Assembly (NCBI GenBank): GCA_030427885.1
Contig: JAUICM010000004.1
Location: 186,001-250,000, forward strand
Direction of reading: 5' to 3'
Source: Rhodothermia bacterium
GTDB lineage: Bacteria; Bacteroidota; Rhodothermia; Balneolales; Balneolaceae
Length of the DNA: 64,000 nucleotides
Each line of letters opens with the position of its first letter. Positions within the stretch are counted from its first letter, which is position 1. Below the pieces are notes generated by a model. It was not told the origin of the DNA. It saw only the letters and a list, made by a program, of their open reading frames with translations, and searched no databases. Of this stretch, positions 1-64,000 are shown piece after piece. The translations under genes and the position numbers were made by a program.

Positions 1-209
1 GGATCGTCAAGTGGGATGCCCTGATGTTCAATAAGGGCTTCCATCACATATTCCCTTTTAATATTCAGGGAATCAGATATCTCAAATAGCTGCTCATGGG
101 TTTCAGGATCATTACTGAAGGTTCTGGACGGAGAATTATCATAGAATTTCTGAAAAACGGATGCCCGCTTAATGATCTTCCTGATTTCGTCTTCGTTCAA
201 CATGCCCAT
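1..209 (-). CDS. Hypothetical protein, N-terminal part only (runs off the left edge)
   Basis: An open frame reads leftward from an ATG at 209 (or the in-frame ATG at 203, MLNEDEIRKIIKRAS) to the edge without a stop. About 68 residues are visible. They are charged and helical, with an acidic/basic start followed by a segment that looks like a short helical bundle; no catalytic motif or membrane segment is in view. The start lies 12 bases downstream of the hslO stop codon on the same strand, so the two are probably co-transcribed. A GGGA at 217-220 (reverse strand) could serve as a weak ribosome binding site for the 209 start. I do not recognise the family. Similar helical N-termini precede membrane or zinc-ribbon domains in some Bacteroidota proteins, but that is only a guess. 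Confidence 0.6.
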   Translation of the reverse strand, partial: MGMLNEDEIRKIIKRASVFQKFYDNSPSRTFSNDPETHEQLFEISDSLNIKREYVMEALIEHQGIPLDD

Positions 210-221
210 GATCAGATCCCG

Positions 222-1124
222 TTAGTTAAGTTTAGCCTGTGCCTCAGTAATTAGCCTCGAAATGTCCTCTTTCGAAATCTCCTCCTTATTGTTGCAATAG
301 TGGCAAACCACTTCCTGAGATTCCCCTTCCATATCCTTGAGGTCTTCAAAACTAAGCATTGCCAGAGCGTCCATAAAACGGTCCTTGGAGCAACGGCAGA
401 AGAAATCAACCAGTTGGCGTGAAAGCTCCTTCACCCTGATCGGTGAAATGGCCTTTGTCATTATTTCATCAATATACTGGCCGTCTGCAAGCAGTTCATT
501 AATAGGAGGAAAAGAACCGAGGCGTTCCTGAAGCATATCAATTTGTCCGTCAGGCGCACCCGGAAGGCGCTGTAATAACAAGCCACCAGCTTCTGATACT
601 TCGCCACTTTCTGTGATACCCACATCCAGGATAACAGCAGAAGGGATCTGTTCCGACTGAGCCAGGTAATGAGCCACATCAGAATTCACATCTCCAGTGA
701 TAATTTCAATAGTACTTGTTCTGGGTTCCGCCTCATTGTAAAGCGTTTTAGTAAAAGTGAGAATCCCCAATCCGATACCGTCTCCGATTGTTACATTCGG
801 GTTTGAGTAATCCAGCTCGGCAGCGGGATCTCCCACATAGCCCCGGATCTCACCCAAACTGTTAGCTTCGGCAAGAATAGTTTTTACAGGCCCGTCACCA
901 TCCATACGAAGTTGAACCCGCTCTTCCTTTTTCAGCTCTGAGGCCAGTAGCATGGTTGCCGTCATTGCCCGACCCAGAAGTACGGTATTTAGTACAGATA
1001 GCTGATGACGGTCTTTGGCTTCCTTTACAACATCGGTGGTTTTAATAACAGAGATCTTGAAATTTCCATCCTCTGTAATTCCCTTGATCAAGCGGTCTTT
1101 AAATTGAAAATCTTCTTTCTTCAT
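222..1124 (-). CDS. hslO: Hsp33 redox-regulated holdase chaperone
   Basis: This 300-residue protein has the usual Hsp33 length. The N-terminal part holds the family segment LLGRAMTATMLLAS and the glycine-rich GDGPVKTI. The C-terminal redox switch has the zinc-binding pair C243-x-C245 (FFCRCSKDRF) and C274-x2-C277 (VCHYCNNK). In the family, oxidation of these cysteines releases zinc, unfolds the linker and turns the protein into a cytoplasmic holdase for unfolding proteins during oxidative stress. All four cysteines are present, so the switch should work. A partial unknown gene follows 12 bases downstream. A TATCTTTG box lies about 60 bases upstream of the start. Identification is secure. Confidence 0.97.
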   Translation of the reverse strand: MKKEDFQFKDRLIKGITEDGNFKISVIKTTDVVKEAKDRHQLSVLNTVLLGRAMTATMLLASELKKEERVQLRMDGDGPVKTILAEANSLGEIRGYVGDPAAELDYSNPNVTIGDGIGLGILTFTKTLYNEAEPRTSTIEIITGDVNSDVAHYLAQSEQIPSAVILDVGITESGEVSEAGGLLLQRLPGAPDGQIDMLQERLGSFPPINELLADGQYIDEIMTKAISPIRVKELSRQLVDFFCRCSKDRFMDALAMLSFEDLKDMEGESQEVVCHYCNNKEEISKEDISRLITEAQAKLN

Positions 1125-1186
1125 TAATGTAATAGTGGTATAAAATACGTTGAATAATAGTCCTCACATAAGCTGTATGCGCGATC

Positions 1187-1194
1187 CAAAGATA
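1187..1194 (-). promoter_or_regulatory. Putative -7 promoter box of hslO
   Basis: On the minus strand these bases read TATCTTTG, a full match to the Bacteroidetes TANNTTTG -7 element. The -33 position (20 bases upstream) reads TTA rather than TTG. The predicted transcript start near 1180 would give a 5' leader of about 55 bases before hslO. Confidence 0.45.
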
Positions 1195-1256
1195 CGAATT
1201 TTAGAAATGGGATTTAATACTGAACAGAACCAAGCAGTGGTAGATAGCGATTAGTA

Positions 1257-1381
1257 AAAGTCCTCCCCTAAGGGAGGTGAGGTTTTCAACCTGTTGAAAA
1301 ATCGGAGGGTGTTTTAATGAGGATATACTGGGAAAGGGTCCTGCGACCCACCCCTTAATCCCCTCCGTGGGAGGGGAACTT
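1257..1381. repeat. C/G-rich dispersed repeat, copy with both arms
   Basis: The left arm (AGTCCTCCCCTAAGGGAGGT near 1260) and the right arm (CCCACCCCTTAATCCCCTCC near 1347) are imperfect inverted copies of one another, separated by about 70 bases. The same arm type recurs at 1630, 5973, 6213, 6548, 22128, 22378, 22628, 40310 and 45720. No reading frame is conserved among copies. It behaves like a small non-coding mobile or structured repeat. Confidence 0.7.
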
Positions 1382-1394
1382 CTTTATATGTCTG

Positions 1395-1860
1395 TTGTTA
1401 GCTGTCAACTCAGAACATTAGCAAGCAAGGCCTTCAGGCCTGCGAGGGGAGGCCGAAAAGCTGTGTGCTGACTGCGTAAAGGAAATCCAACATCACACAT
1501 TGGTCTTTCGATCATAGAACATTTGAAATGCGAAGGACAGATACTCTCCGTATAACCTTCCGCATTTCTTCCGGTCGTAGTTTTGGAGGCAGAACGTTAG
1601 TGTAACAACCCATCAAGATTGTATTGATAACAAAGTCCTCTCCCCTGAAGTCAGTGGAGAGACAGAGAGGGGGCTTGAAGGAGTGAGATGCGGGGTAAGG
1701 AATGTGTGTCTGGAAAGAGTATGGTAACCCACCCACGTCCGCCGTAAGTTTACTCTGGAGTGCGGGCCTGTATCCCCTCTCAAGAGGGGAACTCTTATAG
1801 TTGAGTTGTTAGCTGTCAACTCGAACATTAGCAAGCAAGACCTTCAGGCCTGCGCGATAT
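1395..1860. repeat. Non-coding repeat cluster between hslO and leucine dehydrogenase
   Basis: The intergenic stretch 1125-1885 holds no credible gene. A direct repeat of about 47 bases (GTTAGCTGTCAACTC...CTTCAGGCCTGCG) occurs at about 1396-1443 and again at about 1809-1854. A second C/G-rich inverted pair occupies 1630-1796. The 33-base segment CCGCATTTCTTCCGGTCGTA... at 1560-1592 recurs at 6462-6493 and 22043-22075. Short open frames here are made of repeat sequence and I do not call them. Confidence 0.7.
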
Positions 1861-1885
1861 GGGAGTTAGAGTTCAGAGAATTAAG

Positions 1886-3031
1886 CTACTTCCTGTCTGT
1901 CATATACATTTCACCAAGGCGACCAGAGAAATGGCTGCGTGATGAGTATACCGATTTGATCCTGGCGACACTGGCAATACGTTCTTCAGCAAGAATATTA
2001 GATGCTTTGTGTGAAGGGATTCCATGCTCTTCGGAATAATCAAGGATATTAAGTGTGGTGTCGTAGATCTTTTGAGTACGGTTCATTGCGTGTTCACGAT
2101 TATAGCCTTCCAATTCACTGGAGATATTGATGATACCACCAGCATTGATCACATAATCCGGAGCGTAGATGATCCCTTTGTCGAGAAGCATCTGGCCGTG
2201 GCGGTCTTCCATATCCAGTACGTTGTTAGCCCCACCTGCTATGATATTACATTTAAACTGATCGATGGTGTCGTCGTTGATCACTCCGCCCAATGCGCAA
2301 GGAGTAAAAATATCCACATCTAATCCATAGATCTCATCCGGAGAAACAACGTCAGCGCCCACTTCTTTAGCAAGCTCATTCGCTTTCTCTGTGTAGATAT
2401 CGGTGATGAACAGTTTTGCACCTTCTTTAGCGGCATATTTTGCAAAATAAGATGCCACGTGTCCGGCGCCCTGCAAGGCGATCTTTTTACCGGCCAGGGA
2501 ATCAGTGCCATAGGCTTTTTTGGCAGCCGCTTTAACACCCATGTATACTCCATATGCAGTAACAGGTGATGGATTCCCGCTTCCGCCCAAAGTTTCAGGA
2601 ATTCCGGTTACATATTTCGTTTCGGAATAGATCCATTCCATATCCTGAACTTCCATTCCAACATCTTCAGCGGTGATATACCGACCACCGAGGCCATCAA
2701 CAAAACGACCAAATGAACGAAATAAAGCTTCATTTTTATCAGTATGCGGGTCTCCGATGATAACCGCCTTACCTCCACCGAGATTAAGACCTGAAATAGC
2801 AGCCTTATATGTCATACCGCGAGAAAGACGAAGTACATCTTTAAGTGCCGCTTCTTCTGTTTTATACATCCACATTCGTGTACCACCCAGTGCAGGGCCC
2901 AGGGTAGTATTATGAATAGCAATGATAGCCCGGAGCCCGGTATCAGGATCGGAACAGATCACAACCTGCTCATGTTCTTTGGATTCCAGTGCGCTGAATA
3001 TTGGAAATTCAGGATCCGGGGTATGAGTCAT
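1886..3031 (-). CDS. ldh: Leucine dehydrogenase (Glu/Leu/Phe/Val dehydrogenase family)
   Basis: NAD-dependent oxidative deamination of branched-chain amino acids to their keto acids is the family role; the protein is cytoplasmic. From the chosen start (MTHTPDPEFP) it has 381 residues, close to the normal size. The N-terminal catalytic domain shows GPALGGTRMW and the glycine-rich LNLGGGKAVIIGDP, which contains the catalytic lysine region. The C-terminal Rossmann domain shows LQGAGHVASYFAK for NAD binding. An upstream in-frame ATG at 3061 would add ten residues (MFDIPSKEKK) that do not look like part of the fold, so 3031 is preferred; 3061 remains possible. Phenylalanine or valine dehydrogenase specificity cannot be excluded from sequence alone. 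Confidence 0.93.
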   Translation of the reverse strand: MTHTPDPEFPIFSALESKEHEQVVICSDPDTGLRAIIAIHNTTLGPALGGTRMWMYKTEEAALKDVLRLSRGMTYKAAISGLNLGGGKAVIIGDPHTDKNEALFRSFGRFVDGLGGRYITAEDVGMEVQDMEWIYSETKYVTGIPETLGGSGNPSPVTAYGVYMGVKAAAKKAYGTDSLAGKKIALQGAGHVASYFAKYAAKEGAKLFITDIYTEKANELAKEVGADVVSPDEIYGLDVDIFTPCALGGVINDDTIDQFKCNIIAGGANNVLDMEDRHGQMLLDKGIIYAPDYVINAGGIINISSELEGYNREHAMNRTQKIYDTTLNILDYSEEHGIPSHKASNILAEERIASVARIKSVYSSRSHFSGRLGEMYMTDRK

Positions 3032-3150
3032 TTTTTTCTCTTTTGATGGGATGTCAAACATGGATAGTAATTAGTTGTGGAAACGCTTCCAAAGCTCTCG
3101 TTTTATCGGACAAATTGCCAGTTAAATGTTGCTGAAAAGCATCAGCGGGC

Positions 3151-3158
3151 CAAATATA
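3151..3158 (-). promoter_or_regulatory. Possible -7 box for leucine dehydrogenase
   Basis: Minus-strand TATATTTG matches TANNTTTG. No TTG is present at the proper -33 spacing, and the leader would be over 100 bases long, so the call is weak. Confidence 0.3.
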
Positions 3159-3269
3159 AGGGTAATTCTGATGTTTTTTAGGGCTTTAACAAATATTTAG
3201 TGCTTCGGTCATATATGCTCCCGCTTATTGTATACGCTAGCTGATCTGTTGGTAGATCGACTTTTAGCT

Positions 3270-3774
3270 GTCACCCTGAGCGCCCGTAAAGTTGAGACGA
3301 CTAATTAGAATTCGCGAAGGGTATCAAATGTAGAATTATTTGTTATGTTTTTCACGAATACCAACCTTCTGTTAAATCTTTCCAACAGGGATTCATTGTT
3401 TCAATAAGAGCTACTTTCTTTGCTCTTCTCCATCCTTTGATTTCTTTCTCTCGTTCTATTGCCCTACCTATATCATCTGTATCTTCATAATATACCAATT
3501 GGTAGAGGTTATACTTCTTAGTGTATCCTGGATAAAGTTTTTTTTTGTGTTCATATATTCTGCGTTCCAAGTCGTTGGTAACACCGACATAAAGCATCTT
3601 TGAATTGTTACTGAGTATGTACACATAATAAGTTTTAGCCATACTTGTAAGACCTTCTATCTCCCAACTCCTTACAGATGATTCTTCGTAACGTAAAATT
3701 TATGCTTAGTACAAGTTTGATACCTTTCGCTATGTATTTCGAGCTTTTGAAAAGCTAAGGGAGCTCAAGGTGAC
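3270..3774. mobile_element. Candidate GIY-YIG element bounded by imperfect inverted repeats
   Basis: The arm at 3270-3329 begins GTCACCCTGAGCGCCC and ends GCGAAGGGTATCAAATG. The arm at 3716-3774, read on the other strand, begins GTCACCTTGAGCTCCC and ends GCGAAAGGTATCAAAC. The two arms of about 59 bases are thus imperfect inverted copies, and a single small GIY-YIG nuclease gene lies between them. The arm sequence belongs to the same style of repeat as the REPIN-like units elsewhere in the window. Whether the 505-base unit moves as a whole is inference. Confidence 0.55.
3352..3642 (-). CDS. Small GIY-YIG nuclease family protein (type 1)
   Basis: This 96-residue protein is a stand-alone GIY-YIG domain of the YhbQ-like group. 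It shows YYVYIL (the GIY equivalent), LYVGVTNDLERRIYEHK (the YIG-equivalent strand with the conserved arginine), and REKEIKGWRRAKKVALIE with the helix bearing the metal-binding glutamate. Relatives are annotated as putative endonucleases; their cellular role is not settled. The gene lies alone between inverted repeat arms, 22 bases from the left arm and 73 bases from the right arm, unlike an ordinary chromosomal gene. It differs clearly in sequence from the second GIY-YIG gene at 39821-40198. Confidence 0.9.
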   Translation of the reverse strand: MAKTYYVYILSNNSKMLYVGVTNDLERRIYEHKKKLYPGYTKKYNLYQLVYYEDTDDIGRAIEREKEIKGWRRAKKVALIETMNPCWKDLTEGWYS

Positions 3775-3984
3775 AGCCTGGGGTTATAGATGAACTTACT
3801 ATTTGTTTGTACAAAGCTGATCCGCCAACCGGCGGAGAAGGAAAATACCCTCACACTAATAATGAAATTGTGATGCATTATTGTATTTTAAAGGCAATGA
3901 AAAAAGTGCAATGCACTTGGCGTTACGGTTTGGCCGCCGGACAGCCTTTTATGTATAAAAGTAAAAATAAAGGTAAAGTAAATC
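3643..3984. other. Intergenic region upstream of recJ
   Basis: This stretch holds the right arm of the GIY-YIG element (3716-3774). Before recJ there is a perfect 7-base palindrome with one central base, AAGTGCA-A-TGCACTT, at 3905-3919. I see no clear TANNTTTG promoter and no credible gene; a 100-codon plus-strand frame at 3807 overlaps the recJ start and lacks domain features. Confidence 0.5.
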
Positions 3985-5688
3985 ATGTCATTCCGCTGGG
4001 TGTATGCGCAGCCGGAGCAGGAGGAGCGCGTGCCCGCACTAGAGCAGGCACTCGGTGTTCCGGAGAACGTAGCTCGATTGTTGGCTATCCGTGGCATAGA
4101 AAATTATGATGATGCAAAAACTTTTTTCAGACCTACTATAGATCTACTTCATGATCCGTTCCTGATGAAGGATATGGATCTGGGTGCAGAAAGGCTGGCA
4201 CTAGCTATCCGTAAAAGCGAAAAAGTTCTTGTCTACGGTGATTACGACGTAGATGGAACCACTGCGACCGCCTGTTTATATACGTTTCTGAAAGAATTTG
4301 GCGTAGATGCAGATTATTATATCCCGCATCGCTTCAAAGAAGGGTATGGTATTAACCCGGAAGGGATACAGTACGCCCGTGAGATAAAAGCCGATCTGAT
4401 CGTATCGGTAGACTGCGGTATCACTGCTATTCAGGAAGCCAAAGAGATCAAAGAAGCGGGAATTGATCTTATCATTTGCGACCACCATACCGTAGGCGAT
4501 ACCATACCTGAGGCCCATGCCGTTCTGGATCCAAAAAGACCGGACTGTAATTATCCCTTCGATGGACTATCAGGAGCCGGTGTTGGATTTAAACTGATCC
4601 AGGGAACCCTGAAAAAGCTTGGACTTCAGGATTCGGTGGCATTTAAGTTTTTGGATCTGGTTGCCATCTCGATAGCTTCAGATATAGTACCCATCATTGA
4701 TGAGAACCGGATATTGATGAAGGCCGGGCTTCAGATGCTTCAATCTACCCCAAGAGTTGGTATTAAGGCCCTGATGGAAATTATTAAAATGCCTGTGACA
4801 GAGATAACCACCTCTAAGATCGTATTCTCGATCGGTCCCCGTATTAATGCTGCCGGGAGGATGGGCGATGCCACAGCCGCTGTTAAGCTGATGATCTCAG
4901 AGTCGGAAGCCGAAGCGAAGGCGTTGGCGTATGAGCTGGAAGGCATCAACATCAAACGGCGCGATAAAGATTCAAAGACCATGGACGAGGCCCTTGCCCA
5001 GATCGATGAGGAGCTGGATGTGGATGAGATCTCTTCATTAGTACTCTATAAACCAGACTGGCACTTAGGGGTGATCGGAATTGTAGCGTCACGGCTGGTA
5101 GACATGTTTCACCGTCCGGCCATCATGCTAAGTAATGTGGATGGCAAGATCAAAGGATCGGGGCGCAGTATCAAAGGCTTCAATATTTATAATGCCATGA
5201 AGCAGTGTGAAGATATTCTTGAGCAGTTTGGTGGGCACGAGTTTGCAGCCGGACTCACACTCGAGGAAAAGAACCTGGCCGAATTTCGAAGACGGATAAA
5301 CCAGATCGCCTACCAGGGATTGTCAGGTAATAAATTTGAGCCCGAGTTAATGATAGACCTGAAACTGGATTTCAAAGAAGTGGACATGCGCTTCTGGAAG
5401 CTACTGGCCCAGTTCAAGCCATACGGACCGTCAAACCTGAGGCCGGTGTTTGTAACAGAGAAGGTTGAAGCCGTTGGGGTGCCAACCGTGGTCGGAAACG
5501 GTCACCTGAAGATGAAAGTGAAGCAGGGCGACAGTGGAGTCTTTGATGTGATCGGGTTCAATATGCACGAGTATCTGCCGGAAGTGAGGAATGGCAATAA
5601 GTTCGATATCGCCTATGTACTGGAAGAAAATTTCTGGAACGGAAGGCGTACCCTTCAGATCAGGCTCAAGGATATCCACCTTTCCTGA
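3985..5688 (+). CDS. recJ: Single-stranded-DNA-specific exonuclease RecJ
   Basis: RecJ degrades single-stranded DNA 5' to 3' in recombination and repair. The 567-residue length is normal. The DHH phosphoesterase core shows GDYDVDG at residues 85-91, SVDCGI near 141-146 and the DHH signature CDHHT at 165-169. The DHHA1 domain carries SIGPRINAAGRMG and the C-terminal glycine motif GRSIKGFNIYNA...FGGHEFAAGL. The C-terminal OB-like RecJ domain follows to the end. The start MSFRWVYAQP matches typical family N-termini. The gene stands alone, with tRNA-Phe 66 bases downstream. Confidence 0.97.
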   Translation: MSFRWVYAQPEQEERVPALEQALGVPENVARLLAIRGIENYDDAKTFFRPTIDLLHDPFLMKDMDLGAERLALAIRKSEKVLVYGDYDVDGTTATACLYTFLKEFGVDADYYIPHRFKEGYGINPEGIQYAREIKADLIVSVDCGITAIQEAKEIKEAGIDLIICDHHTVGDTIPEAHAVLDPKRPDCNYPFDGLSGAGVGFKLIQGTLKKLGLQDSVAFKFLDLVAISIASDIVPIIDENRILMKAGLQMLQSTPRVGIKALMEIIKMPVTEITTSKIVFSIGPRINAAGRMGDATAAVKLMISESEAEAKALAYELEGINIKRRDKDSKTMDEALAQIDEELDVDEISSLVLYKPDWHLGVIGIVASRLVDMFHRPAIMLSNVDGKIKGSGRSIKGFNIYNAMKQCEDILEQFGGHEFAAGLTLEEKNLAEFRRRINQIAYQGLSGNKFEPELMIDLKLDFKEVDMRFWKLLAQFKPYGPSNLRPVFVTEKVEAVGVPTVVGNGHLKMKVKQGDSGVFDVIGFNMHEYLPEVRNGNKFDIAYVLEENFWNGRRTLQIRLKDIHLS

Positions 5689-5707
5689 ATTTTATAGACA
5701 AAAGTTA

Positions 5708-5738
5708 TTGTATCTGGATTGCAAAGCTTTTATCTTTG
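5708..5738 (+). promoter_or_regulatory. Promoter of tRNA-Phe (Bacteroidetes type)
   Basis: TTG at 5708-5710, a 20-base spacer, then TATCTTTG at 5731-5738, a full TANNTTTG -7 box. Transcription should begin near 5745, ten bases before the mature tRNA. This is among the best evidence for a Bacteroidota-type primary sigma factor in the host. Confidence 0.75.
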
Positions 5739-5754
5739 CTGCTCTCCAAAAAAC

Positions 5755-5827
<73 letters not shown>

Positions 5828-5833
5828 CTTTTC

Positions 5834-5868
5834 AACCCTGAATTGTTTTTACAGTTCGGGGTTTTTTT
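5834..5868 (+). terminator. Rho-independent terminator of tRNA-Phe
   Basis: The stem pairs 5834-5846 with 5851-5863 (13 pairs, including T-G wobbles) around a TTTT loop, and the T-run reaches 5868. It lies directly downstream of the tRNA. Confidence 0.85.
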
Positions 5869-5911
5869 ATGCCTTTCAATCTTGTTCATGAAAACAAACT
5901 CTACAAAAGAA

Positions 5912-6800
5912 TCCTCCTGAAGCTTACCCATCGCTTCCTACTCCTCTATTTCTGGTACCGGATTATGTTTAGGAGTCCCCTCCCCTGAAGTCAGGGGAGG
6001 GGTCTCAACAGGGTGAAGTGTTAAAATAGGAGTCAGGTAACACACCCCTAAATCCCCTCTCCAGAGGGGACTTGGAGTTTAGTCACTCAGAGCGAAGCGA
6101 AGAGCCTGCACAAAGTTATTGCTGGCCAGGTTGTTGTGCAGATCCGTCACCCCTCGGCAAGCCCGGGGTTCTGGATGACTGGAATTAGAGAGCCAGGTAT
6201 GAATGTTATTATTAAGTCCCCTCCCCTGAAGTCAGGGGAGAGACAGAGAGGGGTCTTTCAAGGGCTGGGAGATATAATTATTGGTACCAAACTCCACCAA
6301 AGGTTCATGCCCATATTTATGGTACTTTTGAGCGACTCCCGATCTGCATCGGGACAGGCGCCAGTACCCCAAAGTCGCCGTAAGAAATGAAGATGTTGTT
6401 CTTTTGAGGCGCTGTTCTTCGTTCATTGACTGGATACTTTCGGACTTTCATTACGACCATACCGCATTTCTTCCGGTCGTAGTTTTGGAGGTAGATCCAA
6501 AGAATTTTCAACCCCACCAAAGATCAGTAAAAGCGTAAGCTTGATAACGAAGTCCCCTCCCCTGAATACAGGGGAGGTACAGGGTGGGGTCTTTCAAAGG
6601 CTGGGAGATATACTTATTGGTACCAAATTCCACCAAAGAGTCATTCTGAGTGGCAACGAAGAACCTTATCGGCGGAATGAATGCAACTCTTAACAAGGCT
6701 TTTTCCTCCTGAAGCTTACCTATCGCTTCGTACTCTTCTATTTCTGGTGCCGGATTATATTTAGGAGTCCCCTCCCCAGACACTGGTGAGGGATTTTAAC
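5912..6800. repeat. Left repeat cluster flanking the lectin/defence segment
   Basis: The 5870-6909 stretch has no gene but is packed with repeats. A segment of about 70 bases beginning CCTCCTGAAGCTTACC at 5912-5985 recurs at 6714-6775. C/G-rich units lie at 5973-6077, 6213-6260, 6548-6594 and 6765-6790. A REPIN-like unit lies at 6082-6179. A long unit at 6251-6493 (GGGTCTTTCAAGGGCTGGGA... to ...TTTTGGAGGTAG) recurs at about 21704-22075, and its first part is repeated at 6585-6690. Short open frames here follow the repeats and are not called. Confidence 0.8.
6082..6179. repeat. REPIN-like inverted-repeat unit, 98 bp
   Basis: It begins GTCACTCAGAGCGAAGCGAA and ends CCCGGGGTTCTGGATGAC. The two ends are imperfect inverted copies (GTCAxxCAGA..., with CTGCAC/GTGCAG internal arms), so the unit folds into a long hairpin. 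Near-identical 98-base copies lie at 22246-22343 and 22496-22593. Confidence 0.75.
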
Positions 6801-6909
6801 AAGATCCGGTTAACATACCAGAAGTATCAGCAACCATAATTTGAACTGAGCATACTTTTTCACAAATTATCCGCGCAATTGAAATAAGGCATACACAAAC
6901 GGGGTAAAG

Positions 6910-8628
6910 ATGATCGGGAAAGAAATTAAGGGTTCCTGGATAACCAGAATTTTCGGGGTTTTTATAGGACTAATGCTTTTACTGCCGGGCTCAACGGCAG
7001 CACAGGATCCGGTAAGTGAGGATGTGACTTACTATCTGCAGGTAATGAATTCGGGTAATCTGATCGAGATCCCGGGTTATTCAAGAGACAACGGTGTTCA
7101 GGTTGTACTTAATTCCAGACATGGCGGTGCCAGCCAGATGTTCCGGTTTAAGAAGACATCCAATCCGGGATACTATACCATCATGAATGCATACAGTAAA
7201 AAAGTACTGGATATCCCGGGAGCTTCCACACAGGACGGGGTGGGGGTGATCCAGTTTGAAGAGCGCGGTGGAAATAACCAGCAGTTTAAGCTGGTGCATG
7301 CTGCCGGTGCCGGAGATGACAAATATTACTACATCATCAACCTGAACAGCGGGAAGGCCCTGCAGGCAGATCCGGGCAACAGCAACGGGTTGGCATTGCG
7401 TCAGCAGTCGAATCAGGGTATTCAGAACCAGATGTTCAAATTGATCCCGAATTTACCACCTCCGGCTCCAAAGCCACAAAAAGTGGTGCTGAATACACCG
7501 GTCACAGGACAGGTGATGGATCACGGAACGGGTGTAGTATGGAATTTTGACTGGGCGGATGTGCCCGGCGCCTACCGATATCAGATCCTGATCGAACACT
7601 CCAACAAAAGCGACCGGCTTCTGAACACCTATGTGGACGGAGCTTCGGAATACAGCTACACCTTTAAAAGAGATATTGCTGAAAACCTGACCCGGGAACC
7701 CTGGGGATGGTGGGTGCGCGCCCAGGTTGGTTCAGAATGGGGAGCATGGAGTGATCCGCATACTATTTTCCTGAAACAGAAGCAGAATGTATCTCCGGCT
7801 CCGCCACCACCGCCAACCCCGACACCGGTTCCACAACCAGCTCTCGTGCCCACGCCACAGCTTATATCTCCACAGAGCAACACTTCTTTGTTAAACGGGG
7901 CTGATGGGGGATTGAACTGGACGTTCCAGTGGCGCGGAGTTCCAGGGGCAAACCGGTACGAGATCAAAGTGGGATATCAGGAAACGGGGGTGCATTTCGA
8001 TGAATTCGTGGATGGGAACAGGACCAGCTATACCTACAAATATGATGGCTTCATAAAAGAAGACTTTTTGCGTGACTGGTACTGGGAAGTGCGTGCGGAG
8101 GTGAACGGAAGGTGGAGTGAGTGGAGTCCGCGTAACAGATTCAATGTTCACAGCCAGAATTACAAACCAGAACCCATCAACAATTTCGGAACGGGATATT
8201 TCCGGATCATGGGAGGTTTCATCAATGCCTATCTGGGAAAAGAGGAGACGGTGTACTCCACCAGTCGCGAAGTGATGTACGGGCCAACGGTGCTGGCGGT
8301 ACAGCATGAAGACGACCAGTTTCTGGAGTTTGTGCTGGAAGGGCAGTCGGCCACCGAAGAAAAGTATCTGATCAAGGCATACATGAGAGACTACAACAAC
8401 CGCCGGGAAGAACTGGGTTATCTGGATTACAGTCTGGAGTTCAGGGGAGGACCAGACCAGACATGGATCATACGTCAGCATCCGAGAGGGTATTTTCAGA
8501 TCATGACGCAGGACGGCAGAATGGCTCTTGAAATAAAAGACGCCGAACGTGCCGGAGATAAACTTCATATGAAACTCGAGCCAACCTCAGGAGCCCAGCG
8601 CCAGTCGTTCCGGATCAACAGGAATTAG
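6910..8628 (+). CDS. Secreted protein with two ricin-type beta-trefoil regions
   Basis: This 572-residue protein has a signal peptide (hydrophobic stretch at about 12-30, cleavage near STAAQD). Residues about 38-178 form a ricin-B-like beta-trefoil with repeated strands ending in xQxF/W (QMFRFK, QQFKLV, QMFKLI), typical carbohydrate-binding repeats. Proline-rich linkers at about 180-190 and 295-318 separate two similar Ig/Fn3-like modules containing NFDWADVPGAYRYQI and TFQWRGVPGANRYEI, which look like an internal duplication. The last 150 residues hold a further trefoil-like region (YFRIMGG, YFQIMTQ, QSFRINRN). No catalytic domain is visible, so a binding or adhesion role on the cell surface is likely. 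It lies between a repeat cluster and the defence operon. Confidence 0.75.
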   Translation: MIGKEIKGSWITRIFGVFIGLMLLLPGSTAAQDPVSEDVTYYLQVMNSGNLIEIPGYSRDNGVQVVLNSRHGGASQMFRFKKTSNPGYYTIMNAYSKKVLDIPGASTQDGVGVIQFEERGGNNQQFKLVHAAGAGDDKYYYIINLNSGKALQADPGNSNGLALRQQSNQGIQNQMFKLIPNLPPPAPKPQKVVLNTPVTGQVMDHGTGVVWNFDWADVPGAYRYQILIEHSNKSDRLLNTYVDGASEYSYTFKRDIAENLTREPWGWWVRAQVGSEWGAWSDPHTIFLKQKQNVSPAPPPPPTPTPVPQPALVPTPQLISPQSNTSLLNGADGGLNWTFQWRGVPGANRYEIKVGYQETGVHFDEFVDGNRTSYTYKYDGFIKEDFLRDWYWEVRAEVNGRWSEWSPRNRFNVHSQNYKPEPINNFGTGYFRIMGGFINAYLGKEETVYSTSREVMYGPTVLAVQHEDDQFLEFVLEGQSATEEKYLIKAYMRDYNNRREELGYLDYSLEFRGGPDQTWIIRQHPRGYFQIMTQDGRMALEIKDAERAGDKLHMKLEPTSGAQRQSFRINRN

Positions 8629-8859
8629 AAGCGGATCAAAGGGACAACGGCACAGAAGGATTTTATTTCCCTAAATAAGCTGAAACCAGGCCTCCGCCAG
8701 AATTCATGCAGGAACTGAATAAAAACCTTGCATGAATTGAACTCAATTGTTGCATGAATTTGAAACAGTTGTAGTAAGGATTTTAGAAAACTCATGAAGA
8801 GTTTTGATTCAGATCCTTAAGGAATTGAGAAAGAGGACTCCAATTGGTTAGCTTCCGGC
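8629..8859. promoter_or_regulatory. Palindrome-rich control region of the defence operon
   Basis: AATTCATGCA at 8701-8710 is followed in opposite orientation by TTGCATGAATT at 8728-8738 and again at 8750-8760, 22 bases apart (two helical turns). Between the last two lies the perfect inverted repeat AATTGA-AC-TCAATT (8735-8748). Further on are AAAACTC-N5-GAGTTTT (8787-8805) and TCCTTAAGGA (8814-8823). No clear TANNTTTG promoter is visible. The pattern looks like multiple operator sites for a dimeric regulator; no regulator gene is in the operon, so it would act from elsewhere. Confidence 0.5.
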
Positions 8860-9279
8860 ATGAGCGATGTCCACGACAAAGAAACCAGAAGTTATAATAT
8901 GAGCCGGATTTCGGGTAAAGACACCAAGCCCGAAATGATCGTCCGGAAGTTTCTGCACGAGAATGGTTTCCGGTACCGTCTGCATGTAAAGGACCTACCC
9001 GGAAAACCTGATATCGTATTACCGAAATACAACACGGTTATTTTTGTACATGGCTGTTTCTGGCATGCTCATGAAGGGTGCAAGTACTTCAAAATTCCGA
9101 AAACAAGAACTGAATGGTGGAAAGAAAAGCTCTATTCAAATAAATCCCGGGATGAACAGAATATACAGGAACTCAAAGAAATGTGTTGGAAGGTAATTGT
9201 TATTTGGGAATGTGAATTGAATAAGAATATATTCAAAGGAAAAATGGAAGCTGTAATTAAAGTGATAACACGCAATTAA
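8860..9279 (+). CDS. vsr: Very short patch repair endonuclease
   Basis: Vsr nicks next to T:G mismatches that arise when 5-methylcytosine deaminates, so it limits mutation caused by a partner cytosine methyltransferase. The 139-residue sequence has the full family pattern: RSYNMSRISGKDTKPE at the N-terminus, catalytic D51 in PGKPDIVLP, H64 in IFVHG, H69 in CFWHAHEGC, plus zinc-binding cysteines and histidine. Positions 51, 64 and 69 agree with the numbering of the E. coli enzyme. The stop codon overlaps the start of the methyltransferase (TAATG). The first half has host-like G+C (about 44-50%) and the last 160 bases about 30%, suggesting a recombination junction inside or near the gene. Confidence 0.95.
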   Translation: MSDVHDKETRSYNMSRISGKDTKPEMIVRKFLHENGFRYRLHVKDLPGKPDIVLPKYNTVIFVHGCFWHAHEGCKYFKIPKTRTEWWKEKLYSNKSRDEQNIQELKEMCWKVIVIWECELNKNIFKGKMEAVIKVITRN

Positions 9280-10952
9280 TGCCTATTCCAATTATCGATT
9301 TATTTGCGGGTCCCGGAGGTTTGGGTGAAGGTTTTAGTTCTATTTTTGATGACAATAATGATCCTGTTTTTGATATAAAGCTATCTATTGAAAAGGATGA
9401 AAACGCCCATGAAACCCTTAGGTTAAGAAGTTTTTACAGAAAATTTCCAAAGGAAGGAGTACCACCTGAATTTTATGAAGTGATCCGACAAAAAAGCTGG
9501 AAAAAAAGAAAAGCTACAATTGATAAGTTAAAAACAAAGTATCCAGAAAAATGGAAGGCTGCTGACAACGAAGCTTGGTGCTTTGAGCTACCATATCCTG
9601 AAGAGTTTGACAAAAAAGGAAATAAGAAGGGAGGATATACGGAGAGTGAAATATCGGAAAGGCATAAATTAATTGATCGAAGAATAACAAAAGCTCTTAA
9701 TGGGCGTGAAGACTTTCTTCTTATCGGGGGGCCTCCATGTCAGGCCTATTCATTGGTTGGTCGTTCCAGAAATCAAGGGATATCAGATGAAGATCACCGA
9801 GTACATCTCTACAAAGAATATTTAAGAATAATAGCTAAGCATCACCCGGCAGTTTTTGTAATGGAGAATGTTAAGGGGCTTTTATCGTCAAGGGTGGATG
9901 GACAAAAGATTTTTGACCTGATTAAGAGTGATTTAAAGAATCCAGATAAAGTTTTTCCAGGTTATGATTCACCACGGTATCAGATCTATTCACTAGCAGC
10001 AGAACCATTATCAGAAGATAATGAGGAGCCTTTTTATAAAAAGGATACGGACTATTTAATAAAATCTGAAAAATACGGTGTGCCACAAAAAAGACACAGG
10101 GTTATCCTGTTGGGCATCAGAAAGGGAGTAAAGCATGTCAGTAAATATTTAAAAAAAGAGGAAAATGAGGTCAGCCTAGAATCTGTTATTGATAAACTTC
10201 CTCCCGTCAGAAGCGGGGTTAATCGCCGTTTTATAAAGCATCACACAACAGAAACTAATGCAACAGGCACCCCTAAAAGAGTTTACGAAAACCTGAAGGA
10301 CAGTAGTTCAAGTTGGTTAAAAATAATTACTGAACACATTGAAAAACTGAATAAATGGGGAGATATGCCCTTAAATGGCTTGAGCAAAAGTATTAAGCTA
10401 CCAACTGACGGAACAGGAAGCGAATTTGTAGAGTGCGAGGATACACTGGAAAAAGGTCACCCATTGGAGATGTGGTACTTAGATAAAGAGCTTAATGGTG
10501 TACCAAATCATGAATCTAGGTCGCATCTTACCCAGGATTTAATGAGGTATATGTTTGCCAGCCTGTTTGTGAGAAAGAACGGTGAATTTCCAAGACTTGA
10601 AGACTATGAAAAATACCATGAGGATTTAATACCAGATCATGCAAATGTAAAATCAGGAAAGTTTACCGACCGATTCAGGGTACAGGTTGGTGATAAACCA
10701 GCAACAACAGTGACAAGCCACATCTCTAAAGATGGGCACTATTTCATTCACTATGATCCTGCTCAATGTAGAAGTCTGACAGTCAGAGAAGCGGCTCGAA
10801 TTCAAAGCTTTCCTGATAACTATGTTTTTTGCGGTTCAAGAACTGCCCAATACCACCAGGTAGGAAATGCTGTTCCTCCATATCTGGCGTTTCAAATAGC
10901 TGAAATTGTAAAAGGGATTTATATAAAGAATTATGGAGAAGCTATTATCTGA
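9279..10952 (+). CDS. DNA (cytosine-5-)-methyltransferase, DrmMII-like
   Basis: It methylates cytosine at C5 to mark self DNA. The 557 residues contain motif I DLFAGPGGLGEGF (7-19), motif IV GGPPCQAYS with the catalytic C154, motif VI MENVKGL (195-201), motif VIII VPQKRHRVILLGIR, motif IX LTVREAARIQSFPDNY and motif X QVGNAVPPYLAFQIA near 527-541. An insertion of about 130 residues between motifs I and IV makes it longer than simple Dcm enzymes. It starts on the last base of vsr and overlaps the next gene by 20 bases. In the presence of drmA and drmB downstream, it fits the modification enzyme of class 2 DISARM (drmMII). The target sequence cannot be read from the protein. Confidence 0.92.
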   Translation: MPIPIIDLFAGPGGLGEGFSSIFDDNNDPVFDIKLSIEKDENAHETLRLRSFYRKFPKEGVPPEFYEVIRQKSWKKRKATIDKLKTKYPEKWKAADNEAWCFELPYPEEFDKKGNKKGGYTESEISERHKLIDRRITKALNGREDFLLIGGPPCQAYSLVGRSRNQGISDEDHRVHLYKEYLRIIAKHHPAVFVMENVKGLLSSRVDGQKIFDLIKSDLKNPDKVFPGYDSPRYQIYSLAAEPLSEDNEEPFYKKDTDYLIKSEKYGVPQKRHRVILLGIRKGVKHVSKYLKKEENEVSLESVIDKLPPVRSGVNRRFIKHHTTETNATGTPKRVYENLKDSSSSWLKIITEHIEKLNKWGDMPLNGLSKSIKLPTDGTGSEFVECEDTLEKGHPLEMWYLDKELNGVPNHESRSHLTQDLMRYMFASLFVRKNGEFPRLEDYEKYHEDLIPDHANVKSGKFTDRFRVQVGDKPATTVTSHISKDGHYFIHYDPAQCRSLTVREAARIQSFPDNYVFCGSRTAQYHQVGNAVPPYLAFQIAEIVKGIYIKNYGEAII

Positions 10953-13638
10953 ACTGAAACGAGAATACGATCTCAAACTAGGGAATAAATCTTTTAGTCC
11001 AATAATGCAGTTATCAATTGGACTATCAATGAAATACAATGAAAATGTCAAAACAGGACTCAAGAAACCGTTTCATTTAAACTTTCCAGATAAACAGGAT
11101 AGTGCTTTATGGTTATCTGTAGCTTTAATGAGAAATTTCTTGTTGGAAGACTATGTAAACCAACCTTCGAACAGAATTGAAGATTTTGGAATTAAAAAAG
11201 GCGAGAAGGTTGAATTATTTGGTGCAGTTTGTACTTATGAAGGCTCAGTAAAAGATAAAATTAAGTTGGGGTTTTCTGACCAAGACTCCCCTATCACTAT
11301 TACTAATAAACTTGTTCGGTATGTTAACCCTACAAATAAAAAGAGAGAGAATAAGTATCGATTATTTGGTAAGAAAAAGAAAGAAGCACGAGCAAATAGA
11401 AATGCCATTTCCAAATTATTGGAACCAGATGAACCAATTTTGATCAATGAAAAAATTCTAGAGTCTAAGGTCTTGGTTATTGCTGGACGTGGAAATACTG
11501 GAAACTTCTCACAACGGCTAAAAGAAGAAAGACTTTTTGAGACATCCTTACACGATTTATTCAATTGCGGGCATAACTTAATAATCAAACCAGATCTGGA
11601 AGAGTTTACATTTCTTGGGAGAACAGAAGATCCAATTGTTGAGGCACGCTTTAAAGATGTCTTTTTAAGATTCAAAGATGAACTAGTCGGAGAATTACCA
11701 AATAGGAAAAATGAAATCAATAAACTAATAAATGATATTACAGGAGGTAACTTTAGGACAAAGGATTTTAGAAACTTATTTGATGAGATTCTTTCCGAAT
11801 GTGGCCAAGAAAGTAAATATCAGAGAATTAAGGACTATTACCCTGGGGTTAAAGAAGAATTACCACAAAATCTGAAATCAGTAATACTTAACGACATTAC
11901 TCAAATTGATACTTACAAGGGCGTTATTGAAGAATTATTAGAAAAAGGTATTCCCGTATTAGTTATTTCAAACCGTTACATCGATGATAAGAAGGCGTTA
12001 TCATTTTTTAGTAACTATTTTAAAACGCATTCAGAAGATTTGAGAATTAGCTGGGATAAAAACAAAATCTCAGCACTTAGTAATATCCCTTTCGAAGAAC
12101 ACCCACTTGACTATGATCTATGGAAGAAGTGTTTGAAATTCTCAAAACAAAAAATTTCGATTAAGATTACAGAAGCACACCCTGTTGATGAGTTATTAAT
12201 AAATATTCAAAGAGCTATATCTAAACTGGAGGGTCAGGAACGGTTACGAACGGCTTACTGGACTTATTTCTCTCCTCTTATTTACAGTTTCAAAAATGAT
12301 ACAAAGTGGTATTCACACCATGATGAATTAAAGGATCAGTTTCTCTCTGTATTTGAAGAAGTTAAACACACTCTTTCCGAGAATATAAAATTTCTGTTTT
12401 ATGAAATATTTGAAAAACTTGAATCTCATGAAAACAGTTTGAAAATATTTGACGATCAGTCTTTAATCTTTGCACAAAATATTGAGCGTAACGAAAATCA
12501 AATAATTTTCCCTAAAGGTAATTTTAATCTAGTTACTGCAGAAGAGATTGATCACAACATAACGCAGATATTCATTCCCGGGTTTCCCCTTAATGAGCCA
12601 CTTCATAATACCTTATTGGATATTATAAGTGACCATGTCATTGAAGACGTAAAGATTCTTTGTTGGCCAAAAGAAGGAAAGTTTACATACAATTATATAT
12701 TAAACAGATTAAAAGCAGGTTATTACACGGATAATATTCCTGATAAATGGGGCTTTCCTGATAAACTATTAATCAATGATGAAACAGATATACAAAAAAG
12801 AATTGATGAGGTATTATTTCTGGATTCAAGGCGTGAACATAAAGAAATTGAATCATCATTTGAGGCTGAAGAAGAAATTCTCAAAACCATATCAGAGTTT
12901 AAATATAGCGCGTATCAAAATTCACATACTAGTGATTCTGATTCAAAGGTAAGCTGTAATATTATTGACCTTCAGGGGAATAAATTCATGTTTTTGCCCA
13001 AAACAAGTTCAGTGTTGGCAAAGATTGAGACAGAGGGTGACCGATATGAGATTAAAAAAGTAAAGTTCAATGAGCTTAATCCTGGTGATGAGATTTTTCA
13101 GTATGAATTATCTCGGTCCAAATTGAGAGAATTATCAAAAGAAGCAGACTATCGGGATAATGTATTTGGAAAGCTGGAACTATGGAAAAATAGTTTGAGA
13201 AAATCGTGGGCGAAGGAAGGCTTGGACATAAATAAGCTTTTAAAAAAACTAAATAGAATTAATTCTGATAACAAATTAGGTGCAAGTCCCTCATATCAAA
13301 ACCTAAGAAATTGGTTATTTGATGATGACATGCTTTCTCCGGAAAAAGAAAACTTACAAATGATTCTACTGGCTGATTCTGATCCTAATATGATCCGATT
13401 ATACCCAAATATTAATGATGCTTATAAAAAAGCCCGTGGTCTGAGTAGAAGCATTAGTTCGGAAATAAAAAAAATGATAATCAAGAAACTTAATTCTTTA
13501 GAACTGGGAGATAAAAGTCATTTTGAAATTGAAGTTTTTGGTAGCCCAATGACAATTGATTTTAGCAAGATTAAGGGACTGCAGAAAACAGATTATGAGG
13601 TGGAGTACCAACACACCAGAAAATTTAAACATGCATAA
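10933..13638 (+). CDS. Large defence-operon protein of unknown fold, DrmE-like by position
   Basis: A 901-residue cytoplasmic protein without signal peptide or membrane segments. I recognise no P-loop or nuclease motif with confidence. Visible features are a beta-rich stretch GIKKGEKVELFGAVCTYEG (about 78-96), basic KKKKEARANRNA, alpha/beta segments such as GIPVLVISNRY, and near residue 660 VSCNIIDLQGNKFMFLPKTS followed by FNELNPGDEIFQYE, a small beta-barrel-like module. The last 40 residues include FEIEVFGSPMTIDF. It overlaps the methyltransferase by 20 bases and its stop overlaps the next start (TAATG). Class 2 DISARM loci carry a large unknown protein, DrmE, beside drmA/drmB; size and context agree, but I cannot confirm homology. 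Low G+C (28-32% in counted lines). Confidence 0.6.
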   Translation: MEKLLSELKREYDLKLGNKSFSPIMQLSIGLSMKYNENVKTGLKKPFHLNFPDKQDSALWLSVALMRNFLLEDYVNQPSNRIEDFGIKKGEKVELFGAVCTYEGSVKDKIKLGFSDQDSPITITNKLVRYVNPTNKKRENKYRLFGKKKKEARANRNAISKLLEPDEPILINEKILESKVLVIAGRGNTGNFSQRLKEERLFETSLHDLFNCGHNLIIKPDLEEFTFLGRTEDPIVEARFKDVFLRFKDELVGELPNRKNEINKLINDITGGNFRTKDFRNLFDEILSECGQESKYQRIKDYYPGVKEELPQNLKSVILNDITQIDTYKGVIEELLEKGIPVLVISNRYIDDKKALSFFSNYFKTHSEDLRISWDKNKISALSNIPFEEHPLDYDLWKKCLKFSKQKISIKITEAHPVDELLINIQRAISKLEGQERLRTAYWTYFSPLIYSFKNDTKWYSHHDELKDQFLSVFEEVKHTLSENIKFLFYEIFEKLESHENSLKIFDDQSLIFAQNIERNENQIIFPKGNFNLVTAEEIDHNITQIFIPGFPLNEPLHNTLLDIISDHVIEDVKILCWPKEGKFTYNYILNRLKAGYYTDNIPDKWGFPDKLLINDETDIQKRIDEVLFLDSRREHKEIESSFEAEEEILKTISEFKYSAYQNSHTSDSDSKVSCNIIDLQGNKFMFLPKTSSVLAKIETEGDRYEIKKVKFNELNPGDEIFQYELSRSKLRELSKEADYRDNVFGKLELWKNSLRKSWAKEGLDINKLLKKLNRINSDNKLGASPSYQNLRNWLFDDDMLSPEKENLQMILLADSDPNMIRLYPNINDAYKKARGLSRSISSEIKKMIIKKLNSLELGDKSHFEIEVFGSPMTIDFSKIKGLQKTDYEVEYQHTRKFKHA

Positions 13639-15365
13639 TGCTGATTCCTGATAACATAAAAGAATTTGATTCAAATGGTGAACGGTTTATGTATCACCGT
13701 TTTAAAAATGATACTGATTCTAGAGAATTTACAATTCTTCATTCTGTTTTTACAAATAGACATATATCTAGCGTTTCCGGTGAACTTGATTTTCTGGTTT
13801 TAGCTCCCGGGTTAGGTTTTTTTGCAATTGAAGTAAAGCATGGAAGGGTAGAGCGAAGAGACGGAACATGGATCTTTACAAACCGAAATGGCAAAGCTAC
13901 TTATAAAACTAAAGGTCCCTTCTGGCAGGTAGAAGACACTAAGCACTCGATAAGAAATTATATACTTGACACAGTATCCTCTAATCAAAAATTGTCGGGC
14001 AGGTTATCAAAAATTCTTTTTGCTACTGGTGTTGCTTTCACTAGTATGAAAGATGAAAATTTGAATATTGGTCCTGAGGGATTTCCCTGGCAAATTTTTA
14101 CAGAGGAAGACTTCAGGCTTCCAATAAGTAAATATATTCAACGACTATCGGAGGGATGGCACAAAGAATACAGTAACCAAAATTGGTATGATGCTGATAA
14201 TTCCCGCCCAACTATGAAAGATTGTGAAGAAGTTCTGAAAATTATCCGTGGAGATTTTAAAATTGATTATTCAGAATTAAACCGAATATCTGACAATCAA
14301 AAACAAATTGAAGAGTTTACAAAAGAGCAATTTAAGGTTTTAGATTTTACTGATTATAATTACCGCTGTTTGATTGAAGGCCAGGCTGGCACAGGAAAAA
14401 CCATAATTGCTCTAGAGCTTGCAAGAAGAAGAATTAAAGAAGGGAAGAAAGTCGGACTTTTTTGTTTCAATCAAATGCTTGGTGAAAAACTCAACAAGTC
14501 ATTGACAAAATTATTTAAATATGAGTATGAGTTTTATTCAGGCACTCTTCATAAGTATTTGCTCAATCAGGTTTCGATTGAAAATAACCACAGTTTTGAT
14601 GATGAATTTTATTCTGAAAAATTACCTCTGGAATACCTGATACAAAAAGAACATCTCTCAGATGAAAATAAATTTGATGAGATAATTATCGATGAAGCTC
14701 AGGATTTGATAACTGAAAACTATCTTCAGGTTTTTGATTGGATGCTTAAGGGGGGAATAAAAAATGGTATTTGGACTATGTTTGGAGATTTTACAAACCA
14801 GGCTATTTACATCAATAACCCATTAGCTACTAAACAATTGCTTTCTGATAATGCCTTTTTCACTAATATTCCTCCACTAAAGCTGAATTGTAGAAACACT
14901 AAGAGGATTTCCAAACATAACACTTTAGTTACTGGAGTTGAATTGCCTGAGTTTTCAACTTCTACACTTCCTGGGAACTCAATTGATGTTCAATGTCCTA
15001 TTCCGAATAAACAGAAAGACTTAGTAGAAAACTATATTAAAAAACTGATTGAAAGTGGGATAAAACCTCAAATGATTTCCCTTTTATCCCCTAAAAAATT
15101 TGAAAATACATTTTTATATAAATCTGAATTAATATCTGAACTTATACAAAGTGGATTAGTTATTTCTACCATTCATTCATATAAAGGACTGGAAAATTTA
15201 GTGGTCATCATTTATGACTTTCAAGAGATATCCTCCGAAAGAGCCCGTCACTTGTTTTATGTGGGTATTTCAAGAGCAACCCAGGAACTCTTTATTGTTC
15301 TGAATAAAGATTTAGAAAAGACCTATCAAAATCTTGTAACTGCCAACCTTCCAAAGTTAAAATAG
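13638..15365 (+). CDS. NERD nuclease-domain / SF1 (UvrD-like) helicase fusion
   Basis: Residues about 12-110 form a NERD domain, a PD-(D/E)xK-type nuclease-related fold: GELDFLVL with E49 and D51, and AIEVKHG with E65 and K67, a complete D-ExK-like core. The SF1 helicase part has Walker A GQAGTGKT (248-255), the DEAQD box (352-356), LKLNCRNTKRI, motif V IHSYKGLE (512-519) and motif VI HLFYVGISRAT (538-548). It should bind ATP, translocate on DNA and possibly cut it. It sits between the DrmE-like gene and drmA with one-base spacing, where classic DISARM loci would have only drm genes. No PLD nuclease (drmC) is present, so this protein is the best candidate for the nuclease of the system. Confidence 0.88.
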   Translation: MLIPDNIKEFDSNGERFMYHRFKNDTDSREFTILHSVFTNRHISSVSGELDFLVLAPGLGFFAIEVKHGRVERRDGTWIFTNRNGKATYKTKGPFWQVEDTKHSIRNYILDTVSSNQKLSGRLSKILFATGVAFTSMKDENLNIGPEGFPWQIFTEEDFRLPISKYIQRLSEGWHKEYSNQNWYDADNSRPTMKDCEEVLKIIRGDFKIDYSELNRISDNQKQIEEFTKEQFKVLDFTDYNYRCLIEGQAGTGKTIIALELARRRIKEGKKVGLFCFNQMLGEKLNKSLTKLFKYEYEFYSGTLHKYLLNQVSIENNHSFDDEFYSEKLPLEYLIQKEHLSDENKFDEIIIDEAQDLITENYLQVFDWMLKGGIKNGIWTMFGDFTNQAIYINNPLATKQLLSDNAFFTNIPPLKLNCRNTKRISKHNTLVTGVELPEFSTSTLPGNSIDVQCPIPNKQKDLVENYIKKLIESGIKPQMISLLSPKKFENTFLYKSELISELIQSGLVISTIHSYKGLENLVVIIYDFQEISSERARHLFYVGISRATQELFIVLNKDLEKTYQNLVTANLPKLK

Positions 15366-15366
15366 C

Positions 15367-18300
15367 ATGGATATACGTAGTGAATTGTTAAGAGCATTGA
15401 ATGAAGAAATAGTGGGCCCCGTCAAAAACCCAAAATACAAGGATGAAACCACCGGTGAAGAGATACTCTTAAGATCAGTTCATGGCAGCCCCAAATCCAG
15501 ATATGGTGCAGGCATGCTTTATCCACTGGCATCACCAAATATTGGTGAAGCTGATACTGAACCCAATTCCGAAGAAACAGAAAATTCAGATGAAGCGGAT
15601 TATAAAACTGATACAACTGCAAAAGGCAGAGCAAAAGGAGAGGATTTATCCTACGAAGAACCGGTTGGTCTTGCTAATCAATTCCTTCCATCGGCAATGG
15701 GGTTTACAATTCAGTTTGATAAAAATGAAAGTGATGGATTAATTGACATTGATTGCTTATCCGCTAGTTATAAAAAGGGTACTGATCAACAAGCCAAAAA
15801 GAGAATTAATAAAGAAGGAAGGGTTGAAAATGTAAACAAAAATGGAGAACCCATCTTATCAGATTATTGGGTAAGGACACCACTTAAAATTCCCTCAAAG
15901 ACTTTTAACGTATTTTCATTATTCCAGAAGGGAGAAAAAAGAAAAAAAGAAATTTTAGCATATACCGAATCTGGTGATCCGTGGGTAAGTCTAAACATTT
16001 ATAACCGTTCCATAAAAAATGAAACCTTCCTGACGTATACGTTCGTTCTTGTAAATGAGGTAAAAGCAACTGGTGTTAGAAGCGAGGATGACAAACACAT
16101 TCTATATCAGAACAAACTTATTCTGAGAACGACAAATCAAAACCTGATTGTCCCATATAAGGAGCATACAAGATCATCAGATACGGATGAAGAAAAAGAG
16201 CTTAATCTACTATATAGAAATAAAAGAATATTTGGTATTGGTCACGGTGTTTCTGTTGCTTGGAAAAGTATTTCAGATGAAGAAAGTGAAAAGATAACCG
16301 AGATTAAAACATCCGTTATTCCATGTTATGAAATGCCACAAATTGCTCCGACATCAGATGTTGTTTTAAGTATGTACGATCTTTCTGATTTGGGTGATTG
16401 GGATGCTGCTAAAGATTCATTAAATGAGCTGGTTTCAAAATATGAACAGTGGATATATCAAATAGAAAATGATTCAAAAAAACTAAATGAATCTTATCAA
16501 GTCGCAGCAATTAACTCGATTAAAAAGTGTCAAAGAACGCTTTCCAGAATAAAACATGGTGTCGAATACCTGTTGAAAGAAGACGAATCATCCGATTTAG
16601 TTAAATCTTTTCAATGGATGAACAGAGCTATGTTGTGGCAACAACAGCGATCAGGAACACAACAACGAATGTGGAAACGGACATGGGATGCATCAAATCA
16701 ACCAGTTGATATTCTTGACCCGATTGATTCGGCTGGTAAACAAGAATTTGAGTCCCTGGAAGACTTCAAGAATAGCAAAAGCTGGGGAAAATGGCGCCCT
16801 TTTCAGCTCGCTTTTGTTTTAATGAATATTGAATCAATTATTAATCCGGAGTCAACGGAAAGAGAAATAGTTGACTTGATTTGGTTTCCAACAGGAGGAG
16901 GTAAGACAGAGGCATATCTTGGTTTATCTGCATTTACAATCTTTTATAGAAGATTACTTGGTGCAAAAGAACTCAACGAAGAGGGAACTACTATTTTAAT
17001 GCGCTACACCTTACGGTTGTTAACTACTCAGCAATATGAAAGAGCTGCTTCATTAATCTGCGCTTGTGAGTTAATAAGACTTGAAGAGGAGAAAAAAAGA
17101 AATTTCATATTAGGTGATGCCCCTATTTCAATTGGATTATGGGTGGGGGGATCTTCTACACCTAACGAAAATAAAGAGGCCGTCAATGATTTTAAACAAT
17201 TAAACGACTTTAGGAATTACAAGAATGCGCCATACAATTTTGTAGTAATGAAGTGCCCTTGCTGTGCTGCACAAATAGGAAAAATTAAAAATGCAAAAAA
17301 TAAGGATATACTAAAGGTTAAAGGATTACATAAAGAGGACGGTACAAAAGCATCAATAAAATTCAGATGTGAAAATGAAAAATGTGAATTCTATGAAAAA
17401 GATTTACCACTATATGTTGTAGATGATGTTATCTATGAAAAAGCGCCAACTCTTCTATTGGGTACTGTGGACAAGTTTGCTATGCTACCCTGGAAACCAA
17501 AATCAGGTAATCTTTTTGGGTTCAGAGAAAAAAATGGAACGCGTTACAGAATTAAACCACCGGAATTAATTATTCAGGATGAACTTCATCTGATATCCGG
17601 GCCACTAGGTTCTATGGTTGGTATGTACGAAACTATGGTACAAACCCTTTGTAACGATTATGCGCTAAATTCACCTCCATTTATCACTGATGTAGCCAAA
17701 TTTATACATCCTAAGATTATTGCTTCTTCCGCTACAATAAGTCGTGCAAAAGAACAAGTAAAAGCACTATATGGAAAGAATGAAGACCAATTACATATTT
17801 TTCCTTCACAAGGTATTGAATTTGGCAACACATGGTTTTCGCAAGAAATCAAACCAAGTCCTGAAAAACCAGGTAGAATTTATGCAGGAATACTTGCATC
17901 GGGCTATCCATCAGCCCAAACAGCTATTGTCAGATCATATTCAGCAATTTTGCAAAAAGTAAAGCAAGAAGAGCAAAATCATAAGAACATAGATTACTAC
18001 TGGACACTCCTTGGTTATTTCAACAGTATTCGGGAATTAGGTGGGGCAATGTCGCTGGTTCATGGTGACATTCGTGAACGATTATTTCAAATTCAAAACA
18101 GAGAACTTATTAAATTTGAAAAAAGAAGGAATATCTACGACTGGAAAATTCAGGAATTAACCAGTCGGATTAGTTCAGATAAAATTCCAGATACATTAAA
18201 AGATTTAGAACGCTCATACAAAGTGAGCGCTGGGAAAAAAAGCAATGCATTGGATATTTGCTTGGCTACAAATATGGTTGCCACAGGTGTTGATATATCC

Positions 18301-18927
18301 CGGCTTGGGTTAATGTTTATACATGGCCAACCTAAAACTACTGCAGAATACATTCAGGCAAGTTCCCGGGTTGGTCGAAGATCGTCAGAAGGTCCCGGGT
18401 TAATTTTTACTCTTTACAGCCCTTCAAAACCAAGGGATAAATCACAGTATGAACAATTTCAGGGATATCATAGCAGAATTTATTCAAATGTTGAACCAAC
18501 TTCGGTTACCCCATTCTCAATAAATGTTCGTGAAAGAGCACTACACGCAGTGTTGATTGGTTTAATACGACACTTTAGCTCTGATGCTAATGGATTGCTA
18601 AAGAAAGCTATTACTCAAGAAACTGAATTTAAATCATTGAAGAATATTGTTACTGATATTGTACTTAAAAGGTGTAAGGAAGTAGATCCAGAAGAATTTG
18701 AATCCACTAAACAATTATGCGAGAAAAGGTTTTTTAAATGGGAAAATACTGGTTACCAAGAATATGGTAATGCAGGAAACAGTCATTTAGAATCGAATCG
18801 CACTCATCCACTGATGTACTCAACCAGCTCAGAAGTAAGTAAAGATATTCAGCGGGCTTCTTTAGCTACTCCATCATCAATGAGAGGTGTAGATACAGAA
18901 TCTCAAATTCGAATTATTAATTTCTAA
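15367..18927 (+). CDS. drmA: DISARM helicase DrmA
   Basis: A 1186-residue SF2-type helicase. Walker A reads FPTGGGKTEAYLG with GGGKT at 510-514, the DEAH-like box is DELHLISG (738-745), a zinc-finger-like insertion has C630, C632, C633 and a later pair near 668 and 673, and the helicase C-terminal domain has ATGVDIS (about 972) and the arginine-finger motif SSRVGRRSSEGPG (about 998-1010). The long N-terminal half is poorly conserved, as is usual for DrmA. In DISARM, DrmA and DrmB form the core complex that engages unmethylated incoming phage DNA. The gene follows the NERD helicase by one base and precedes drmB by four. Family assignment is from motifs plus the neighbouring DrmB. Confidence 0.87.
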   Translation: MDIRSELLRALNEEIVGPVKNPKYKDETTGEEILLRSVHGSPKSRYGAGMLYPLASPNIGEADTEPNSEETENSDEADYKTDTTAKGRAKGEDLSYEEPVGLANQFLPSAMGFTIQFDKNESDGLIDIDCLSASYKKGTDQQAKKRINKEGRVENVNKNGEPILSDYWVRTPLKIPSKTFNVFSLFQKGEKRKKEILAYTESGDPWVSLNIYNRSIKNETFLTYTFVLVNEVKATGVRSEDDKHILYQNKLILRTTNQNLIVPYKEHTRSSDTDEEKELNLLYRNKRIFGIGHGVSVAWKSISDEESEKITEIKTSVIPCYEMPQIAPTSDVVLSMYDLSDLGDWDAAKDSLNELVSKYEQWIYQIENDSKKLNESYQVAAINSIKKCQRTLSRIKHGVEYLLKEDESSDLVKSFQWMNRAMLWQQQRSGTQQRMWKRTWDASNQPVDILDPIDSAGKQEFESLEDFKNSKSWGKWRPFQLAFVLMNIESIINPESTEREIVDLIWFPTGGGKTEAYLGLSAFTIFYRRLLGAKELNEEGTTILMRYTLRLLTTQQYERAASLICACELIRLEEEKKRNFILGDAPISIGLWVGGSSTPNENKEAVNDFKQLNDFRNYKNAPYNFVVMKCPCCAAQIGKIKNAKNKDILKVKGLHKEDGTKASIKFRCENEKCEFYEKDLPLYVVDDVIYEKAPTLLLGTVDKFAMLPWKPKSGNLFGFREKNGTRYRIKPPELIIQDELHLISGPLGSMVGMYETMVQTLCNDYALNSPPFITDVAKFIHPKIIASSATISRAKEQVKALYGKNEDQLHIFPSQGIEFGNTWFSQEIKPSPEKPGRIYAGILASGYPSAQTAIVRSYSAILQKVKQEEQNHKNIDYYWTLLGYFNSIRELGGAMSLVHGDIRERLFQIQNRELIKFEKRRNIYDWKIQELTSRISSDKIPDTLKDLERSYKVSAGKKSNALDICLATNMVATGVDISRLGLMFIHGQPKTTAEYIQASSRVGRRSSEGPGLIFTLYSPSKPRDKSQYEQFQGYHSRIYSNVEPTSVTPFSINVRERALHAVLIGLIRHFSSDANGLLKKAITQETEFKSLKNIVTDIVLKRCKEVDPEEFESTKQLCEKRFFKWENTGYQEYGNAGNSHLESNRTHPLMYSTSSEVSKDIQRASLATPSSMRGVDTESQIRIINF

Positions 18928-18931
18928 AATA

Positions 18932-20884
18932 ATGAGTGACAACATCAGAACAGGGCAATTATTGAGTCCTTTTGGAATAGGTCAAATCGTAACTTTTCCT
19001 GAAGAAAAATCAGTTTTAATTTCAGGTTTAAACCTGTGGGAACAGGAACTTGATAGAAGAAAAACTGAGGGTGGAATTGATGCTATTGATAAAGAAGAGC
19101 TTAAAATTCCGGAAGAGCGTTTAAAAAAGTTATTGTCCGTAGAATATTTATTAAAACCTTTTCCTTTTACTACAAAAGGATTGACCAACAATAGACTTGA
19201 AATCCCTGCAGTAAGATTTCCTGGGTGGCATCATTGTATTAATCCAAATTGTGGATTTATGAGAAAATGGGAATTAGTTACGCCTGATCCAGACTTAAAA
19301 TGTTCTAGGTGTGAAAGCAAAATGATTCCTGTTCGTTTTGTTGCTGTTTGTGAACATGGGCACATTCAGGATGTTCCTTTCAAAGAGTGGGTTCATAATG
19401 GTCCTGTACCAAATGATGGTAAGAAGCATGACCTAAAATATATTGCAAATGCTGGCTCCGGTGATCTTGGAAGTATTTATTTGAAATGTTCTTGTGGGGA
19501 AGGAAGGTCAATGGCGGGTATTATGAATGTGTCAAAAGACGATGTTAGCGATGATTTTTATGATTCTGCTTTATCCAGAATTGGTTTAACTAATGAAGAT
19601 GACATAGAATTTTCAGCAAAGAGTCCAAATTCGCATACTTTAAATCCACTTGGAGAATTCTGTAATGGATATAAACCATGGCTTGGATTGGAAGGAGTAA
19701 ATAATCCCGATGACTGTAAAGAACCTTTGAGGGTATTAATTCGTGGTGGCTCTAATATTCATTACTCACACATTCAGTCTGCTATTTATCTACCTAAAGT
19801 TACAGAGCATATAAATGAGTACGCTTTAAAAGTCATTGAAAAAACAGACGGAAAACTAGCTGAATTAAAAGAGTATTATGATCAGCAAAGTAATGGAGAG
19901 TTGTTAAAAATGATTCTCAAAAACAAGGCTGAAGTAAAGGATGGATTGATATCGGTCGAAGATTTATTTAATGAAATTGTTTCACAATTTGAAGAGGTAG
20001 AAACTGAAGAAGAAATTTATACTGATTTCGATATTCGCTGGGAAGAATATCAATACATATTGAAAGGAAGGAATTCCGAGAACTCTGACTTTAAGGCTGT
20101 AGTAAAATCTCCTCCTGAATATGCGTCAGCAGGAGATTTTAAAGTTGAAGATTTTTTTTCAAGTGTTGTATTAATTGAGAAGCTTAAAGAGACCCGGGTT
20201 TTTACTGGTTTTTCCAGAATTACTGCTAACGCTTCTGATTTAGAAACAAGGAAACAGTTGTTATCAAATAAGCCGGTTAAATGGTTACCTGCCTATCAGG
20301 TTCATGGTGAAGGAATTTTCTTAGAGTTTGATTCTGAAAAACTTCTCAATTGGACTCGATCTACTAATGGGTACTTTGATAAGTTGCTTGACAGACATCA
20401 TACTGCAATGTTAAATCGAAACAGGGATACCGATAGAGATATTTCACCAGTATTTATAATGATGCATACGTTTGCTCATTTGCTGATAAAGCGTCTTTGT
20501 TTCAATTGTGGCTATGGTTCGTCTTCATTGAGAGAAAAAATATATTTCAGTTCAGAAAAGGAGAAACAGATGAATGGAATTTTGATCTACACATCATCTG
20601 GAGATTCAGAAGGTTCTTTAGGCGGACTGGTCCGACAGGGTAAAGAAGAACATCTTGCAAAGCTAATTAAAGATTCAATAGCTGATGCAGAGTGGTGTTC
20701 AGCAGATCCGGTTTGTTCAGATGTAGGACAGTCTAGCGGCCAGGGTCCTGATAGTGTAAACGGGTCAGCATGTCATAATTGCTGCTTAGTTCCGGAAACT
20801 AGTTGTGAAGAGTTTAATTCAATACTAGATCGGGCGACAATCGTTGGGACCTTAGAAGATGTAAAACTTGGTTTTTTTGTTTGA
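18932..20884 (+). CDS. drmB: DISARM protein DrmB (DUF1998)
   Basis: A 650-residue protein beginning with the typical DrmB opening RTGQLLSPFGIGQIVTFPEE. A first zinc-binding cluster has C102, C107, C124 and C127, followed by VAVCEHGHIQDVPF. The C-terminal DUF1998 region shows MMHTFAHLLIKRLC (about 510-523), GILIYTSSGDSEGSLGGL, then a cysteine cluster (EWCSADPVC, ACHNCCLVPETSC). DrmB is the partner of DrmA in the DISARM core. It is the last gene of the operon; its stop lies inside a small inverted repeat (TTGTTTG-ACAC-CAAACAA, 20877-20894). No drmC follows: the next gene is an unrelated secreted protein with host-like composition. Confidence 0.9.
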   Translation: MSDNIRTGQLLSPFGIGQIVTFPEEKSVLISGLNLWEQELDRRKTEGGIDAIDKEELKIPEERLKKLLSVEYLLKPFPFTTKGLTNNRLEIPAVRFPGWHHCINPNCGFMRKWELVTPDPDLKCSRCESKMIPVRFVAVCEHGHIQDVPFKEWVHNGPVPNDGKKHDLKYIANAGSGDLGSIYLKCSCGEGRSMAGIMNVSKDDVSDDFYDSALSRIGLTNEDDIEFSAKSPNSHTLNPLGEFCNGYKPWLGLEGVNNPDDCKEPLRVLIRGGSNIHYSHIQSAIYLPKVTEHINEYALKVIEKTDGKLAELKEYYDQQSNGELLKMILKNKAEVKDGLISVEDLFNEIVSQFEEVETEEEIYTDFDIRWEEYQYILKGRNSENSDFKAVVKSPPEYASAGDFKVEDFFSSVVLIEKLKETRVFTGFSRITANASDLETRKQLLSNKPVKWLPAYQVHGEGIFLEFDSEKLLNWTRSTNGYFDKLLDRHHTAMLNRNRDTDRDISPVFIMMHTFAHLLIKRLCFNCGYGSSSLREKIYFSSEKEKQMNGILIYTSSGDSEGSLGGLVRQGKEEHLAKLIKDSIADAEWCSADPVCSDVGQSSGQGPDSVNGSACHNCCLVPETSCEEFNSILDRATIVGTLEDVKLGFFV

Positions 20885-20962
20885 CACCAAACAATTTGAA
20901 CTCCCCCTCTTTTTTACCAAATTGACCGGGTACAATTATTAAGTTAGCAGGGGTATTGATCG

Positions 20963-21691
20963 ATGAGAAGAATGATTTTGAAGCAGGTTCATTTTGTGGC
21001 CATCACAGTTATGGCAGCAACAGCTATTCAGTTGCTTGCCGTTCAGAAGGTAACAGCCCAGGAAACAGAGCTTCCGGTGTGGGTCACCAACCCGCCGTTG
21101 GCGGAAGAAGGAGAGATCATAGTGGTGTCTTCAGATGAGCATATTGAAGGGGCAATGGGCATTGCATTAGCTGAAATGCTGGACGAGTTGCCATATCTGA
21201 GGGAAGAAGAAAGTTACATCACCCCGGGGGTGTCGCTTGCCGGCTATAAAGCGATGATTCAGATCGGGAAGAAGACCACAGGACATAATACAAATCTGGG
21301 AAGGGCATCAGAATCTTACAGGGAGCACATAAGTTTAACCATCGTGCTTAATGATAAGCTTTTCTTTAACGGTGTTTTCGAGATCGATTACAGGAAGACG
21401 AATGCACAGGGCATGAGAGTTATGGAGGAGTTGATGGAAGCAGCAGGGGATACTTCGGAGATCTCTGTATCAGCTCACCGATCGATATTCGGGTACCGAC
21501 AATCCGGTCCAAATGGCGTGGAGGAACTTGTTAAGCTTTTAATGAGTGAGGACAACAGGCAACTGAAATACACTCCCTTCAGCAATGGGGATTTTCATTA
21601 TGGGATGCTTGAAACCACAAAGGATCGCTTCCTGAAGGGTAACATTGATTTTGAAATTCCGGAGGCAAAGGCAGTTTTTGGAGATAACTGA
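20963..21691 (+). CDS. Secreted protein of unknown function
   Basis: A 242-residue protein with a signal peptide (hydrophobic VHFVAITVMAATAIQLLAV, cleavage near VTAQ). The mature part starts ETELPVWVTNPP, which weakly recalls the opening of LPP20-type envelope proteins, then a mixed alpha/beta domain rich in glutamate. No catalytic motif, cysteine pair or membrane segment is seen. It lies between the defence operon and the right repeat cluster. Its G+C is host-like, so it is probably not part of the defence system. Its end adjoins a repeat that starts within a few bases of the stop. Confidence 0.65.
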   Translation: MRRMILKQVHFVAITVMAATAIQLLAVQKVTAQETELPVWVTNPPLAEEGEIIVVSSDEHIEGAMGIALAEMLDELPYLREEESYITPGVSLAGYKAMIQIGKKTTGHNTNLGRASESYREHISLTIVLNDKLFFNGVFEIDYRKTNAQGMRVMEELMEAAGDTSEISVSAHRSIFGYRQSGPNGVEELVKLLMSEDNRQLKYTPFSNGDFHYGMLETTKDRFLKGNIDFEIPEAKAVFGDN

Positions 21692-22245
21692 GGGAAAGGG
21701 AGGGGTCTTTCAAGGGCTGTGAGATATAATTATTGGTACCAAGCTCCACCAAAGAGTCATTCTGAGTGGCAGCGAAGAACCTTATTGGCGGAGTGAATGT
21801 CCTTTTTGGCCGCAAAAAGAACGAAAAACTCCCGGCTGCAAAATGCTCAGGGTTCGCTTGCCTGATCATCTTCAAAACAGCAAGGTCCATGCCCACATTT
21901 ATGGTACTTTTGAGCGACTCCCGATCTGCATCGGGACAGGCGCCAGTACCCAAAAGTCGCCGTAAGAAATGAAGATGTTGTTCTTTTGAGGCGCTGTTCT
22001 TCGTTCATTGACTGGATGCTTTCGGGCTCTCATTACGACCATACCGCATTTCTTCCGGTCCTAGTTTTGGAGGCAGGTCGTGAGAATAAAACCCTGTATG
22101 AGATTAATGGCTTAAGCTTGCTAACGGAGTCCCCTCCCCTGAAGTCAGGGGAGGGACAGGGTGGGGTCTCAACAGGGTGAAGTGTTAAAATAGGAGTCAG
22201 GTAACACACCCCTAAATCTCCTCTCCAGAGGGGACTTGGAATTTA

Positions 22246-22343
22246 GTTACTCAGAGCGAAGCGAAGAGCCTGCACAAAGTTATTGCTGGTCAGGTTGTAG
22301 TGCAGATCCGTCACCCCTCGGCAAGCTCGGGGTTCTGGATGAC
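22246..22343. repeat. REPIN-like inverted-repeat unit, 98 bp
   Basis: Begins GTTACTCAGAGCGAAGCGAA and ends CTCGGGGTTCTGGATGAC. Same length as, and nearly identical to, the copies at 6082-6179 and 22496-22593. It is the hairpin part of the first tandem unit. Confidence 0.75.
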
Positions 22344-22495
22344 TGGAATTGAAGAGCCAGGTATGAATGTTATTACAAAGTCCCCTCCCCTGAATACAGG
22401 GGAGGGCAGGGTGGGGTCTCAACAGGGTGAAGTGTTAAAATAGGAGTCAGGTAACACACCCCTAAATCCCCTCTCCAGAGGGGACTTGGAGTTTA

Positions 22496-22593
22496 GTCAC
22501 TCAGAGCGAAGCGAAAAGCCTGCACAAAGTTATTGCTGGCCAGGTTGTAGTGCAGAACCGTCACCCCTCGGCAAGCCCGGGGTTCTGGATGAC
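22496..22593. repeat. REPIN-like inverted-repeat unit, 98 bp
   Basis: Begins GTCACTCAGAGCGAAGCGAA and ends CCCGGGGTTCTGGATGAC. Hairpin part of the second tandem unit. Confidence 0.75.
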
Positions 22594-22786
22594 TGGAATT
22601 GAAGAGCCAGGTATGAATGTTATTACAAAGTCCTCTCCCCTTATCGAAGGGGAGAGACAGAGAGGGATCTGAATAAGAGAAACGCTGTGTTTCCGCACAG
22701 GATCGTGGAGTTAGCTCAGAAGAAATTTTGGTACTCTCCACATAAATCTCGTAAAACCTGTAGCATGAGCGGGTAGTTACAAACTG

Positions 22787-22828
22787 TTGCTAACATTAAG
22801 ATTTTCTAATATATTTGTGTTAGAAAAT
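22787..22828 (+). promoter_or_regulatory. Promoter with overlapping operator-like inverted repeat
   Basis: TTG at 22787-22789, a 20-base spacer, then TATATTTG at 22810-22817 make a full Bacteroidetes-type promoter. The 9-base inverted repeat ATTTTCTAA (22801-22809) / TTAGAAAAT (22820-22828) embraces the -7 box. A protein bound there would block RNA polymerase, so repression of the downstream response regulator is likely. Confidence 0.6.
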
Positions 22829-22853
22829 TTTAATATGTTTGGCGACTGAAAAA

Positions 22854-23258
22854 ATGGGCACAGATTGTAAAAAAGTTATGATAGTGGAAGATGATCTTCT
22901 GCTATTGCTCGTTGAAGAAAGGTTGGTAAAGAAACTCGGTTACACAGTTATTGGTACAGCGTGTGAGGGTGAGTTGGCAATAGATAAGATCCGGCGGTTA
23001 CATCCGGATATCCTCATGATCGATATCAACCTGAAAGGACATATTGATGGAATAGATGTGGTGCAGACGTTAAAAGAAGAAGGACACGATCTGCCGGTTA
23101 TATTTTTATCAGGTGAAGAAGACCCTGATGTGATCAGCAAAGCAAAACAAACCGGGTGTGTGGACTATCTGCTTAAACCAGTTACCGTTGATAAACTGGA
23201 AACAACGCTTAAGAAAGCCGTTGCCTATTCTCAGAAAGCAGCTCAGTACGCTGCTTAA
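22854..23258 (+). CDS. Single-domain response regulator (CheY-like)
   Basis: From the ATG at 22854 it has 134 residues, a bare receiver domain. The acidic pocket VEDD (11-14), the phosphoacceptor D57 in MIDINL, the switch serine region FLSGEE and the conserved lysine in LLKPVTV are all present. There is no output domain, so it works by protein contact, for example in a phosphorelay. A TTG at 22839 would add five residues; it lies about 15 bases after the predicted transcript start, so ATG is preferred. No kinase gene is adjacent; the PAS kinase at 28333 has its own regulator. Two terminators follow. Confidence 0.9.
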   Translation: MGTDCKKVMIVEDDLLLLLVEERLVKKLGYTVIGTACEGELAIDKIRRLHPDILMIDINLKGHIDGIDVVQTLKEEGHDLPVIFLSGEEDPDVISKAKQTGCVDYLLKPVTVDKLETTLKKAVAYSQKAAQYAA

Positions 23259-23292
23259 ACCAAGATTTTTTTATTGATACCATAACCCGAAG

Positions 23293-23322
23293 TGATATAG
23301 TGTGAAAGCTATATCATTTTTT
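23293..23322 (+). terminator. Terminator of the response regulator
   Basis: TGATATAG (23293-23300) pairs perfectly with CTATATCA (23309-23316) around an 8-base loop, followed by six T. Confidence 0.8.
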
Positions 23323-23325
23323 GAG

Positions 23326-23360
23326 AAGCGTCGTGCATACACTTATGTACGGCGCTTTTT
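23326..23360 (+). terminator. Second hairpin terminator, overlapping the end of the yhdH-like gene
   Basis: AAGCGTCGTGCAT pairs over 13 positions (with wobbles) with the complementary arm ending GGCGCTT at 23357, followed by a T-rich tract. The right arm encodes the last codons of the convergent gene. Confidence 0.6.
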
Positions 23361-24371
23361 CCTTTTATATCCCTTTGACGGATCAACCAAGACTCTTCCG
23401 GTCTGATCTCCCTCCAGAATTTTCTGTATCTCGAAAGGAAGTTCAGCCAGGCTTATTATCCGGTAATAGTTCTCAGGAAGTTTGGAGAAATCTATGCTGG
23501 CTATATTATCCCATATCTGCTCTCTTAGTTCACGAACACAAAAGGCGGAATCTATTCCAAGCAGAGAGATTCCTCGCAGGATAAATGGATATACATTGGT
23601 CTGTAGTTCTTTGCCCAGGATATTACCACAGCAAGCCACAGCTCCTTTGTCCTGTATCTGACGCAGAACGGCATCGAGCAATGATCCGCCAACGGTTTCT
23701 ATGGCGGCAGCCCATTTGCGGGATAACAATGGAGAATCAGCAACATCAGATACATCAGAAGTGTCAATAACTTGATCGGCTCCCAAAGAGAGCAGGAAAT
23801 CAGAGGCTCCGGTTTTTCGCGTTGCGGCATGGACCTCATATCCCATTTGGGACAGGGCGAAAACTGCGAGTGATCCAACCCCTCCGGTAGCTCCCGTTAC
23901 CAATACCGGACCAGAATCCGGAGTGATGAGTTCCCGTTTTAGTCGTTCAATACCATACATGGCGGTAAACCCGGCGGTACCGAATATCATACTTTGTTCT
24001 AAGCTGATTGTGGAAGGCTTGGGAAGCACCCATTCCGATGGCACCCGTATGTATTCACCGAATCCACCTGAAGTATTGGTTCCCAGATCATGACCGGTAA
24101 CGATAACTTCTTCACCTTCATTAAAAGTACCGGATGCATCATGCTCAACAACTCCTGCAGCGTCAATGCCGGGAATATGGGGATAGCTCCTGGTTACTTT
24201 ATTCTGTGCCGTTGCTGAAAGGGCATCTTTATAATTAAGAGAGGAATAATGTACGCGGATAAGAATTCCATGCGCGGGCAGGAAATCAAAGAGAACAGTA
24301 TTAACTCCAGCAGTGGTCTTACCTTCCTTTTGCTGAACAAAGAAAGCTTTGAAGGATTCCGGATGATTCAT
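23343..24371 (-). CDS. Quinone oxidoreductase of the YhdH/AcuI family
   Basis: A 342-residue zinc-free MDR-superfamily reductase; family members reduce acrylyl-CoA or related enoyl substrates with NADPH. The N-terminal GroES-like part shows YSSLNYKDAL and IPGIDAAGVV; the Rossmann part shows VTGATGGVGSLAV and the NADPH-binding AATRK. It has the YhdH mark SLNYKDAL. Its start overlaps the aldehyde dehydrogenase stop by four bases, making it the last gene of a three-gene operon with an SDR and an aldehyde dehydrogenase. The basic C-terminal tail (KRKKRRT) is encoded inside the neighbouring terminator hairpin. The exact substrate is not known. Confidence 0.9.
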   Translation of the reverse strand: MNHPESFKAFFVQQKEGKTTAGVNTVLFDFLPAHGILIRVHYSSLNYKDALSATAQNKVTRSYPHIPGIDAAGVVEHDASGTFNEGEEVIVTGHDLGTNTSGGFGEYIRVPSEWVLPKPSTISLEQSMIFGTAGFTAMYGIERLKRELITPDSGPVLVTGATGGVGSLAVFALSQMGYEVHAATRKTGASDFLLSLGADQVIDTSDVSDVADSPLLSRKWAAAIETVGGSLLDAVLRQIQDKGAVACCGNILGKELQTNVYPFILRGISLLGIDSAFCVRELREQIWDNIASIDFSKLPENYYRIISLAELPFEIQKILEGDQTGRVLVDPSKGYKRKKRRT

Positions 24372-25738
24372 CGAAAGATCGTTTTAAGCCATTTGATCTT
24401 GCCTTCATAAGGGGCATAACGAAGCGGAATATCCACAAAGAAATCTTTCTTCATTATACTTTTCTGATGCGAGAAGCTATCGAAGCTGGCCTTGCCATGA
24501 TAGGAGCCAAAGCCACTGGAGCCAACACCTCCAAAACTGAGATGATGATTGCCAAGTTGAGCAATAGTATCATTGATAGCACCACCACCAAAGGAAATGT
24601 TCTCGAGAATATACTTCTCGGTGTTATCATTGGCAGTGAATACATACAAGGCCAATGGCCGGGGCGCTTTGCGAACCTGGGTAACAGCATCCAACAGATC
24701 ATGATAACAGAGAACGGGCAGGATCGGGCCGAAGATCTCATCCTGCATCACCGGGTCATCCCAGCTGATATTATCCAGAACAGTGGGAGCAATGAAATTG
24801 GTTTCAGGGTTGCTGTCTCCACCACTTACGATAGTACCGTTATTCAGATAAGAGCGGAGTCGTTCGAAGTGATCATGATTTACAATTCGTGTGTAATCCG
24901 GACTTTCCTCAGGGTGCTCCCCGTAAAGTTCTTCAATGGAAGCAGATAAATGGCGGAGAAATTCTTCCTTGATGTCTTCCTGAACCAGGAGATAATCGGG
25001 TGCCACACAGGTTTGACCGGCGTTCACAAATTTACCCCAGACTATCCGTTTTGCCGAGATCGCAAGGTCGGCCGTCTCGTCTACAATACAAGGACTTTTA
25101 CCTCCCAATTCCAGAGTGACCGGAGTAAGGTTAACCGCAGCTTTTTGCATGATGATCTTACCAACACGGGTACTCCCGGTGAAAAAAATATAATCGAAGC
25201 GCAGGTCGAGCAGTGCTGAACTGGTTTCGACACCACCATTGATCACCGTGATATAATCAGGATCAAAATACTGAGCGATAAGTTCCGCCAGAACGGCTGA
25301 AGTATGCGGAGTGAGTTCTGATGGTTTAAGTACCGCAGTGTTACCGGCTGCCATGGCTCCAACCAGTGGCAACAGGGTAAGTTGAACCGGGTAATTCCAC
25401 GGGGAGATGATCAACACCGAACCATAAGGTTCTTTTAAAATGTAATTCCGGGATGGAAAATTTACGAGTGAGCCAGGCACTTTGGTTGGTGAAACCCAGT
25501 CTGCCAGATTCTTAACCGCGTAATTGATCTCACCGATGATAAGTCCGATCTCCGTTCCAAAAGTTTCGAAAGCGGGTTTTTTCAGGTCCTCATACACCGC
25601 TTCAATGATCTTTTGTTCGTTTTCAGTGAGTAACTTTTTGAGTTCTTTTAGCTGAGCGATCCTGAAACTGAGTTCCCGGGCAGTTCCATCCTGAAAGAAA
25701 ATCCTTTGCCGATCAAGTACGTTTTGATACTCACTCAT
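24368..25738 (-). CDS. Aldehyde dehydrogenase
   Basis: NAD(P)-dependent oxidation of aldehydes to acids. About 456 residues from MSEYQNVLDR. Motifs: SPWNYPVQLTLLPL, the cofactor site KPSELTPHTS and FFTGSTRVGK, the general base in ELGGKSPCIV, and the catalytic cysteine in NAGQTCVAPDY. The C-terminus carries a hydrophobic/basic tail as in fatty-aldehyde dehydrogenases (ALDH3 type). The length without a long C-terminal domain also agrees with ALDH3. An upstream ATG at 25750 would add four residues; 25738 is preferred and overlaps the SDR stop by eight bases (ATGAGTGA). With the SDR and YhdH genes it could handle a fatty alcohol/aldehyde or a reactive carbonyl. Confidence 0.93.
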   Translation of the reverse strand: MSEYQNVLDRQRIFFQDGTARELSFRIAQLKELKKLLTENEQKIIEAVYEDLKKPAFETFGTEIGLIIGEINYAVKNLADWVSPTKVPGSLVNFPSRNYILKEPYGSVLIISPWNYPVQLTLLPLVGAMAAGNTAVLKPSELTPHTSAVLAELIAQYFDPDYITVINGGVETSSALLDLRFDYIFFTGSTRVGKIIMQKAAVNLTPVTLELGGKSPCIVDETADLAISAKRIVWGKFVNAGQTCVAPDYLLVQEDIKEEFLRHLSASIEELYGEHPEESPDYTRIVNHDHFERLRSYLNNGTIVSGGDSNPETNFIAPTVLDNISWDDPVMQDEIFGPILPVLCYHDLLDAVTQVRKAPRPLALYVFTANDNTEKYILENISFGGGAINDTIAQLGNHHLSFGGVGSSGFGSYHGKASFDSFSHQKSIMKKDFFVDIPLRYAPYEGKIKWLKTIFR

Positions 25739-26549
25739 GATTACGCCCAATGAAAGTGTCCATCGATTCGTACACCTTAAAGACCTTGCCGGCTACCAGG
25801 TCGTATAAAGAGGTCGGAAGTAAACCGCGCACCAGAGTGGTTATTTTAACCAGGAAAGGAGCCTTGAGATGTAGTTTATTCCGTTCAACAAAGCGGATGA
25901 TCTTTGAGCTTATCTTGTCGGCATTGAGCAGGGGCATCATAACCGGAGGTTTCACCCCCGCAAACATTCCGGTATTTATATATCCGGGCATCACATTCAA
26001 AACCTTAACGCCCGGGTGACTTTTCTTTAGTTCCAGCCGCAATGATTCCGACCATCCGATAGCCGCCCATTTACTGGCTGCATACACGGCCATGCCTGGA
26101 TTAGGAGTAAGGCCGGCCGCTGATGTGATGTTGATGATATGCCCGGAGTTTGCGCTCATCATATCCGGGAGGAAAGCATTGGTCACGTACATCATACCAA
26201 GCGAATTAACTCCCATGGTTCGGTCGATGTCTTCGTTGGTATGCTCCGCAAAAGATTTACCCACGATCACACCGGCATTATTGAAAAGGATATCGATCTT
26301 ACCTGTTTGAGAAGATACGATCATAGCTGCTTCACGCACATCATCAGGGTCCGAGACGTCCACAATATTAGTAGACACTGAGAATCCTTTTTTGGTGAGC
26401 TGTGCGGCTGCATGAATTAGCTGATCTTCATCGATATCCCACATCACCAGATGGCGGGCACCCTGAATCAGGGCCTTCTTCCCCATAAGGAAACCAATGC
26501 CGCTGGCTGCGCCTGTAACAAGAACTGTTTTTTCTTTGAAAGATGACAT
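25731..26549 (-). CDS. Short-chain dehydrogenase/reductase
   Basis: A 272-residue classical SDR. TGAASGIGFLMGK is the cofactor loop, NNAGVIVG the structural motif, SAAG with the catalytic serine lies in INITSAAGL, and YAASKWA holds the tyrosine and lysine. The C-terminal extension (FLVKITTLVRGLLPTSLYDLVAG) is hydrophobic and resembles the tail of membrane-associated retinol/lipid-type SDRs. It is the first gene of the SDR-ALDH-YhdH operon; overlaps of 8 and 4 bases show tight coupling. Likely role: alcohol to aldehyde, followed by ALDH. The substrate is not determined. Confidence 0.93.
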   Translation of the reverse strand: MSSFKEKTVLVTGAASGIGFLMGKKALIQGARHLVMWDIDEDQLIHAAAQLTKKGFSVSTNIVDVSDPDDVREAAMIVSSQTGKIDILFNNAGVIVGKSFAEHTNEDIDRTMGVNSLGMMYVTNAFLPDMMSANSGHIINITSAAGLTPNPGMAVYAASKWAAIGWSESLRLELKKSHPGVKVLNVMPGYINTGMFAGVKPPVMMPLLNADKISSKIIRFVERNKLHLKAPFLVKITTLVRGLLPTSLYDLVAGKVFKVYESMDTFIGRNHE

Positions 26550-26604
26550 AATTAGTACTCCAACAACTAATAGTAATCAAATCAGGACTAAAAACTCAAA
26601 AAGG

Positions 26605-26635
26605 TTTGAGTTGCCTTCTGAGAGCTTTATTTTCT
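26605..26635 (+). promoter_or_regulatory. Putative promoter of the M28 peptidase operon
   Basis: TTTG at 26605-26608, 19-base spacer, TATTTTCT at 26628-26635 (six of the eight TANNTTTG positions agree, counting the two free ones). The leader would be about 20 bases. Confidence 0.4.
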
Positions 26636-26663
26636 GATAAATTCTCATCCAAATTCCATCTTC

Positions 26664-28313
26664 ATGAAAAAATTAGTGTACCTTCTGCCATTCATTTTAG
26701 TAGCTGGTTGTCTTAGCGGCATAGGTGTTGAAGAAGCTGCTGAAGGCATTAATGAGGAAAGCGTAATGTCGCATCTGAAAGTGCTGTCTTCAGATGAATA
26801 TATGGGGCGGGCTACCGGAACTAAAGGCGAGGAGATGGCTAAGGATTATCTGGTCTCAGAGTTCAAGAAAATGGGCATCGAATCAGGTGTGGACGATGGT
26901 TCTTATGTGCAGCCATTTCCATTGGTGGGGCAAAAGACCTCTAACCATAAACTTACGTTCAAAGCTTCAGGCAAAAAGAATATTACCACGGAATATTTTA
27001 ATGATTTCGTGGCATGGCCAGCGGGAGAGGAAGCCAAAATAGATGTAAGAAATGCGGAACTGGTTTATGTTGGTTATGGCATTCAGGCACCGGAAGAAAA
27101 CTGGGACGATTTCAAAGGGGTGGATGTTTCCGGTAAGATCATTGTGATCAAGAATAATGATCCTGAGTACGATGATGAACTCTTTGGTGGAAATGCGAGA
27201 TTATATTATGGCCGGTACACCTATAAATTTGAGAAGGCAAAAGAGATGGGAGCTCTGGGTGCTATCATCATCCACACCACTGAGACAGCAGGATATGGCT
27301 GGAATGTGGTTTCGGGAGGTTGGAGCCGTGAGCGGTTTAATGTAAAAGCGGAAGCTAATGCTGAGTCACCGGCAAAAGTAAATGCCTGGATCACATATCC
27401 GCTTTCTGAGAAAGTATTTGGTATGGCCGGACTGGATGTGGCTAAGATGTTGGAAGCAGCAGACAGCCCTGATTTCAAACCGGTTCCATTGAAAGGGGTT
27501 AAAATGGATCTGAGCCTGGATGCAGAGTATCGGGAGATCAATGCCATGAATGTGTTGGGTAAGATCGAAGGATCAGACCCTGCACTCAAAGATGAATACC
27601 TGGTATTGACGGCTCATTATGATCATCTTGGAATAGCAGCAAATCCGGTAGATGGCGACTCAGTTAATAATGGAGCTGAAGATAATGCTGCGGGTGTAAG
27701 TGGGTTACTGGAGATCATGAGAGCGTACAAGAAAATGCAGCCTAACCTGAAGCGCAGTGTTCTGGGATTGATCGTTAGTGCGGAAGAAGTAGGATTGCTG
27801 GGATCACAATACTGGGCAGAAAACCCTACGGTAGCTCCTGGAAAAGTGAGCGCTAATATTAATCTGGATGGAACTAATGTATATGGCGAAACCAGTGATG
27901 TTGTAGTGGTTGGATATGGCAGAAATACGGTAGCCGATCTGGTGGTAGACGAAGCCAAACTGGAAGGCAGAACCGTGAAACCCGATGCCCATCCTGAGCA
28001 GGGGATCTTTTACCGCTCAGATCACTTTAATATGGCAAAAGTGGGAATTCCTGCTATTTTCCCGAACCCCGGAACGGAGTTTGTTGACAAAGATGAAGAA
28101 ATGGTTGCTAAGATCGATAGTGTATCTGCAGCAAATTATCATTCAGTGAACGACGAGATAAATGAATACTGGGACTTCTCCGGCGCGATCAGGGATTTCA
28201 GATTATTCTTTAAAGTTGGATTGCGTGTAATTAATTCAACAGAACTTCAGAAATGGCATGAAGGAGATGAATTCGAAGCCAAGAGATTAGAAATGCTCGA
28301 GGAAGCAAACTAA
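26664..28313 (+). CDS. M28 family zinc aminopeptidase lipoprotein
   Basis: A 549-residue lipoprotein with lipobox LVAGC at the end of the signal peptide, so anchored in the envelope. A PA-like insert (about 115-270) splits the catalytic domain, as in many M28 enzymes. Zinc ligands and catalytic residues are visible in LTAHYDHLG, NNGAEDNAAGVSG, SAEEVGLLGSQ, NLDGTN and YRSDHFNMAKVGIPAIF. It should remove N-terminal residues from peptides outside the cytoplasm. A PAS histidine kinase starts 19 bases after its stop, so the genes may be co-transcribed. Confidence 0.94.
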   Translation: MKKLVYLLPFILVAGCLSGIGVEEAAEGINEESVMSHLKVLSSDEYMGRATGTKGEEMAKDYLVSEFKKMGIESGVDDGSYVQPFPLVGQKTSNHKLTFKASGKKNITTEYFNDFVAWPAGEEAKIDVRNAELVYVGYGIQAPEENWDDFKGVDVSGKIIVIKNNDPEYDDELFGGNARLYYGRYTYKFEKAKEMGALGAIIIHTTETAGYGWNVVSGGWSRERFNVKAEANAESPAKVNAWITYPLSEKVFGMAGLDVAKMLEAADSPDFKPVPLKGVKMDLSLDAEYREINAMNVLGKIEGSDPALKDEYLVLTAHYDHLGIAANPVDGDSVNNGAEDNAAGVSGLLEIMRAYKKMQPNLKRSVLGLIVSAEEVGLLGSQYWAENPTVAPGKVSANINLDGTNVYGETSDVVVVGYGRNTVADLVVDEAKLEGRTVKPDAHPEQGIFYRSDHFNMAKVGIPAIFPNPGTEFVDKDEEMVAKIDSVSAANYHSVNDEINEYWDFSGAIRDFRLFFKVGLRVINSTELQKWHEGDEFEAKRLEMLEEAN

Positions 28314-28332
28314 CCTACAAAACCAGTAAACT

Positions 28333-30189
28333 ATGAACGACTCTCTGCTGTTTAAACAGATGATGGAGAATGTTACCGAGTCCGTATATTTCAAGGACCT
28401 AGATAGTCGTTTTATAGCTATTAATAAAGCACTGGCTGAGAAATTTGGGCTGGACGACCCGGAAGAAGCCGTCGGGAAAACCGATTTCGATTTTTTTGGG
28501 GATGAGCACGCCCGGGCAGCTTTGGAGGATGAGCATGAGATCCTAAAAACAAAAAAGCCGATCCTGAATAAAGTTGAAAAAGAAGACTTCAGGGATTCAG
28601 AGCAGGAAAGATGGTCTTCAACCAGTAAGTTTCCCCTGTTCAACGAACAGGGAGAACTGATCGGAACCTATGGAATTTCTAAAGACATCACCTTAGAGAA
28701 AAGGTATCAGGAGCGCCTGAAAAAAAGTTATGATGACTTCAATAAGTTCTCTGAGCAGGCACCGGGATTATTTTATGTGTTTAAACAAGACCCGGATGGA
28801 AATACCTGCCTACCTTTTGCAAGCAGGGCTATCAATGAGATATTTGAGCTACAACCAGAGGATGTAGAGCACAGCTTAAAACCAATCATCTCGCGTATTC
28901 ACAAAGCGGATCTCCGAAGAACAATAATGTCGGTGTACATTGCGGTGAAAAAGCTGAGGCAGTGGAATCATGAGTTTCGGATGCATCTTCCGGGAAAGGG
29001 ATTACGATGGGTTCGCGGAAGGGCAAAGCCTGAGATGCAACCGGATGGAAGTGTGGTGGGTTACGGATATGTGACCGATATCACTCACCTCAAAAAGGCC
29101 AACGCTGAAAACAAAAGATTGAGGCTGCAGTTTCAGGCCATCCTTGATACAGTACCGAACCTGATCTTCGTGAAAGATTATAATGGCCGCTTTACCATGG
29201 TCAATAAAGCAGCAGCAGAATTTTTCGGGATGAGCGAAGAGGAAATGATCGGGAAGAATGATATAGACCTTGGAGTGCCCGAAGACCGGGCCAGGGTTTT
29301 TATCGAAAGAGATCAGAGAGTGATAGATGAAGGAAAGGTGGAACTCATTGACGAAGATGCCACCACACTACCTGATGGAACAGAGGTATGGCACCAAACG
29401 ATCAAAGTGCCCTTTGTTCAGGTAGATACGCATAAGAAAGCAGCGTTGTCGATAGTGACAGATATCACGCTCAGAAAGAATAAAGAAAATGAGCTGAATG
29501 AAACACTGGGCATTATAGGAGATCAGAATAAAAGGCTTAAGAATTTCGCGCATATAGTGTCGCATAATCTCAGGAATCATGCAGGAAATATCTCCATGCT
29601 GTTATCACTGTATAACTCTGAAGAGACTGAAGAAGAAAGAGAAGACCTGATGGATTACCTGAACCAGGCTTCGGAACGGTTGAATGAGACCATCATCGAT
29701 CTGAATGAGATCATAGACCAGCAGTACAAAGAAGCGGATACTCTGAAGGAAGTGAATCTCGGGAAAACGATCGGCAAGATTAAAGAGATACTCACAACCG
29801 AGATCCTTAAAGAGCAGGTGAGTTTTGTGGAGGATATTGATGATTCACTGTGTTTCACATACAATCCGGCCTATCTCGAAAGTATAATTCTTAATATGTT
29901 ATCGAATGCTATTAAGTACCGGCATCCCGACCGGAAGCCTGAGATCAGGATCAAGGCATATTCAGAAGAAGGCCATTATTATCTGGAGATAGCCGACAAC
30001 GGCCTGGGTATTGACATGGAGCGAAACAGGGACAAGCTATTTGGCATGTATAAGACTTTCCACAGCAACGAGAATTCTAAAGGGATAGGACTTTTTATCA
30101 CCAGGAATCAGGTTGAGTCGATGGGTGGAACCATCGAAGTGGAGAGCGAGGTTAATAAAGGAACAACGTTTAAGATAAAACTGAAATGA
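28333..30189 (+). CDS. PAS-domain sensor histidine kinase, soluble
   Basis: 618 residues without membrane segments. Three PAS/PAC units can be seen: about 5-125 (ESVYFKDLDSRFIAINKA), about 130-255 (PAS_3-like, ending RWVRGRAKPEMQPDGSVVGYG), and about 262-385 (NLIFVKDYNGRFTMVNKAA). The dimerisation helix carries H411 in AHIVSHNLRNHAGNI. The ATPase domain has NAIKYRHPDRK (N box), IADNGLGID (G1), and NSKGIGLFITRNQVESMGG (G2). The first and third PAS domains are similar enough to suggest duplication. It overlaps the response regulator gene by four bases, so the two form a two-component pair. The signal is unknown; PAS domains of this type often bind small ligands or sense redox. Confidence 0.93.
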   Translation: MNDSLLFKQMMENVTESVYFKDLDSRFIAINKALAEKFGLDDPEEAVGKTDFDFFGDEHARAALEDEHEILKTKKPILNKVEKEDFRDSEQERWSSTSKFPLFNEQGELIGTYGISKDITLEKRYQERLKKSYDDFNKFSEQAPGLFYVFKQDPDGNTCLPFASRAINEIFELQPEDVEHSLKPIISRIHKADLRRTIMSVYIAVKKLRQWNHEFRMHLPGKGLRWVRGRAKPEMQPDGSVVGYGYVTDITHLKKANAENKRLRLQFQAILDTVPNLIFVKDYNGRFTMVNKAAAEFFGMSEEEMIGKNDIDLGVPEDRARVFIERDQRVIDEGKVELIDEDATTLPDGTEVWHQTIKVPFVQVDTHKKAALSIVTDITLRKNKENELNETLGIIGDQNKRLKNFAHIVSHNLRNHAGNISMLLSLYNSEETEEEREDLMDYLNQASERLNETIIDLNEIIDQQYKEADTLKEVNLGKTIGKIKEILTTEILKEQVSFVEDIDDSLCFTYNPAYLESIILNMLSNAIKYRHPDRKPEIRIKAYSEEGHYYLEIADNGLGIDMERNRDKLFGMYKTFHSNENSKGIGLFITRNQVESMGGTIEVESEVNKGTTFKIKLK

Positions 30190-30587
30190 GTACGAATAAA
30201 CTGGTATGTATTGTTGATGACGATGCAGTGTATACTTTTGGCATAAAGAAACTGATAAGGAATAATATTCCGGAGAATAAGATCCTGAGCTACACAAATG
30301 GGAAGGAAGCTTTTGACGCACTTCAGGAAGTTCATAACAGTGGCGGGGATTTACCTGATGTGATCCTGCTGGATCTGAATATGCCGGAGATGAATGGCTG
30401 GGAGTTTTTAAAGGAATTTGAAGAGATTCGGAAAGTATCGGATAAACAGATCCAGATATATGTGATCAGCTCGCAGGTGAACGACGAGAAAGAAGAGGTA
30501 TACAAGATTAAGTGGGATGCCCGTGTATCGAAATTCATCAAGAAACCGGTGGAAGCAAAGCACCTGGTTGAGCTCCTTAATAACTGA
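30186..30587 (+). CDS. Response regulator receiver protein, partner of the PAS kinase
   Basis: 133 residues, receiver domain only. Acidic triad DDD at 11-13, phosphoacceptor D63 in LLDLNMPEMNGWEF, switch serine in VISSQV, and the lysine in FIKKPVEAKHL. This matches the Rcp1-type single-domain regulators common next to soluble PAS kinases. The start codon ATG overlaps the kinase stop (ATGA). No DNA-binding part is present, so the output goes to another protein. Confidence 0.93.
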   Translation: MSTNKLVCIVDDDAVYTFGIKKLIRNNIPENKILSYTNGKEAFDALQEVHNSGGDLPDVILLDLNMPEMNGWEFLKEFEEIRKVSDKQIQIYVISSQVNDEKEEVYKIKWDARVSKFIKKPVEAKHLVELLNN

Positions 30588-30706
30588 TAGAGCATCACAA
30601 TAAACACCATCATCAAATATGATGGAGAGGATGTTTCCGTTCGCCGGATTTCGGCGTAACTTTGGACAGTTAATAGAAATTACTCATTCACTCTTATTCT
30701 ATTCAA

Positions 30707-31957
30707 TTGAGCTATTTAGCATTCGTTCTTCAAGAGAGAAAAGTGCTGAGCTTTGGGCTGTCTTTTACCTTCTTTTCAAGTTTCGGGCAGACCTTCCTCA
30801 TATCACTTTTCGTGCCATTTTTCCTGGCTGACTTTGATCTTTCCAACGCAGCTTTCGGATCTATATATTCTGCAGCAACTTTATCCAGCGCGGTATTACT
30901 TCCGTATATGGGTAAACATATCGATACCCTTCCGATCAGTAAATATAGTTTGTATGTAGCTGTTGGATTGCTGGTGGCCGCAGTAACTATGGCGTTATCC
31001 ATGCATATCGCATTACTATTCGTGGCCATTCTTCTTCTGCGACTTGCAGGTCAGGGGCTGAGTGGACACACCGCCGAAACAGCCATGGCCCGGCATTATA
31101 ATTTTGAGCGTGGTAAAGCACTCAGTATCTCAAGCCTGGGATATCCTATTGGGGAAGCCATTCTTCCTATCGGTGTTGCCACATTGTTGGCAGTTACCAG
31201 CTGGAGAACCACATGGGGACTTATTGCCGCATTGATCGGACTGGTCTTCATTCCGTTTGTCCTCTTTGTGTCAAAAAAAGCCCGGATCGATCATTTCTCA
31301 AGCGATAGGGTGGAACGAGGCGACTCTTCAGCCAACAGCTCCGTGGGTAATGTCTACCGAAATATATTTTCTGAACGCAGATTCTGGATGATCCTTCCGG
31401 CTGTTATATTACCACCATTCTGGGTAACAGGTTTATTTCTGTATCAGGTTTCTATTGCTGAGCAACTCGGCTGGACAGCAACTCTTATCGCCTCGGCATT
31501 CATCTTCTTCGCGGCAACCCGTATTGTGAGCTCACTAAGTATCGGTCCTTTTATTGATAAGCTGGGAGCAGGAACTATTTACAAATACTATCTGCTTCCC
31601 TTTGCAGTTGGTCTGATGGTCGCCTTTATGCATCCGGGCCTTTGGTCAGCATTTCTGTATATGGCCATGATCGGTTTGACGATGGGAATCGGAAGTACGA
31701 CTAAATCAGCGCTTTTAGCGGAGCTCTACGGTTCAAAGATCGTTGGAACGGTACGCTCGCTGTTTGCGTCTGTAACAGTGTTCAGTACGGCTGTAAGTCC
31801 CTTTCTGATGGGTTGGATGCTGGATAAACAGGTGTCAATGAACTACATTCTGATGACAGCTGCAATCACTCTTCTCATCGGTACAGCACTGGCAATTTAT
31901 GCTTTGCCGGAAAAAGGAAATACAAAGAAGAAATTCATTGAGTTCTACGAACATTGA
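30707..31957 (+). CDS. Major facilitator superfamily transporter
   Basis: 416 residues with about 12 membrane segments. The start codon is TTG (MSYLAFVLQERKVLSFG); no better in-frame ATG precedes it. The family loop between helices 2 and 3 appears as YMGKHIDTLPISKY, a relaxed form of motif A (G-x3-D-R). Helix 1 shows LSFTFFSSFGQTFLISLFVPF. The central loop (KKARIDHFSSDRVERGDSSANSS) is charged. The pattern resembles bacterial monocarboxylate-type or nitrate-type MFS proteins, but no substrate can be read from the sequence. It lies alone, about 120 bases downstream of the two-component pair. Confidence 0.88.
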   Translation: MSYLAFVLQERKVLSFGLSFTFFSSFGQTFLISLFVPFFLADFDLSNAAFGSIYSAATLSSAVLLPYMGKHIDTLPISKYSLYVAVGLLVAAVTMALSMHIALLFVAILLLRLAGQGLSGHTAETAMARHYNFERGKALSISSLGYPIGEAILPIGVATLLAVTSWRTTWGLIAALIGLVFIPFVLFVSKKARIDHFSSDRVERGDSSANSSVGNVYRNIFSERRFWMILPAVILPPFWVTGLFLYQVSIAEQLGWTATLIASAFIFFAATRIVSSLSIGPFIDKLGAGTIYKYYLLPFAVGLMVAFMHPGLWSAFLYMAMIGLTMGIGSTTKSALLAELYGSKIVGTVRSLFASVTVFSTAVSPFLMGWMLDKQVSMNYILMTAAITLLIGTALAIYALPEKGNTKKKFIEFYEH

Positions 31958-32048
31958 GAACTAATGATGATGTTAATATGTGAGCATATTTTGGGCTTTC
32001 ACCTTATTTGAACTAATTTTTAAACCCAGGTTAATTAAACGAGATACA

Positions 32049-33209
32049 ATGAAAAATTTAGGGATTATTATCGCACTTGCTCTGTTTCTGGTTTTTGCCT
32101 GTTCCGATTTCGATGAGAAGAAGGCAGCCTTTGTTACTAAACTCGGTAATGATACCCTTGCCGTTGAAAAGTTTGAGATGGAAGGGAATAGTTTTTCAGC
32201 TCAGGTAATATTGAGAAGTCCTCAGACTACATTCACTTCCTATAATCTTGTACTTGATGAGGTGGGAGGAATTGAATCTATGAAGACAATCAGCCATACT
32301 CTGGAAGAAGGGTTCTCAGGGCAGGGAGAGCTAACACAATCGATCCAGAAGGTGGGAGACAGCCTGAAGGTTGAGATGGACTGGCGGGGAGAAAAGCGAA
32401 CTGTGATGCTTGCCAATGAACAGGGCTCGCTTCCTTTCATTGATATGGTGCACTGGCCATATGAACTTGCTTTTAAAAATGCAGTGGAAGCAGGAACAGA
32501 TACCGTAAATCAAAAGCTATTATCAGGTACCAGACTATCAAATTTTGTGATCGCAGCTATTGAAGGTGACTCCATGACAGTGAGGCATCCTTCCAGAGGA
32601 GTAATGGGAGTTCGGGTTAACCGTACAGGTAATATGGTTTATCTTGATGCCGGACTCACCACCCGTAAATTGAAAGTGTACCGGGAGCCGTTTCACACAG
32701 TGGATATTGAAAAAGTTGGAAAGCAATTCGCAAAAAGCGACCGGACAGGGAATCCTTTTGGTGAATTATCGGGAGCAGAAGTTGGGGAGTTTTTAATTGG
32801 TGATACAGAGTTCCGGGTTGAATATGGATCCCCTAAGCGTCGTGGACGGGATCTTTTTGGAGGGATCGTACCCTGGGGTGAGCGCTGGAGAACAGGGGCA
32901 AACCGGGCGACTCATTTTTATACTTCATCAGACATAGAAGTTGGTGGTCTGGAAGTCCCGGCAGGAGAATACACGATATTTACGATTCCCGAACCAAATG
33001 GTGGTACTATGATCATAAATAAACAAACCGGTCAGAATGGGCAATCATATGATGAAAGCAGAGACCTGGGAAGAGTTAACATGTCTGTTGCAACAAAACC
33101 GGAAAGCACCGAAGATTTTACCATTACCGTAGAAGAAGCAGAAAATGGAGCTTCACTTAATTTAATATGGGGTAATACTGTGTTTTCAGTACCTGTAGAA
33201 ATAAAATAA
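32049..33209 (+). CDS. DUF2911 lipoprotein
   Basis: From ATG at 32049 the protein has 386 residues and begins with a lipoprotein signal peptide (MKNLGIIIALALFLVFACSD, Cys near 18). An in-frame upstream start at 31980 would bury the signal peptide behind 23 residues, so it is rejected. The C-terminal 160 residues are the DUF2911 domain, with GRDLFGGIVPWGERWRTGANRATHF and VPAGEYTIFTIP. The N-terminal half is beta-rich and unassigned. The function of DUF2911 is not known; it is common in Bacteroidota envelopes. A DsbA-like gene starts six bases downstream, implying co-transcription. Confidence 0.85.
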   Translation: MKNLGIIIALALFLVFACSDFDEKKAAFVTKLGNDTLAVEKFEMEGNSFSAQVILRSPQTTFTSYNLVLDEVGGIESMKTISHTLEEGFSGQGELTQSIQKVGDSLKVEMDWRGEKRTVMLANEQGSLPFIDMVHWPYELAFKNAVEAGTDTVNQKLLSGTRLSNFVIAAIEGDSMTVRHPSRGVMGVRVNRTGNMVYLDAGLTTRKLKVYREPFHTVDIEKVGKQFAKSDRTGNPFGELSGAEVGEFLIGDTEFRVEYGSPKRRGRDLFGGIVPWGERWRTGANRATHFYTSSDIEVGGLEVPAGEYTIFTIPEPNGGTMIINKQTGQNGQSYDESRDLGRVNMSVATKPESTEDFTITVEEAENGASLNLIWGNTVFSVPVEIK

Positions 33210-33215
33210 AGAAGT

Positions 33216-33872
33216 ATGAATATTGAGATATGGTCGGATGTGGCATGTCCATTTTGTCTGATCGGTAAACGACATCTGGAAATGGCTTTGGAACAGGTTG
33301 AATTCGGTGATGATGTAGAGGTTATTTACCGGAGCTATCAGCTGGATCCATCTGCCCCGAAAGAAACGGAGAAGAGTATTTACGAATTACTGGCTTCAAA
33401 ATATGGCCAGACGGTGGAGTGGGCAAAGCAGGCAAATGAGAATGTGAAATCAATGGGAGCCAAAGCAGGTCTTTCACTGGATATTGATGCTATAAAACCC
33501 ACTAATACGTTTGATGCTCATCGCCTGATCCATCTGGCTAAGGAAGAAGGAAAACAAAAGGAGGCCAAAGATGCATTCCTTTCAGCGTATTTCGAAAAAG
33601 GACAAAATGTTTCAGATCCCGAAGTATTGAAAGGAGTGATGAAAGATCTTGATATCGACTCAGAGAAAGTAAAACAAGTGCTGGACTCAGATAAGTACGC
33701 TGAAGCAGTGAAAAAAGATGTGGCCCTTTCACAAAGGTATGGTATTCAGGGAGTTCCTTTCTTTTTGATCAACCAGAAGTATGGAGTATCCGGAGCCCAG
33801 CCAGTGGAAAGTTTTGTGGATGCTTTAACTCAGATCGCTGCAGAGGAAGATTCTGAAACCGGCGCCTCCTGA
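33216..33872 (+). CDS. DsbA/FrnE family thiol oxidoreductase
   Basis: 218 residues, thioredoxin fold with a helical insertion. The active site is CPFC in SDVACPFCLIGKR near residues 10-13. The cis-proline region is GVPFFLIN and the C-terminal part GAQPVESFVDAL is typical of the FrnE/2-hydroxychromene-isomerase-like branch. There is no signal peptide, so it is cytoplasmic; relatives act in oxidative stress or as thiol isomerases. The 3' end overlaps the convergent membrane protein gene by 43 bases. Confidence 0.93.
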   Translation: MNIEIWSDVACPFCLIGKRHLEMALEQVEFGDDVEVIYRSYQLDPSAPKETEKSIYELLASKYGQTVEWAKQANENVKSMGAKAGLSLDIDAIKPTNTFDAHRLIHLAKEEGKQKEAKDAFLSAYFEKGQNVSDPEVLKGVMKDLDIDSEKVKQVLDSDKYAEAVKKDVALSQRYGIQGVPFFLINQKYGVSGAQPVESFVDALTQIAAEEDSETGAS

Positions 33873-34234
33873 GTCTCTTCTTCATCAAAGATCTTCAGGA
33901 ATAAGGTCATGGAGCTTTTGATGGTGTAATATTCTCTGGCAGCCCAAAAAACGGTTAGCATCGAAAATACCAGTGCTACCAGTCCCATTATGAGGTATTC
34001 AACTTCGCCATTGGCTCCATACTCGATGAATGAAGTTGTGACATAATAAATTGCGTAGAAAACTGCTGCACTAACCGACAGGGCGATATTATTTGCCTTC
34101 TTCATTTGTTCTTTTGCATACTCAGCATATTTGCCTTGCTTGAGCAACTGTTTATCCTTGTAGAAAAAAAATTCGGAAGAACTTTTTACGTCATTTTCAA
34201 AAAAATCGATAAGAGCTTCTCTGGTATCCATCAT
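33830..34234 (-). CDS. Small membrane protein of unknown function
   Basis: 134 residues. A charged N-terminal helix (MMDTREALIDFFENDVKSSSEFF...KDKQLLKQGKYAEYAKEQ) precedes two membrane helices at about 50-68 and 80-100, then an acidic tail (EEETQEAPVSESSS). The layout with a phage-shock-like or 2TM arrangement is common in Bacteroidota but I recognise no family. Its last 14 codons overlap the end of the DsbA-like gene on the other strand; both tails are low-complexity and acidic, so the overlap is plausible. Confidence 0.75.
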   Translation of the reverse strand: MMDTREALIDFFENDVKSSSEFFFYKDKQLLKQGKYAEYAKEQMKKANNIALSVSAAVFYAIYYVTTSFIEYGANGEVEYLIMGLVALVFSMLTVFWAAREYYTIKSSMTLFLKIFDEEETQEAPVSESSSAAI

Positions 34235-34307
34235 ATCTCCATTAGATTAAGCCCTAATTAACTAATTCTTCTCTGTTAAATCAATTTGAAGTAAGGTGAA
34301 TATCCGG

Positions 34308-34338
34308 TTGAAAGTTCGGGTAGGTTTCTTCTATTTTG
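34308..34338 (+). promoter_or_regulatory. Possible promoter of the UvrC/Cho-like gene
   Basis: TTG at 34308-34310, 20-base spacer, CTATTTTG at 34331-34338 (TTTG core matches). Predicted start near 34345, 13 bases before the TTG start codon at 34358. Confidence 0.35.
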
Positions 34339-34357
34339 CATCGGTTCACTAAAGAAT

Positions 34358-35209
34358 TTGTTAGCAATTTTGACACTCGACTTATTTCAACCCATCGAGG
34401 AAACTCAGAAGGAACGCATTAATGCCGCGATGAAGGAAACACCTCCTCATGAGCCGGGCGTATATACCATGTATGATATCAAGGACGCTGTTCTGTATGT
34501 GGGAAAGGCGAAAGATCTTTATAAAAGAGTGACTTCTTATCGGTACTCTAAATCAAAGAAAGTTCAACGCATGATAGCCCATATTCACCGGATCGGATAT
34601 GAGACCTGCAAAAATGAGACAGACGCTATCCTGCTGGAAAATCTGTTGATCCGCTCCATGAGGCCTCCCTTCAACGTGGCTAATAAAAAGACGGAGACCT
34701 ATTATTATATCTCAACCACCCGGAGGGGAAATAAAAGGGAATTTCGGTTGTCGATGCGGCAGCTTCAGGACTACCCCAAATGCTATGGCTGTTTCAAAGG
34801 CCACCTCAGAGTCAGAAAAGGTCTGGGTGCTCTCCTTAAACTTTTGTACTTCATTGATGCAGAGATCAAAAGTGCACATTACCTTCCGAGCCAGTTGCTT
34901 AAAAGGATCACTCCAATGAGATTCAACGTTAAATTAACCGATCAGCTTGGGGTTCAGGTTGATCAGCTTTTAAAGGGAAGTTCATCTGCGCTGATCGAAG
35001 AGCTTGAGGAACGTGTTATGACCAGTCCTTTCCGTGACAAGTTCACCTATAATTTCATGATGAATGAACTGGAGCATTTAAAGATATTTTTCGCGCTGGG
35101 TCCTGAGCGAAATCATGAAATGAAGAAAGAACTGGGGCTTGAATCCGCCCTTATTCCCCAGGATCAGCTGGATGATCTGCAGGTGTTGCTGGCTGAACGA
35201 AAAAACTGA
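34358..35209 (+). CDS. GIY-YIG nuclease, UvrC N-terminal/Cho-like
   Basis: 283 residues. The GIY-YIG domain lies at about 28-115: EPGVYTMYDIKDAVLYVGKAKDLYKRVTSY has the GVY and YVGKA motifs and the catalytic arginine, and ETDAILLENLLIRSMRPPFN holds the metal-binding glutamate. The remainder has a YPKCYGCFKG cysteine pair and a helical region, without the UvrB-binding, RNase H-like or HhH domains of full UvrC (about 600 residues). It thus resembles Cho, which makes the alternative 3' incision in nucleotide excision repair. The start is TTG; an internal ATG at 34430 is possible. It abuts the HAD gene end to end. Confidence 0.85.
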   Translation: MLAILTLDLFQPIEETQKERINAAMKETPPHEPGVYTMYDIKDAVLYVGKAKDLYKRVTSYRYSKSKKVQRMIAHIHRIGYETCKNETDAILLENLLIRSMRPPFNVANKKTETYYYISTTRRGNKREFRLSMRQLQDYPKCYGCFKGHLRVRKGLGALLKLLYFIDAEIKSAHYLPSQLLKRITPMRFNVKLTDQLGVQVDQLLKGSSSALIEELEERVMTSPFRDKFTYNFMMNELEHLKIFFALGPERNHEMKKELGLESALIPQDQLDDLQVLLAERKN

Positions 35210-35860
35210 TCAGCTTCGGATCAGGTTCAATAGTGCAGGATCAGTCAGTGAATCAACAATGAGATCTGCTTTGGAAAGATCCTGTGGTCCGGAGCCCTCA
35301 TTAACGTAGCCCACGCAAGTCATGCCTGCTGCTTCTGCGGCCAGCGTTCCATTCCGCGAGTCTTCGATAACAAGACAGTTCTCCGGATCAACACCAAAAG
35401 GCTCCGCCGATTTGAGAAAGATATCGGGAGCCGGTTTTCCATTCGTTACCATCTCACCGCTCACGATATATCCGAAATAGTCTTCCACTCCCAGCTTAGG
35501 CAGGATCACCTTGATATTTTTCATCAGTCCGGAAGAGGCAATACTGCAGGTAATGCCATTGGACTTGATGGTATCCAGTAGTTCGAATAATCCAGGATTG
35601 GGAGTGAGTTCCCCGGAGCTGAGCGTCTCGAATTTTGCTTCTTTTTCAAGTGCGATCAGGTCCGGAATATCTTGCTCAAGCTGCCCTTTCTTTTTGATAT
35701 AACCCCACATCAGTTCTGCATGAATACCAATAAAACTGTTGTACTCTTCATCGGTGATGGGAGCTCCCAGTTGGTCGAATAATTCGAAGTTCATTTTTCT
35801 GTAGAGCGATTCTGAATCGAGGAGAACCCCGTCCAGATCAAAGATGATGTGTTTAATCAA
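35210..35860 (-). CDS. HAD-superfamily phosphatase, beta-phosphoglucomutase-like
   Basis: 216 residues. HAD motif I is FDLDGVLLDSE (7-17), the cap domain follows, motif II is SIASSGLMKN, the motif III lysine lies in NGKPAPDIF, and motif IV is VIEDSRNG. This set (DxDGVxxD and VIEDSxxG) belongs to the subgroup containing beta-phosphoglucomutase, sugar phosphatases and phosphoglycolate phosphatase; the substrate is not fixed by sequence. Its stop codon directly touches that of the convergent UvrC-like gene with no spacer. Confidence 0.9.
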   Translation of the reverse strand: MIKHIIFDLDGVLLDSESLYRKMNFELFDQLGAPITDEEYNSFIGIHAELMWGYIKKKGQLEQDIPDLIALEKEAKFETLSSGELTPNPGLFELLDTIKSNGITCSIASSGLMKNIKVILPKLGVEDYFGYIVSGEMVTNGKPAPDIFLKSAEPFGVDPENCLVIEDSRNGTLAAEAAGMTCVGYVNEGSGPQDLSKADLIVDSLTDPALLNLIRS

Positions 35861-35903
35861 AAGAGTGATTGGTCAGTATTATTGTAGTTGATAAACTAAA
35901 CAG

Positions 35904-36000
35904 GTTATTCTGAGCCGCCGGTTGGCAGAGAAGGATCTCATCGAAGAATAAGTTTCCAGCTGATTATACGATAAGGTTCTTCGCTTTCGCTCAGAATGAC
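35904..36000. repeat. REPIN-like inverted-repeat unit, 97 bp
   Basis: The left arm GTTATTCTGAGCC...GATCTCATCG and the right arm CGATAAGGTTCTTCGC...CAGAATGAC are imperfect inverted copies with a spacer of about 35 bases. A second copy of the same type and length is at 40463-40559. Single arms of this type also occur at about 6641-6672 and 21757-21790. Confidence 0.7.
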
Positions 36001-36066
36001 CTGTAGAAGTAGTTAGTGAATAGGCCAAAGTTAGCCACTGAAATTGTAAGAAACCGTTATCACTTA

Positions 36067-36099
36067 TTTATGATGTCAGTTTTATTCACCGTATTTTTG
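36067..36099 (+). promoter_or_regulatory. Putative promoter of the second MFS gene
   Basis: TATTTTTG at 36092-36099 is a full TANNTTTG match; TTTA at 36067-36070 stands near the -33 position with a 21-base spacer. Leader of about 17 bases before the start codon. Confidence 0.45.
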
Positions 36100-36122
36100 A
36101 AGTACTAATTACGGATCATTAA

Positions 36123-37289
36123 ATGCCTCAGACCAACGTGCTTCCCCAACCAGAGACCCGGGGAAAAGATCATCGGAAAGAACTTTATGCTGTTTGCGCC
36201 GCGCTATCGGTTTTAGGGATGGCGTTTTCGAGCTGGGCTTCACGGGTTCCGGACGTAAGAACAGCAGCATTGCTCACGGCGGCTACTTTAGGTTATGCCT
36301 TGCTATTCAGAGGGGTTGGCACTCTGACCATGATGCCGGTGGTTGCTATCTCCATAAACAATTTCGGAGCTAAGAAAACCATGCTGGCGACGGGGTTGGT
36401 AGTGGCACTGAGTCTCACCCCTATAGCATTAATGAATAACTGGATAATGCTTGCTGCAATGTTATTTGTAGTGGGTGGTTGTTCAAGCAGCTATAATATT
36501 GCTGTAAATGCTTTGGGTTCGAAAGTGGAAACTGAATCAGGAAAATCGCACATGTCCAAGATCCATTCCTTTTTTGGAGTGGGTAATCTGACAGGAGCCA
36601 TCTTGGGGATCGTTGCTACAAAACTCGGAATCTCCGTGCTCATTCACTTTAGCTTTATCACAATCCTGATACTGATCACTCTGGGGGTGTGCTATCAATA
36701 TCTCCCTGAAGATGCTCCTCATCCTGAAGCCAGCCGCCCTACATTTCAATGGCCACATGGGGGACTCATTGCGATCGGTATTATCTGTTTTCTGGCAGCC
36801 ACAATTGAAAATACCATCAACAACTGGATCGGTATTTTTTTTAAGGACCATGTTAAGGTGAGCGAGGGATTTGTTCCGGTGGGTTATGCTACCTTTGCCG
36901 GAGCCTTACTGGCTACAAGACTGATCGGTGATCGCCTTAAAACAAAGTATGGAGCAAGAAATGTAATTGTTACCGGTTGTTCAGTAGCCACAGCTGGATT
37001 GGTGATTGCAGTATTTGCGCCAAATACAGCATTAGTCCTTGCTGGATTTATTCTGGCGGGGTCGGGAGTTGCATTGAATTTCCCGCTGGTATACAGTGCT
37101 GCGGGCCGTGAGGGTGCAGTGGCTCTTACTTCGGTTGCTACTTTTGGATCTATCGGGGGGATGGTTTCCCAGCCGGTGATGGGTTGGATTGTAACTCATT
37201 TTGAGCTGGTCGGTGGCTTTTTATTCATAGCCACCGCTTCACTCATAGTTGTGGTTCTGGCCCGGAGGGCTCGGTTGTTCAGAACCTAA
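36123..37289 (+). CDS. Major facilitator superfamily transporter (YbjJ-like)
   Basis: 388 residues, about 12 membrane helices. The N-terminus MAFSSWASRVPDVR with the conserved SWxSRxPDV resembles the YbjJ/FucP-like branch of MFS. The internal VGGCSSSYNIAVNALGSKVE and MSKIHSFFGVGNLTGA also fit this branch. The substrate is unknown, though sugars are handled by relatives. The stop codon overlaps the stop of the convergent peptidase gene (TAA/TAG share bases 37287-37288). Confidence 0.87.
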   Translation: MPQTNVLPQPETRGKDHRKELYAVCAALSVLGMAFSSWASRVPDVRTAALLTAATLGYALLFRGVGTLTMMPVVAISINNFGAKKTMLATGLVVALSLTPIALMNNWIMLAAMLFVVGGCSSSYNIAVNALGSKVETESGKSHMSKIHSFFGVGNLTGAILGIVATKLGISVLIHFSFITILILITLGVCYQYLPEDAPHPEASRPTFQWPHGGLIAIGIICFLAATIENTINNWIGIFFKDHVKVSEGFVPVGYATFAGALLATRLIGDRLKTKYGARNVIVTGCSVATAGLVIAVFAPNTALVLAGFILAGSGVALNFPLVYSAAGREGAVALTSVATFGSIGGMVSQPVMGWIVTHFELVGGFLFIATASLIVVVLARRARLFRT

Positions 37290-39625
37290 TTCTCGCCAAA
37301 AGTATATTCTTTAGGCGGATCCATATGTTTCAGATGTTTCACAAAGTAATCCCATCTTTTACGCATCATGAAAGGTTCGCTGTAGTAGCCATGACCGCGG
37401 TTAGGTAACAGGATCATATCAAAATCCTTGTTGGCGGCGATAAGCGCATTCACTACTAACAAAGTATTTGACGGAGGCACATTACTGTCCATAGTTCCGT
37501 GAGTGATAAGCAACTTTCCTTTCAGATTATCAGCCAGTAACTGATTCGCCTGATTATCATAATTGGTGGTTCGATCGGAAGTTTCACCATCGATGCTGTT
37601 AGTTTTAAGGAGCCCCTGCCATTTCTCACCCCAGTCATCTTCATAGTTTCGGTTGTCGTGGTTACCAGCGCCTGAAACAGCAACATCATAAAATTCCGGA
37701 TAAGCCAGTATAGCGCGGGTTGAAGCAAAACCGCCACCAGAGTGACCAAATATACCAACCCGGCTGGTGTCCATATATGTGTTCTGTGCAGCGAGCTGTT
37801 TGATAGTCGTGATCTGATCTGGGATACCGTTATCTCCCATGTTTCCGTAATAGTATTCATGGAAGGATTTATTACGACCGGGAGTACCCATAGCGTCCAC
37901 TTCAACAACAATAAATCCTAGTTCGGCCAGAGCTTGTTTATCTGAACGCGATGCCCGGAATGAACGACTTCCCACGCTTCCGGATTGTGGTCCCGGATAC
38001 AGGTAGTTGAGGATCGGGTAAGATTTGGAGGCATCGAAATTGGAAGGTTTGTACATCAGTCCCCAGAGATCCGTTTGCCCGTCACGTGCTTTAACAGAGA
38101 ATTCAATCGGAGGCACCCAGCCGGCGGCCTGAAGATCGGTAATATCAGCAGTCTCAAGATCCATGACCAGAGCGCCATCAAAATTACGAACCACAGAAAC
38201 AGGGGGAGTGTCAGGGGTGGAATAACTGTCCACAAAATATTTCCCCGACTCCGACATGGTGATATCATGATTGGCTCTTTCAGGGGTGAGCAGTTTCAGA
38301 TTTTCACCATCGAAGTCGATGCTATAGAAATACTTGTAGTAAGGGTTACCCTCTTCTTTGTTCGAGCCAATGAAATAGATCTTTCGATTCTTGCGGTCAA
38401 TATGACGAACTTGCTCCACAGCCCATTCGCCGGAAGTGATCTGGGATTTCAGTTCTTTGGTATCCAGATCATATAAATATAAATGTCCCCAATCTGTTCG
38501 CTCAGAAAACCAGATGGCTTCATTGGTCTCCGGAAGAATATGCCAGTTGATCATATCCTCACCTGACTCATAGAAAGTGTCCACCGTCTCATTTAATATG
38601 GTTCGGATAGAGCCGGTATTTGGATTTGAGATTCGTAGAGTTGCCGATTTATGATCCCGCGAAGATGATACAAAACCGAGGGTCTGGCTGTCGGGACTCC
38701 ATTCCACATCCAGGAATGTTCCGCCACGTCCGGCAATATGGTCGGAGATCGTAGATCGGTGTGCATCCGGTTCCATCTTCAGACGAACCACTTTAACTCT
38801 TGGTTCCAGATTTATGACAACACGTTCAATTCTGAAGATCAGGCTGTCGCCGGGCATTGGATATTTCCAGGCTTCCAGATTCTGGTGCCCTACTTTGGTT
38901 TCGATGAGATATGCCATTCCAACGCCACGGCCATCATGCTGGAATGTGGCGATACGCTTGGAATCAGGAGACCATAGAAGCACGGGGCTGTCCCGCTTTA
39001 CCCAACCTGCATTATTGGTGGCATAGCCGTAGTCCTTGCGACCATCATAAGTGAGTTTGGTAACCCGGTCCGTTTGTGTGTCTCTTATATAGAGATTGTA
39101 ATTTCTGATAAAGGCGGCTTTTGTTCCATCGGGAGACAGTATTTCGTTGTTAGCACTCACTACTCTTCGAGGTCTTCGGCTGTCACACTTAGTGCCATCA
39201 ACAGTACAGGTATAATCCGTTGAGCCAAGTGAAAATGTGATACTTGCATCGCCTTTAAATTCAAAACTTCTGAATGGCAGATTCAGTGGGTCAGTTTCTT
39301 CACCGGTCAATTCAGCGAGAGTAACAGCCAGTGCCTGATGATCGAAGGCTGGTGTCTTTTCTCCGCTAAGTGGATCAGCGATGAGATACTCAGATCCACC
39401 TTTTACCGAATTCTGATATAAGATCCGGTCGTCGTCAAGAAATTCAATATTGGATATCGTGTTATAAACAAGTGGATCCGTATTTTGTCGCAGAAACGAC
39501 TCTGCCCGTCTGTAATCATCCTCGGTTATTGTTTCCGGTTCTTCCACCACACAAGCAGAAGCAATTAAAAGAAGAGCAAAAGCCCCCAAACTGTATAATG
39601 TCAGTCGCTTTAGTAAGTCACCCAT
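37286..39625 (-). CDS. S9 family prolyl peptidase (dipeptidyl-peptidase IV-like)
   Basis: 779 residues. A lipoprotein-like signal (LLLIASACVVEE, Cys at 25) places it in the envelope. The N-terminal half is an eight-bladed beta-propeller of the DPP IV type (repeated WSPDS segments: LLWSPDSKRIA, VEWSPDSQTLG). The C-terminal alpha/beta-hydrolase domain has the nucleophile in GHSGGGFAS, the aspartate in HGTMDSNVPP and the histidine in NRGHGYY. It should remove Xaa-Pro dipeptides from the N-termini of peptides. The active-site residues are complete. Confidence 0.94.
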   Translation of the reverse strand: MGDLLKRLTLYSLGAFALLLIASACVVEEPETITEDDYRRAESFLRQNTDPLVYNTISNIEFLDDDRILYQNSVKGGSEYLIADPLSGEKTPAFDHQALAVTLAELTGEETDPLNLPFRSFEFKGDASITFSLGSTDYTCTVDGTKCDSRRPRRVVSANNEILSPDGTKAAFIRNYNLYIRDTQTDRVTKLTYDGRKDYGYATNNAGWVKRDSPVLLWSPDSKRIATFQHDGRGVGMAYLIETKVGHQNLEAWKYPMPGDSLIFRIERVVINLEPRVKVVRLKMEPDAHRSTISDHIAGRGGTFLDVEWSPDSQTLGFVSSSRDHKSATLRISNPNTGSIRTILNETVDTFYESGEDMINWHILPETNEAIWFSERTDWGHLYLYDLDTKELKSQITSGEWAVEQVRHIDRKNRKIYFIGSNKEEGNPYYKYFYSIDFDGENLKLLTPERANHDITMSESGKYFVDSYSTPDTPPVSVVRNFDGALVMDLETADITDLQAAGWVPPIEFSVKARDGQTDLWGLMYKPSNFDASKSYPILNYLYPGPQSGSVGSRSFRASRSDKQALAELGFIVVEVDAMGTPGRNKSFHEYYYGNMGDNGIPDQITTIKQLAAQNTYMDTSRVGIFGHSGGGFASTRAILAYPEFYDVAVSGAGNHDNRNYEDDWGEKWQGLLKTNSIDGETSDRTTNYDNQANQLLADNLKGKLLITHGTMDSNVPPSNTLLVVNALIAANKDFDMILLPNRGHGYYSEPFMMRKRWDYFVKHLKHMDPPKEYTFGEN

Positions 39626-39655
39626 ATTAAACCTGATTAGTTAGCTATTATGAAG

Positions 39656-39685
39656 CGAATATAGCTATATCGGAGGGATTTCAAA
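39656..39685 (-). promoter_or_regulatory. Putative promoter of the DPP IV-like gene
   Basis: On the minus strand: TTTG (39685-39682), 18-base spacer, TATATTCG (39663-39656), seven of eight matches to TANNTTTG. Leader of about 25 bases. Confidence 0.45.
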
Positions 39686-39758
39686 GAAATGACGTGGGAG
39701 TTCTTCAGCTGTTTATGAAGTTTAACAAGTGGGAGTTTTCAATTGGCATTTAATGAGG

Positions 39759-39842
39759 GTCATCCAGAGCGGAGCGAAGGATCTGCAAAGATTATAATCT
39801 GGAACCAACGCTGTGCAGGCTCATCGCTTTGCTCTGAGTGAC
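39759..39842. repeat. REPIN-like unit, 84 bp, left copy beside the second GIY-YIG gene
   Basis: Begins GTCATCCAGAGCGGAGCGAA and ends TTTGCTCTGAGTGAC; the ends are inverted copies. It is almost identical (two or three differences) to the unit at 40222-40305 and in the same orientation. It overlaps the last seven codons of the GIY-YIG gene. Confidence 0.8.
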
Positions 39843-40198
39843 TCTTTACTTTTTTTCATATAGTTCTGAAAATATGGGTCTTTTAAAACATTTACCGGAG
39901 GCCACTCTCCTACAATTTCTTTATTCAAGAATTTCCAATCTGGATTAAATTCAGAAATCAACTTCTCTTTCCATTTTCTGGACTTTCCTTTAATTCTTTT
40001 TTCTGCTTCAATTGCTTCAGTCATAGATTCGAAAAGATCATAGTAAACAATATTGTAGCAATAATTTTTACCAGCAAAAGATCGGTTTGTACCTTTATCG
40101 AGATAATGCTCAATTGCTCTTCTGGCTAGTGCGTTGGTGGTCCCAGTGTATAGAACAGTACGGTTTGGGTTCGTGACTATGTAAACGGCATAATCCAT
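39821..40198 (-). CDS. Small GIY-YIG nuclease family protein (type 2)
   Basis: 125 residues. The GIY-YIG domain occupies 1-95: YAVYIVTNPN, VLYTGTTNALARRAIEH with the conserved arginine, and EAIEAEKRIKGKSRKWKEKLI with the metal-binding glutamate. A C-terminal extension of about 30 residues (VLKDPYFQNYMKKSKESLRAKR) is longer than in type 1, and its last residues (ESLRAKR) with the stop codon are read out of the dispersed repeat at 39759-39842. The gene lies between two direct copies of that 84-base repeat. It is not a close copy of the gene at 3352-3642. An endonuclease function is suggested by family; the partner substrate may be the repeat itself (inference). Confidence 0.88.
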   Translation of the reverse strand: MDYAVYIVTNPNRTVLYTGTTNALARRAIEHYLDKGTNRSFAGKNYCYNIVYYDLFESMTEAIEAEKRIKGKSRKWKEKLISEFNPDWKFLNKEIVGEWPPVNVLKDPYFQNYMKKSKESLRAKR

Positions 40199-40221
40199 GC
40201 CTAAATGTAATAAAAATAGTT

Positions 40222-40305
40222 GTCATCCAGAGCGGAGCGAAGGATCTGCAAAGATTATAATCCGGAACCAATGCTGTGCAGGCTCATCGCTTTGCTCTGA
40301 GTGAC
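40222..40305. repeat. REPIN-like unit, 84 bp, right copy beside the second GIY-YIG gene
   Basis: Begins GTCATCCAGAGCGGAGCGAA, ends TTTGCTCTGAGTGAC. It starts 24 bases upstream of the GIY-YIG start codon and is a direct repeat of 39759-39842. Confidence 0.8.
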
Positions 40306-40309
40306 TTAA

Positions 40310-40443
40310 AATAAGTCCTCCCTTTGAGGGAGGTGTCATTTTTGGTTTACCAAAAAGACGGAGGGTGTTCTTTGTATTGAGAAGAACACCCCTCACATCA
40401 TCGTTTGAACAACGATGATGATCTCCCCTCAAGGGGAGACTAC
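40310..40443. repeat. C/G-rich dispersed repeat pair
   Basis: AAGTCCTCCCTTTGAGGGAGG at 40313 and GATCTCCCCTCAAGGGGAGAC at 40420 are inverted-type arms. A perfect small hairpin, CATCATCGTT-TGAAC-AACGATGATG, lies between them near 40396-40420. The whole 40199-40591 stretch holds only repeats and no gene. Confidence 0.7.
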
Positions 40444-40462
40444 CCTAAACAATAAAACTAAA

Positions 40463-40559
40463 GTCATCCTGATCTGCCAGCTGGCGGAGAATGATCTTAT
40501 CGGGGAATAAATTGGGATACCTTACAACGATAAGGTTCTTCGCTATCGCTCAGAATGAC
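40463..40559. repeat. REPIN-like inverted-repeat unit, 97 bp
   Basis: Starts GTCATCCTGATCTGCCAG and ends CGCTATCGCTCAGAATGAC; same architecture, length and right arm as the unit at 35904-36000. Confidence 0.7.
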
Positions 40560-40591
40560 GTTATGTTATTTAGCTCTGCTTTAGCCAGAAA

Positions 40592-42442
40592 TCAATCCAA
40601 CTCTAAAACCAGAGTTGTTTTACCGGGTGCCTGGAAGTCGGAGCCGACATTGAATTTCTTGTCAGTTTCCACTTCGGTCCCGGATGTAAAACTCTCCAGC
40701 ACTTCCCGGTAACGATGCGCATTGATAGTTTTGGCATCATCATTCTGGTTCATGATCACCATGATGGTCTGGTTGTCGTGAATGCGGAAGAAAACATACA
40801 CGCCATCCTCAGGAAGAAAATGGAGAGTAGTACCGAATCGGGCGGCATCGGAAGTTTGTCGCCACTTACCCAGTTTTGAAGCAAAATCATAGATCTCATT
40901 TTCTTTGTCGGTACGTCCGTTTCGGCTAAACACACTGCGGGAGTCACCCGGCCATCCGCCCGGCATAGTTTGTCTCCATCCTTCATCATCTCCACCACGG
41001 TTCTCGTGACCCATCATGAGCTCAGTTCCATAATACACTACCGGAATTCCCCGGGCGGTGAGCAGGAATTTGTAGAGCATCCTGAATTTGGCTTCGTCTT
41101 TTCCAACATGTTCAAAGATCCTGCTCATATCATGATTATCGAGGAAGATCACATTCAGCATCGGATCGGCATAGGCTGCATCCTGATTAAACACATAGAA
41201 CAGTTTGGTCACGCCGGTATTCCAGCCGAAATTTTCATTCAGTGCATCACGTGTTGAAAGTGCAAACTGGAAATCAGTTACGCTAGGCAGATGAGAATTA
41301 TACCCATCATCCACACCCGGTTCATCATATTGCCAGTATGCTTCGGCGATCACGCCTTCCACCCAGGATTCACCTACGATGTTGAATTCCGGATAAGCTT
41401 CCAGCACTTCTTTAGCCCAGCGAGCCATGTAATCTTCATAAGGAAATACATAGGTATCCATGCGAATTCCATCAATCCCAGAATACTCGATCCACCAGAT
41501 CGTGTTCTGGATCAGGTAGTCAGCGAGCAATTCATTGTGTTGATTCAGGTCGGGCATCTCTTTCACAAACCAGCCTTTTAACAGACGATCTTTATCCGCT
41601 TTTGAAATGTATGGGTCACCGGCAATGACGCCCCGGTAGTTCGTCTGGCCATAGGTCTCGAAATCATGAACCCAATCTTTCGTAGGCAGATCTTTCATCC
41701 ACCAGTGTTGATCACCAATATGGTTGTGGATCATATCCATGATCACGGTCATTCCTTTATCATGCACTGCATCAATAAGGGCTTTGTATTCCTCATTACT
41801 TCCAAAACGGCGATCCACTTTGTAGAGATCGGTGGCTGCATATCCATGATAGGCGCCATACTCGGGATACATATCATTCTCGAAGATCGGGGTGAACCAG
41901 ATAGCTGTCATCCCGAGGTCTTTGATGTAATCGAGATGATCCATCACTCCCTGGATATCGCCGCCCTGCCGTTTGGTCGGGTCTTGTCTGTTGGCAGCTT
42001 CAAGCATTCCCTCAATGGTATCATTATCAGGATTACCATTCGCAAAACGATCAGGCATCATCAGGTACACCAGATCCGAAGAGTCGAAGCCCTGATTCTT
42101 ACCTACCCGTGAATCGCGCTGCTTCAGCTCATAGTCGATAGTGCGAGCTTTACCATGATGAGTTAGGGTGATCTTCATGGTTCCCGGTTTGGCCTTTGGC
42201 GAGATATCGAAGTACAGGAACAGGTAGTTCTCAGAGTCCACGGCATACTGACTTTTCAGAATTACACCCGGATAATCGATAGAAGCGCGGTACAGGCCCA
42301 GTTCATCTCCATACAACTGAATCTGTAATTCCTGAACAGGCATCTCAGCCCACCAGAATGGCGGGTCGATCCTATCGACCTGAGCCGTAGCTGCAGTTAC
42401 CGTAAAAAAGCTTATTAAAACGAGGGATAGTAGTTTTTTCAT
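40592..42442 (-). CDS. GH13 alpha-amylase family enzyme (cyclomaltodextrinase/neopullulanase-like)
   Basis: 616 residues with signal peptide (LLSLVLISFFTVTAATAQ). The N-terminal domain (about 22-110, PPFWWAEM...LQIQLYG) is the cyclomaltodextrinase N-domain seen in SusA-like enzymes. The catalytic barrel shows VIMDMIHNHIGDQH (region II-like), GIRMDTYVF with the nucleophile aspartate, VGESW with the acid/base glutamate, and FLDNHDMSR with the third aspartate. It should hydrolyse alpha-1,4 (and possibly alpha-1,6) glucans or maltodextrins in the periplasm. An 18-base palindrome lies upstream. No SusC/SusD genes are in view, so it is not a full PUL here. Confidence 0.94.
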   Translation of the reverse strand: MKKLLSLVLISFFTVTAATAQVDRIDPPFWWAEMPVQELQIQLYGDELGLYRASIDYPGVILKSQYAVDSENYLFLYFDISPKAKPGTMKITLTHHGKARTIDYELKQRDSRVGKNQGFDSSDLVYLMMPDRFANGNPDNDTIEGMLEAANRQDPTKRQGGDIQGVMDHLDYIKDLGMTAIWFTPIFENDMYPEYGAYHGYAATDLYKVDRRFGSNEEYKALIDAVHDKGMTVIMDMIHNHIGDQHWWMKDLPTKDWVHDFETYGQTNYRGVIAGDPYISKADKDRLLKGWFVKEMPDLNQHNELLADYLIQNTIWWIEYSGIDGIRMDTYVFPYEDYMARWAKEVLEAYPEFNIVGESWVEGVIAEAYWQYDEPGVDDGYNSHLPSVTDFQFALSTRDALNENFGWNTGVTKLFYVFNQDAAYADPMLNVIFLDNHDMSRIFEHVGKDEAKFRMLYKFLLTARGIPVVYYGTELMMGHENRGGDDEGWRQTMPGGWPGDSRSVFSRNGRTDKENEIYDFASKLGKWRQTSDAARFGTTLHFLPEDGVYVFFRIHDNQTIMVIMNQNDDAKTINAHRYREVLESFTSGTEVETDKKFNVGSDFQAPGKTTLVLELD

Positions 42443-42497
42443 AATCTGTATTTATTTCCAACGACTGAAAAAATACAGAACGGCAACTACAGAATCT

Positions 42498-42549
42498 TAT
42501 GTAAATGCTTACATAGGAAGATAGAATAGCTAAACCGTCTTAGTAAGAC
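42498..42549. promoter_or_regulatory. Operator-like palindromes upstream of the amylase gene
   Basis: TATGTAA-ATGC-TTACATA (42498-42515) is a perfect inverted repeat 56 bases upstream of the start codon. GTCTTA-G-TAAGAC (42537-42549) is a second. They look like binding sites for a dimeric regulator. Confidence 0.45.
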
Positions 42550-42579
42550 GCACTGGTGTTAAAGAAGTCTCATACCAAA

Positions 42580-43128
42580 CTACAATATCCGAATGCCCAG
42601 AAACTGATCTGTTAGGATTAATAAAGAACTTGCTACCATTACGATTATGTAAGTAGCTAGTTGAAATTTCCAATTCAGGCTATACTCCTTTGAAATGAGA
42701 TAAACCAAATAAAATAAAAACCCGCTTACAAGTATAGATAGCGTAAAAGTTCCAATATCTAAATACTCACTTACTCGTCCCTCATCATTTACATTAATGA
42801 AATTCATAAATCCAGCCAGTAAACGCATATAAAAAGCAGTGAAAAGTAAAGGATAAAGATATTTATTCCAGTCACGGGATCTTAGAAACAGAAAAGTGAT
42901 CATGCCTTGTAGAATGGTAATAACGGGACCTGAAATCGAAATAATAGCTCTATGGAATTCGGTAGGGTTTTGACCTCCAACTGCAGAGGCACTATTGAGA
43001 CTCATTACAGTATCATATCCTAATAATTCACTTACAAGCCAGTGGGTAAATTCGTGAATAAGCCAGGTAAAAAGGACGGCGACTATCCCTGCAAGAATAT
43101 ATTTGAAAGAGATTTTTTGGTCATTCAC
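42580..43128 (-). CDS. Membrane metalloprotease-like protein (M50-type HExxH)
   Basis: 182 residues with five or so membrane helices. Helix 1 contains WLIHEFTHWLVSE, an HExxH zinc motif inside a membrane segment, as in site-2-protease-type M50 and related DUF families. SISGPVITILQG recalls the NPDG-like second site but lacks a clear aspartate; a possible third ligand is in NVNDEGRV. So proteolysis is plausible but not certain. It starts three bases after the stop of the carboxypeptidase-regulatory-like gene and is likely its operon partner. Confidence 0.75.
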   Translation of the reverse strand: MNDQKISFKYILAGIVAVLFTWLIHEFTHWLVSELLGYDTVMSLNSASAVGGQNPTEFHRAIISISGPVITILQGMITFLFLRSRDWNKYLYPLLFTAFYMRLLAGFMNFINVNDEGRVSEYLDIGTFTLSILVSGFLFYLVYLISKEYSLNWKFQLATYIIVMVASSLLILTDQFLGIRIL

Positions 43129-43131
43129 AGA

Positions 43132-44007
43132 TCAGTAGCGGATATAGGCTTGAATACTTAATCCAAAATCATTGCCCTTAACCTTCAGGTTCGTCCAGCT
43201 ACTTTGCGAATTGCTTCTGTAATACGTTGGAAATGCCCGACCTTTAGATTTCAAATTGGCAAATAGTCGTACAGAATTATCAGGGATTCCTTTATAGTTT
43301 TCGATACCAATAAGAAAATCGCCTTCCAGAAAAAGGTTAAGAGGCGTTAAATTTAAAATAGGAGATGCATCCTTATCTAAATCCGTTATCAGAATATATA
43401 AAGGCTCTTTAAGAATATTCTCAAATATACCATCCTGTAATGAATAAATATTTAATCTTATTTCTAGTGTATCTACGTCATACTCAGAAAAGTTGAGCTG
43501 AACTTTATCGAGGTAAACAAATTCATATCCTGAAAACAAGGTGCCTATTTCATGACGGTAATTTTTCTGAGGGAAAGGGATCTCTGTCTTTGCTCTTCTA
43601 AACAGTGGGATTGGATAGCCATCTCGTTTTCGAACCCCGATAGTTTTTGAAGTTAATGTATTCGGTTGAACGACGACTTCTTTCATCTCAAAGACTTTTT
43701 CCCTCATCAACACAGGGCTATTTAAGCCCGAACTTCGGATGGTTTGTACATCAATGTTGTAAGTATGCAATCCAATGTAAGAGAATCGAAGTGTATCGTT
43801 ATGTGAAGCGTTTGATATATTCAGTTGAAACTTTCCATCTTTATTAGATACAGAGCCAATATCTGTTCCAACAATACCAATATTGACAAATGAAATGGGT
43901 GCACCAGTGGCAGAGTCCTGAACTGTACCTGAAATGGTTTGGGCATAAGAAAAAGTAGATCCAATCAAGATGAATAACAGAGCAGGAAGAGGGAAAGGTT
44001 TTTTCAT
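43132..44007 (-). CDS. Secreted protein with carboxypeptidase-regulatory-like (CarbopepD_reg) domain
   Basis: 291 residues with signal peptide (LPALLFILIGSTFSYAQ). The beta-sandwich ISGTVQDSATGAPISFVNIGIVGTDIGSVSNKDGKFQL at about 24-60 is the CarbopepD_reg-like/DUF4480 plug-preceding domain common in Bacteroidota outer-membrane proteins. It continues to LMREKVFEMKEVVVQP, which resembles the TonB-dependent receptor linker, but no barrel follows. The C-terminal 150 residues are beta-rich and unassigned. Likely an envelope protein that lost or never had a barrel. Co-transcribed with the M50-like gene. Confidence 0.8.
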   Translation of the reverse strand: MKKPFPLPALLFILIGSTFSYAQTISGTVQDSATGAPISFVNIGIVGTDIGSVSNKDGKFQLNISNASHNDTLRFSYIGLHTYNIDVQTIRSSGLNSPVLMREKVFEMKEVVVQPNTLTSKTIGVRKRDGYPIPLFRRAKTEIPFPQKNYRHEIGTLFSGYEFVYLDKVQLNFSEYDVDTLEIRLNIYSLQDGIFENILKEPLYILITDLDKDASPILNLTPLNLFLEGDFLIGIENYKGIPDNSVRLFANLKSKGRAFPTYYRSNSQSSWTNLKVKGNDFGLSIQAYIRY

Positions 44008-44098
44008 TAAGTGTATTACTTAAGAATGCCCTATTTGTTACAAAAGTAGATGTTCACTTTCACAGTAGTTATAATAAAAGCGTAATTACTCTGCGACT

Positions 44099-44127
44099 TT
44101 TGTGGTTACTGCTGTGTCTTATAGTTG
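44099..44127 (+). promoter_or_regulatory. Possible promoter of the sigma factor gene
   Basis: TTTG at 44099-44102, 17-base spacer, TATAGTTG at 44120-44127 (one mismatch to TANNTTTG). The spacing is a little short. Confidence 0.35.
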
Positions 44128-44162
44128 TTAGCGCGCAAACATGAATTCCTAACGAGACGCTT

Positions 44163-44771
44163 TTGTCTGATTCTGAATTTACCAACTTACTGAAGCCTCA
44201 TTACAATGACGCTGTGAATTACACCCGTGCCTTATGTTCTGGTTCTGTCAGAGCTGAAGCTGAAGATGTGATCCAGCAGGCATTACTCAAGGCCTATGAA
44301 AATTTCGGCTCACTTAAAGAACCGGAAAAATTCAGAAGCTGGTTATTTCAGATCATAACCCGGTGTTTTTATAACGCCGTTCGAAAGCCGTTCTGGAGCA
44401 GGTTTGTGTCGCTTGGTTCGGAAGATGGCCAGGCCGCTTTCCAGGTATTTGAGCATGACTTCTTTGAAGAAAATCAGATCCTGATCGCTGCTTTGTCGAA
44501 ACTGAATAAAAAAGAACGATCGGCCCTTCTGCTTTTTGAGATCGGAGGATTCTCCATAAAAGAGATCACTGAAATGCAGAACGAGAACAGCGAATCGGCG
44601 GTGAAGTCGAGGTTAAGCCGGACAAGAGAAAAACTGCGGGAGTTCATGGTTGAGCTGGAACAGGTTTCCCATTTAAGAAACGGGATGCCCAATCCGGCGC
44701 TTAACATAAAATCTAACGATCTGTACCATGAAACCGCTAAAGTTATCAAAGAAATCAAATCCATTGGGTGA
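44163..44771 (+). CDS. ECF-type RNA polymerase sigma factor
   Basis: 202 residues starting at TTG (MSDSEFTNLLKPHYNDAVNY). Region 2 shows AEDVIQQALLKAYENFGSLKEPEKFRSWLFQI, and region 4 shows LNKKERSALLLFEIGGFSIKEITEMQ...SAVKSRLSRTREKLRE, the DNA-contacting helix-turn-helix for the -35-like element. No ATG start is available in frame nearby. A downstream membrane protein gene follows with a 4-base gap (or a 44-base overlap), which suggests a sigma/anti-sigma pair. The target genes are not visible. Confidence 0.92.
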   Translation: MSDSEFTNLLKPHYNDAVNYTRALCSGSVRAEAEDVIQQALLKAYENFGSLKEPEKFRSWLFQIITRCFYNAVRKPFWSRFVSLGSEDGQAAFQVFEHDFFEENQILIAALSKLNKKERSALLLFEIGGFSIKEITEMQNENSESAVKSRLSRTREKLREFMVELEQVSHLRNGMPNPALNIKSNDLYHETAKVIKEIKSIG

Positions 44772-44775
44772 CATT

Positions 44776-45636
44776 ATGAACCTGCAGGATGAATTCAACA
44801 ATCTGAAGAATAAAGATCACAGCAGATCTTTTGATGAACTGGGCGCGTGGTTAGATCAAAACGCAAAAAAACCACGAGATATGAAAGCCATTTATAAGAT
44901 CGCTGCATCAATAGTAATAACCACCCTGGTATTCATTGCCTGTTCTGTTCCTGTTTCACAGGATGAAGAGATCGGATATATGATCAAGGGATTAACGCCG
45001 GCACTTGAGATTCCGGATAATGTCAGCAGCAAAGAATACTACAAACAGAGATTTGAGAATGTAAAGCTGGACATAAAACAGGTAAGTGTACATCAGGTAC
45101 TGCACGAAGAGATCGGAAATGAAGCAGTTGAAATGCTGGAGGTGGTGATGGCGCTGCCTGAGGCGAACCGAAATCTTGCTGAGTCTAAAATGGCGTCCCT
45201 GTCTAAGGTGTTCGATTTCGAATCCGTTGAGATATTACCCATTGAAGAAACCGTAGAGCGGACCATGTTCGAAAGTGCCCTTCATAAGTTTGATGTAAAG
45301 CTGAAGCATGATATTTCAGAAGTTCAGGTTGCAGCAAAGATCAACAAATTTCTCCATGAGAACAGCGCCTTCGGAGGAGAAGCCGAGATCAAGATCGATG
45401 AAAAGGGCAACCGCTACGTCGAGATAGAGATGGAAAGCAGTAATGACCTCAATCAGAATGTACGTTTAAAACGATCTGTTGAAGCGCTGCATAATGAGCT
45501 TACTCCGGAAGGTAATCAGTTTTATTTAAAGGAAGATCTTACAGAAAAAGAAATCATTGAACTGAAGGAACAGAAACAGGCTGAAGTTGATAAGTATCAG
45601 ATTCGCCAGAAAGAGAACAACCAGAAGATTGATTAG
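44776..45636 (+). CDS. Putative membrane anti-sigma factor partner
   Basis: From ATG at 44776, four bases after the sigma factor stop, it has 286 residues. An upstream ATG at 44728 would overlap the sigma gene by 44 bases. An N-terminal cytoplasmic segment (about 40 residues) is followed by one membrane helix (IYKIAASIVITTLVFIAC, which also ends in a lipobox-like Cys), then an extracytoplasmic, highly charged helical domain of about 220 residues. Family membership is not recognised; the position and topology fit an anti-sigma factor. A strong terminator follows. Confidence 0.65.
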   Translation: MNLQDEFNNLKNKDHSRSFDELGAWLDQNAKKPRDMKAIYKIAASIVITTLVFIACSVPVSQDEEIGYMIKGLTPALEIPDNVSSKEYYKQRFENVKLDIKQVSVHQVLHEEIGNEAVEMLEVVMALPEANRNLAESKMASLSKVFDFESVEILPIEETVERTMFESALHKFDVKLKHDISEVQVAAKINKFLHENSAFGGEAEIKIDEKGNRYVEIEMESSNDLNQNVRLKRSVEALHNELTPEGNQFYLKEDLTEKEIIELKEQKQAEVDKYQIRQKENNQKID

Positions 45637-45673
45637 GGTTTAGACAGGCACAGTGTTTGGAACCCATACTTGT

Positions 45674-45701
45674 AAAAGCGGCTTTTGAAGCCGCTTTTTT
45701 T
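45674..45701 (+). terminator. Terminator of the sigma/anti-sigma operon
   Basis: AAAAGCGGCTT (45674-45684) pairs perfectly with AAGCCGCTTTT (45688-45698), with a TTG loop and a run of T. Confidence 0.9.
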
Positions 45702-45716
45702 ATTGAAGAGGTTAAG

Positions 45717-45833
45717 AGACCCTCCCTTGTTCCCTCCCTATTATTACGGAGGGAGACTTTTAAAATAAATATGAATTGAATATCAAAGTCCCCTCCCCTG
45801 ATTACAGGGGAGAGACAGGGTGGGGTCAAAACC
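45717..45833. repeat. C/G-rich dispersed repeat pair
   Basis: GACCCTCCCTTGTTCCCTCC at about 45718 and AAGTCCCCTCCCCTGATTAC at about 45787 through CAGGGTGGGGT. The repeat reaches the stop codon of the methyltransferase gene (TGACCCCAC on the minus strand). Confidence 0.7.
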
Positions 45834-46680
45834 TCACCAAATTGCCCAACTCAAGTTCCTTTCCTGAAGTGGCTTTAAGTCCTAGCGTGGTCGCTTCAAA
45901 TTGTTTTGGGAATCTGGAAACGGACCTCAATAGAGTAGTAAGATCATTCAGGGGCAGCTGAGGGGAATAGGTGTTAAGAATGAAGAAACGGTTCTCAGGA
46001 TCAAGGATCTTCATGGCATTTTCAATGAGATCAGGAAGGTCGCGGTTCAGCTTCCAGTTCTTTCCTTTCGGGCCAAGGCCGAAAATAGGTGGATCCATTA
46101 TAATGCCATTATATACATCTCCACGTCGTACCGATTTCTCTACAAATTTGCGGGCATCTTCCACGATCCAGCGAATGGAATCGATATGGTTGAGATCCGC
46201 GTTTTCACGGGCCCAGGTAACCACGCTTTTTACGGAGTCCACATGTGTGACTTCAGCGCCCGCACGGTCAGCAGCCAGTGAAGCTCCACCGGTATAAGCG
46301 AATAAATTGAGAAATTTCGGAGTGATTCCCTTTTCAATGAGTTCAGCACATTTGCCGCGGATAAATTCCCAGTTTTCGGCTTGCTCCGGAAACAGCCCCA
46401 AATGTTTGAAGGCTGTTTGTTTGAGATGGAATCGGATACCAGTATCAAGAAACGGGTAGCTGAGGGTGAAGTCAGAAATATCCTTTGACCAGGATCCTTT
46501 CTGTCCTTTGTCTTCTGAAAACCTGGATGTAGCTGAATCCCACTCCGCTTTGGTGAAACCGGGCGACCAGCTGGCAGCAGGTTCGGGCCGGTCGGTGATC
46601 AATGTACCGAAACGTTCGAGTTTACGTCCGTTACCTGCGTCGATCAGCTCATAGGCTTTCCATTTGGTTGGATATAGCAT
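45826..46680 (-). CDS. Class I SAM-dependent methyltransferase, RlmI/RlmK-like
   Basis: 284 residues. The Rossmann methyltransferase core shows FLNLFAYTGGASLAADRAGAEVTHVDSVKSVVTWARENA (SAM-binding loop and acidic residue after strand 2) and IIMDPPIFGLGPKG with the NPPY-like DPP motif typical of base methylation. The related RlmI makes m5C1962 in 23S rRNA and has an N-terminal PUA domain; here the N-terminal part (about 90 residues) is shorter and beta-rich, so a PUA domain is not evident. The stop codon lies inside a dispersed repeat, showing an insertion right at the gene end. Confidence 0.88.
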   Translation of the reverse strand: MLYPTKWKAYELIDAGNGRKLERFGTLITDRPEPAASWSPGFTKAEWDSATSRFSEDKGQKGSWSKDISDFTLSYPFLDTGIRFHLKQTAFKHLGLFPEQAENWEFIRGKCAELIEKGITPKFLNLFAYTGGASLAADRAGAEVTHVDSVKSVVTWARENADLNHIDSIRWIVEDARKFVEKSVRRGDVYNGIIMDPPIFGLGPKGKNWKLNRDLPDLIENAMKILDPENRFFILNTYSPQLPLNDLTTLLRSVSRFPKQFEATTLGLKATSGKELELGNLVRF

Positions 46681-46695
46681 GTGCTTAAATTAGCA

Positions 46696-47862
46696 TCATT
46701 CCCATTTAATTCCATATCGTATAACTGTTTTATCGCCAGACACAGAGTCTTCAAATTCTGTATACATCTTTCCGTTAGAGACGAATAAAATTTCTTCATC
46801 TGTTGGCCACTGAAATGTTCCTTTAAGTTTTCCAGAACTATTCATGATATACCAATCGTTAACATTATGGTTCTCCACTATGGTTGCTACCCACTGATCT
46901 TGCCTGTCATCCACAAAAAAGGTCTCTGCCGCAGGCCAGAATTCAGGATACTCGGCACCTTCGAACAAACTATGGAAGTTAGGGTGAATTTGGGATAGCA
47001 CTTCTTCTTTTTCCACCGGATCAGTATTAACGGGTAAATAAAAGGCTTTTAAATAATCCCCATTTGAATCAAATACTTCCAATAATGCATCTCTTGTACT
47101 TAGCTTAAAGATAAGACTGTCAGAAGTGAGAACAACAGACTCGGTTGAAGTGGGGATGGGCAACGACATTGCGTGGCCAAACTTATTTATGCCCGATTGA
47201 CGAAGTGGAAGATATTCTTCAGCTACTATGCCAGAAACTTGTTCTCCCTGTCTGTTTGTTTGAAAATAACCCCTGATTGAACGATTGTCTTTTTCATTGA
47301 GCATTAGACAAACAAGCAGTGAATGATCGAGAGGTTTTACTGAGACAGAATGCTTGTACTTAATCTCATTTCCAAGCTTCCATTTGTTGGGATCAAGAAG
47401 GAAAGAATGAACCAGACCAAAGGTATCGATATTAAAAAACTGAAGTCTCTGCATATTTCCATCAAAGACAATCAACTCTTCATTACGAATATAAATTCCA
47501 GCTATACTTTCGAAATCACCTGGTCCCCGGCCGTAGCGACCTATGTTTGTAATCAGGCTTCCATCAGGTTCATAGACTTGAATAAATTTCTCGTATGGAT
47601 TGGCTATATAGACTCTACCACCTTCATCAACAGCATATTTAGGTCCAAAACCAAGACTAGGTGCAGCCGGGGTCCCCGGTCTGTAAAGTTTCCCGATCTC
47701 CTGTTCTCTTTCAAAGTTTATGATTTTTGCATCTGAAGTATCAACAACAATCAGGTTTTCCAATCCCGAGAATTGAGCAGGAACAGAATTAGTTTTGGGT
47801 TTTGATCGGGATTCACAGGCTGAATAAAAAATCAGGAGAAATACCAGTATCGAATATTTCAT
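46696..47862 (-). CDS. Six-bladed beta-propeller lipoprotein
   Basis: 388 residues. A lipoprotein signal (ILVFLLIFYSACESR) precedes repeats of the 6-bladed (NHL-like) type, e.g. VDEGGRVYIANPYEKFIQVYEPDGSLITNIGRYGRGPGDF, the pattern of DUF4934/6-bladed beta-propeller proteins of Bacteroidota. No enzyme residues are visible; such proteins act as envelope binding proteins of unknown role. A single gene, not clearly in an operon. Confidence 0.82.
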   Translation of the reverse strand: MKYSILVFLLIFYSACESRSKPKTNSVPAQFSGLENLIVVDTSDAKIINFEREQEIGKLYRPGTPAAPSLGFGPKYAVDEGGRVYIANPYEKFIQVYEPDGSLITNIGRYGRGPGDFESIAGIYIRNEELIVFDGNMQRLQFFNIDTFGLVHSFLLDPNKWKLGNEIKYKHSVSVKPLDHSLLVCLMLNEKDNRSIRGYFQTNRQGEQVSGIVAEEYLPLRQSGINKFGHAMSLPIPTSTESVVLTSDSLIFKLSTRDALLEVFDSNGDYLKAFYLPVNTDPVEKEEVLSQIHPNFHSLFEGAEYPEFWPAAETFFVDDRQDQWVATIVENHNVNDWYIMNSSGKLKGTFQWPTDEEILFVSNGKMYTEFEDSVSGDKTVIRYGIKWE

Positions 47863-47951
47863 AAAGCAGCTTTATTTGGAAACATAGGTAGCTGACAATA
47901 AATCGAATATATATATGCTCTTGAATAGCACGTATATGTTATAAAATATGC

Positions 47952-50264
47952 TTACTTAGGTGATGTTTTTCCCCATTTCTTATTTGGTTTGCTGCCCATG
48001 AAGAAAGTGATGTTATCAGAATTCAGAAGTTCGCTATGGGTCAGGTAATTGCGGTTTATGGCTTTTCCATCGATGGTCACTTTCTGCACATATACATTTT
48101 TGGCAGATTGGTTTTTTGCTTCGATGGTGAGTTTGTGATCATCGGCTAAATTCAGAGTAACTTTTTTCACATTTGGGCTGCCGATGGCATACCAGTCTGC
48201 TCCAGGTGCTACAGGGTAGAAACCAATAGCACTGAAGATATACCAGGCCGACATCTGTCCGGCGTCATCGTTTCCAGGAAGGCCATCCGGGGTATTAGAG
48301 TACATGGTCTCCATGATCATCCGAACACGTTCCTGCGTCTTCCAGACATCGTTGGTCCAGTTATAGATATAAGGAATGTGATGCCCGGGCTCATTTCCAT
48401 GTACATAGTTACCGATGATCCCGTCACGGGTAATATCCTCGGTTCGTTCGATATATTTATCAGCGATCTCCATCACAAACAAAGAATCCAGATGCTCCGA
48501 CATACGGTCTTTTCCGCCCATCAACTCGATCATATGATCCAGGTTGTGTGGCACATAGAGGCTGTAATTCCAGGCATTACCTTCAATGAAGCCCTGACCA
48601 TGCGTGTCCATTTCGTCAAATTCTTTTTTGAACGTACCATCGGAGAGTTTAGGTCTCATGAACCCGCTAATAGGATCGTAGACATTTTCGTAGAAGGTGG
48701 AGCGGTTCATGTATTCACCAGCTACTGCTGAATTACCGGCCTTTTTTGCAAGTTGAGCAATAGCCCAGTCATCGTAAGCATATTCGAGTGTTTTTGAAAC
48801 GGAAGAGGAATTCTTGTCCTCGGGGACATAGCCCATGTCCATGTAGTATTCCAGACCATCGTAATAGGGAACTTTGGAAGTAACAACACTGGCTGCCAAG
48901 GCGCGGTCGATCTCGTCGGTGATCACTCCTTTTATATAAGCGTCTGAGATCACAGAAACGGAATGATAGCCGATCATACACCAGTTTTCATTGGCATAAT
49001 GCGACCAGACCGGAAGCATGTGATGCGCGCTCTGATCATAATGAGCCAGCATGGAATGAACCATATCACGGTTACGCTCGGGTTGCAGGATGTTGAAAAG
49101 CGGATGTAAAGCCCGGTAGGTATCCCACAAAGAAAAGATGGTGTAATTGGTGAATCCGTCAGCAGTATGAATGTTCTGATCCAGTCCGCGGTATCGGCCA
49201 TCAACATCCATGTAGGTGATTGGTCCGAGGAAAGTATGGTACAAGGCTGTGTAGAAGGTTTCTTTATCTTTTTTGGTGATGGTCTCCACTTCCACTTTTG
49301 AAAGCTCCTCGTTCCAGAGCGCCTGACTTTCTTGTACTACCCGGTCAAAATCCCAGTGTGGCATTTCAGCTTCCAGGTTTTTCATAGCCCCTTCGGTACT
49401 CACAGAAGACAGCGCAAACTTGATCACCAGTTCTTCGCCTTCTTCCATATCAAAGTTGAAGTAGGCGGTGAGTTCCTTTCCGATCATCTCCGGGAAATTC
49501 TTGCTCTCATCAAACTTCTTCCAGAATCCCTTATATACTCCGGCCGGATCTTTTTCATGACCGTAATCATTGAAAGCTTTGGAAAATTCCATGGCAAAGT
49601 ACACGGTTCTGGTTTTAGCCCAGCCATTGGTCTGGCGGTATCCGGTTATGGTGGAATCATTTTCGACCCGTACGAAAGTCCAGACATTCTTTTCATCATA
49701 AGTATAGATGCCATGGGTCAGATCCAGGATCACGTGTGCTTCATCCGTTTCAGGGAAGGTATAACGGTGAACGCCCACACGATTGGTGGTAGTTAATTCA
49801 GCTTTGATCCCATAATCATCCAGATCCACTTTATAATAAGCCGGTTCAACAACTTCGGTGTCATGTGAGTAAGCAGACCGATATCCGGCAGAGGTATTTT
49901 CTTTGGAACCTGCATTGAGCTGTAGTTTACCAACGGTTGGCATCACCAGAAAATCACCCAGGTCGGAATGCCCTGTTCCGCTGAAGTGGGTATGACTGAA
50001 TCCCACGATGGTTGGGTCATCATATTGATAGCCCGCACAGTAACGATACACTTCTCCATTATAAGCTCCATTCAATTCATAACGAGTGGTGTCGGTATCC
50101 GGACTGAGTTGAACCATCCCAAAAGGAACAGTAGCTCCGGGATAGGTATGTCCCATGTTCCTGGTACCAACGAGAGGGTTTACAAAGTCGATAGGAGAAG
50201 ATTGAGAAAACGAGGTGGTACTTAAGATTGCAAGTACAATTACCAGAAGAAGTGGTTTTTTCAT
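47952..50264 (-). CDS. GH92 family alpha-1,2-mannosidase
   Basis: 770 residues with signal peptide (LLVIVLAILSTTSFSQ). The N-terminal beta-sandwich begins DFVNPLVGTRNMGHTYPGATVPFGMVQLSPDT, the GH92 hallmark, with GFSHTHFSGTGHSDLGDF. The (alpha/alpha)6 barrel has GNEPGHHIPYIYNW (acid and calcium-related region) and GNDDAGQMSAWYIFSAIGFYPVAPG with the conserved aspartates. It should trim mannose from N-glycans or mannans at the cell surface or periplasm, calcium-dependent. No PUL partners are visible. Confidence 0.96.
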   Translation of the reverse strand: MKKPLLLVIVLAILSTTSFSQSSPIDFVNPLVGTRNMGHTYPGATVPFGMVQLSPDTDTTRYELNGAYNGEVYRYCAGYQYDDPTIVGFSHTHFSGTGHSDLGDFLVMPTVGKLQLNAGSKENTSAGYRSAYSHDTEVVEPAYYKVDLDDYGIKAELTTTNRVGVHRYTFPETDEAHVILDLTHGIYTYDEKNVWTFVRVENDSTITGYRQTNGWAKTRTVYFAMEFSKAFNDYGHEKDPAGVYKGFWKKFDESKNFPEMIGKELTAYFNFDMEEGEELVIKFALSSVSTEGAMKNLEAEMPHWDFDRVVQESQALWNEELSKVEVETITKKDKETFYTALYHTFLGPITYMDVDGRYRGLDQNIHTADGFTNYTIFSLWDTYRALHPLFNILQPERNRDMVHSMLAHYDQSAHHMLPVWSHYANENWCMIGYHSVSVISDAYIKGVITDEIDRALAASVVTSKVPYYDGLEYYMDMGYVPEDKNSSSVSKTLEYAYDDWAIAQLAKKAGNSAVAGEYMNRSTFYENVYDPISGFMRPKLSDGTFKKEFDEMDTHGQGFIEGNAWNYSLYVPHNLDHMIELMGGKDRMSEHLDSLFVMEIADKYIERTEDITRDGIIGNYVHGNEPGHHIPYIYNWTNDVWKTQERVRMIMETMYSNTPDGLPGNDDAGQMSAWYIFSAIGFYPVAPGADWYAIGSPNVKKVTLNLADDHKLTIEAKNQSAKNVYVQKVTIDGKAINRNYLTHSELLNSDNITFFMGSKPNKKWGKTSPK

Positions 50265-50366
50265 TGATAGAAAATATTAGTTAACAGGCTCTGCAAAAAA
50301 GGAGTCTTAAAGTACTCAATTTTAAGAGTGATGATAAACCCGGAATGTAAAAGCTGTTAGCGGATG

Positions 50367-51437
50367 TTATTCTTCCAGAAAGGCATCGGCGAGTTTGAAG
50401 TGTAAGCCGTTGAAACCGGCATTAGAACGGTTGATAGCAAAAGCGATGACCATTTTATGTTCTTTATTGATCATAAACATGGTACTGCCGCCAACAGAAC
50501 CTCCTGAATGGCCTTTCCAGGTTTTATCATTGTGAGTCAATGTACTCCAGCCCATCCCGTAATTAGTAGACTCACCGTCTGATGTTGACTGTGGATACAT
50601 CAGTTCAAGCTGAGTTTCTTCATTCAGATAATCATAATTGAAGAAAGCCTTGCCAAACCGGACCAGGTCTTCGGTTGTACCAATAAATCCTCCTCCGGCC
50701 CATTTGTAACTGTTATCAACAAAGGGAGCTTCCACATTTTTTGATTCGGCATCATGCCAGATATAGAACTTAGTTTTATGAGGGATGTCCTGTTTTGCCC
50801 ACTCGGGAACGGTATTATTCATGCCCAACGGATCGAATACATGTTCTTTCATAAACGGCAGAAAATCTTCCCCGGAAGCACCCTCCATCACAGCGCTGAT
50901 CAAGTTCCAGCCATAGCTTGAGTAGCTGTATTGAGTGCCTGGCTCAAATAGAAGAGGATCATCTTTAAAGATCTTCAATCCATCAGTAACCGTTGGATAA
51001 GAGAAGATATTCATGAATTCAGAGCCCTTATAATGACGAATACCTGCAAGGTGGCCGGCAACCTGACGAACGGTAAGAGGGTATTTCTTAACGGGAAATT
51101 CAGGCACATATGTTTGAACGATCTGGTCAGGATCAAGCTTTCCTTCTTCGATCAATACACCCAAGCCTGCAGCAGTTAGTGTTTTTGAAACACTACCGAT
51201 CCTGAACTTTGTGAGGGAAGGATTGACCGGTATGCCCGCCGCTATATCAGCATATCCATAGCCTTTTGAGAATACAAGTTGTCCGTCTTTGTAGATCGAA
51301 ACAGACATGCCCGGTATTTCTTTATCATCAGCGTATGCCTGAGCAATGGAATCTGCTTTCTCTACAGAGCGTTGCAGGTCTTGCCCCCAAAGAGTGACGG
51401 GAAGCAAGAGAAGTAGGAAGAAGAGTATTTTTTTCAT
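50367..51437 (-). CDS. Serine hydrolase of the beta-lactamase/class C family
   Basis: 356 residues with signal peptide (LFFLLLLLPVTLWGQ). The serine nucleophile is in the SxxK motif SVSK (within FRIGSVSKTLTAAG), the YxN-like motif is YSYSSYGWN, and the HxG-type motif is HSGGSVGG. This is the pattern of beta-lactamase-related serine hydrolases (class C, peptidase S12) that act on esters or D-amino peptides; a true antibiotic function cannot be assumed. A single gene upstream of GH92 on the same strand. Confidence 0.9.
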   Translation of the reverse strand: MKKILFFLLLLLPVTLWGQDLQRSVEKADSIAQAYADDKEIPGMSVSIYKDGQLVFSKGYGYADIAAGIPVNPSLTKFRIGSVSKTLTAAGLGVLIEEGKLDPDQIVQTYVPEFPVKKYPLTVRQVAGHLAGIRHYKGSEFMNIFSYPTVTDGLKIFKDDPLLFEPGTQYSYSSYGWNLISAVMEGASGEDFLPFMKEHVFDPLGMNNTVPEWAKQDIPHKTKFYIWHDAESKNVEAPFVDNSYKWAGGGFIGTTEDLVRFGKAFFNYDYLNEETQLELMYPQSTSDGESTNYGMGWSTLTHNDKTWKGHSGGSVGGSTMFMINKEHKMVIAFAINRSNAGFNGLHFKLADAFLEE

Positions 51438-51484
51438 GGAATGGTAAAATACTTAGTTTAAATTCGATTAATGAAAGTATGCAA

Positions 51485-52000
51485 CTACTCCCACGGACTA
51501 CCCGGATCTTCATACAGATCAATGGGCGCCTCCCGCTGATAAAGGGTGTCCACAAAGAAATTTTTGATCTCGAATTCGTTGGCGTCAACATGATCTACCC
51601 GGGCGATAATTCGGAGACGGTACTTTCGGGAGGTATCTGCTTTTGCCGATACATCCAGCGTTGGCCGGAGCAGGTACACAATATTCATATCCTCAATGTT
51701 TACGTAATCACTATAGTGGTCGTAGGGATCGAGAGAATCTTCAACGATCAGGGAATCGGGCATTACCTGGTCCAGGTTATCAAATACTTCCTCCATAGCA
51801 TCCGACCACATATTTGCTTCACCGGGCACCATATAAAAGCTTTCCGGAGAACAAATTGAGTATAATATACCAGCTGCTACAAAAACCAGGATGGTGCCAA
51901 AACATCCGCAGCCATTTGATGCGCACCCTTCTCCAGAGGATACTTTTTCATCTTTATCATGTGAATTGTACTGACTGTGGTCTTGTTCCTTTGCCTTCAT
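51485..52000 (-). CDS. Single-pass membrane protein of unknown function
   Basis: 171 residues: a charged, His/Asp-rich start (MKAKEQDHSQYNSHDKDEK), a Cys/Gly cluster CASNGCGCFG, one membrane helix (TILVFVAAGILYSIC), then an acidic extracytoplasmic domain with EDSLDPYDHYSDYVNIEDMN and a terminal beta-rich part. The cysteine cluster before the helix is notable and could bind metal or be lipidated, but I do not recognise a family. A same-strand neighbour of the serine hydrolase gene, 47 bases upstream. Confidence 0.65.
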   Translation of the reverse strand: MKAKEQDHSQYNSHDKDEKVSSGEGCASNGCGCFGTILVFVAAGILYSICSPESFYMVPGEANMWSDAMEEVFDNLDQVMPDSLIVEDSLDPYDHYSDYVNIEDMNIVYLLRPTLDVSAKADTSRKYRLRIIARVDHVDANEFEIKNFFVDTLYQREAPIDLYEDPGSPWE

Positions 52001-52113
52001 AAAGTATGTTTAATTCCGAAAAAGCAGGGAGCCCCGGATCCCTGAATATGATGCATTGCTAGCAAAATACTTGCTATAAGCTTTCACAAGAAAGTAGTTT
52101 AAAAGGAATAATA

Positions 52114-52989
52114 CTAATGTATTGTTATGGAATAAGAATGCGTGCGGGATTCATCCGGAGCCAGTATCCGAAGTGCTTCCTTTTTCATGAAGTCATGATC
52201 TGAGTCAACATGATCTGTAATACCATGCCAGGGTTCAATACACACAAATGGCGCGGCTGGTTTTGCCCAAACGCCGAGGTAAGGAAATTCAGGGAAGTCA
52301 ACAGTAAGAACGGGGCCGTGACCCTTGCTCACAAGAGAGGCTTTTCGTGACCTCAGGTCATTGAAGATCAAAGCATCCCGGTCGAAGAGATGTTTATGAA
52401 GGGGGATCGTATTCGAATTATCAAGACATGGCAGCGACTCTCCGGTGAGTAGTCCCTGATTATTGATAAGCAAAGTTCTTGAGTTTTCTACGTGTTCCAG
52501 CCCGATGTAATAATCTTCATATTCTTCACCTTCAAAAAGAGGGCAGTTGAATGCCGGATGTTCACCAAAATTATAGGGTAGTTCTTTTGTATCCAGGTTG
52601 GTTACCTGATGCGAAATTGTGATCCTGTTACCATCCAGGCTAAATACAGAATCGATCAGAAACTTAAACGGAAATAGCTGCAGCGTTTCCTCATCCCAGC
52701 TAAAGCGGAATCTCATACTGGTTTCTGCTTGATTTGTGAGTTCGGGTTTATCAGAACCCCGGATGAGTCCATGTTTGGGGATATGGTAAAACCGTCCATC
52801 AATACAGGTTTTACCATCTTTCTGTAAACCGATCACAGGGAATAAGACCGGCGAATGATTGGCCCAGATATCAGGGTTTCCCTGCCACATATATTCTTTA
52901 CGGTTATGTTTATTAAAAATGGAGCAGAGTTCCAGTCCGTTTTTTTGTACAGCAACGGAAAGCAGTTCATTGGAGATCGAATATTTCAT
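52114..52989 (-). CDS. Aldose 1-epimerase family protein (LacX-like)
   Basis: 291 residues, beta-sandwich galactose-mutarotase fold. GLELCSIFNKHNRKEYMWQGNPDIW at the start, PVLFPVIGLQKDG, HGLIRGSD with the catalytic histidine region, FNFGEHPAFNCPL-like motif (YNFGEHPAFNCPLF), and FVCIEPWHGITD with the glutamate. The family epimerises C1 of aldoses; LacX-type members are often of unknown substrate. A single gene. Confidence 0.88.
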   Translation of the reverse strand: MKYSISNELLSVAVQKNGLELCSIFNKHNRKEYMWQGNPDIWANHSPVLFPVIGLQKDGKTCIDGRFYHIPKHGLIRGSDKPELTNQAETSMRFRFSWDEETLQLFPFKFLIDSVFSLDGNRITISHQVTNLDTKELPYNFGEHPAFNCPLFEGEEYEDYYIGLEHVENSRTLLINNQGLLTGESLPCLDNSNTIPLHKHLFDRDALIFNDLRSRKASLVSKGHGPVLTVDFPEFPYLGVWAKPAAPFVCIEPWHGITDHVDSDHDFMKKEALRILAPDESRTHSYSITIH

Positions 52990-53024
52990 ACAGGAAAATA
53001 GAATCTTATTCTTTAAAAGACGGG

Positions 53025-53477
53025 TTATTTTAACAGATCATGATGAGTAGCGTTTCTCAATGCAGTTGCCACCGAGGTACCAAACTCGATCTCATGAAAG
53101 GGAACCGGAGCAATATCATCAGGCAGTTTCTGTTTGAGGATGACACTGCTTTTGTGATTGGTATCAAAGATAGTTTTGGAAAGAGTTGTATCAGCAGGAA
53201 GTCCCACATCGGCACACCAGCTCCCGAAAGAGTCAGTGAGTTCAATACTTTCACATTCAAGCAGTGCCATATTCAAAAGGAAAACCGGATTTCCCTGATC
53301 CACATCGTTGTATTCATCATCAGCAAAGAAAGGGAGTTCGGCATCCTGAAGACATAAAACAAGCTTTCGGAAGAAGATCGTATCCAGTTCTTCAGTTCGC
53401 TCATGTATTCTGAAACGGATATCCAGTTTCCGGACGGTATCGACAAGAGCTTGTATGATTTCAGAATATTCGGCCAT
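53025..53477 (-). CDS. Conserved-looking protein of unknown function
   Basis: 150 residues, no signal peptide or membrane segment. Acidic, with predicted helices at both ends and a middle beta part (NPVFLLNMALLECESIELTDSFGSWCADVG). I see no catalytic motif. Codon use and the absence of other frames favour a real gene. It lies 35 bases upstream of the epimerase gene on the same strand and may be in its operon. Confidence 0.6.
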   Translation of the reverse strand: MAEYSEIIQALVDTVRKLDIRFRIHERTEELDTIFFRKLVLCLQDAELPFFADDEYNDVDQGNPVFLLNMALLECESIELTDSFGSWCADVGLPADTTLSKTIFDTNHKSSVILKQKLPDDIAPVPFHEIEFGTSVATALRNATHHDLLK

Positions 53478-53563
53478 AAAAAAACATACAGCTCTTCACA
53501 GATTATTCATAGTTCCGGGATACACTTAAACTGAGTTGGAAGCTTCAATTATGAGGGAGAATT

Positions 53564-53926
53564 ATGTCAGGGCTTAGAAAGCACGATCAGAATATCGTGA
53601 TCGATTACATTTCATTTATATGTATGGCCATTCTGTTGTTAACGGGATTCCTGCTTGAGTTTCGTTTGCCACCCGGCGGGCATAAAGCCCAGGTACTGGG
53701 ACTTGGACGCCACGATTGGGGAACCATACATTTTGTTGTGGCACTTATCTTTACTGCGGGAATTGTAATTCATATGATCCTGCACCTGCCATGGCTTAAG
53801 TCAGTTCTGAACCCCAAAGATGAGTCTAAACGAAAGGATACTATCATGATCTTTTCGCTAAGTATCTATGTGCTGCTGGTACTGGCACTGGTTTTATTCT
53901 TTAGTCCGGTAATTCAGAATAATTAG
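53564..53926 (+). CDS. DUF4405 membrane protein
   Basis: 120 residues with three membrane helices. IDYISFICMAILLLTGFLLEF, then HDWGTIHFVVALIFTAGIVIHMILHLPWLKS is the DUF4405 signature, with histidines placed as in cytochrome b-like heme ligands (HDWGxIH and HMILH). A role in electron transfer is possible, but the family is uncharacterised. A single gene. Confidence 0.82.
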   Translation: MSGLRKHDQNIVIDYISFICMAILLLTGFLLEFRLPPGGHKAQVLGLGRHDWGTIHFVVALIFTAGIVIHMILHLPWLKSVLNPKDESKRKDTIMIFSLSIYVLLVLALVLFFSPVIQNN

Positions 53927-54027
53927 ACTATGTTCAGCTGGAAAATCATTACCAGCGAAAAGCTGTTTTTACTGAGGACTGGGTTAACTACTTTAGGAGA
54001 TTAATTAATGGTTCAATAAAACCTGAT

Positions 54028-55110
54028 ATGAAGTTCAGTTTAAAAATATGTGTTATTGCCTGTGTCCTTCTTTCATGTTCTGAAGACAACCCTGCGTCTT
54101 CAGAAACAGAGGGTTTTCGTGATGTCAGCTCTGTAGAATTGGTTGCCGAAATGGGATCGGGATGGAATTTGGGAAATAGTTTTGATGCCATTGGTGATAA
54201 CGAAACAGCCTGGGGAAATCCTTTCACTACCAAAGCTATGATCGATGAAATAAGTGCCCGGGGCTTTAAAACCATAAGAATGCCGATCACCTGGGGCTCG
54301 CATACAGGAGCTGCACCGGATTACATTATCGAAGAAGAATGGCTCGACAGAGTAGAACAGGTTGTGAATTATGGCCTGGATAACGACATGTTTGTGATCA
54401 TAAACATACATCACGACAATTCCTGGGTTATCCCCACTTTTAATAAACAACCGGAAGTGTCAGCCCGTCTTGGAAAAGTATGGACTCAGATCGCAAATAA
54501 ATTTAAAGAGTATGACGAGCATTTGATCTTTGAGACACTAAACGAGCCTCGTCTTGAAGGCTCAGCTCAGGAATGGACGGGCGGGACTTCGGAGGGCAGA
54601 ACAGTACTCAATCAATATCATAAAGCTTCACTTGAGGCTATTCGGGCAACTGGTGGAAATAATGAAAAAAGACATATCATGATCTCAACCTATGCGGCCA
54701 GTTCGATACCTGTGGCAATGAATGATCTGGAAATTCCTAATGATGATGAGCGCGTGATAATCTCTATTCACAGCTACTTTCCTTATCCATTTACTTTAGG
54801 TGAATCTGATCCTACCTGGGGAACGGCTGCCGACAAAAGGGATCTTGATGCAGAGCTGGACAGAATGAAAACAAAGTTTATTGATAATGGCAGACCAGTG
54901 GTGATGGGAGAGTGGGGCTCGATAAACCAGGATAATCTACAAGACCGTTTGACACATGCTACGTACTATGCTGAAGCTGCTGCAGCAAGAGGAATAGTGC
55001 CCATATGGTGGGATAATGGGAATGTCAATGAACTGGGGATTTTCGACCGGAGAAATGTAAGCTGGTATTTTCCGGAAATAGCAGATGCAATTATTAACGC
55101 GACTAATTAA
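54028..55110 (+). CDS. GH5 family endoglucanase lipoprotein
   Basis: 360 residues. Lipobox LLSC (Cys at about 17) after a short signal peptide. The GH5 barrel shows GSGWNLGNSFDAIGDNETAWGNP, GFKTIRMPITWG, INIHHDNSW, the acid/base glutamate in LIFETLNEPRLEG, and the nucleophile glutamate in PVVMGEWGSI. The opening WNLGNxFDA and the NEP and GEWG motifs fit cellulase/mixed-linkage glucanase subfamilies such as GH5_4; the subfamily is not certain. It acts on external beta-glucans. Confidence 0.93.
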   Translation: MKFSLKICVIACVLLSCSEDNPASSETEGFRDVSSVELVAEMGSGWNLGNSFDAIGDNETAWGNPFTTKAMIDEISARGFKTIRMPITWGSHTGAAPDYIIEEEWLDRVEQVVNYGLDNDMFVIINIHHDNSWVIPTFNKQPEVSARLGKVWTQIANKFKEYDEHLIFETLNEPRLEGSAQEWTGGTSEGRTVLNQYHKASLEAIRATGGNNEKRHIMISTYAASSIPVAMNDLEIPNDDERVIISIHSYFPYPFTLGESDPTWGTAADKRDLDAELDRMKTKFIDNGRPVVMGEWGSINQDNLQDRLTHATYYAEAAAARGIVPIWWDNGNVNELGIFDRRNVSWYFPEIADAIINATN

Positions 55111-55224
55111 GCACCCCTTCCAAAATCCAGTTTAGCTTTAACTTATCTAAATTCCCGGTTGATTTGTGGCAGGAGACTTATTGGTTATCTTGGTTTCATT
55201 TAATTTTAAAATACGTTTAAAGGT

Positions 55225-56478
55225 GTGAAAAACTACCAAACTCCGGTTTTATTGGTCATTCTGATCATTGTACTGTCTACATCATTCTTTGTATACAGAA
55301 TTGAATCGGAGAAAAGGGAACTTCAGGATGAGCTGATAGAGCTCTCGAAGGTGAAATATGGTTTGTTCAGTGTTGATGAGTGGGAAAGAATTCTATCAGA
55401 AATCATAAGCAAAAGGATAAATGATTTTGATTTGGATGATACCAACAAAGATAAAATCCGGACTCGAATAAGTACTTTTCTTGAAACAGCAGTAGATGAG
55501 CTTGAGGTAAGTTTTAACGAAAAAAATACAGGGTCTCTAACTGGACTTATAAAAAGAGGTACCGCTAATGTAACGGATGTTTTCGGGGTTATGAAAGAGG
55601 ACATCCCTGAGATCACTGAAAGCATCATGAATTTCATGAATGACCCGGAGAACAGAGATAGAATAAAAGAGTATTTGATAAAAAAAATGAATCAGTATTC
55701 CGACGAAACTTTTTCTGAAATAGACTATACGCGGTACAATCAAATACTGGAAAAACATGGCGCTTCAGAAAAACAAATGACCATCAGAATAATAAAAGCC
55801 AAAATCGATTTTCTGGAAAGTCAGCGAATACCATTCACAACAGCCTTATTTAGCTGTATTGTGTTACTATTTTTGGGAATAGTGTTTTCTAAGGAACCAG
55901 GACAAGTGGATTTTACCTATCTGACAGTGATTTGCGGGGTTTTACTTTTAGTGGGAATTCTCCTTCCTATGATAAATATTGATGCCAGGGTATCGGAAAT
56001 GACCTTTCATTTAATGGGAGAGCAGATACAATTTACCGATCAGGTGCTTTATTTTAAAAGCAAGAGTATTCTGGAAGTGGTTTCACTAATGCTGAGCAAT
56101 TCCAAAGTAGATGTTTTTATGGTGGGTTTTCTTGTGCTTTTATTTAGTGTTTTATTCCCGTTTTCAAAACTGATCACTTCGCTGGTATATTTATATTCCA
56201 AAAAACTCAGGAACTATAAGGTGATTAATTTTCTGGTTTTTAAAACAGCAAAATGGTCGATGGCAGATGTTATGGTTGTAGCTATTTTTATGGCTTATAT
56301 TGGTTTTTCCGGAATTGTATCTGAGCAACTTAAAGATTTAGAAAACATCGCCCTGAATGTGGATATACTTACCACAAATGCGTCGAGTCTTCAAATCGGT
56401 TTTTTCCTTTTTACATCTTTTGCTGTATTGAGTACGGCCGTTTCATATAAACTGCATTACAGCTTTAATAAGGAATAA
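55225..56478 (+). CDS. PqiA-related membrane protein with large N-terminal soluble domain
   Basis: 417 residues starting at GTG. One N-terminal membrane helix (PVLLVILIIVLSTSFFVYRI), a charged helical extracytoplasmic domain of about 165 residues with coiled-coil character, then four helices. The C-terminal helices contain LFPFSKLITSLVYLYS and KWSMADVMVVAIFMAYIGFSG, the marks of the paraquat-inducible protein A family (membrane partner of PqiB-type lipid transport). The N-terminal domain is not part of normal PqiA, so this is an unusual fusion or a divergent subfamily. Confidence 0.75.
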   Translation: MKNYQTPVLLVILIIVLSTSFFVYRIESEKRELQDELIELSKVKYGLFSVDEWERILSEIISKRINDFDLDDTNKDKIRTRISTFLETAVDELEVSFNEKNTGSLTGLIKRGTANVTDVFGVMKEDIPEITESIMNFMNDPENRDRIKEYLIKKMNQYSDETFSEIDYTRYNQILEKHGASEKQMTIRIIKAKIDFLESQRIPFTTALFSCIVLLFLGIVFSKEPGQVDFTYLTVICGVLLLVGILLPMINIDARVSEMTFHLMGEQIQFTDQVLYFKSKSILEVVSLMLSNSKVDVFMVGFLVLLFSVLFPFSKLITSLVYLYSKKLRNYKVINFLVFKTAKWSMADVMVVAIFMAYIGFSGIVSEQLKDLENIALNVDILTTNASSLQIGFFLFTSFAVLSTAVSYKLHYSFNKE

Positions 56479-56507
56479 CAAGGCTTATTCCAGGTTCTTC
56501 ACAAAAA

Positions 56508-56855
56508 TTATTGCATTGTTATTAGGGTGTAAAAACCAAACTCATGGGCTCCCCAAGGAATGTTATTACGGCGCTTGATCTCAAAACCTGCTTCTTCAAA
56601 TTCTTTATGAAGAATGTCCAGATCATTTACCCAAATCTTGGTTTGTAGAGCGGCATTTTCGGGAGGCATGTCTTTCTCAAACTGGAATTGAATATGAAAA
56701 GTAACCCCTTCCCGGTGCATTACCGCATAATCGAGTGTATCGGAGTATTGGAGAGAGCTGTACACCATCTCAAAACCAAGCTTCTCAAAGAATTCTACTT
56801 CTGTTTTCAGATCAACAGCATGCAGAACCGGCGCTATGAATTTGAAGTTGGTCAT
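56508..56855 (-). CDS. VOC (glyoxalase/bleomycin-resistance) family protein
   Basis: From M at 56855 it has 115 residues; a GTG at 56867 would add four and overlap the KAP stop. Sequence FKFIAPVLHAVDLKTEVEFFEKLGFEMVYSS is the beta-alpha-beta-beta opening of the VOC fold, followed by FHIQFQFEKD and IWVNDLDILHKEFEEAGF for the second half. It may bind a metal and a small substrate; no specific activity can be assigned. It follows the KAP gene on the same strand with a tiny gap. Confidence 0.85.
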   Translation of the reverse strand: MTNFKFIAPVLHAVDLKTEVEFFEKLGFEMVYSSLQYSDTLDYAVMHREGVTFHIQFQFEKDMPPENAALQTKIWVNDLDILHKEFEEAGFEIKRRNNIPWGAHEFGFYTLITMQ

Positions 56856-56863
56856 TATTCTGT

Positions 56864-59209
56864 TCACTGCTGGGTTGTTATCCCAATAAATTTTTCTACA
56901 TCCCGCTGAGTTAGTTTTGTAGCATCAGTACCAATGACATTTTGTATTTGTGCCTTCTCAAGTTCTAGTTCAAGCTCTTTAAGTGCCTCATCAGGGTTTT
57001 CCATTAATGATGGATTTTGTTCTAGTTCGTCAGAGAATAATGGCCATCGGTTTTGTAGGATAACCCAACGGAAGAGCTTAAATGGTTCAACTTCACTTTG
57101 TTCAACAATTAAGATATCACGATAAGTTGTATACTGATTAGCAAGTCGTTTTACAGCTCTGGGATTCGTTCCAACAAGAGGATGGTGTTTTGAAAGTATA
57201 TGGGCAAAACTTGTATCAACCCTATTTATTCTTTCTAAAATTCTTGTTTGTGTTTCGACAAGATCAGTACCGTACTTCTTGGAGAGTTCTGTAGCATTAA
57301 ACTTTCCAGTAACTAAATCCTGTACATCAGAGATATCATTTAGTTCATTCTCTAGCCCATCAGTATCTGAAGTTTTATCCTCTTCAATAGTGGGTTTAAC
57401 ATCCTCATGTTTGAGAAGATGTTTCCAGTATTGAGCGATATTATCATCAGAGGGGTTCGGCAGTCTAATCGAAAGTTGAAAGTTTTTTTCTATAAATGAG
57501 TAGCCCAGTTTTGTACCCTTTTTTGCTGTATCTATATATTTTTCGTAAACAATTTCAAAACTTTTTGCGATCCAGTGCTTATCAGCTGCTATCAGGTAGA
57601 AGACTTTCTGATCATTAAACATTGTCTGTATTCCTTCCAATAGGGAGACTACATACTCAGCGTTACATCTATCCAGATCATCAATAAATACTGCTAATCC
57701 CGATACCTTTTTCTTATTAACTAAATTCATTCTTTTTGTAATATCGGATATAAGCAGATTGAAGTGTTCCTTGATGGAAGCCGTGGGATCTTCACTATTT
57801 TTCATGAATAGCTGTGCCTGTTCTGGGGTGTTTAACATAAAAAATCGAGACCAATTCTTGCTGATTGCAAATAAGGCAATAAGAATTGTAAGAATGGTAC
57901 TAATAAGCTTTGCGTCAATAATTTCTCCAAATATTGATTTAGCAAATTGGACACTTAATAGTATTACAATTAGAAATACCAAAAAAAATGCAAGTGTTAG
58001 AATCGTTCCGGAATTAAGTCTTCTAAAAAATTCACGCCGGCTTAAAAATAACCAAGGTTCCAGAAACCTTTGCTTTCCAACTTTAGATTTTGTTTGGTTA
58101 TAAATGGTATCTAAAAATGTCCACCACGGGGGATTGATGTTTTGATTCTTCCAAGCATTATAATGAACCACAATCCATCGATTGTCACCTGCTTGTTGGA
58201 GACCTTCTTCGAGAAATTTCATAAAAGAGGTTTTCCCTTCTCCCCAGCGGCCTTGCAGGTGAGCCATGAAGGCATGGCATTTTTCACTTCCAATAATATC
58301 GTGATGAATTAGCTTAGCTAAGTTAATCGCGATGGGTTTTCTCCCAAGCTTGTCCTCAAGGGTTGGGTCATCTATTGAAAAGTCAATTTTGTCTTTTATT
58401 AATGTTTGTTGCTCAACTTTCTCACCTGTTGAAGTATTATTTTCAACATCAAAGTTAAGACTTTGTATAATGGTTTTGAGCGCTTCATCATCTACTCCAT
58501 ATAACTGATTCAATGGAGCTAAAGAAACTGACACTTGATTGCTTATCCTGGATTTTAATTCTACTAATGCTGAAAGAAGTAAATCCAGAATGAACCCATG
58601 ATTTATCTGGTTTTTAGAGCGAATATTCCATGCTAATGAGATTAAAATACTATCTACAGTGCGTTTGTTGATCTGCTCTTGTAAAGCAGATATTATATAT
58701 TTTTCGAGTTCATGGTCGGTTGAACCTCGATCGGGAAAGGCCACAAAAACGATTGAACTATTATTATTTATAACATAAGAAGCATGGCCAAGCTTTTTTA
58801 AGTTGTTTAAGTCCGTATTAGTAAATCTGAAATTCTCATAAGTATCATTAATATATTTAAGAATGCTTTCTGTATAAGAATTTTGGAAAAGTTCCCCTTT
58901 TTGACTGCATGGAACTAGAACTACATCAAATCCATTGGGGTTTATTTCATTTGTAAGATTAAGGGTCAGATTATCGCTCTTATAAATACCGAGTACATCA
59001 GAATGCAATGATTTTTCTTCTTCATAACTTTTGATTATTTCTTCATCGTATTTTTCTTGTGGGGATCTAAAATATTCACTTTCTGAAGGAGCAGGGCTTT
59101 CATCACTCTCAACTATCTCATTTTCAGAATCCCCAAGTACATCATATTTCTCAGGCGGGGTCTTAAAATCATCTGAGTCAAAATCATTTTTGTCAAAATC
59201 AGGAGGCAT
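56864..59209 (-). CDS. KAP-family P-loop NTPase with a novel N-terminal region
   Basis: 781 residues. Residues 1-70 are acidic and disordered and contain a duplicated short motif (DFKTPPEKYD at 14-23 and YFRSPQEKYD at 46-55; DVLG at 23-26 and 71-74). Residues about 80-250 form an alpha/beta domain (FDVVLVPCSQKGELF, DSILISLAWNIRSKN) that I do not recognise. The KAP NTPase has Walker A QGRWGEGKTS (G320-S328), two inserted membrane helices at about 405-430 and 440-458, and the Walker B region AVFIDDLDRCN, an arrangement characteristic of KAP. Such NTPases are often accessory or antiviral (PifA type). The gene is AT-rich and has no operon partner except the VOC gene. Confidence 0.85.
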   Translation of the reverse strand: MPPDFDKNDFDSDDFKTPPEKYDVLGDSENEIVESDESPAPSESEYFRSPQEKYDEEIIKSYEEEKSLHSDVLGIYKSDNLTLNLTNEINPNGFDVVLVPCSQKGELFQNSYTESILKYINDTYENFRFTNTDLNNLKKLGHASYVINNNSSIVFVAFPDRGSTDHELEKYIISALQEQINKRTVDSILISLAWNIRSKNQINHGFILDLLLSALVELKSRISNQVSVSLAPLNQLYGVDDEALKTIIQSLNFDVENNTSTGEKVEQQTLIKDKIDFSIDDPTLEDKLGRKPIAINLAKLIHHDIIGSEKCHAFMAHLQGRWGEGKTSFMKFLEEGLQQAGDNRWIVVHYNAWKNQNINPPWWTFLDTIYNQTKSKVGKQRFLEPWLFLSRREFFRRLNSGTILTLAFFLVFLIVILLSVQFAKSIFGEIIDAKLISTILTILIALFAISKNWSRFFMLNTPEQAQLFMKNSEDPTASIKEHFNLLISDITKRMNLVNKKKVSGLAVFIDDLDRCNAEYVVSLLEGIQTMFNDQKVFYLIAADKHWIAKSFEIVYEKYIDTAKKGTKLGYSFIEKNFQLSIRLPNPSDDNIAQYWKHLLKHEDVKPTIEEDKTSDTDGLENELNDISDVQDLVTGKFNATELSKKYGTDLVETQTRILERINRVDTSFAHILSKHHPLVGTNPRAVKRLANQYTTYRDILIVEQSEVEPFKLFRWVILQNRWPLFSDELEQNPSLMENPDEALKELELELEKAQIQNVIGTDATKLTQRDVEKFIGITTQQ

Positions 59210-59283
59210 ATTTTACTTGCTTTGTTTCTAAGACCAATAAAACATATCGAGTAGAATTTAAAAAATTAGAAACGGAGGCAGGA

Positions 59284-60219
59284 TCACAAGTTTATTTGCA
59301 TCCCCTCATAAGCAACCCTGAAGCCAAGATTCTCGACTTGCTTTCGTTCCATGCTGTTCAGGATCATCGGATTGGTGTGGTTGAAATGAATGAAGATCAC
59401 TTTGGATCGCTCCGAGGGGAGCATGTCCTTGAACAACTCAATGCTTTCTTCCACAAAAGGATGAGGAATCTGACTCATGTCCCGGCCGGGAAGTTCGTTA
59501 GAGTCAAAGAAGGTGGCATCTACAAATGCATGATCCACTTCGGATATCTCCTCCACAATATCACGGTCCCATACATTCCACTTGTTAATATCCGGGATGA
59601 ACAACACTTTGGTGTTCGGGGATTCGATCCGGTACCCGACGGTCTCGGAATATTCATCGCGGTGGGGAACCAGAAAAGGTGTTACAGAAAGCTGATCTGA
59701 GATCTGCATACTTGAATCATGTTGTTGCTCAACAAGGTCGATGTTCTCATAATTTACGAGTTGACTCCAGGGCCCGTTTTTCTCCAGAAAGCTTTTCATT
59801 CTCGGCATGACATACACCGGAATATTATTGGAACCCATTACTTCATGGCCCAGTTGCATCAGTCCTGTATAGTGCCCGATGTGGGCATGGGTCAGAAATA
59901 TGCCGGATAGTTGCGCTCTCTTATATTCTTCCTTCAGCATATGGATCTGCTCTTTGAAATCAGGAGTGGCCTCAAACATCCATGACTGATCAGTAGATTT
60001 ATCGATCAGTCCCAGGCTGACCACATGTCTCTTTTCCTCGTTGCCCAGCCAATATTGATTACAGTTTCCTTTTTCGCACCCGGCCTGTGGAAATCCGGCA
60101 TCCTGAGCAATGCCAAGTACAGTGATATATTGGTTGGATGGTTCTTTTGGAGATGATTCTGGTTTTGAGCAGGAAAAAATGAGCAGAAAAAATGCGGAAT
60201 AAAAGGTCAATATTTTCAT
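59284..60219 (-). CDS. MBL-fold hydrolase, PqqB-like lipoprotein
   Basis: From MKILTFYSAF it has 311 residues with lipobox-like FSCS after the signal peptide; an upstream start at 60267 would overlap the zeta-like toxin gene and hide the signal, so it is rejected. The metallo-beta-lactamase signature is THAHIGHYTG (HxHxGH variant, the HxHxDH motif lacks the Asp), with later histidines in VPHRDEYSETVGY and HFNHTNPM. The N-terminal TVLGIAQDAGFPQAGC...CNQYW matches PqqB-type proteins (coenzyme PQQ route). No other pqq gene is present, so a different substrate is possible. Confidence 0.85.
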   Translation of the reverse strand: MKILTFYSAFFLLIFSCSKPESSPKEPSNQYITVLGIAQDAGFPQAGCEKGNCNQYWLGNEEKRHVVSLGLIDKSTDQSWMFEATPDFKEQIHMLKEEYKRAQLSGIFLTHAHIGHYTGLMQLGHEVMGSNNIPVYVMPRMKSFLEKNGPWSQLVNYENIDLVEQQHDSSMQISDQLSVTPFLVPHRDEYSETVGYRIESPNTKVLFIPDINKWNVWDRDIVEEISEVDHAFVDATFFDSNELPGRDMSQIPHPFVEESIELFKDMLPSERSKVIFIHFNHTNPMILNSMERKQVENLGFRVAYEGMQINL

Positions 60220-60236
60220 GTAATTGAGGTAAAAGA

Positions 60237-60968
60237 CTAGGTATAAAGAATGAAGTCTCGAAACCATGTGGGGATAGATTTAGTCCGGTATTCGATTTCA
60301 GTTCCATCAGTTATTTCAGCAAACCATTTTTGTTCTTCCCCAGAATTATCAAAAAGAAAAGCTCTGTTTGTTAAAAGAACAGCTGAACGAAGTAAATTCA
60401 TAGTTCTTACGAACCGGCTTTTAATTTTATTTTCGGGCACAGAGTGTCCGCCTTCTTTAACTCGGTTCTTAACCCGTTCTACATTAATCTCAACACGATC
60501 AGTTGATACGAAATAGAGATAGGGTCGATAACCCTGTTGATTTGCCCTGTGTATAATATCAAGCTTTGAAGGGTGGGACATAACTGTTTCAAAGGTAAAT
60601 GATATTCGATGCTGAATAAACTGGTCTCGTAGAAAATCCGAGATTGATGCCGCTACATAAGAATTGATGTGCTCCTTTAGGATCACTACTGAGCGCTTGT
60701 TGATCTTTACAGAATTGATAAATGAAACGTATCTGGAGTATTTACGAAGTTGTGGACATTGAGAAAAGTGTTGTTCTAAGCCATCAGTAGTAATCTCTGC
60801 TGGGAATTTAGATAGAAAGAGCTTTCCCGTTTTATGTAGAGACTTTTCAAATTCATCAGGATTGAGGTAAGCTCCGAACTGGACCAGTGATTTTAGATTA
60901 TTTGCCAGAGTTGTTTTTCCAGAACCATTAGATCCCGCAATTACTCTCAAGCGGGCAGGAGGGTTCAT
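60237..60968 (-). CDS. Zeta-toxin-like P-loop kinase
   Basis: 243 residues. The Walker A loop is AGSNGSGKTTLANNL (GSNGSGKT at 12-19), and the arrangement with a downstream arginine-rich stretch (RVEINVERVKNRVKEGGHSVPENKIKSR) fits zeta toxin / AAA_33 kinases. Zeta toxins phosphorylate UDP-GlcNAc and poison cell-wall synthesis; no activity is shown here. It overlaps the small upstream gene by four bases (ATGA). Alternative: a non-toxic ABC-like or polynucleotide-kinase-type enzyme. Confidence 0.82.
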   Translation of the reverse strand: MNPPARLRVIAGSNGSGKTTLANNLKSLVQFGAYLNPDEFEKSLHKTGKLFLSKFPAEITTDGLEQHFSQCPQLRKYSRYVSFINSVKINKRSVVILKEHINSYVAASISDFLRDQFIQHRISFTFETVMSHPSKLDIIHRANQQGYRPYLYFVSTDRVEINVERVKNRVKEGGHSVPENKIKSRFVRTMNLLRSAVLLTNRAFLFDNSGEEQKWFAEITDGTEIEYRTKSIPTWFRDFILYT

Positions 60969-61192
60969 GGCATAAGCCGTGTGGGCAGTTTTTCCGCATC
61001 GATATATCTGCCACGTACCCGGCGAATCACTTCTTTTTTACCATTTGGGTACAACCTGATGATCTCATTCCCCTCCAGAATGGTAACAGGTAATCCATTT
61101 TTATGAGTATCAGAAACAGCTTTTTTAGAAGCTTTGGAGGCTATTTCCTGTAATTTTTCTTCGTGTAGATTATTCTCTTCTCTTATGGTCAT
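60965..61192 (-). CDS. Small antitoxin-like protein paired with the zeta-like kinase
   Basis: 75 residues: a charged helix (NNLHEEKLQEIASKASKKAVSD) then a short beta hairpin (LPVTILEGNEIIRLYPNGKKEVIRRVRG). This general layout recurs beside zeta-like kinases in Bacteroidota, where it is annotated as hypothetical. It is not the classic epsilon antitoxin fold. The coupling to the kinase by start-stop overlap supports a toxin-antitoxin pair. Confidence 0.7.
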   Translation of the reverse strand: MTIREENNLHEEKLQEIASKASKKAVSDTHKNGLPVTILEGNEIIRLYPNGKKEVIRRVRGRYIDAEKLPTRLMP

Positions 61193-61254
61193 TTTGCTAT
61201 CTCCATGTCAAACATTGTACCTATATAACCAAAGAATTGCCACTTTGTTTTGGC

Positions 61255-62364
61255 TTAACTCCGCTCCAACATCCTTTCCAGCGAAAGAACTGCATACTTA
61301 GCCACTTCTTCAGGAACGGTGATCTGATTCACTACTTCACCTTCTTCGAGCTTTTCCAGGCTCCATAGCAGGTGCGGAAGATCGATCCGGTTCATGGTCA
61401 AACATGGGCACATGAACGGGTTAAGAGAAACGATCTCTTTATCGGGATGCTCGTCTGTGATACGGTTCACCAGATTCATCTCTGTTCCGATCGCCCATTT
61501 ACTGCCAGCCGGCGCAGCTTCGATCGTCTTGATGATATAATTGGTGGAACCGGCATAGTCTGCAGCCTGAACCACATCAAAAGTACACTCAGGATGAACA
61601 ATGATATTGATCTCAGGATCCTGCTTTCTCAGATTCTCAATGTGCTTGATATTGAATTTCTCGTGAACAGAGCAATGACCTTTCCATAGGATCACTTTCA
61701 CATCTTCGAAATTACCCTCGTACTCGAAGGTGTTGGTAAGAGGAGCATAAACGGCCATTTGTTCGAGCGGAATACCCAGGTCGAACGCGGTGTTACGGCC
61801 AAGGTGCTGATCGGGCAGGAACAGAATGCGCTCTTTCTGAGTGAAGGCCCATTCCAGCATTTTCTTAGCGTTGCCGGAAGTCACACATGCCCCACCATTT
61901 TTTCCGACAAATCCTTTAATAGCTGCGGTAGAATTAACATAGGTGAGCGGAAGGATCGTATCACCCCAGATTCCCTGCATCTTTTCCCAGGCTTTTTCGG
62001 TCTGTTCGATGTCAGCCATATCAGCCATGGAGCAACCTGCGCGCATATCAGGAAGGATTACTTTTTGATCTGGCCTGGTGAGCATATCAGCCGTTTCCGC
62101 CATGAAGTGAACTCCACAAAAAGCAATGAACTCAGCTTCCGGCATAGTAGCACAGATCCGGGCCAGTTTCAGTGAATCGCCACGGGCATCGGCAAACTGG
62201 ATCACTTCATCTTTCTGATAGTGATGGCCGGGAATAAATAATCTGGAACCGAATTTCTGTTTGATCTCTCTGACACGGGTTTCCATCTCTTCAACAGAAA
62301 GCTCACTGTATCTTTTTGGTAAAGATACTTCCGATTCGATTTCTAAAATGTCTAGTACATCCAT
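61255..62364 (-). CDS. nadA: Quinolinate synthase
   Basis: NadA condenses iminoaspartate and dihydroxyacetone phosphate to quinolinate with a [4Fe-4S] cluster. From [10 protein letters not shown] it has 369 residues; a longer start at 62397 adds 11 unlikely residues. Key segments: [29 protein letters not shown] with a cluster cysteine, [28 protein letters not shown], and [15 protein letters not shown] with further cysteines. nadC lies directly upstream on the same strand (32 bases between the longest frames), so they form an operon; nadB is not in view. Confidence 0.97.
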
Positions 62365-62429
62365 GTTGTTAATTAGGCCACTAAAACTCCAATGCACAAA
62401 AGGTAGTAATAATTTTGTGATTATATGCT

Positions 62430-63275
62430 TTAGCGGACTTCCTGTATGTTCAAGTTAAAACTTATATCCAACGCTTTTACGGAATGTGTAAGCCAACCCA
62501 AAGAAATGATATCGGCACCACATCCTTTATAACCACTAATATTATCAGGTGTAATTCCACCCGATACTTCAACGACGATCCCATCCGGGATGATCGATAC
62601 AAATTCTTTTACTTCCGCCGGGCTCCGGTTATCCAGCATGATCACATCGGCGCCGGCTTGCACTGCTTCTAACACCTGTTCCCTGGTTTCCGTTTCTACC
62701 TCGATCTTAACCATGTGGCCCGAAACTTTTCGGAGTTGCTCAACAGCTTTGGTGATACTTCCGGCAGCTTTTATATGATTGTCTTTGATCATTGCTCCGT
62801 CGTCGAGGCGGAAACGATGATTCTTACCTCCCCCGCAAAGCACCGCATATTTCTGAAGGCCCCGAAGTCCGGGCAGTGTTTTCCTGGTATCAGTTACCGA
62901 GATCGAAGGGTCATCCAGTAACTGCACAACCCGGGAAGTGCTGGTGGCAATTCCGCTCATATGTTGAATCAGGTTAAGTATCAGACGCTCACCTGAGAGC
63001 AAAGTACGAACGGAACCGGATACTTTTGCAATAACCTCGCCTTTGGAAACAGTATCTCCGTCTTGCTTGAGCAGCTCAACCGATACGGGGTTTCTGAACT
63101 CATTGTACACAACATTCAGAACATCAAGTCCGGCCAGAACCCCGCTTGCTTTGGCGGTAAAAGTTCCTGTGGCGGTATCTGTTTCAGAGAAGATTCCGTT
63201 TGTGGTGATGTCGCCCATACCAAGATCTTCGGTGAGCGCTTCGTGAACAACATTCTGTAGCAAATGGAGATTCAT
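62430..63275 (-). CDS. nadC: Nicotinate-nucleotide pyrophosphorylase (carboxylating)
   Basis: 281 residues, normal size. It converts quinolinate plus PRPP to nicotinate mononucleotide, the step after Nad[17 protein letters not shown]-type opening ([19 protein letters not shown]), [18 protein letters not shown], the [42 protein letters not shown] motif with the substrate-binding lysines and histidine, and [11 protein letters not shown] are all present. First gene of the nadC-nadA operon. Confidence 0.97.
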
Positions 63276-63356
63276 TTAAAAATGTTTGCCTGTAGGTTTT
63301 TGGCTATTTTAAAGGGCGCTAAAGATACGGTTTTTTAAACTTAAGAGCGATAACAG

Positions 63357-64000
63357 ATGATATACCTTGATTACGCTGCAACCACACCCATGGGTGAGAA
63401 GGCTCTGGAGGTCTACACGAAAGTAGCGAAGGAATATTTTGGCAATGCGAGCAGTCTTCATGACATCGGTTCGTCGGCTAAACAGATACTGAATGCATCA
63501 GCGTTAACAATCGCAAAGACACTGAATGCTCAGGCGAAAGATATCTGGTTTACCTCCGGGGCATCGGAGGCTAATTTTCTGGCTATTCAGGCTTTGGTGG
63601 ATGGGAGCAGCAAAAAGGGAAAGCATATCATTACCACTAAGATCGAGCACTCTTCAGTGATCCATGTATTTGAGAAATTAGCCTCTCAGGGATATGAGCT
63701 AAGCTGGCTGCCGGTAGATGCTTCCGGGAAAGTGGATTTGAAGGATCTGAAGGAAATAGTGCGGGATGATACCATACTTGTATCCGTTCAGCATGTAAAT
63801 TCTGAGATCGGGACGATACAGGATATCTCAGAGATAGGTGCTTTTTTGAATGAACAGGATATTTTATTTCATACCGATGCGGTGCAGTCATTTGGTAAGA
63901 TTCCTGTGGATGTAGAAGCCTTGAACGTTGATGCACTTTCCATTTCAGCGCACAAGATCTATGGACCAAAAGGAGTTGGGGCAGTGTGGTTGAACCCAGC
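63357..64000 (+). CDS. Cysteine desulfurase (NifS/IscS family), 3' end beyond the window
   Basis: An open frame from ATG at 63357 ([16 protein letters not shown]) reaches the right edge without a stop; 214 residues are visible. This is the N-terminal part of a class V PLP aminotransferase: [64 protein letters not shown] and [13 protein letters not shown], the last containing the PLP lysine. It is divergent from nadC with an 81-base gap. Like the NifS homolog beside nad genes in other bacteria, it may build the NadA Fe-S cluster. Confidence 0.95.

Follow-up and report, generated by a model that had tools for sequence, protein, structure and literature searches.

A small GIY-YIG nuclease gene between direct REPIN copies in a Balneolaceae genome and its probable partnership with GTC-tagged repeats

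REPs have been sorted into the GTAG and CGTC superfamilies, and CGTC REPs, which occur in several phyla and include dRS3 of Neisseria (CGTC-1), begin their 8-9 bp stems with A-T pairs, carry mostly CCA tails and 'apparently lack a dedicated transposase' (Di Nocera et al. 2013, PMC3733652). The hairpins described here share with them an unpaired (C)GTC tag, an A-T start of the stem, a short unpaired tail, an intergenic location and a mostly head-to-head dimeric arrangement, found as REPIN halves A and B in the window (the whole stretch of DNA analysed, 64,000 nucleotides from a Rhodothermia bacterium of the Balneolaceae) and in its relatives. They differ in that the tag is mostly GTC with a varied preceding base, and in that many stems contain a GA/GA mismatch step and a GNA-type loop. 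The GTC tag and the AT-initial stem are present in half A of the window; half B and some relatives deviate at the second base of the stem, and the tag may begin with a base other than C. Tails are mostly CT or TCT in the Bacteroidota hairpins, with CCA at proteobacterial loci. CGTC REPs were described without a dedicated transposase, whereas here a GIY-YIG gene appears as the partner.

As in the RAYT/REP system, the window locus has one gene between REPs that match its subtype, together with dispersed non-autonomous REPINs and orphan repeats that persist. It differs in having a GIY-YIG fold instead of an HUH motif with a catalytic tyrosine, and a GTC instead of a GTAG repeat tag, so that the window nuclease, which would resemble RAYT/REP by function, is not a RAYT member. 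GIY-YIG homing endonucleases of the group I intron type have the catalytic domain and, probably, selfish spread in common with the window gene, but the latter is free-standing, lies in no intron and is accompanied by repeats that are duplicated whole. The closest solved chains by sequence are UPF0213/YhbQ proteins (PDB 1ywl, 1zg2; a distant match, E=9.4e-9), yet UPF0213-like genes mostly lack flanking repeats (present at one of the five in our sample).

Another close counterpart is Ssn of Neisseria and other bacteria, reportedly presented in Nature Communications in 2025 as a group of GIY-YIG nucleases with many homologs that are specific for single-stranded DNA and target the neisserial repeat NTS. 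Ssn is said to cleave single-stranded DNA and to affect transformation, and the role reported for the Neisseria relative is control of gene exchange. In both systems a small GIY-YIG protein has a dispersed repeat that is cognate to it, and the linkage of the two is found here as well. The system described here differs in its many subtypes per genome, its gene-in-REPIN elements, the length of its direct duplications and a sister class tied to tRNA genes. If the Ssn work covers the Bacteroidota linkage, the window gene is a new member of that group, and this prior publication lowers the novelty of the linkage; subject to the same coverage, we would call new the gene-in-REPIN architecture, the empty site with a long duplication and the tRNA class. 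Among the publications that we searched, none links GIY-YIG proteins to REPs or REPINs.

The window nuclease gene encodes 125 aa on the minus strand (39821-40198; ATG at 40198, TGA ending at 39821), and its translation matches the Pfam GIY-YIG family with E=3.8e-12 (46.8 bits against a cut-off of 22.6). Its catalytic signature is intact (Y6, Y17-x-G19, R27, H31, E66, N85); Y6, Y17, G19, H31, E66 and N85 are near-universal among 44 relatives of the same class (class R, below), and R27 is found in 41 of the 44. The sole match in an NCBIfam search was a group I intron endonuclease model, far below its cut-off. In 29 sister pairs, the nucleases have a median dN/dS of 0.11 with no value above 1, which indicates purifying selection.

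The gene lies between two whole REPIN copies and not inside one. The upstream copy (40222-40305, 84 bp, GTCA...TGAC) stands 24 bp before the start codon, and the downstream copy (39759-39842, 84 bp) covers the final six sense codons together with the stop; aligned as 39759-39843 and 40222-40306, the two direct copies are 98% identical over 85 bp. The sequence-only reading had described this arrangement, including the distance of 24 bases and a last stretch of seven codons read from the repeat, and our analysis agrees, the seventh of these codons being the stop. In each unit half A faces half B: half A (GTCATCCAGAGCGGAGCGAAGGATCT) lies at 40222-40247 on the plus strand, where its subtype is also the one that adjoins the nearest homologs, and half B (GTCACTCAGAGCAAAGCGATGAGCCT) at 40280-40305 on the minus strand. 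In the downstream copy half A is at 39759-39784 (plus) and half B at 39817-39842 (minus), the latter providing the C-terminal codons and the stop. Both halves consist of GTC, a short stem, a GA/GA step and a GC-NNN-GC loop, and although their stems differ, ATCC/GGAT in A and CTCA/TGAG in B, each of them pairs. A further related REP half near the element (GTCATTCTGAGCGATAGCGAAGAACCT, 40533-40559, minus strand) is only a candidate as regards this nuclease.

In the 4.15 Mb genome the 84 bp unit finds matches at no more than 16 places, about eight of them nearly full-length, as expected of a REPIN, and the next best genomic copies are 81% identical, so the flanking pair is more than chance. The repeat of the window's own subtype is rare, with seven exact halves besides the about eight near-full units, which counts against a partnership of nuclease and repeat; one REPIN pair (G000:C5, 549-550 kb) encloses an unrelated 212-aa frame and no nuclease. 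As DNA, the whole 85-mer folds better than its shuffles (z -2.58); the isolated window half-hairpins were no more stable than shuffles with standard DNA parameters. Such parameters may give no credit for GA steps and GNA loops.

A second small GIY-YIG gene in the window (3352-3642, minus strand, 96 aa) is of a different subtype, with a TGTAAGG..CTTACA leader, and lies between inverted, GTC-tagged long hairpins, one upstream (3719-3774, minus strand, stem ACCTT/AAGGT) and one downstream (3270-3325, plus strand, stem ACCCT/AGGGT). The third GIY-YIG gene of the window (304 aa, at 34.4 kb) is without such repeats. The earlier count of two repeat-tied genes out of two small GIY-YIG genes therefore holds within the window and falls short for the genome, where the 16 GIY-YIG matches are UvrC, a protein of 304 aa and about 14 small genes. 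The majority of these small genes lie among repeats, for example in an inverted perfect 27-bp pair (L005) or at duplicated tRNA 3' ends (L007-L009).

We compared 79 small GIY-YIG genes, 65 from related genomes and 14 from this genome. Matching repeats were present in both flanks of 61 of the 79, compared with 15 of 249 other genes at the same loci and 8 of the 62 among these others that are isolated by wide gaps. With labels based on sequence motifs and closeness to tRNA genes, in part judged by eye, the sample divides into 44 class R genes (mostly 95-125 aa, REP-like hairpins in the flanks), 30 class T genes (mostly 80-90 aa, usually after a tRNA gene) and the five UPF0213-like genes. In a second set of 80 named Bacteroidota loci, which shares a few Balneolaceae genomes with the first, 67 of 74 loci had flanking repeats, and a GTCA-stem-loop-stem-TCT hairpin was found within 450 bp at 34 of 74 loci against 6 of 222 control stretches; with permuted tags, 0-1 of 74 loci were positive.

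Nuclease and repeat subtypes correspond. Among 839 non-syntenic, cross-genome class R pairs, the proportion with similar flanks (at least 40 bits) rose from 0% at a nuclease similarity below 0.35 to 29% at intermediate values and 80% at 0.7 or more; none of 2000 permutations within genomes matched this correlation. Beside the window nuclease's four nearest homologs (68-78%) lie the same asymmetric half-repeats, half A (GTCATCCAGAGCG..CGAWGGATCT), half B (GTCACTC.GAG) or both. The window half-A pattern occurs in 7 of 18 genomes with this nuclease clade and in 4 of 227 without it, a weaker link than in the sister subtype S5 (below). A looser pattern for the window clade, TCATCCTGAGCN{2,8}GCGAAGGATCT, was rejected as too unspecific (8/18 genomes with and 18/227 without the clade); it misses the window's own REPIN.

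Co-occurrence is clearest for S5 (repeat CCTGAACTTGTTTCAGG / ATCCTGAACTTGTTTCAGGATCT). Across 245 genomes of the class, the repeat is present in all 19 nuclease genomes (2-39 copies each) and in 20 of the 226 others (Fisher p=7e-18, genomes treated as independent); a genus-stratified permutation within four mixed genera reached this in 0 of 20000 trials, and a reversed-pattern control gave zero in every genome. Some of the exceptions hold a more distant relative of the nuclease (G042, 119.5 bits; G163, 126 bits), and two, with 66 (G094) and 15 (G055) S5 repeats, have no S5 nuclease even at E<=1e-12. The repeats of these two genomes are best read as orphan repeats, as for orphaned REPs, the G094 population being either orphaned or served by a different mobiliser. 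Both checks named by the sequence-only reading, subtype correspondence and repeat number with and without the nuclease, thus came out in favour of its proposal, RAYT/REP-like co-evolution of nuclease and repeat by subtype, with the exceptions given above.

S5 elements also document presence and absence. Unlike the window gene, the S5 gene lies inside a REPIN: GTCATCC[TC]GAACTTGTTTC[AG]GGATCT is followed by a TGTAAGGA..TCTTAC leader hairpin, the gene and an inverted hairpin whose end is GATGAC, which together span about 400 bp. The stems covary over 68 distinct sites (TCCT/AGGA, TCCC/GGGA, TGCT/AGCA, TTCC/GGAA, CCCT/AGGG), with 98.9% Watson-Crick pairs. At one locus within a single genus, three genomes carry the element (G016, G041, G044), broken by stops and an insert in G016, and a fourth (G042) has the uninterrupted site; G042 has a single copy of the flanking terminator hairpin of about 55 bp, and in G016 and G041 a copy lies at either end of the insert, as a direct duplication. 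The empty site in G042 could have arisen by deletion between direct repeats. A second element (L178) is absent between the same genes in three further genomes; the corresponding locus in G039, considered as another empty site, was rejected, as it holds a broken copy. For the window element we found no empty site: 24 relatives have amylase orthologs without the element, but the junction is not shared, because the dipeptidyl-peptidase neighbour is not conserved. Two S5 elements (L286 in G040, L285 in G068) lie 3' of the same amylase gene that adjoins the window element, which points to repeated use of the intergenic space behind this gene.

The observations that bear on function are linkage, subtype match, conserved hairpins and catalytic residues, purifying selection and the presence or absence of a sister element at one site. 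Judged from these and by analogy with RAYT/REP, the window gene probably encodes a site-specific GIY-YIG endonuclease that acts on the flanking GTC-tagged hairpin, nuclease and repeat forming one selfish unit; cleavage and transposition by the protein are what we infer from sequence. Each REP half would form a hairpin with an unpaired GTC foot, and the nuclease would nick this foot on the GTC side in single-stranded or extruded DNA. In a REPIN, two such nicks on opposite strands at the outward GTC ends would give a long staggered opening, into which the nuclease cassette would be copied; once the gaps were filled, the cassette would be bordered on either side by a complete, directly repeated REPIN, just as in the window (GTCA to TGAC, 84 bp). 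At a terminator or tRNA gene, the duplicated part would be the hairpin target, and REPINs without a gene would be the non-autonomous, MITE-like form.

A broader version is conceivable and is put forward tentatively: free-standing GIY-YIG nucleases may mobilise the entire CGTC-tagged REP superfamily across phyla by paired nicks at REPIN GTC ends, leaving whole-REPIN or terminator duplications, and a sister branch may target tRNA genes and terminators, one isotype per clade. The data offer CGTC REPs, reported without a transposase (PMC3733652), a specific GIY-YIG partner matched by subtype. If this partner does mobilise them, two nuclease folds of unrelated origin have independently given rise to REP mobilisation, and the small GIY-YIG genes, usually named only by family, are selfish elements with an influence on intergenic DNA and on tRNA loci. 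Ready pairs of nuclease and repeat, with occupied and empty sites and compensatory hairpin variants, make mobilisation directly testable.

Class T bears on a homing-type alternative, in which the enzyme breaks both strands at a repeat or tRNA site that is still unoccupied, and homologous repair with the repeats as arms copies the gene in, with no dedicated strand transfer. A tRNA gene lies within 300 bp of 19 of the 30 class T genes, and in 15 of 19 cases the nearest nuclease in another genome is found at the same tRNA isotype. This isotype fidelity, the duplicated tRNA 3' ends and the weak similarity of small GIY-YIG proteins to group I intron endonucleases all fit homing; the flanks, however, are whole duplicated REPINs and not one split target, and repeats have spread without the gene as well, to as many as 66 copies, which makes homing an unlikely account. 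Class T genes (e.g., L007, L008, L009, L016, L055, L057, L060, L070, L076, L080, L092, L094, L095 and L107, among others) stand directly 3' of a complete tRNA gene and its terminator, and the tRNA 3' part and terminator are often repeated after the gene.

Homologs outside Bacteroidota are evidence for the selfish-unit reading and also bear on a role in gene exchange. A search of plasmid records with a class R protein returned mostly proteobacterial homologs, and among the 12 loci examined, GTC-tagged 8-bp hairpins occurred within 500 bp of the gene at eight and in the outer 1 kb at one; some homologs lack REPs (L310, L313, L315, L316), which counts against the selfish-unit reading. CGTC REPs are present on both sides in Neisseria gonorrhoeae, Azospirillum lipoferum, Shinella, Novosphingobium, Rhizobium and Sphingobium, and an Aeromonas homolog is flanked by them as well. 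The gonococcal homolog, 44% identical to a class R relative, has dRS3-type REPs on both sides. The nuclease might recognise REPs and serve to control gene exchange, cutting incoming single-stranded DNA at REPs and so limiting or shaping transformation, with repeat spread as a side effect. The same linkage in Neisseria, where single-stranded DNA cleavage and an effect on transformation are reported, and purifying selection on the nuclease genes speak for this, but presence and absence of gene-in-REPIN elements, duplications of about 55 bp and several, partly broken copies per genome look like a mobile element, and we regard such a gene-exchange role as unlikely. In Azospirillum lipoferum (L309), the GIY-YIG gene and its CGTC REPs are inserted between sufB and sufC; in Planktothrix agardhii (L313), a GIY-YIG gene lies between an MmeI-type restriction gene and DISARM drmA.

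The direct REPIN copies could also stem from tandem duplication of a REPIN, with the gene caught between them without any action of the nuclease. Other small GIY-YIG genes of the genome do lie in tandem arrays of 130-200 bp repeats, with units of about 200 bp in L002 and about 130 bp in L010 on both sides of the GIY-YIG genes. In L198 and L199, however, half A precedes the start codon by a short distance and half B sits at the stop codon, where it is likewise found in L201; this conserved placement points to an old, kept architecture and renders a chance tandem duplication quite improbable. Passive association, in which nuclease genes persist solely where intergenic DNA is rich in repeats or the gene uses its repeats just as terminators and stability hairpins, is highly improbable, since the non-syntenic subtype match, the per-genome co-occurrence and the excess over isolated control genes already disfavour it, even though REPs are intergenic, could act as RNA hairpins and sometimes flank control genes (15/249).

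Apart from the selfish-unit reading, which we prefer, several features of the repeats and leaders are of interest. Two near-identical 40-bp GTC-tagged hairpins in the window (GTCATCCAGAACCCCG[GA]GCTTGCCGAGGGGTGACGGATCT; 6140-6179 and 22304-22343) represent a further REP subtype. A leader hairpin, TGTAAGGA-N12-20-TCTTAC, lies directly before the start codon of the window gene at 3352-3642, of L001, L002, L004-L006, L013 and L015, and of many relatives; its strict form occurs in 21 of the 44 class R genes and in none of the 30 class T genes, and an Rfam search of nine nuclease loci, leader hairpin included, gave no matches. This leader might serve in translational control or be a DNA target. Three S5 elements (L172, L176, L089) keep the outer stem of the 3' hairpin but have another hairpin (e.g., GATCCGCCAGCTGGCGGAC) in place of its loop or inserted into it.
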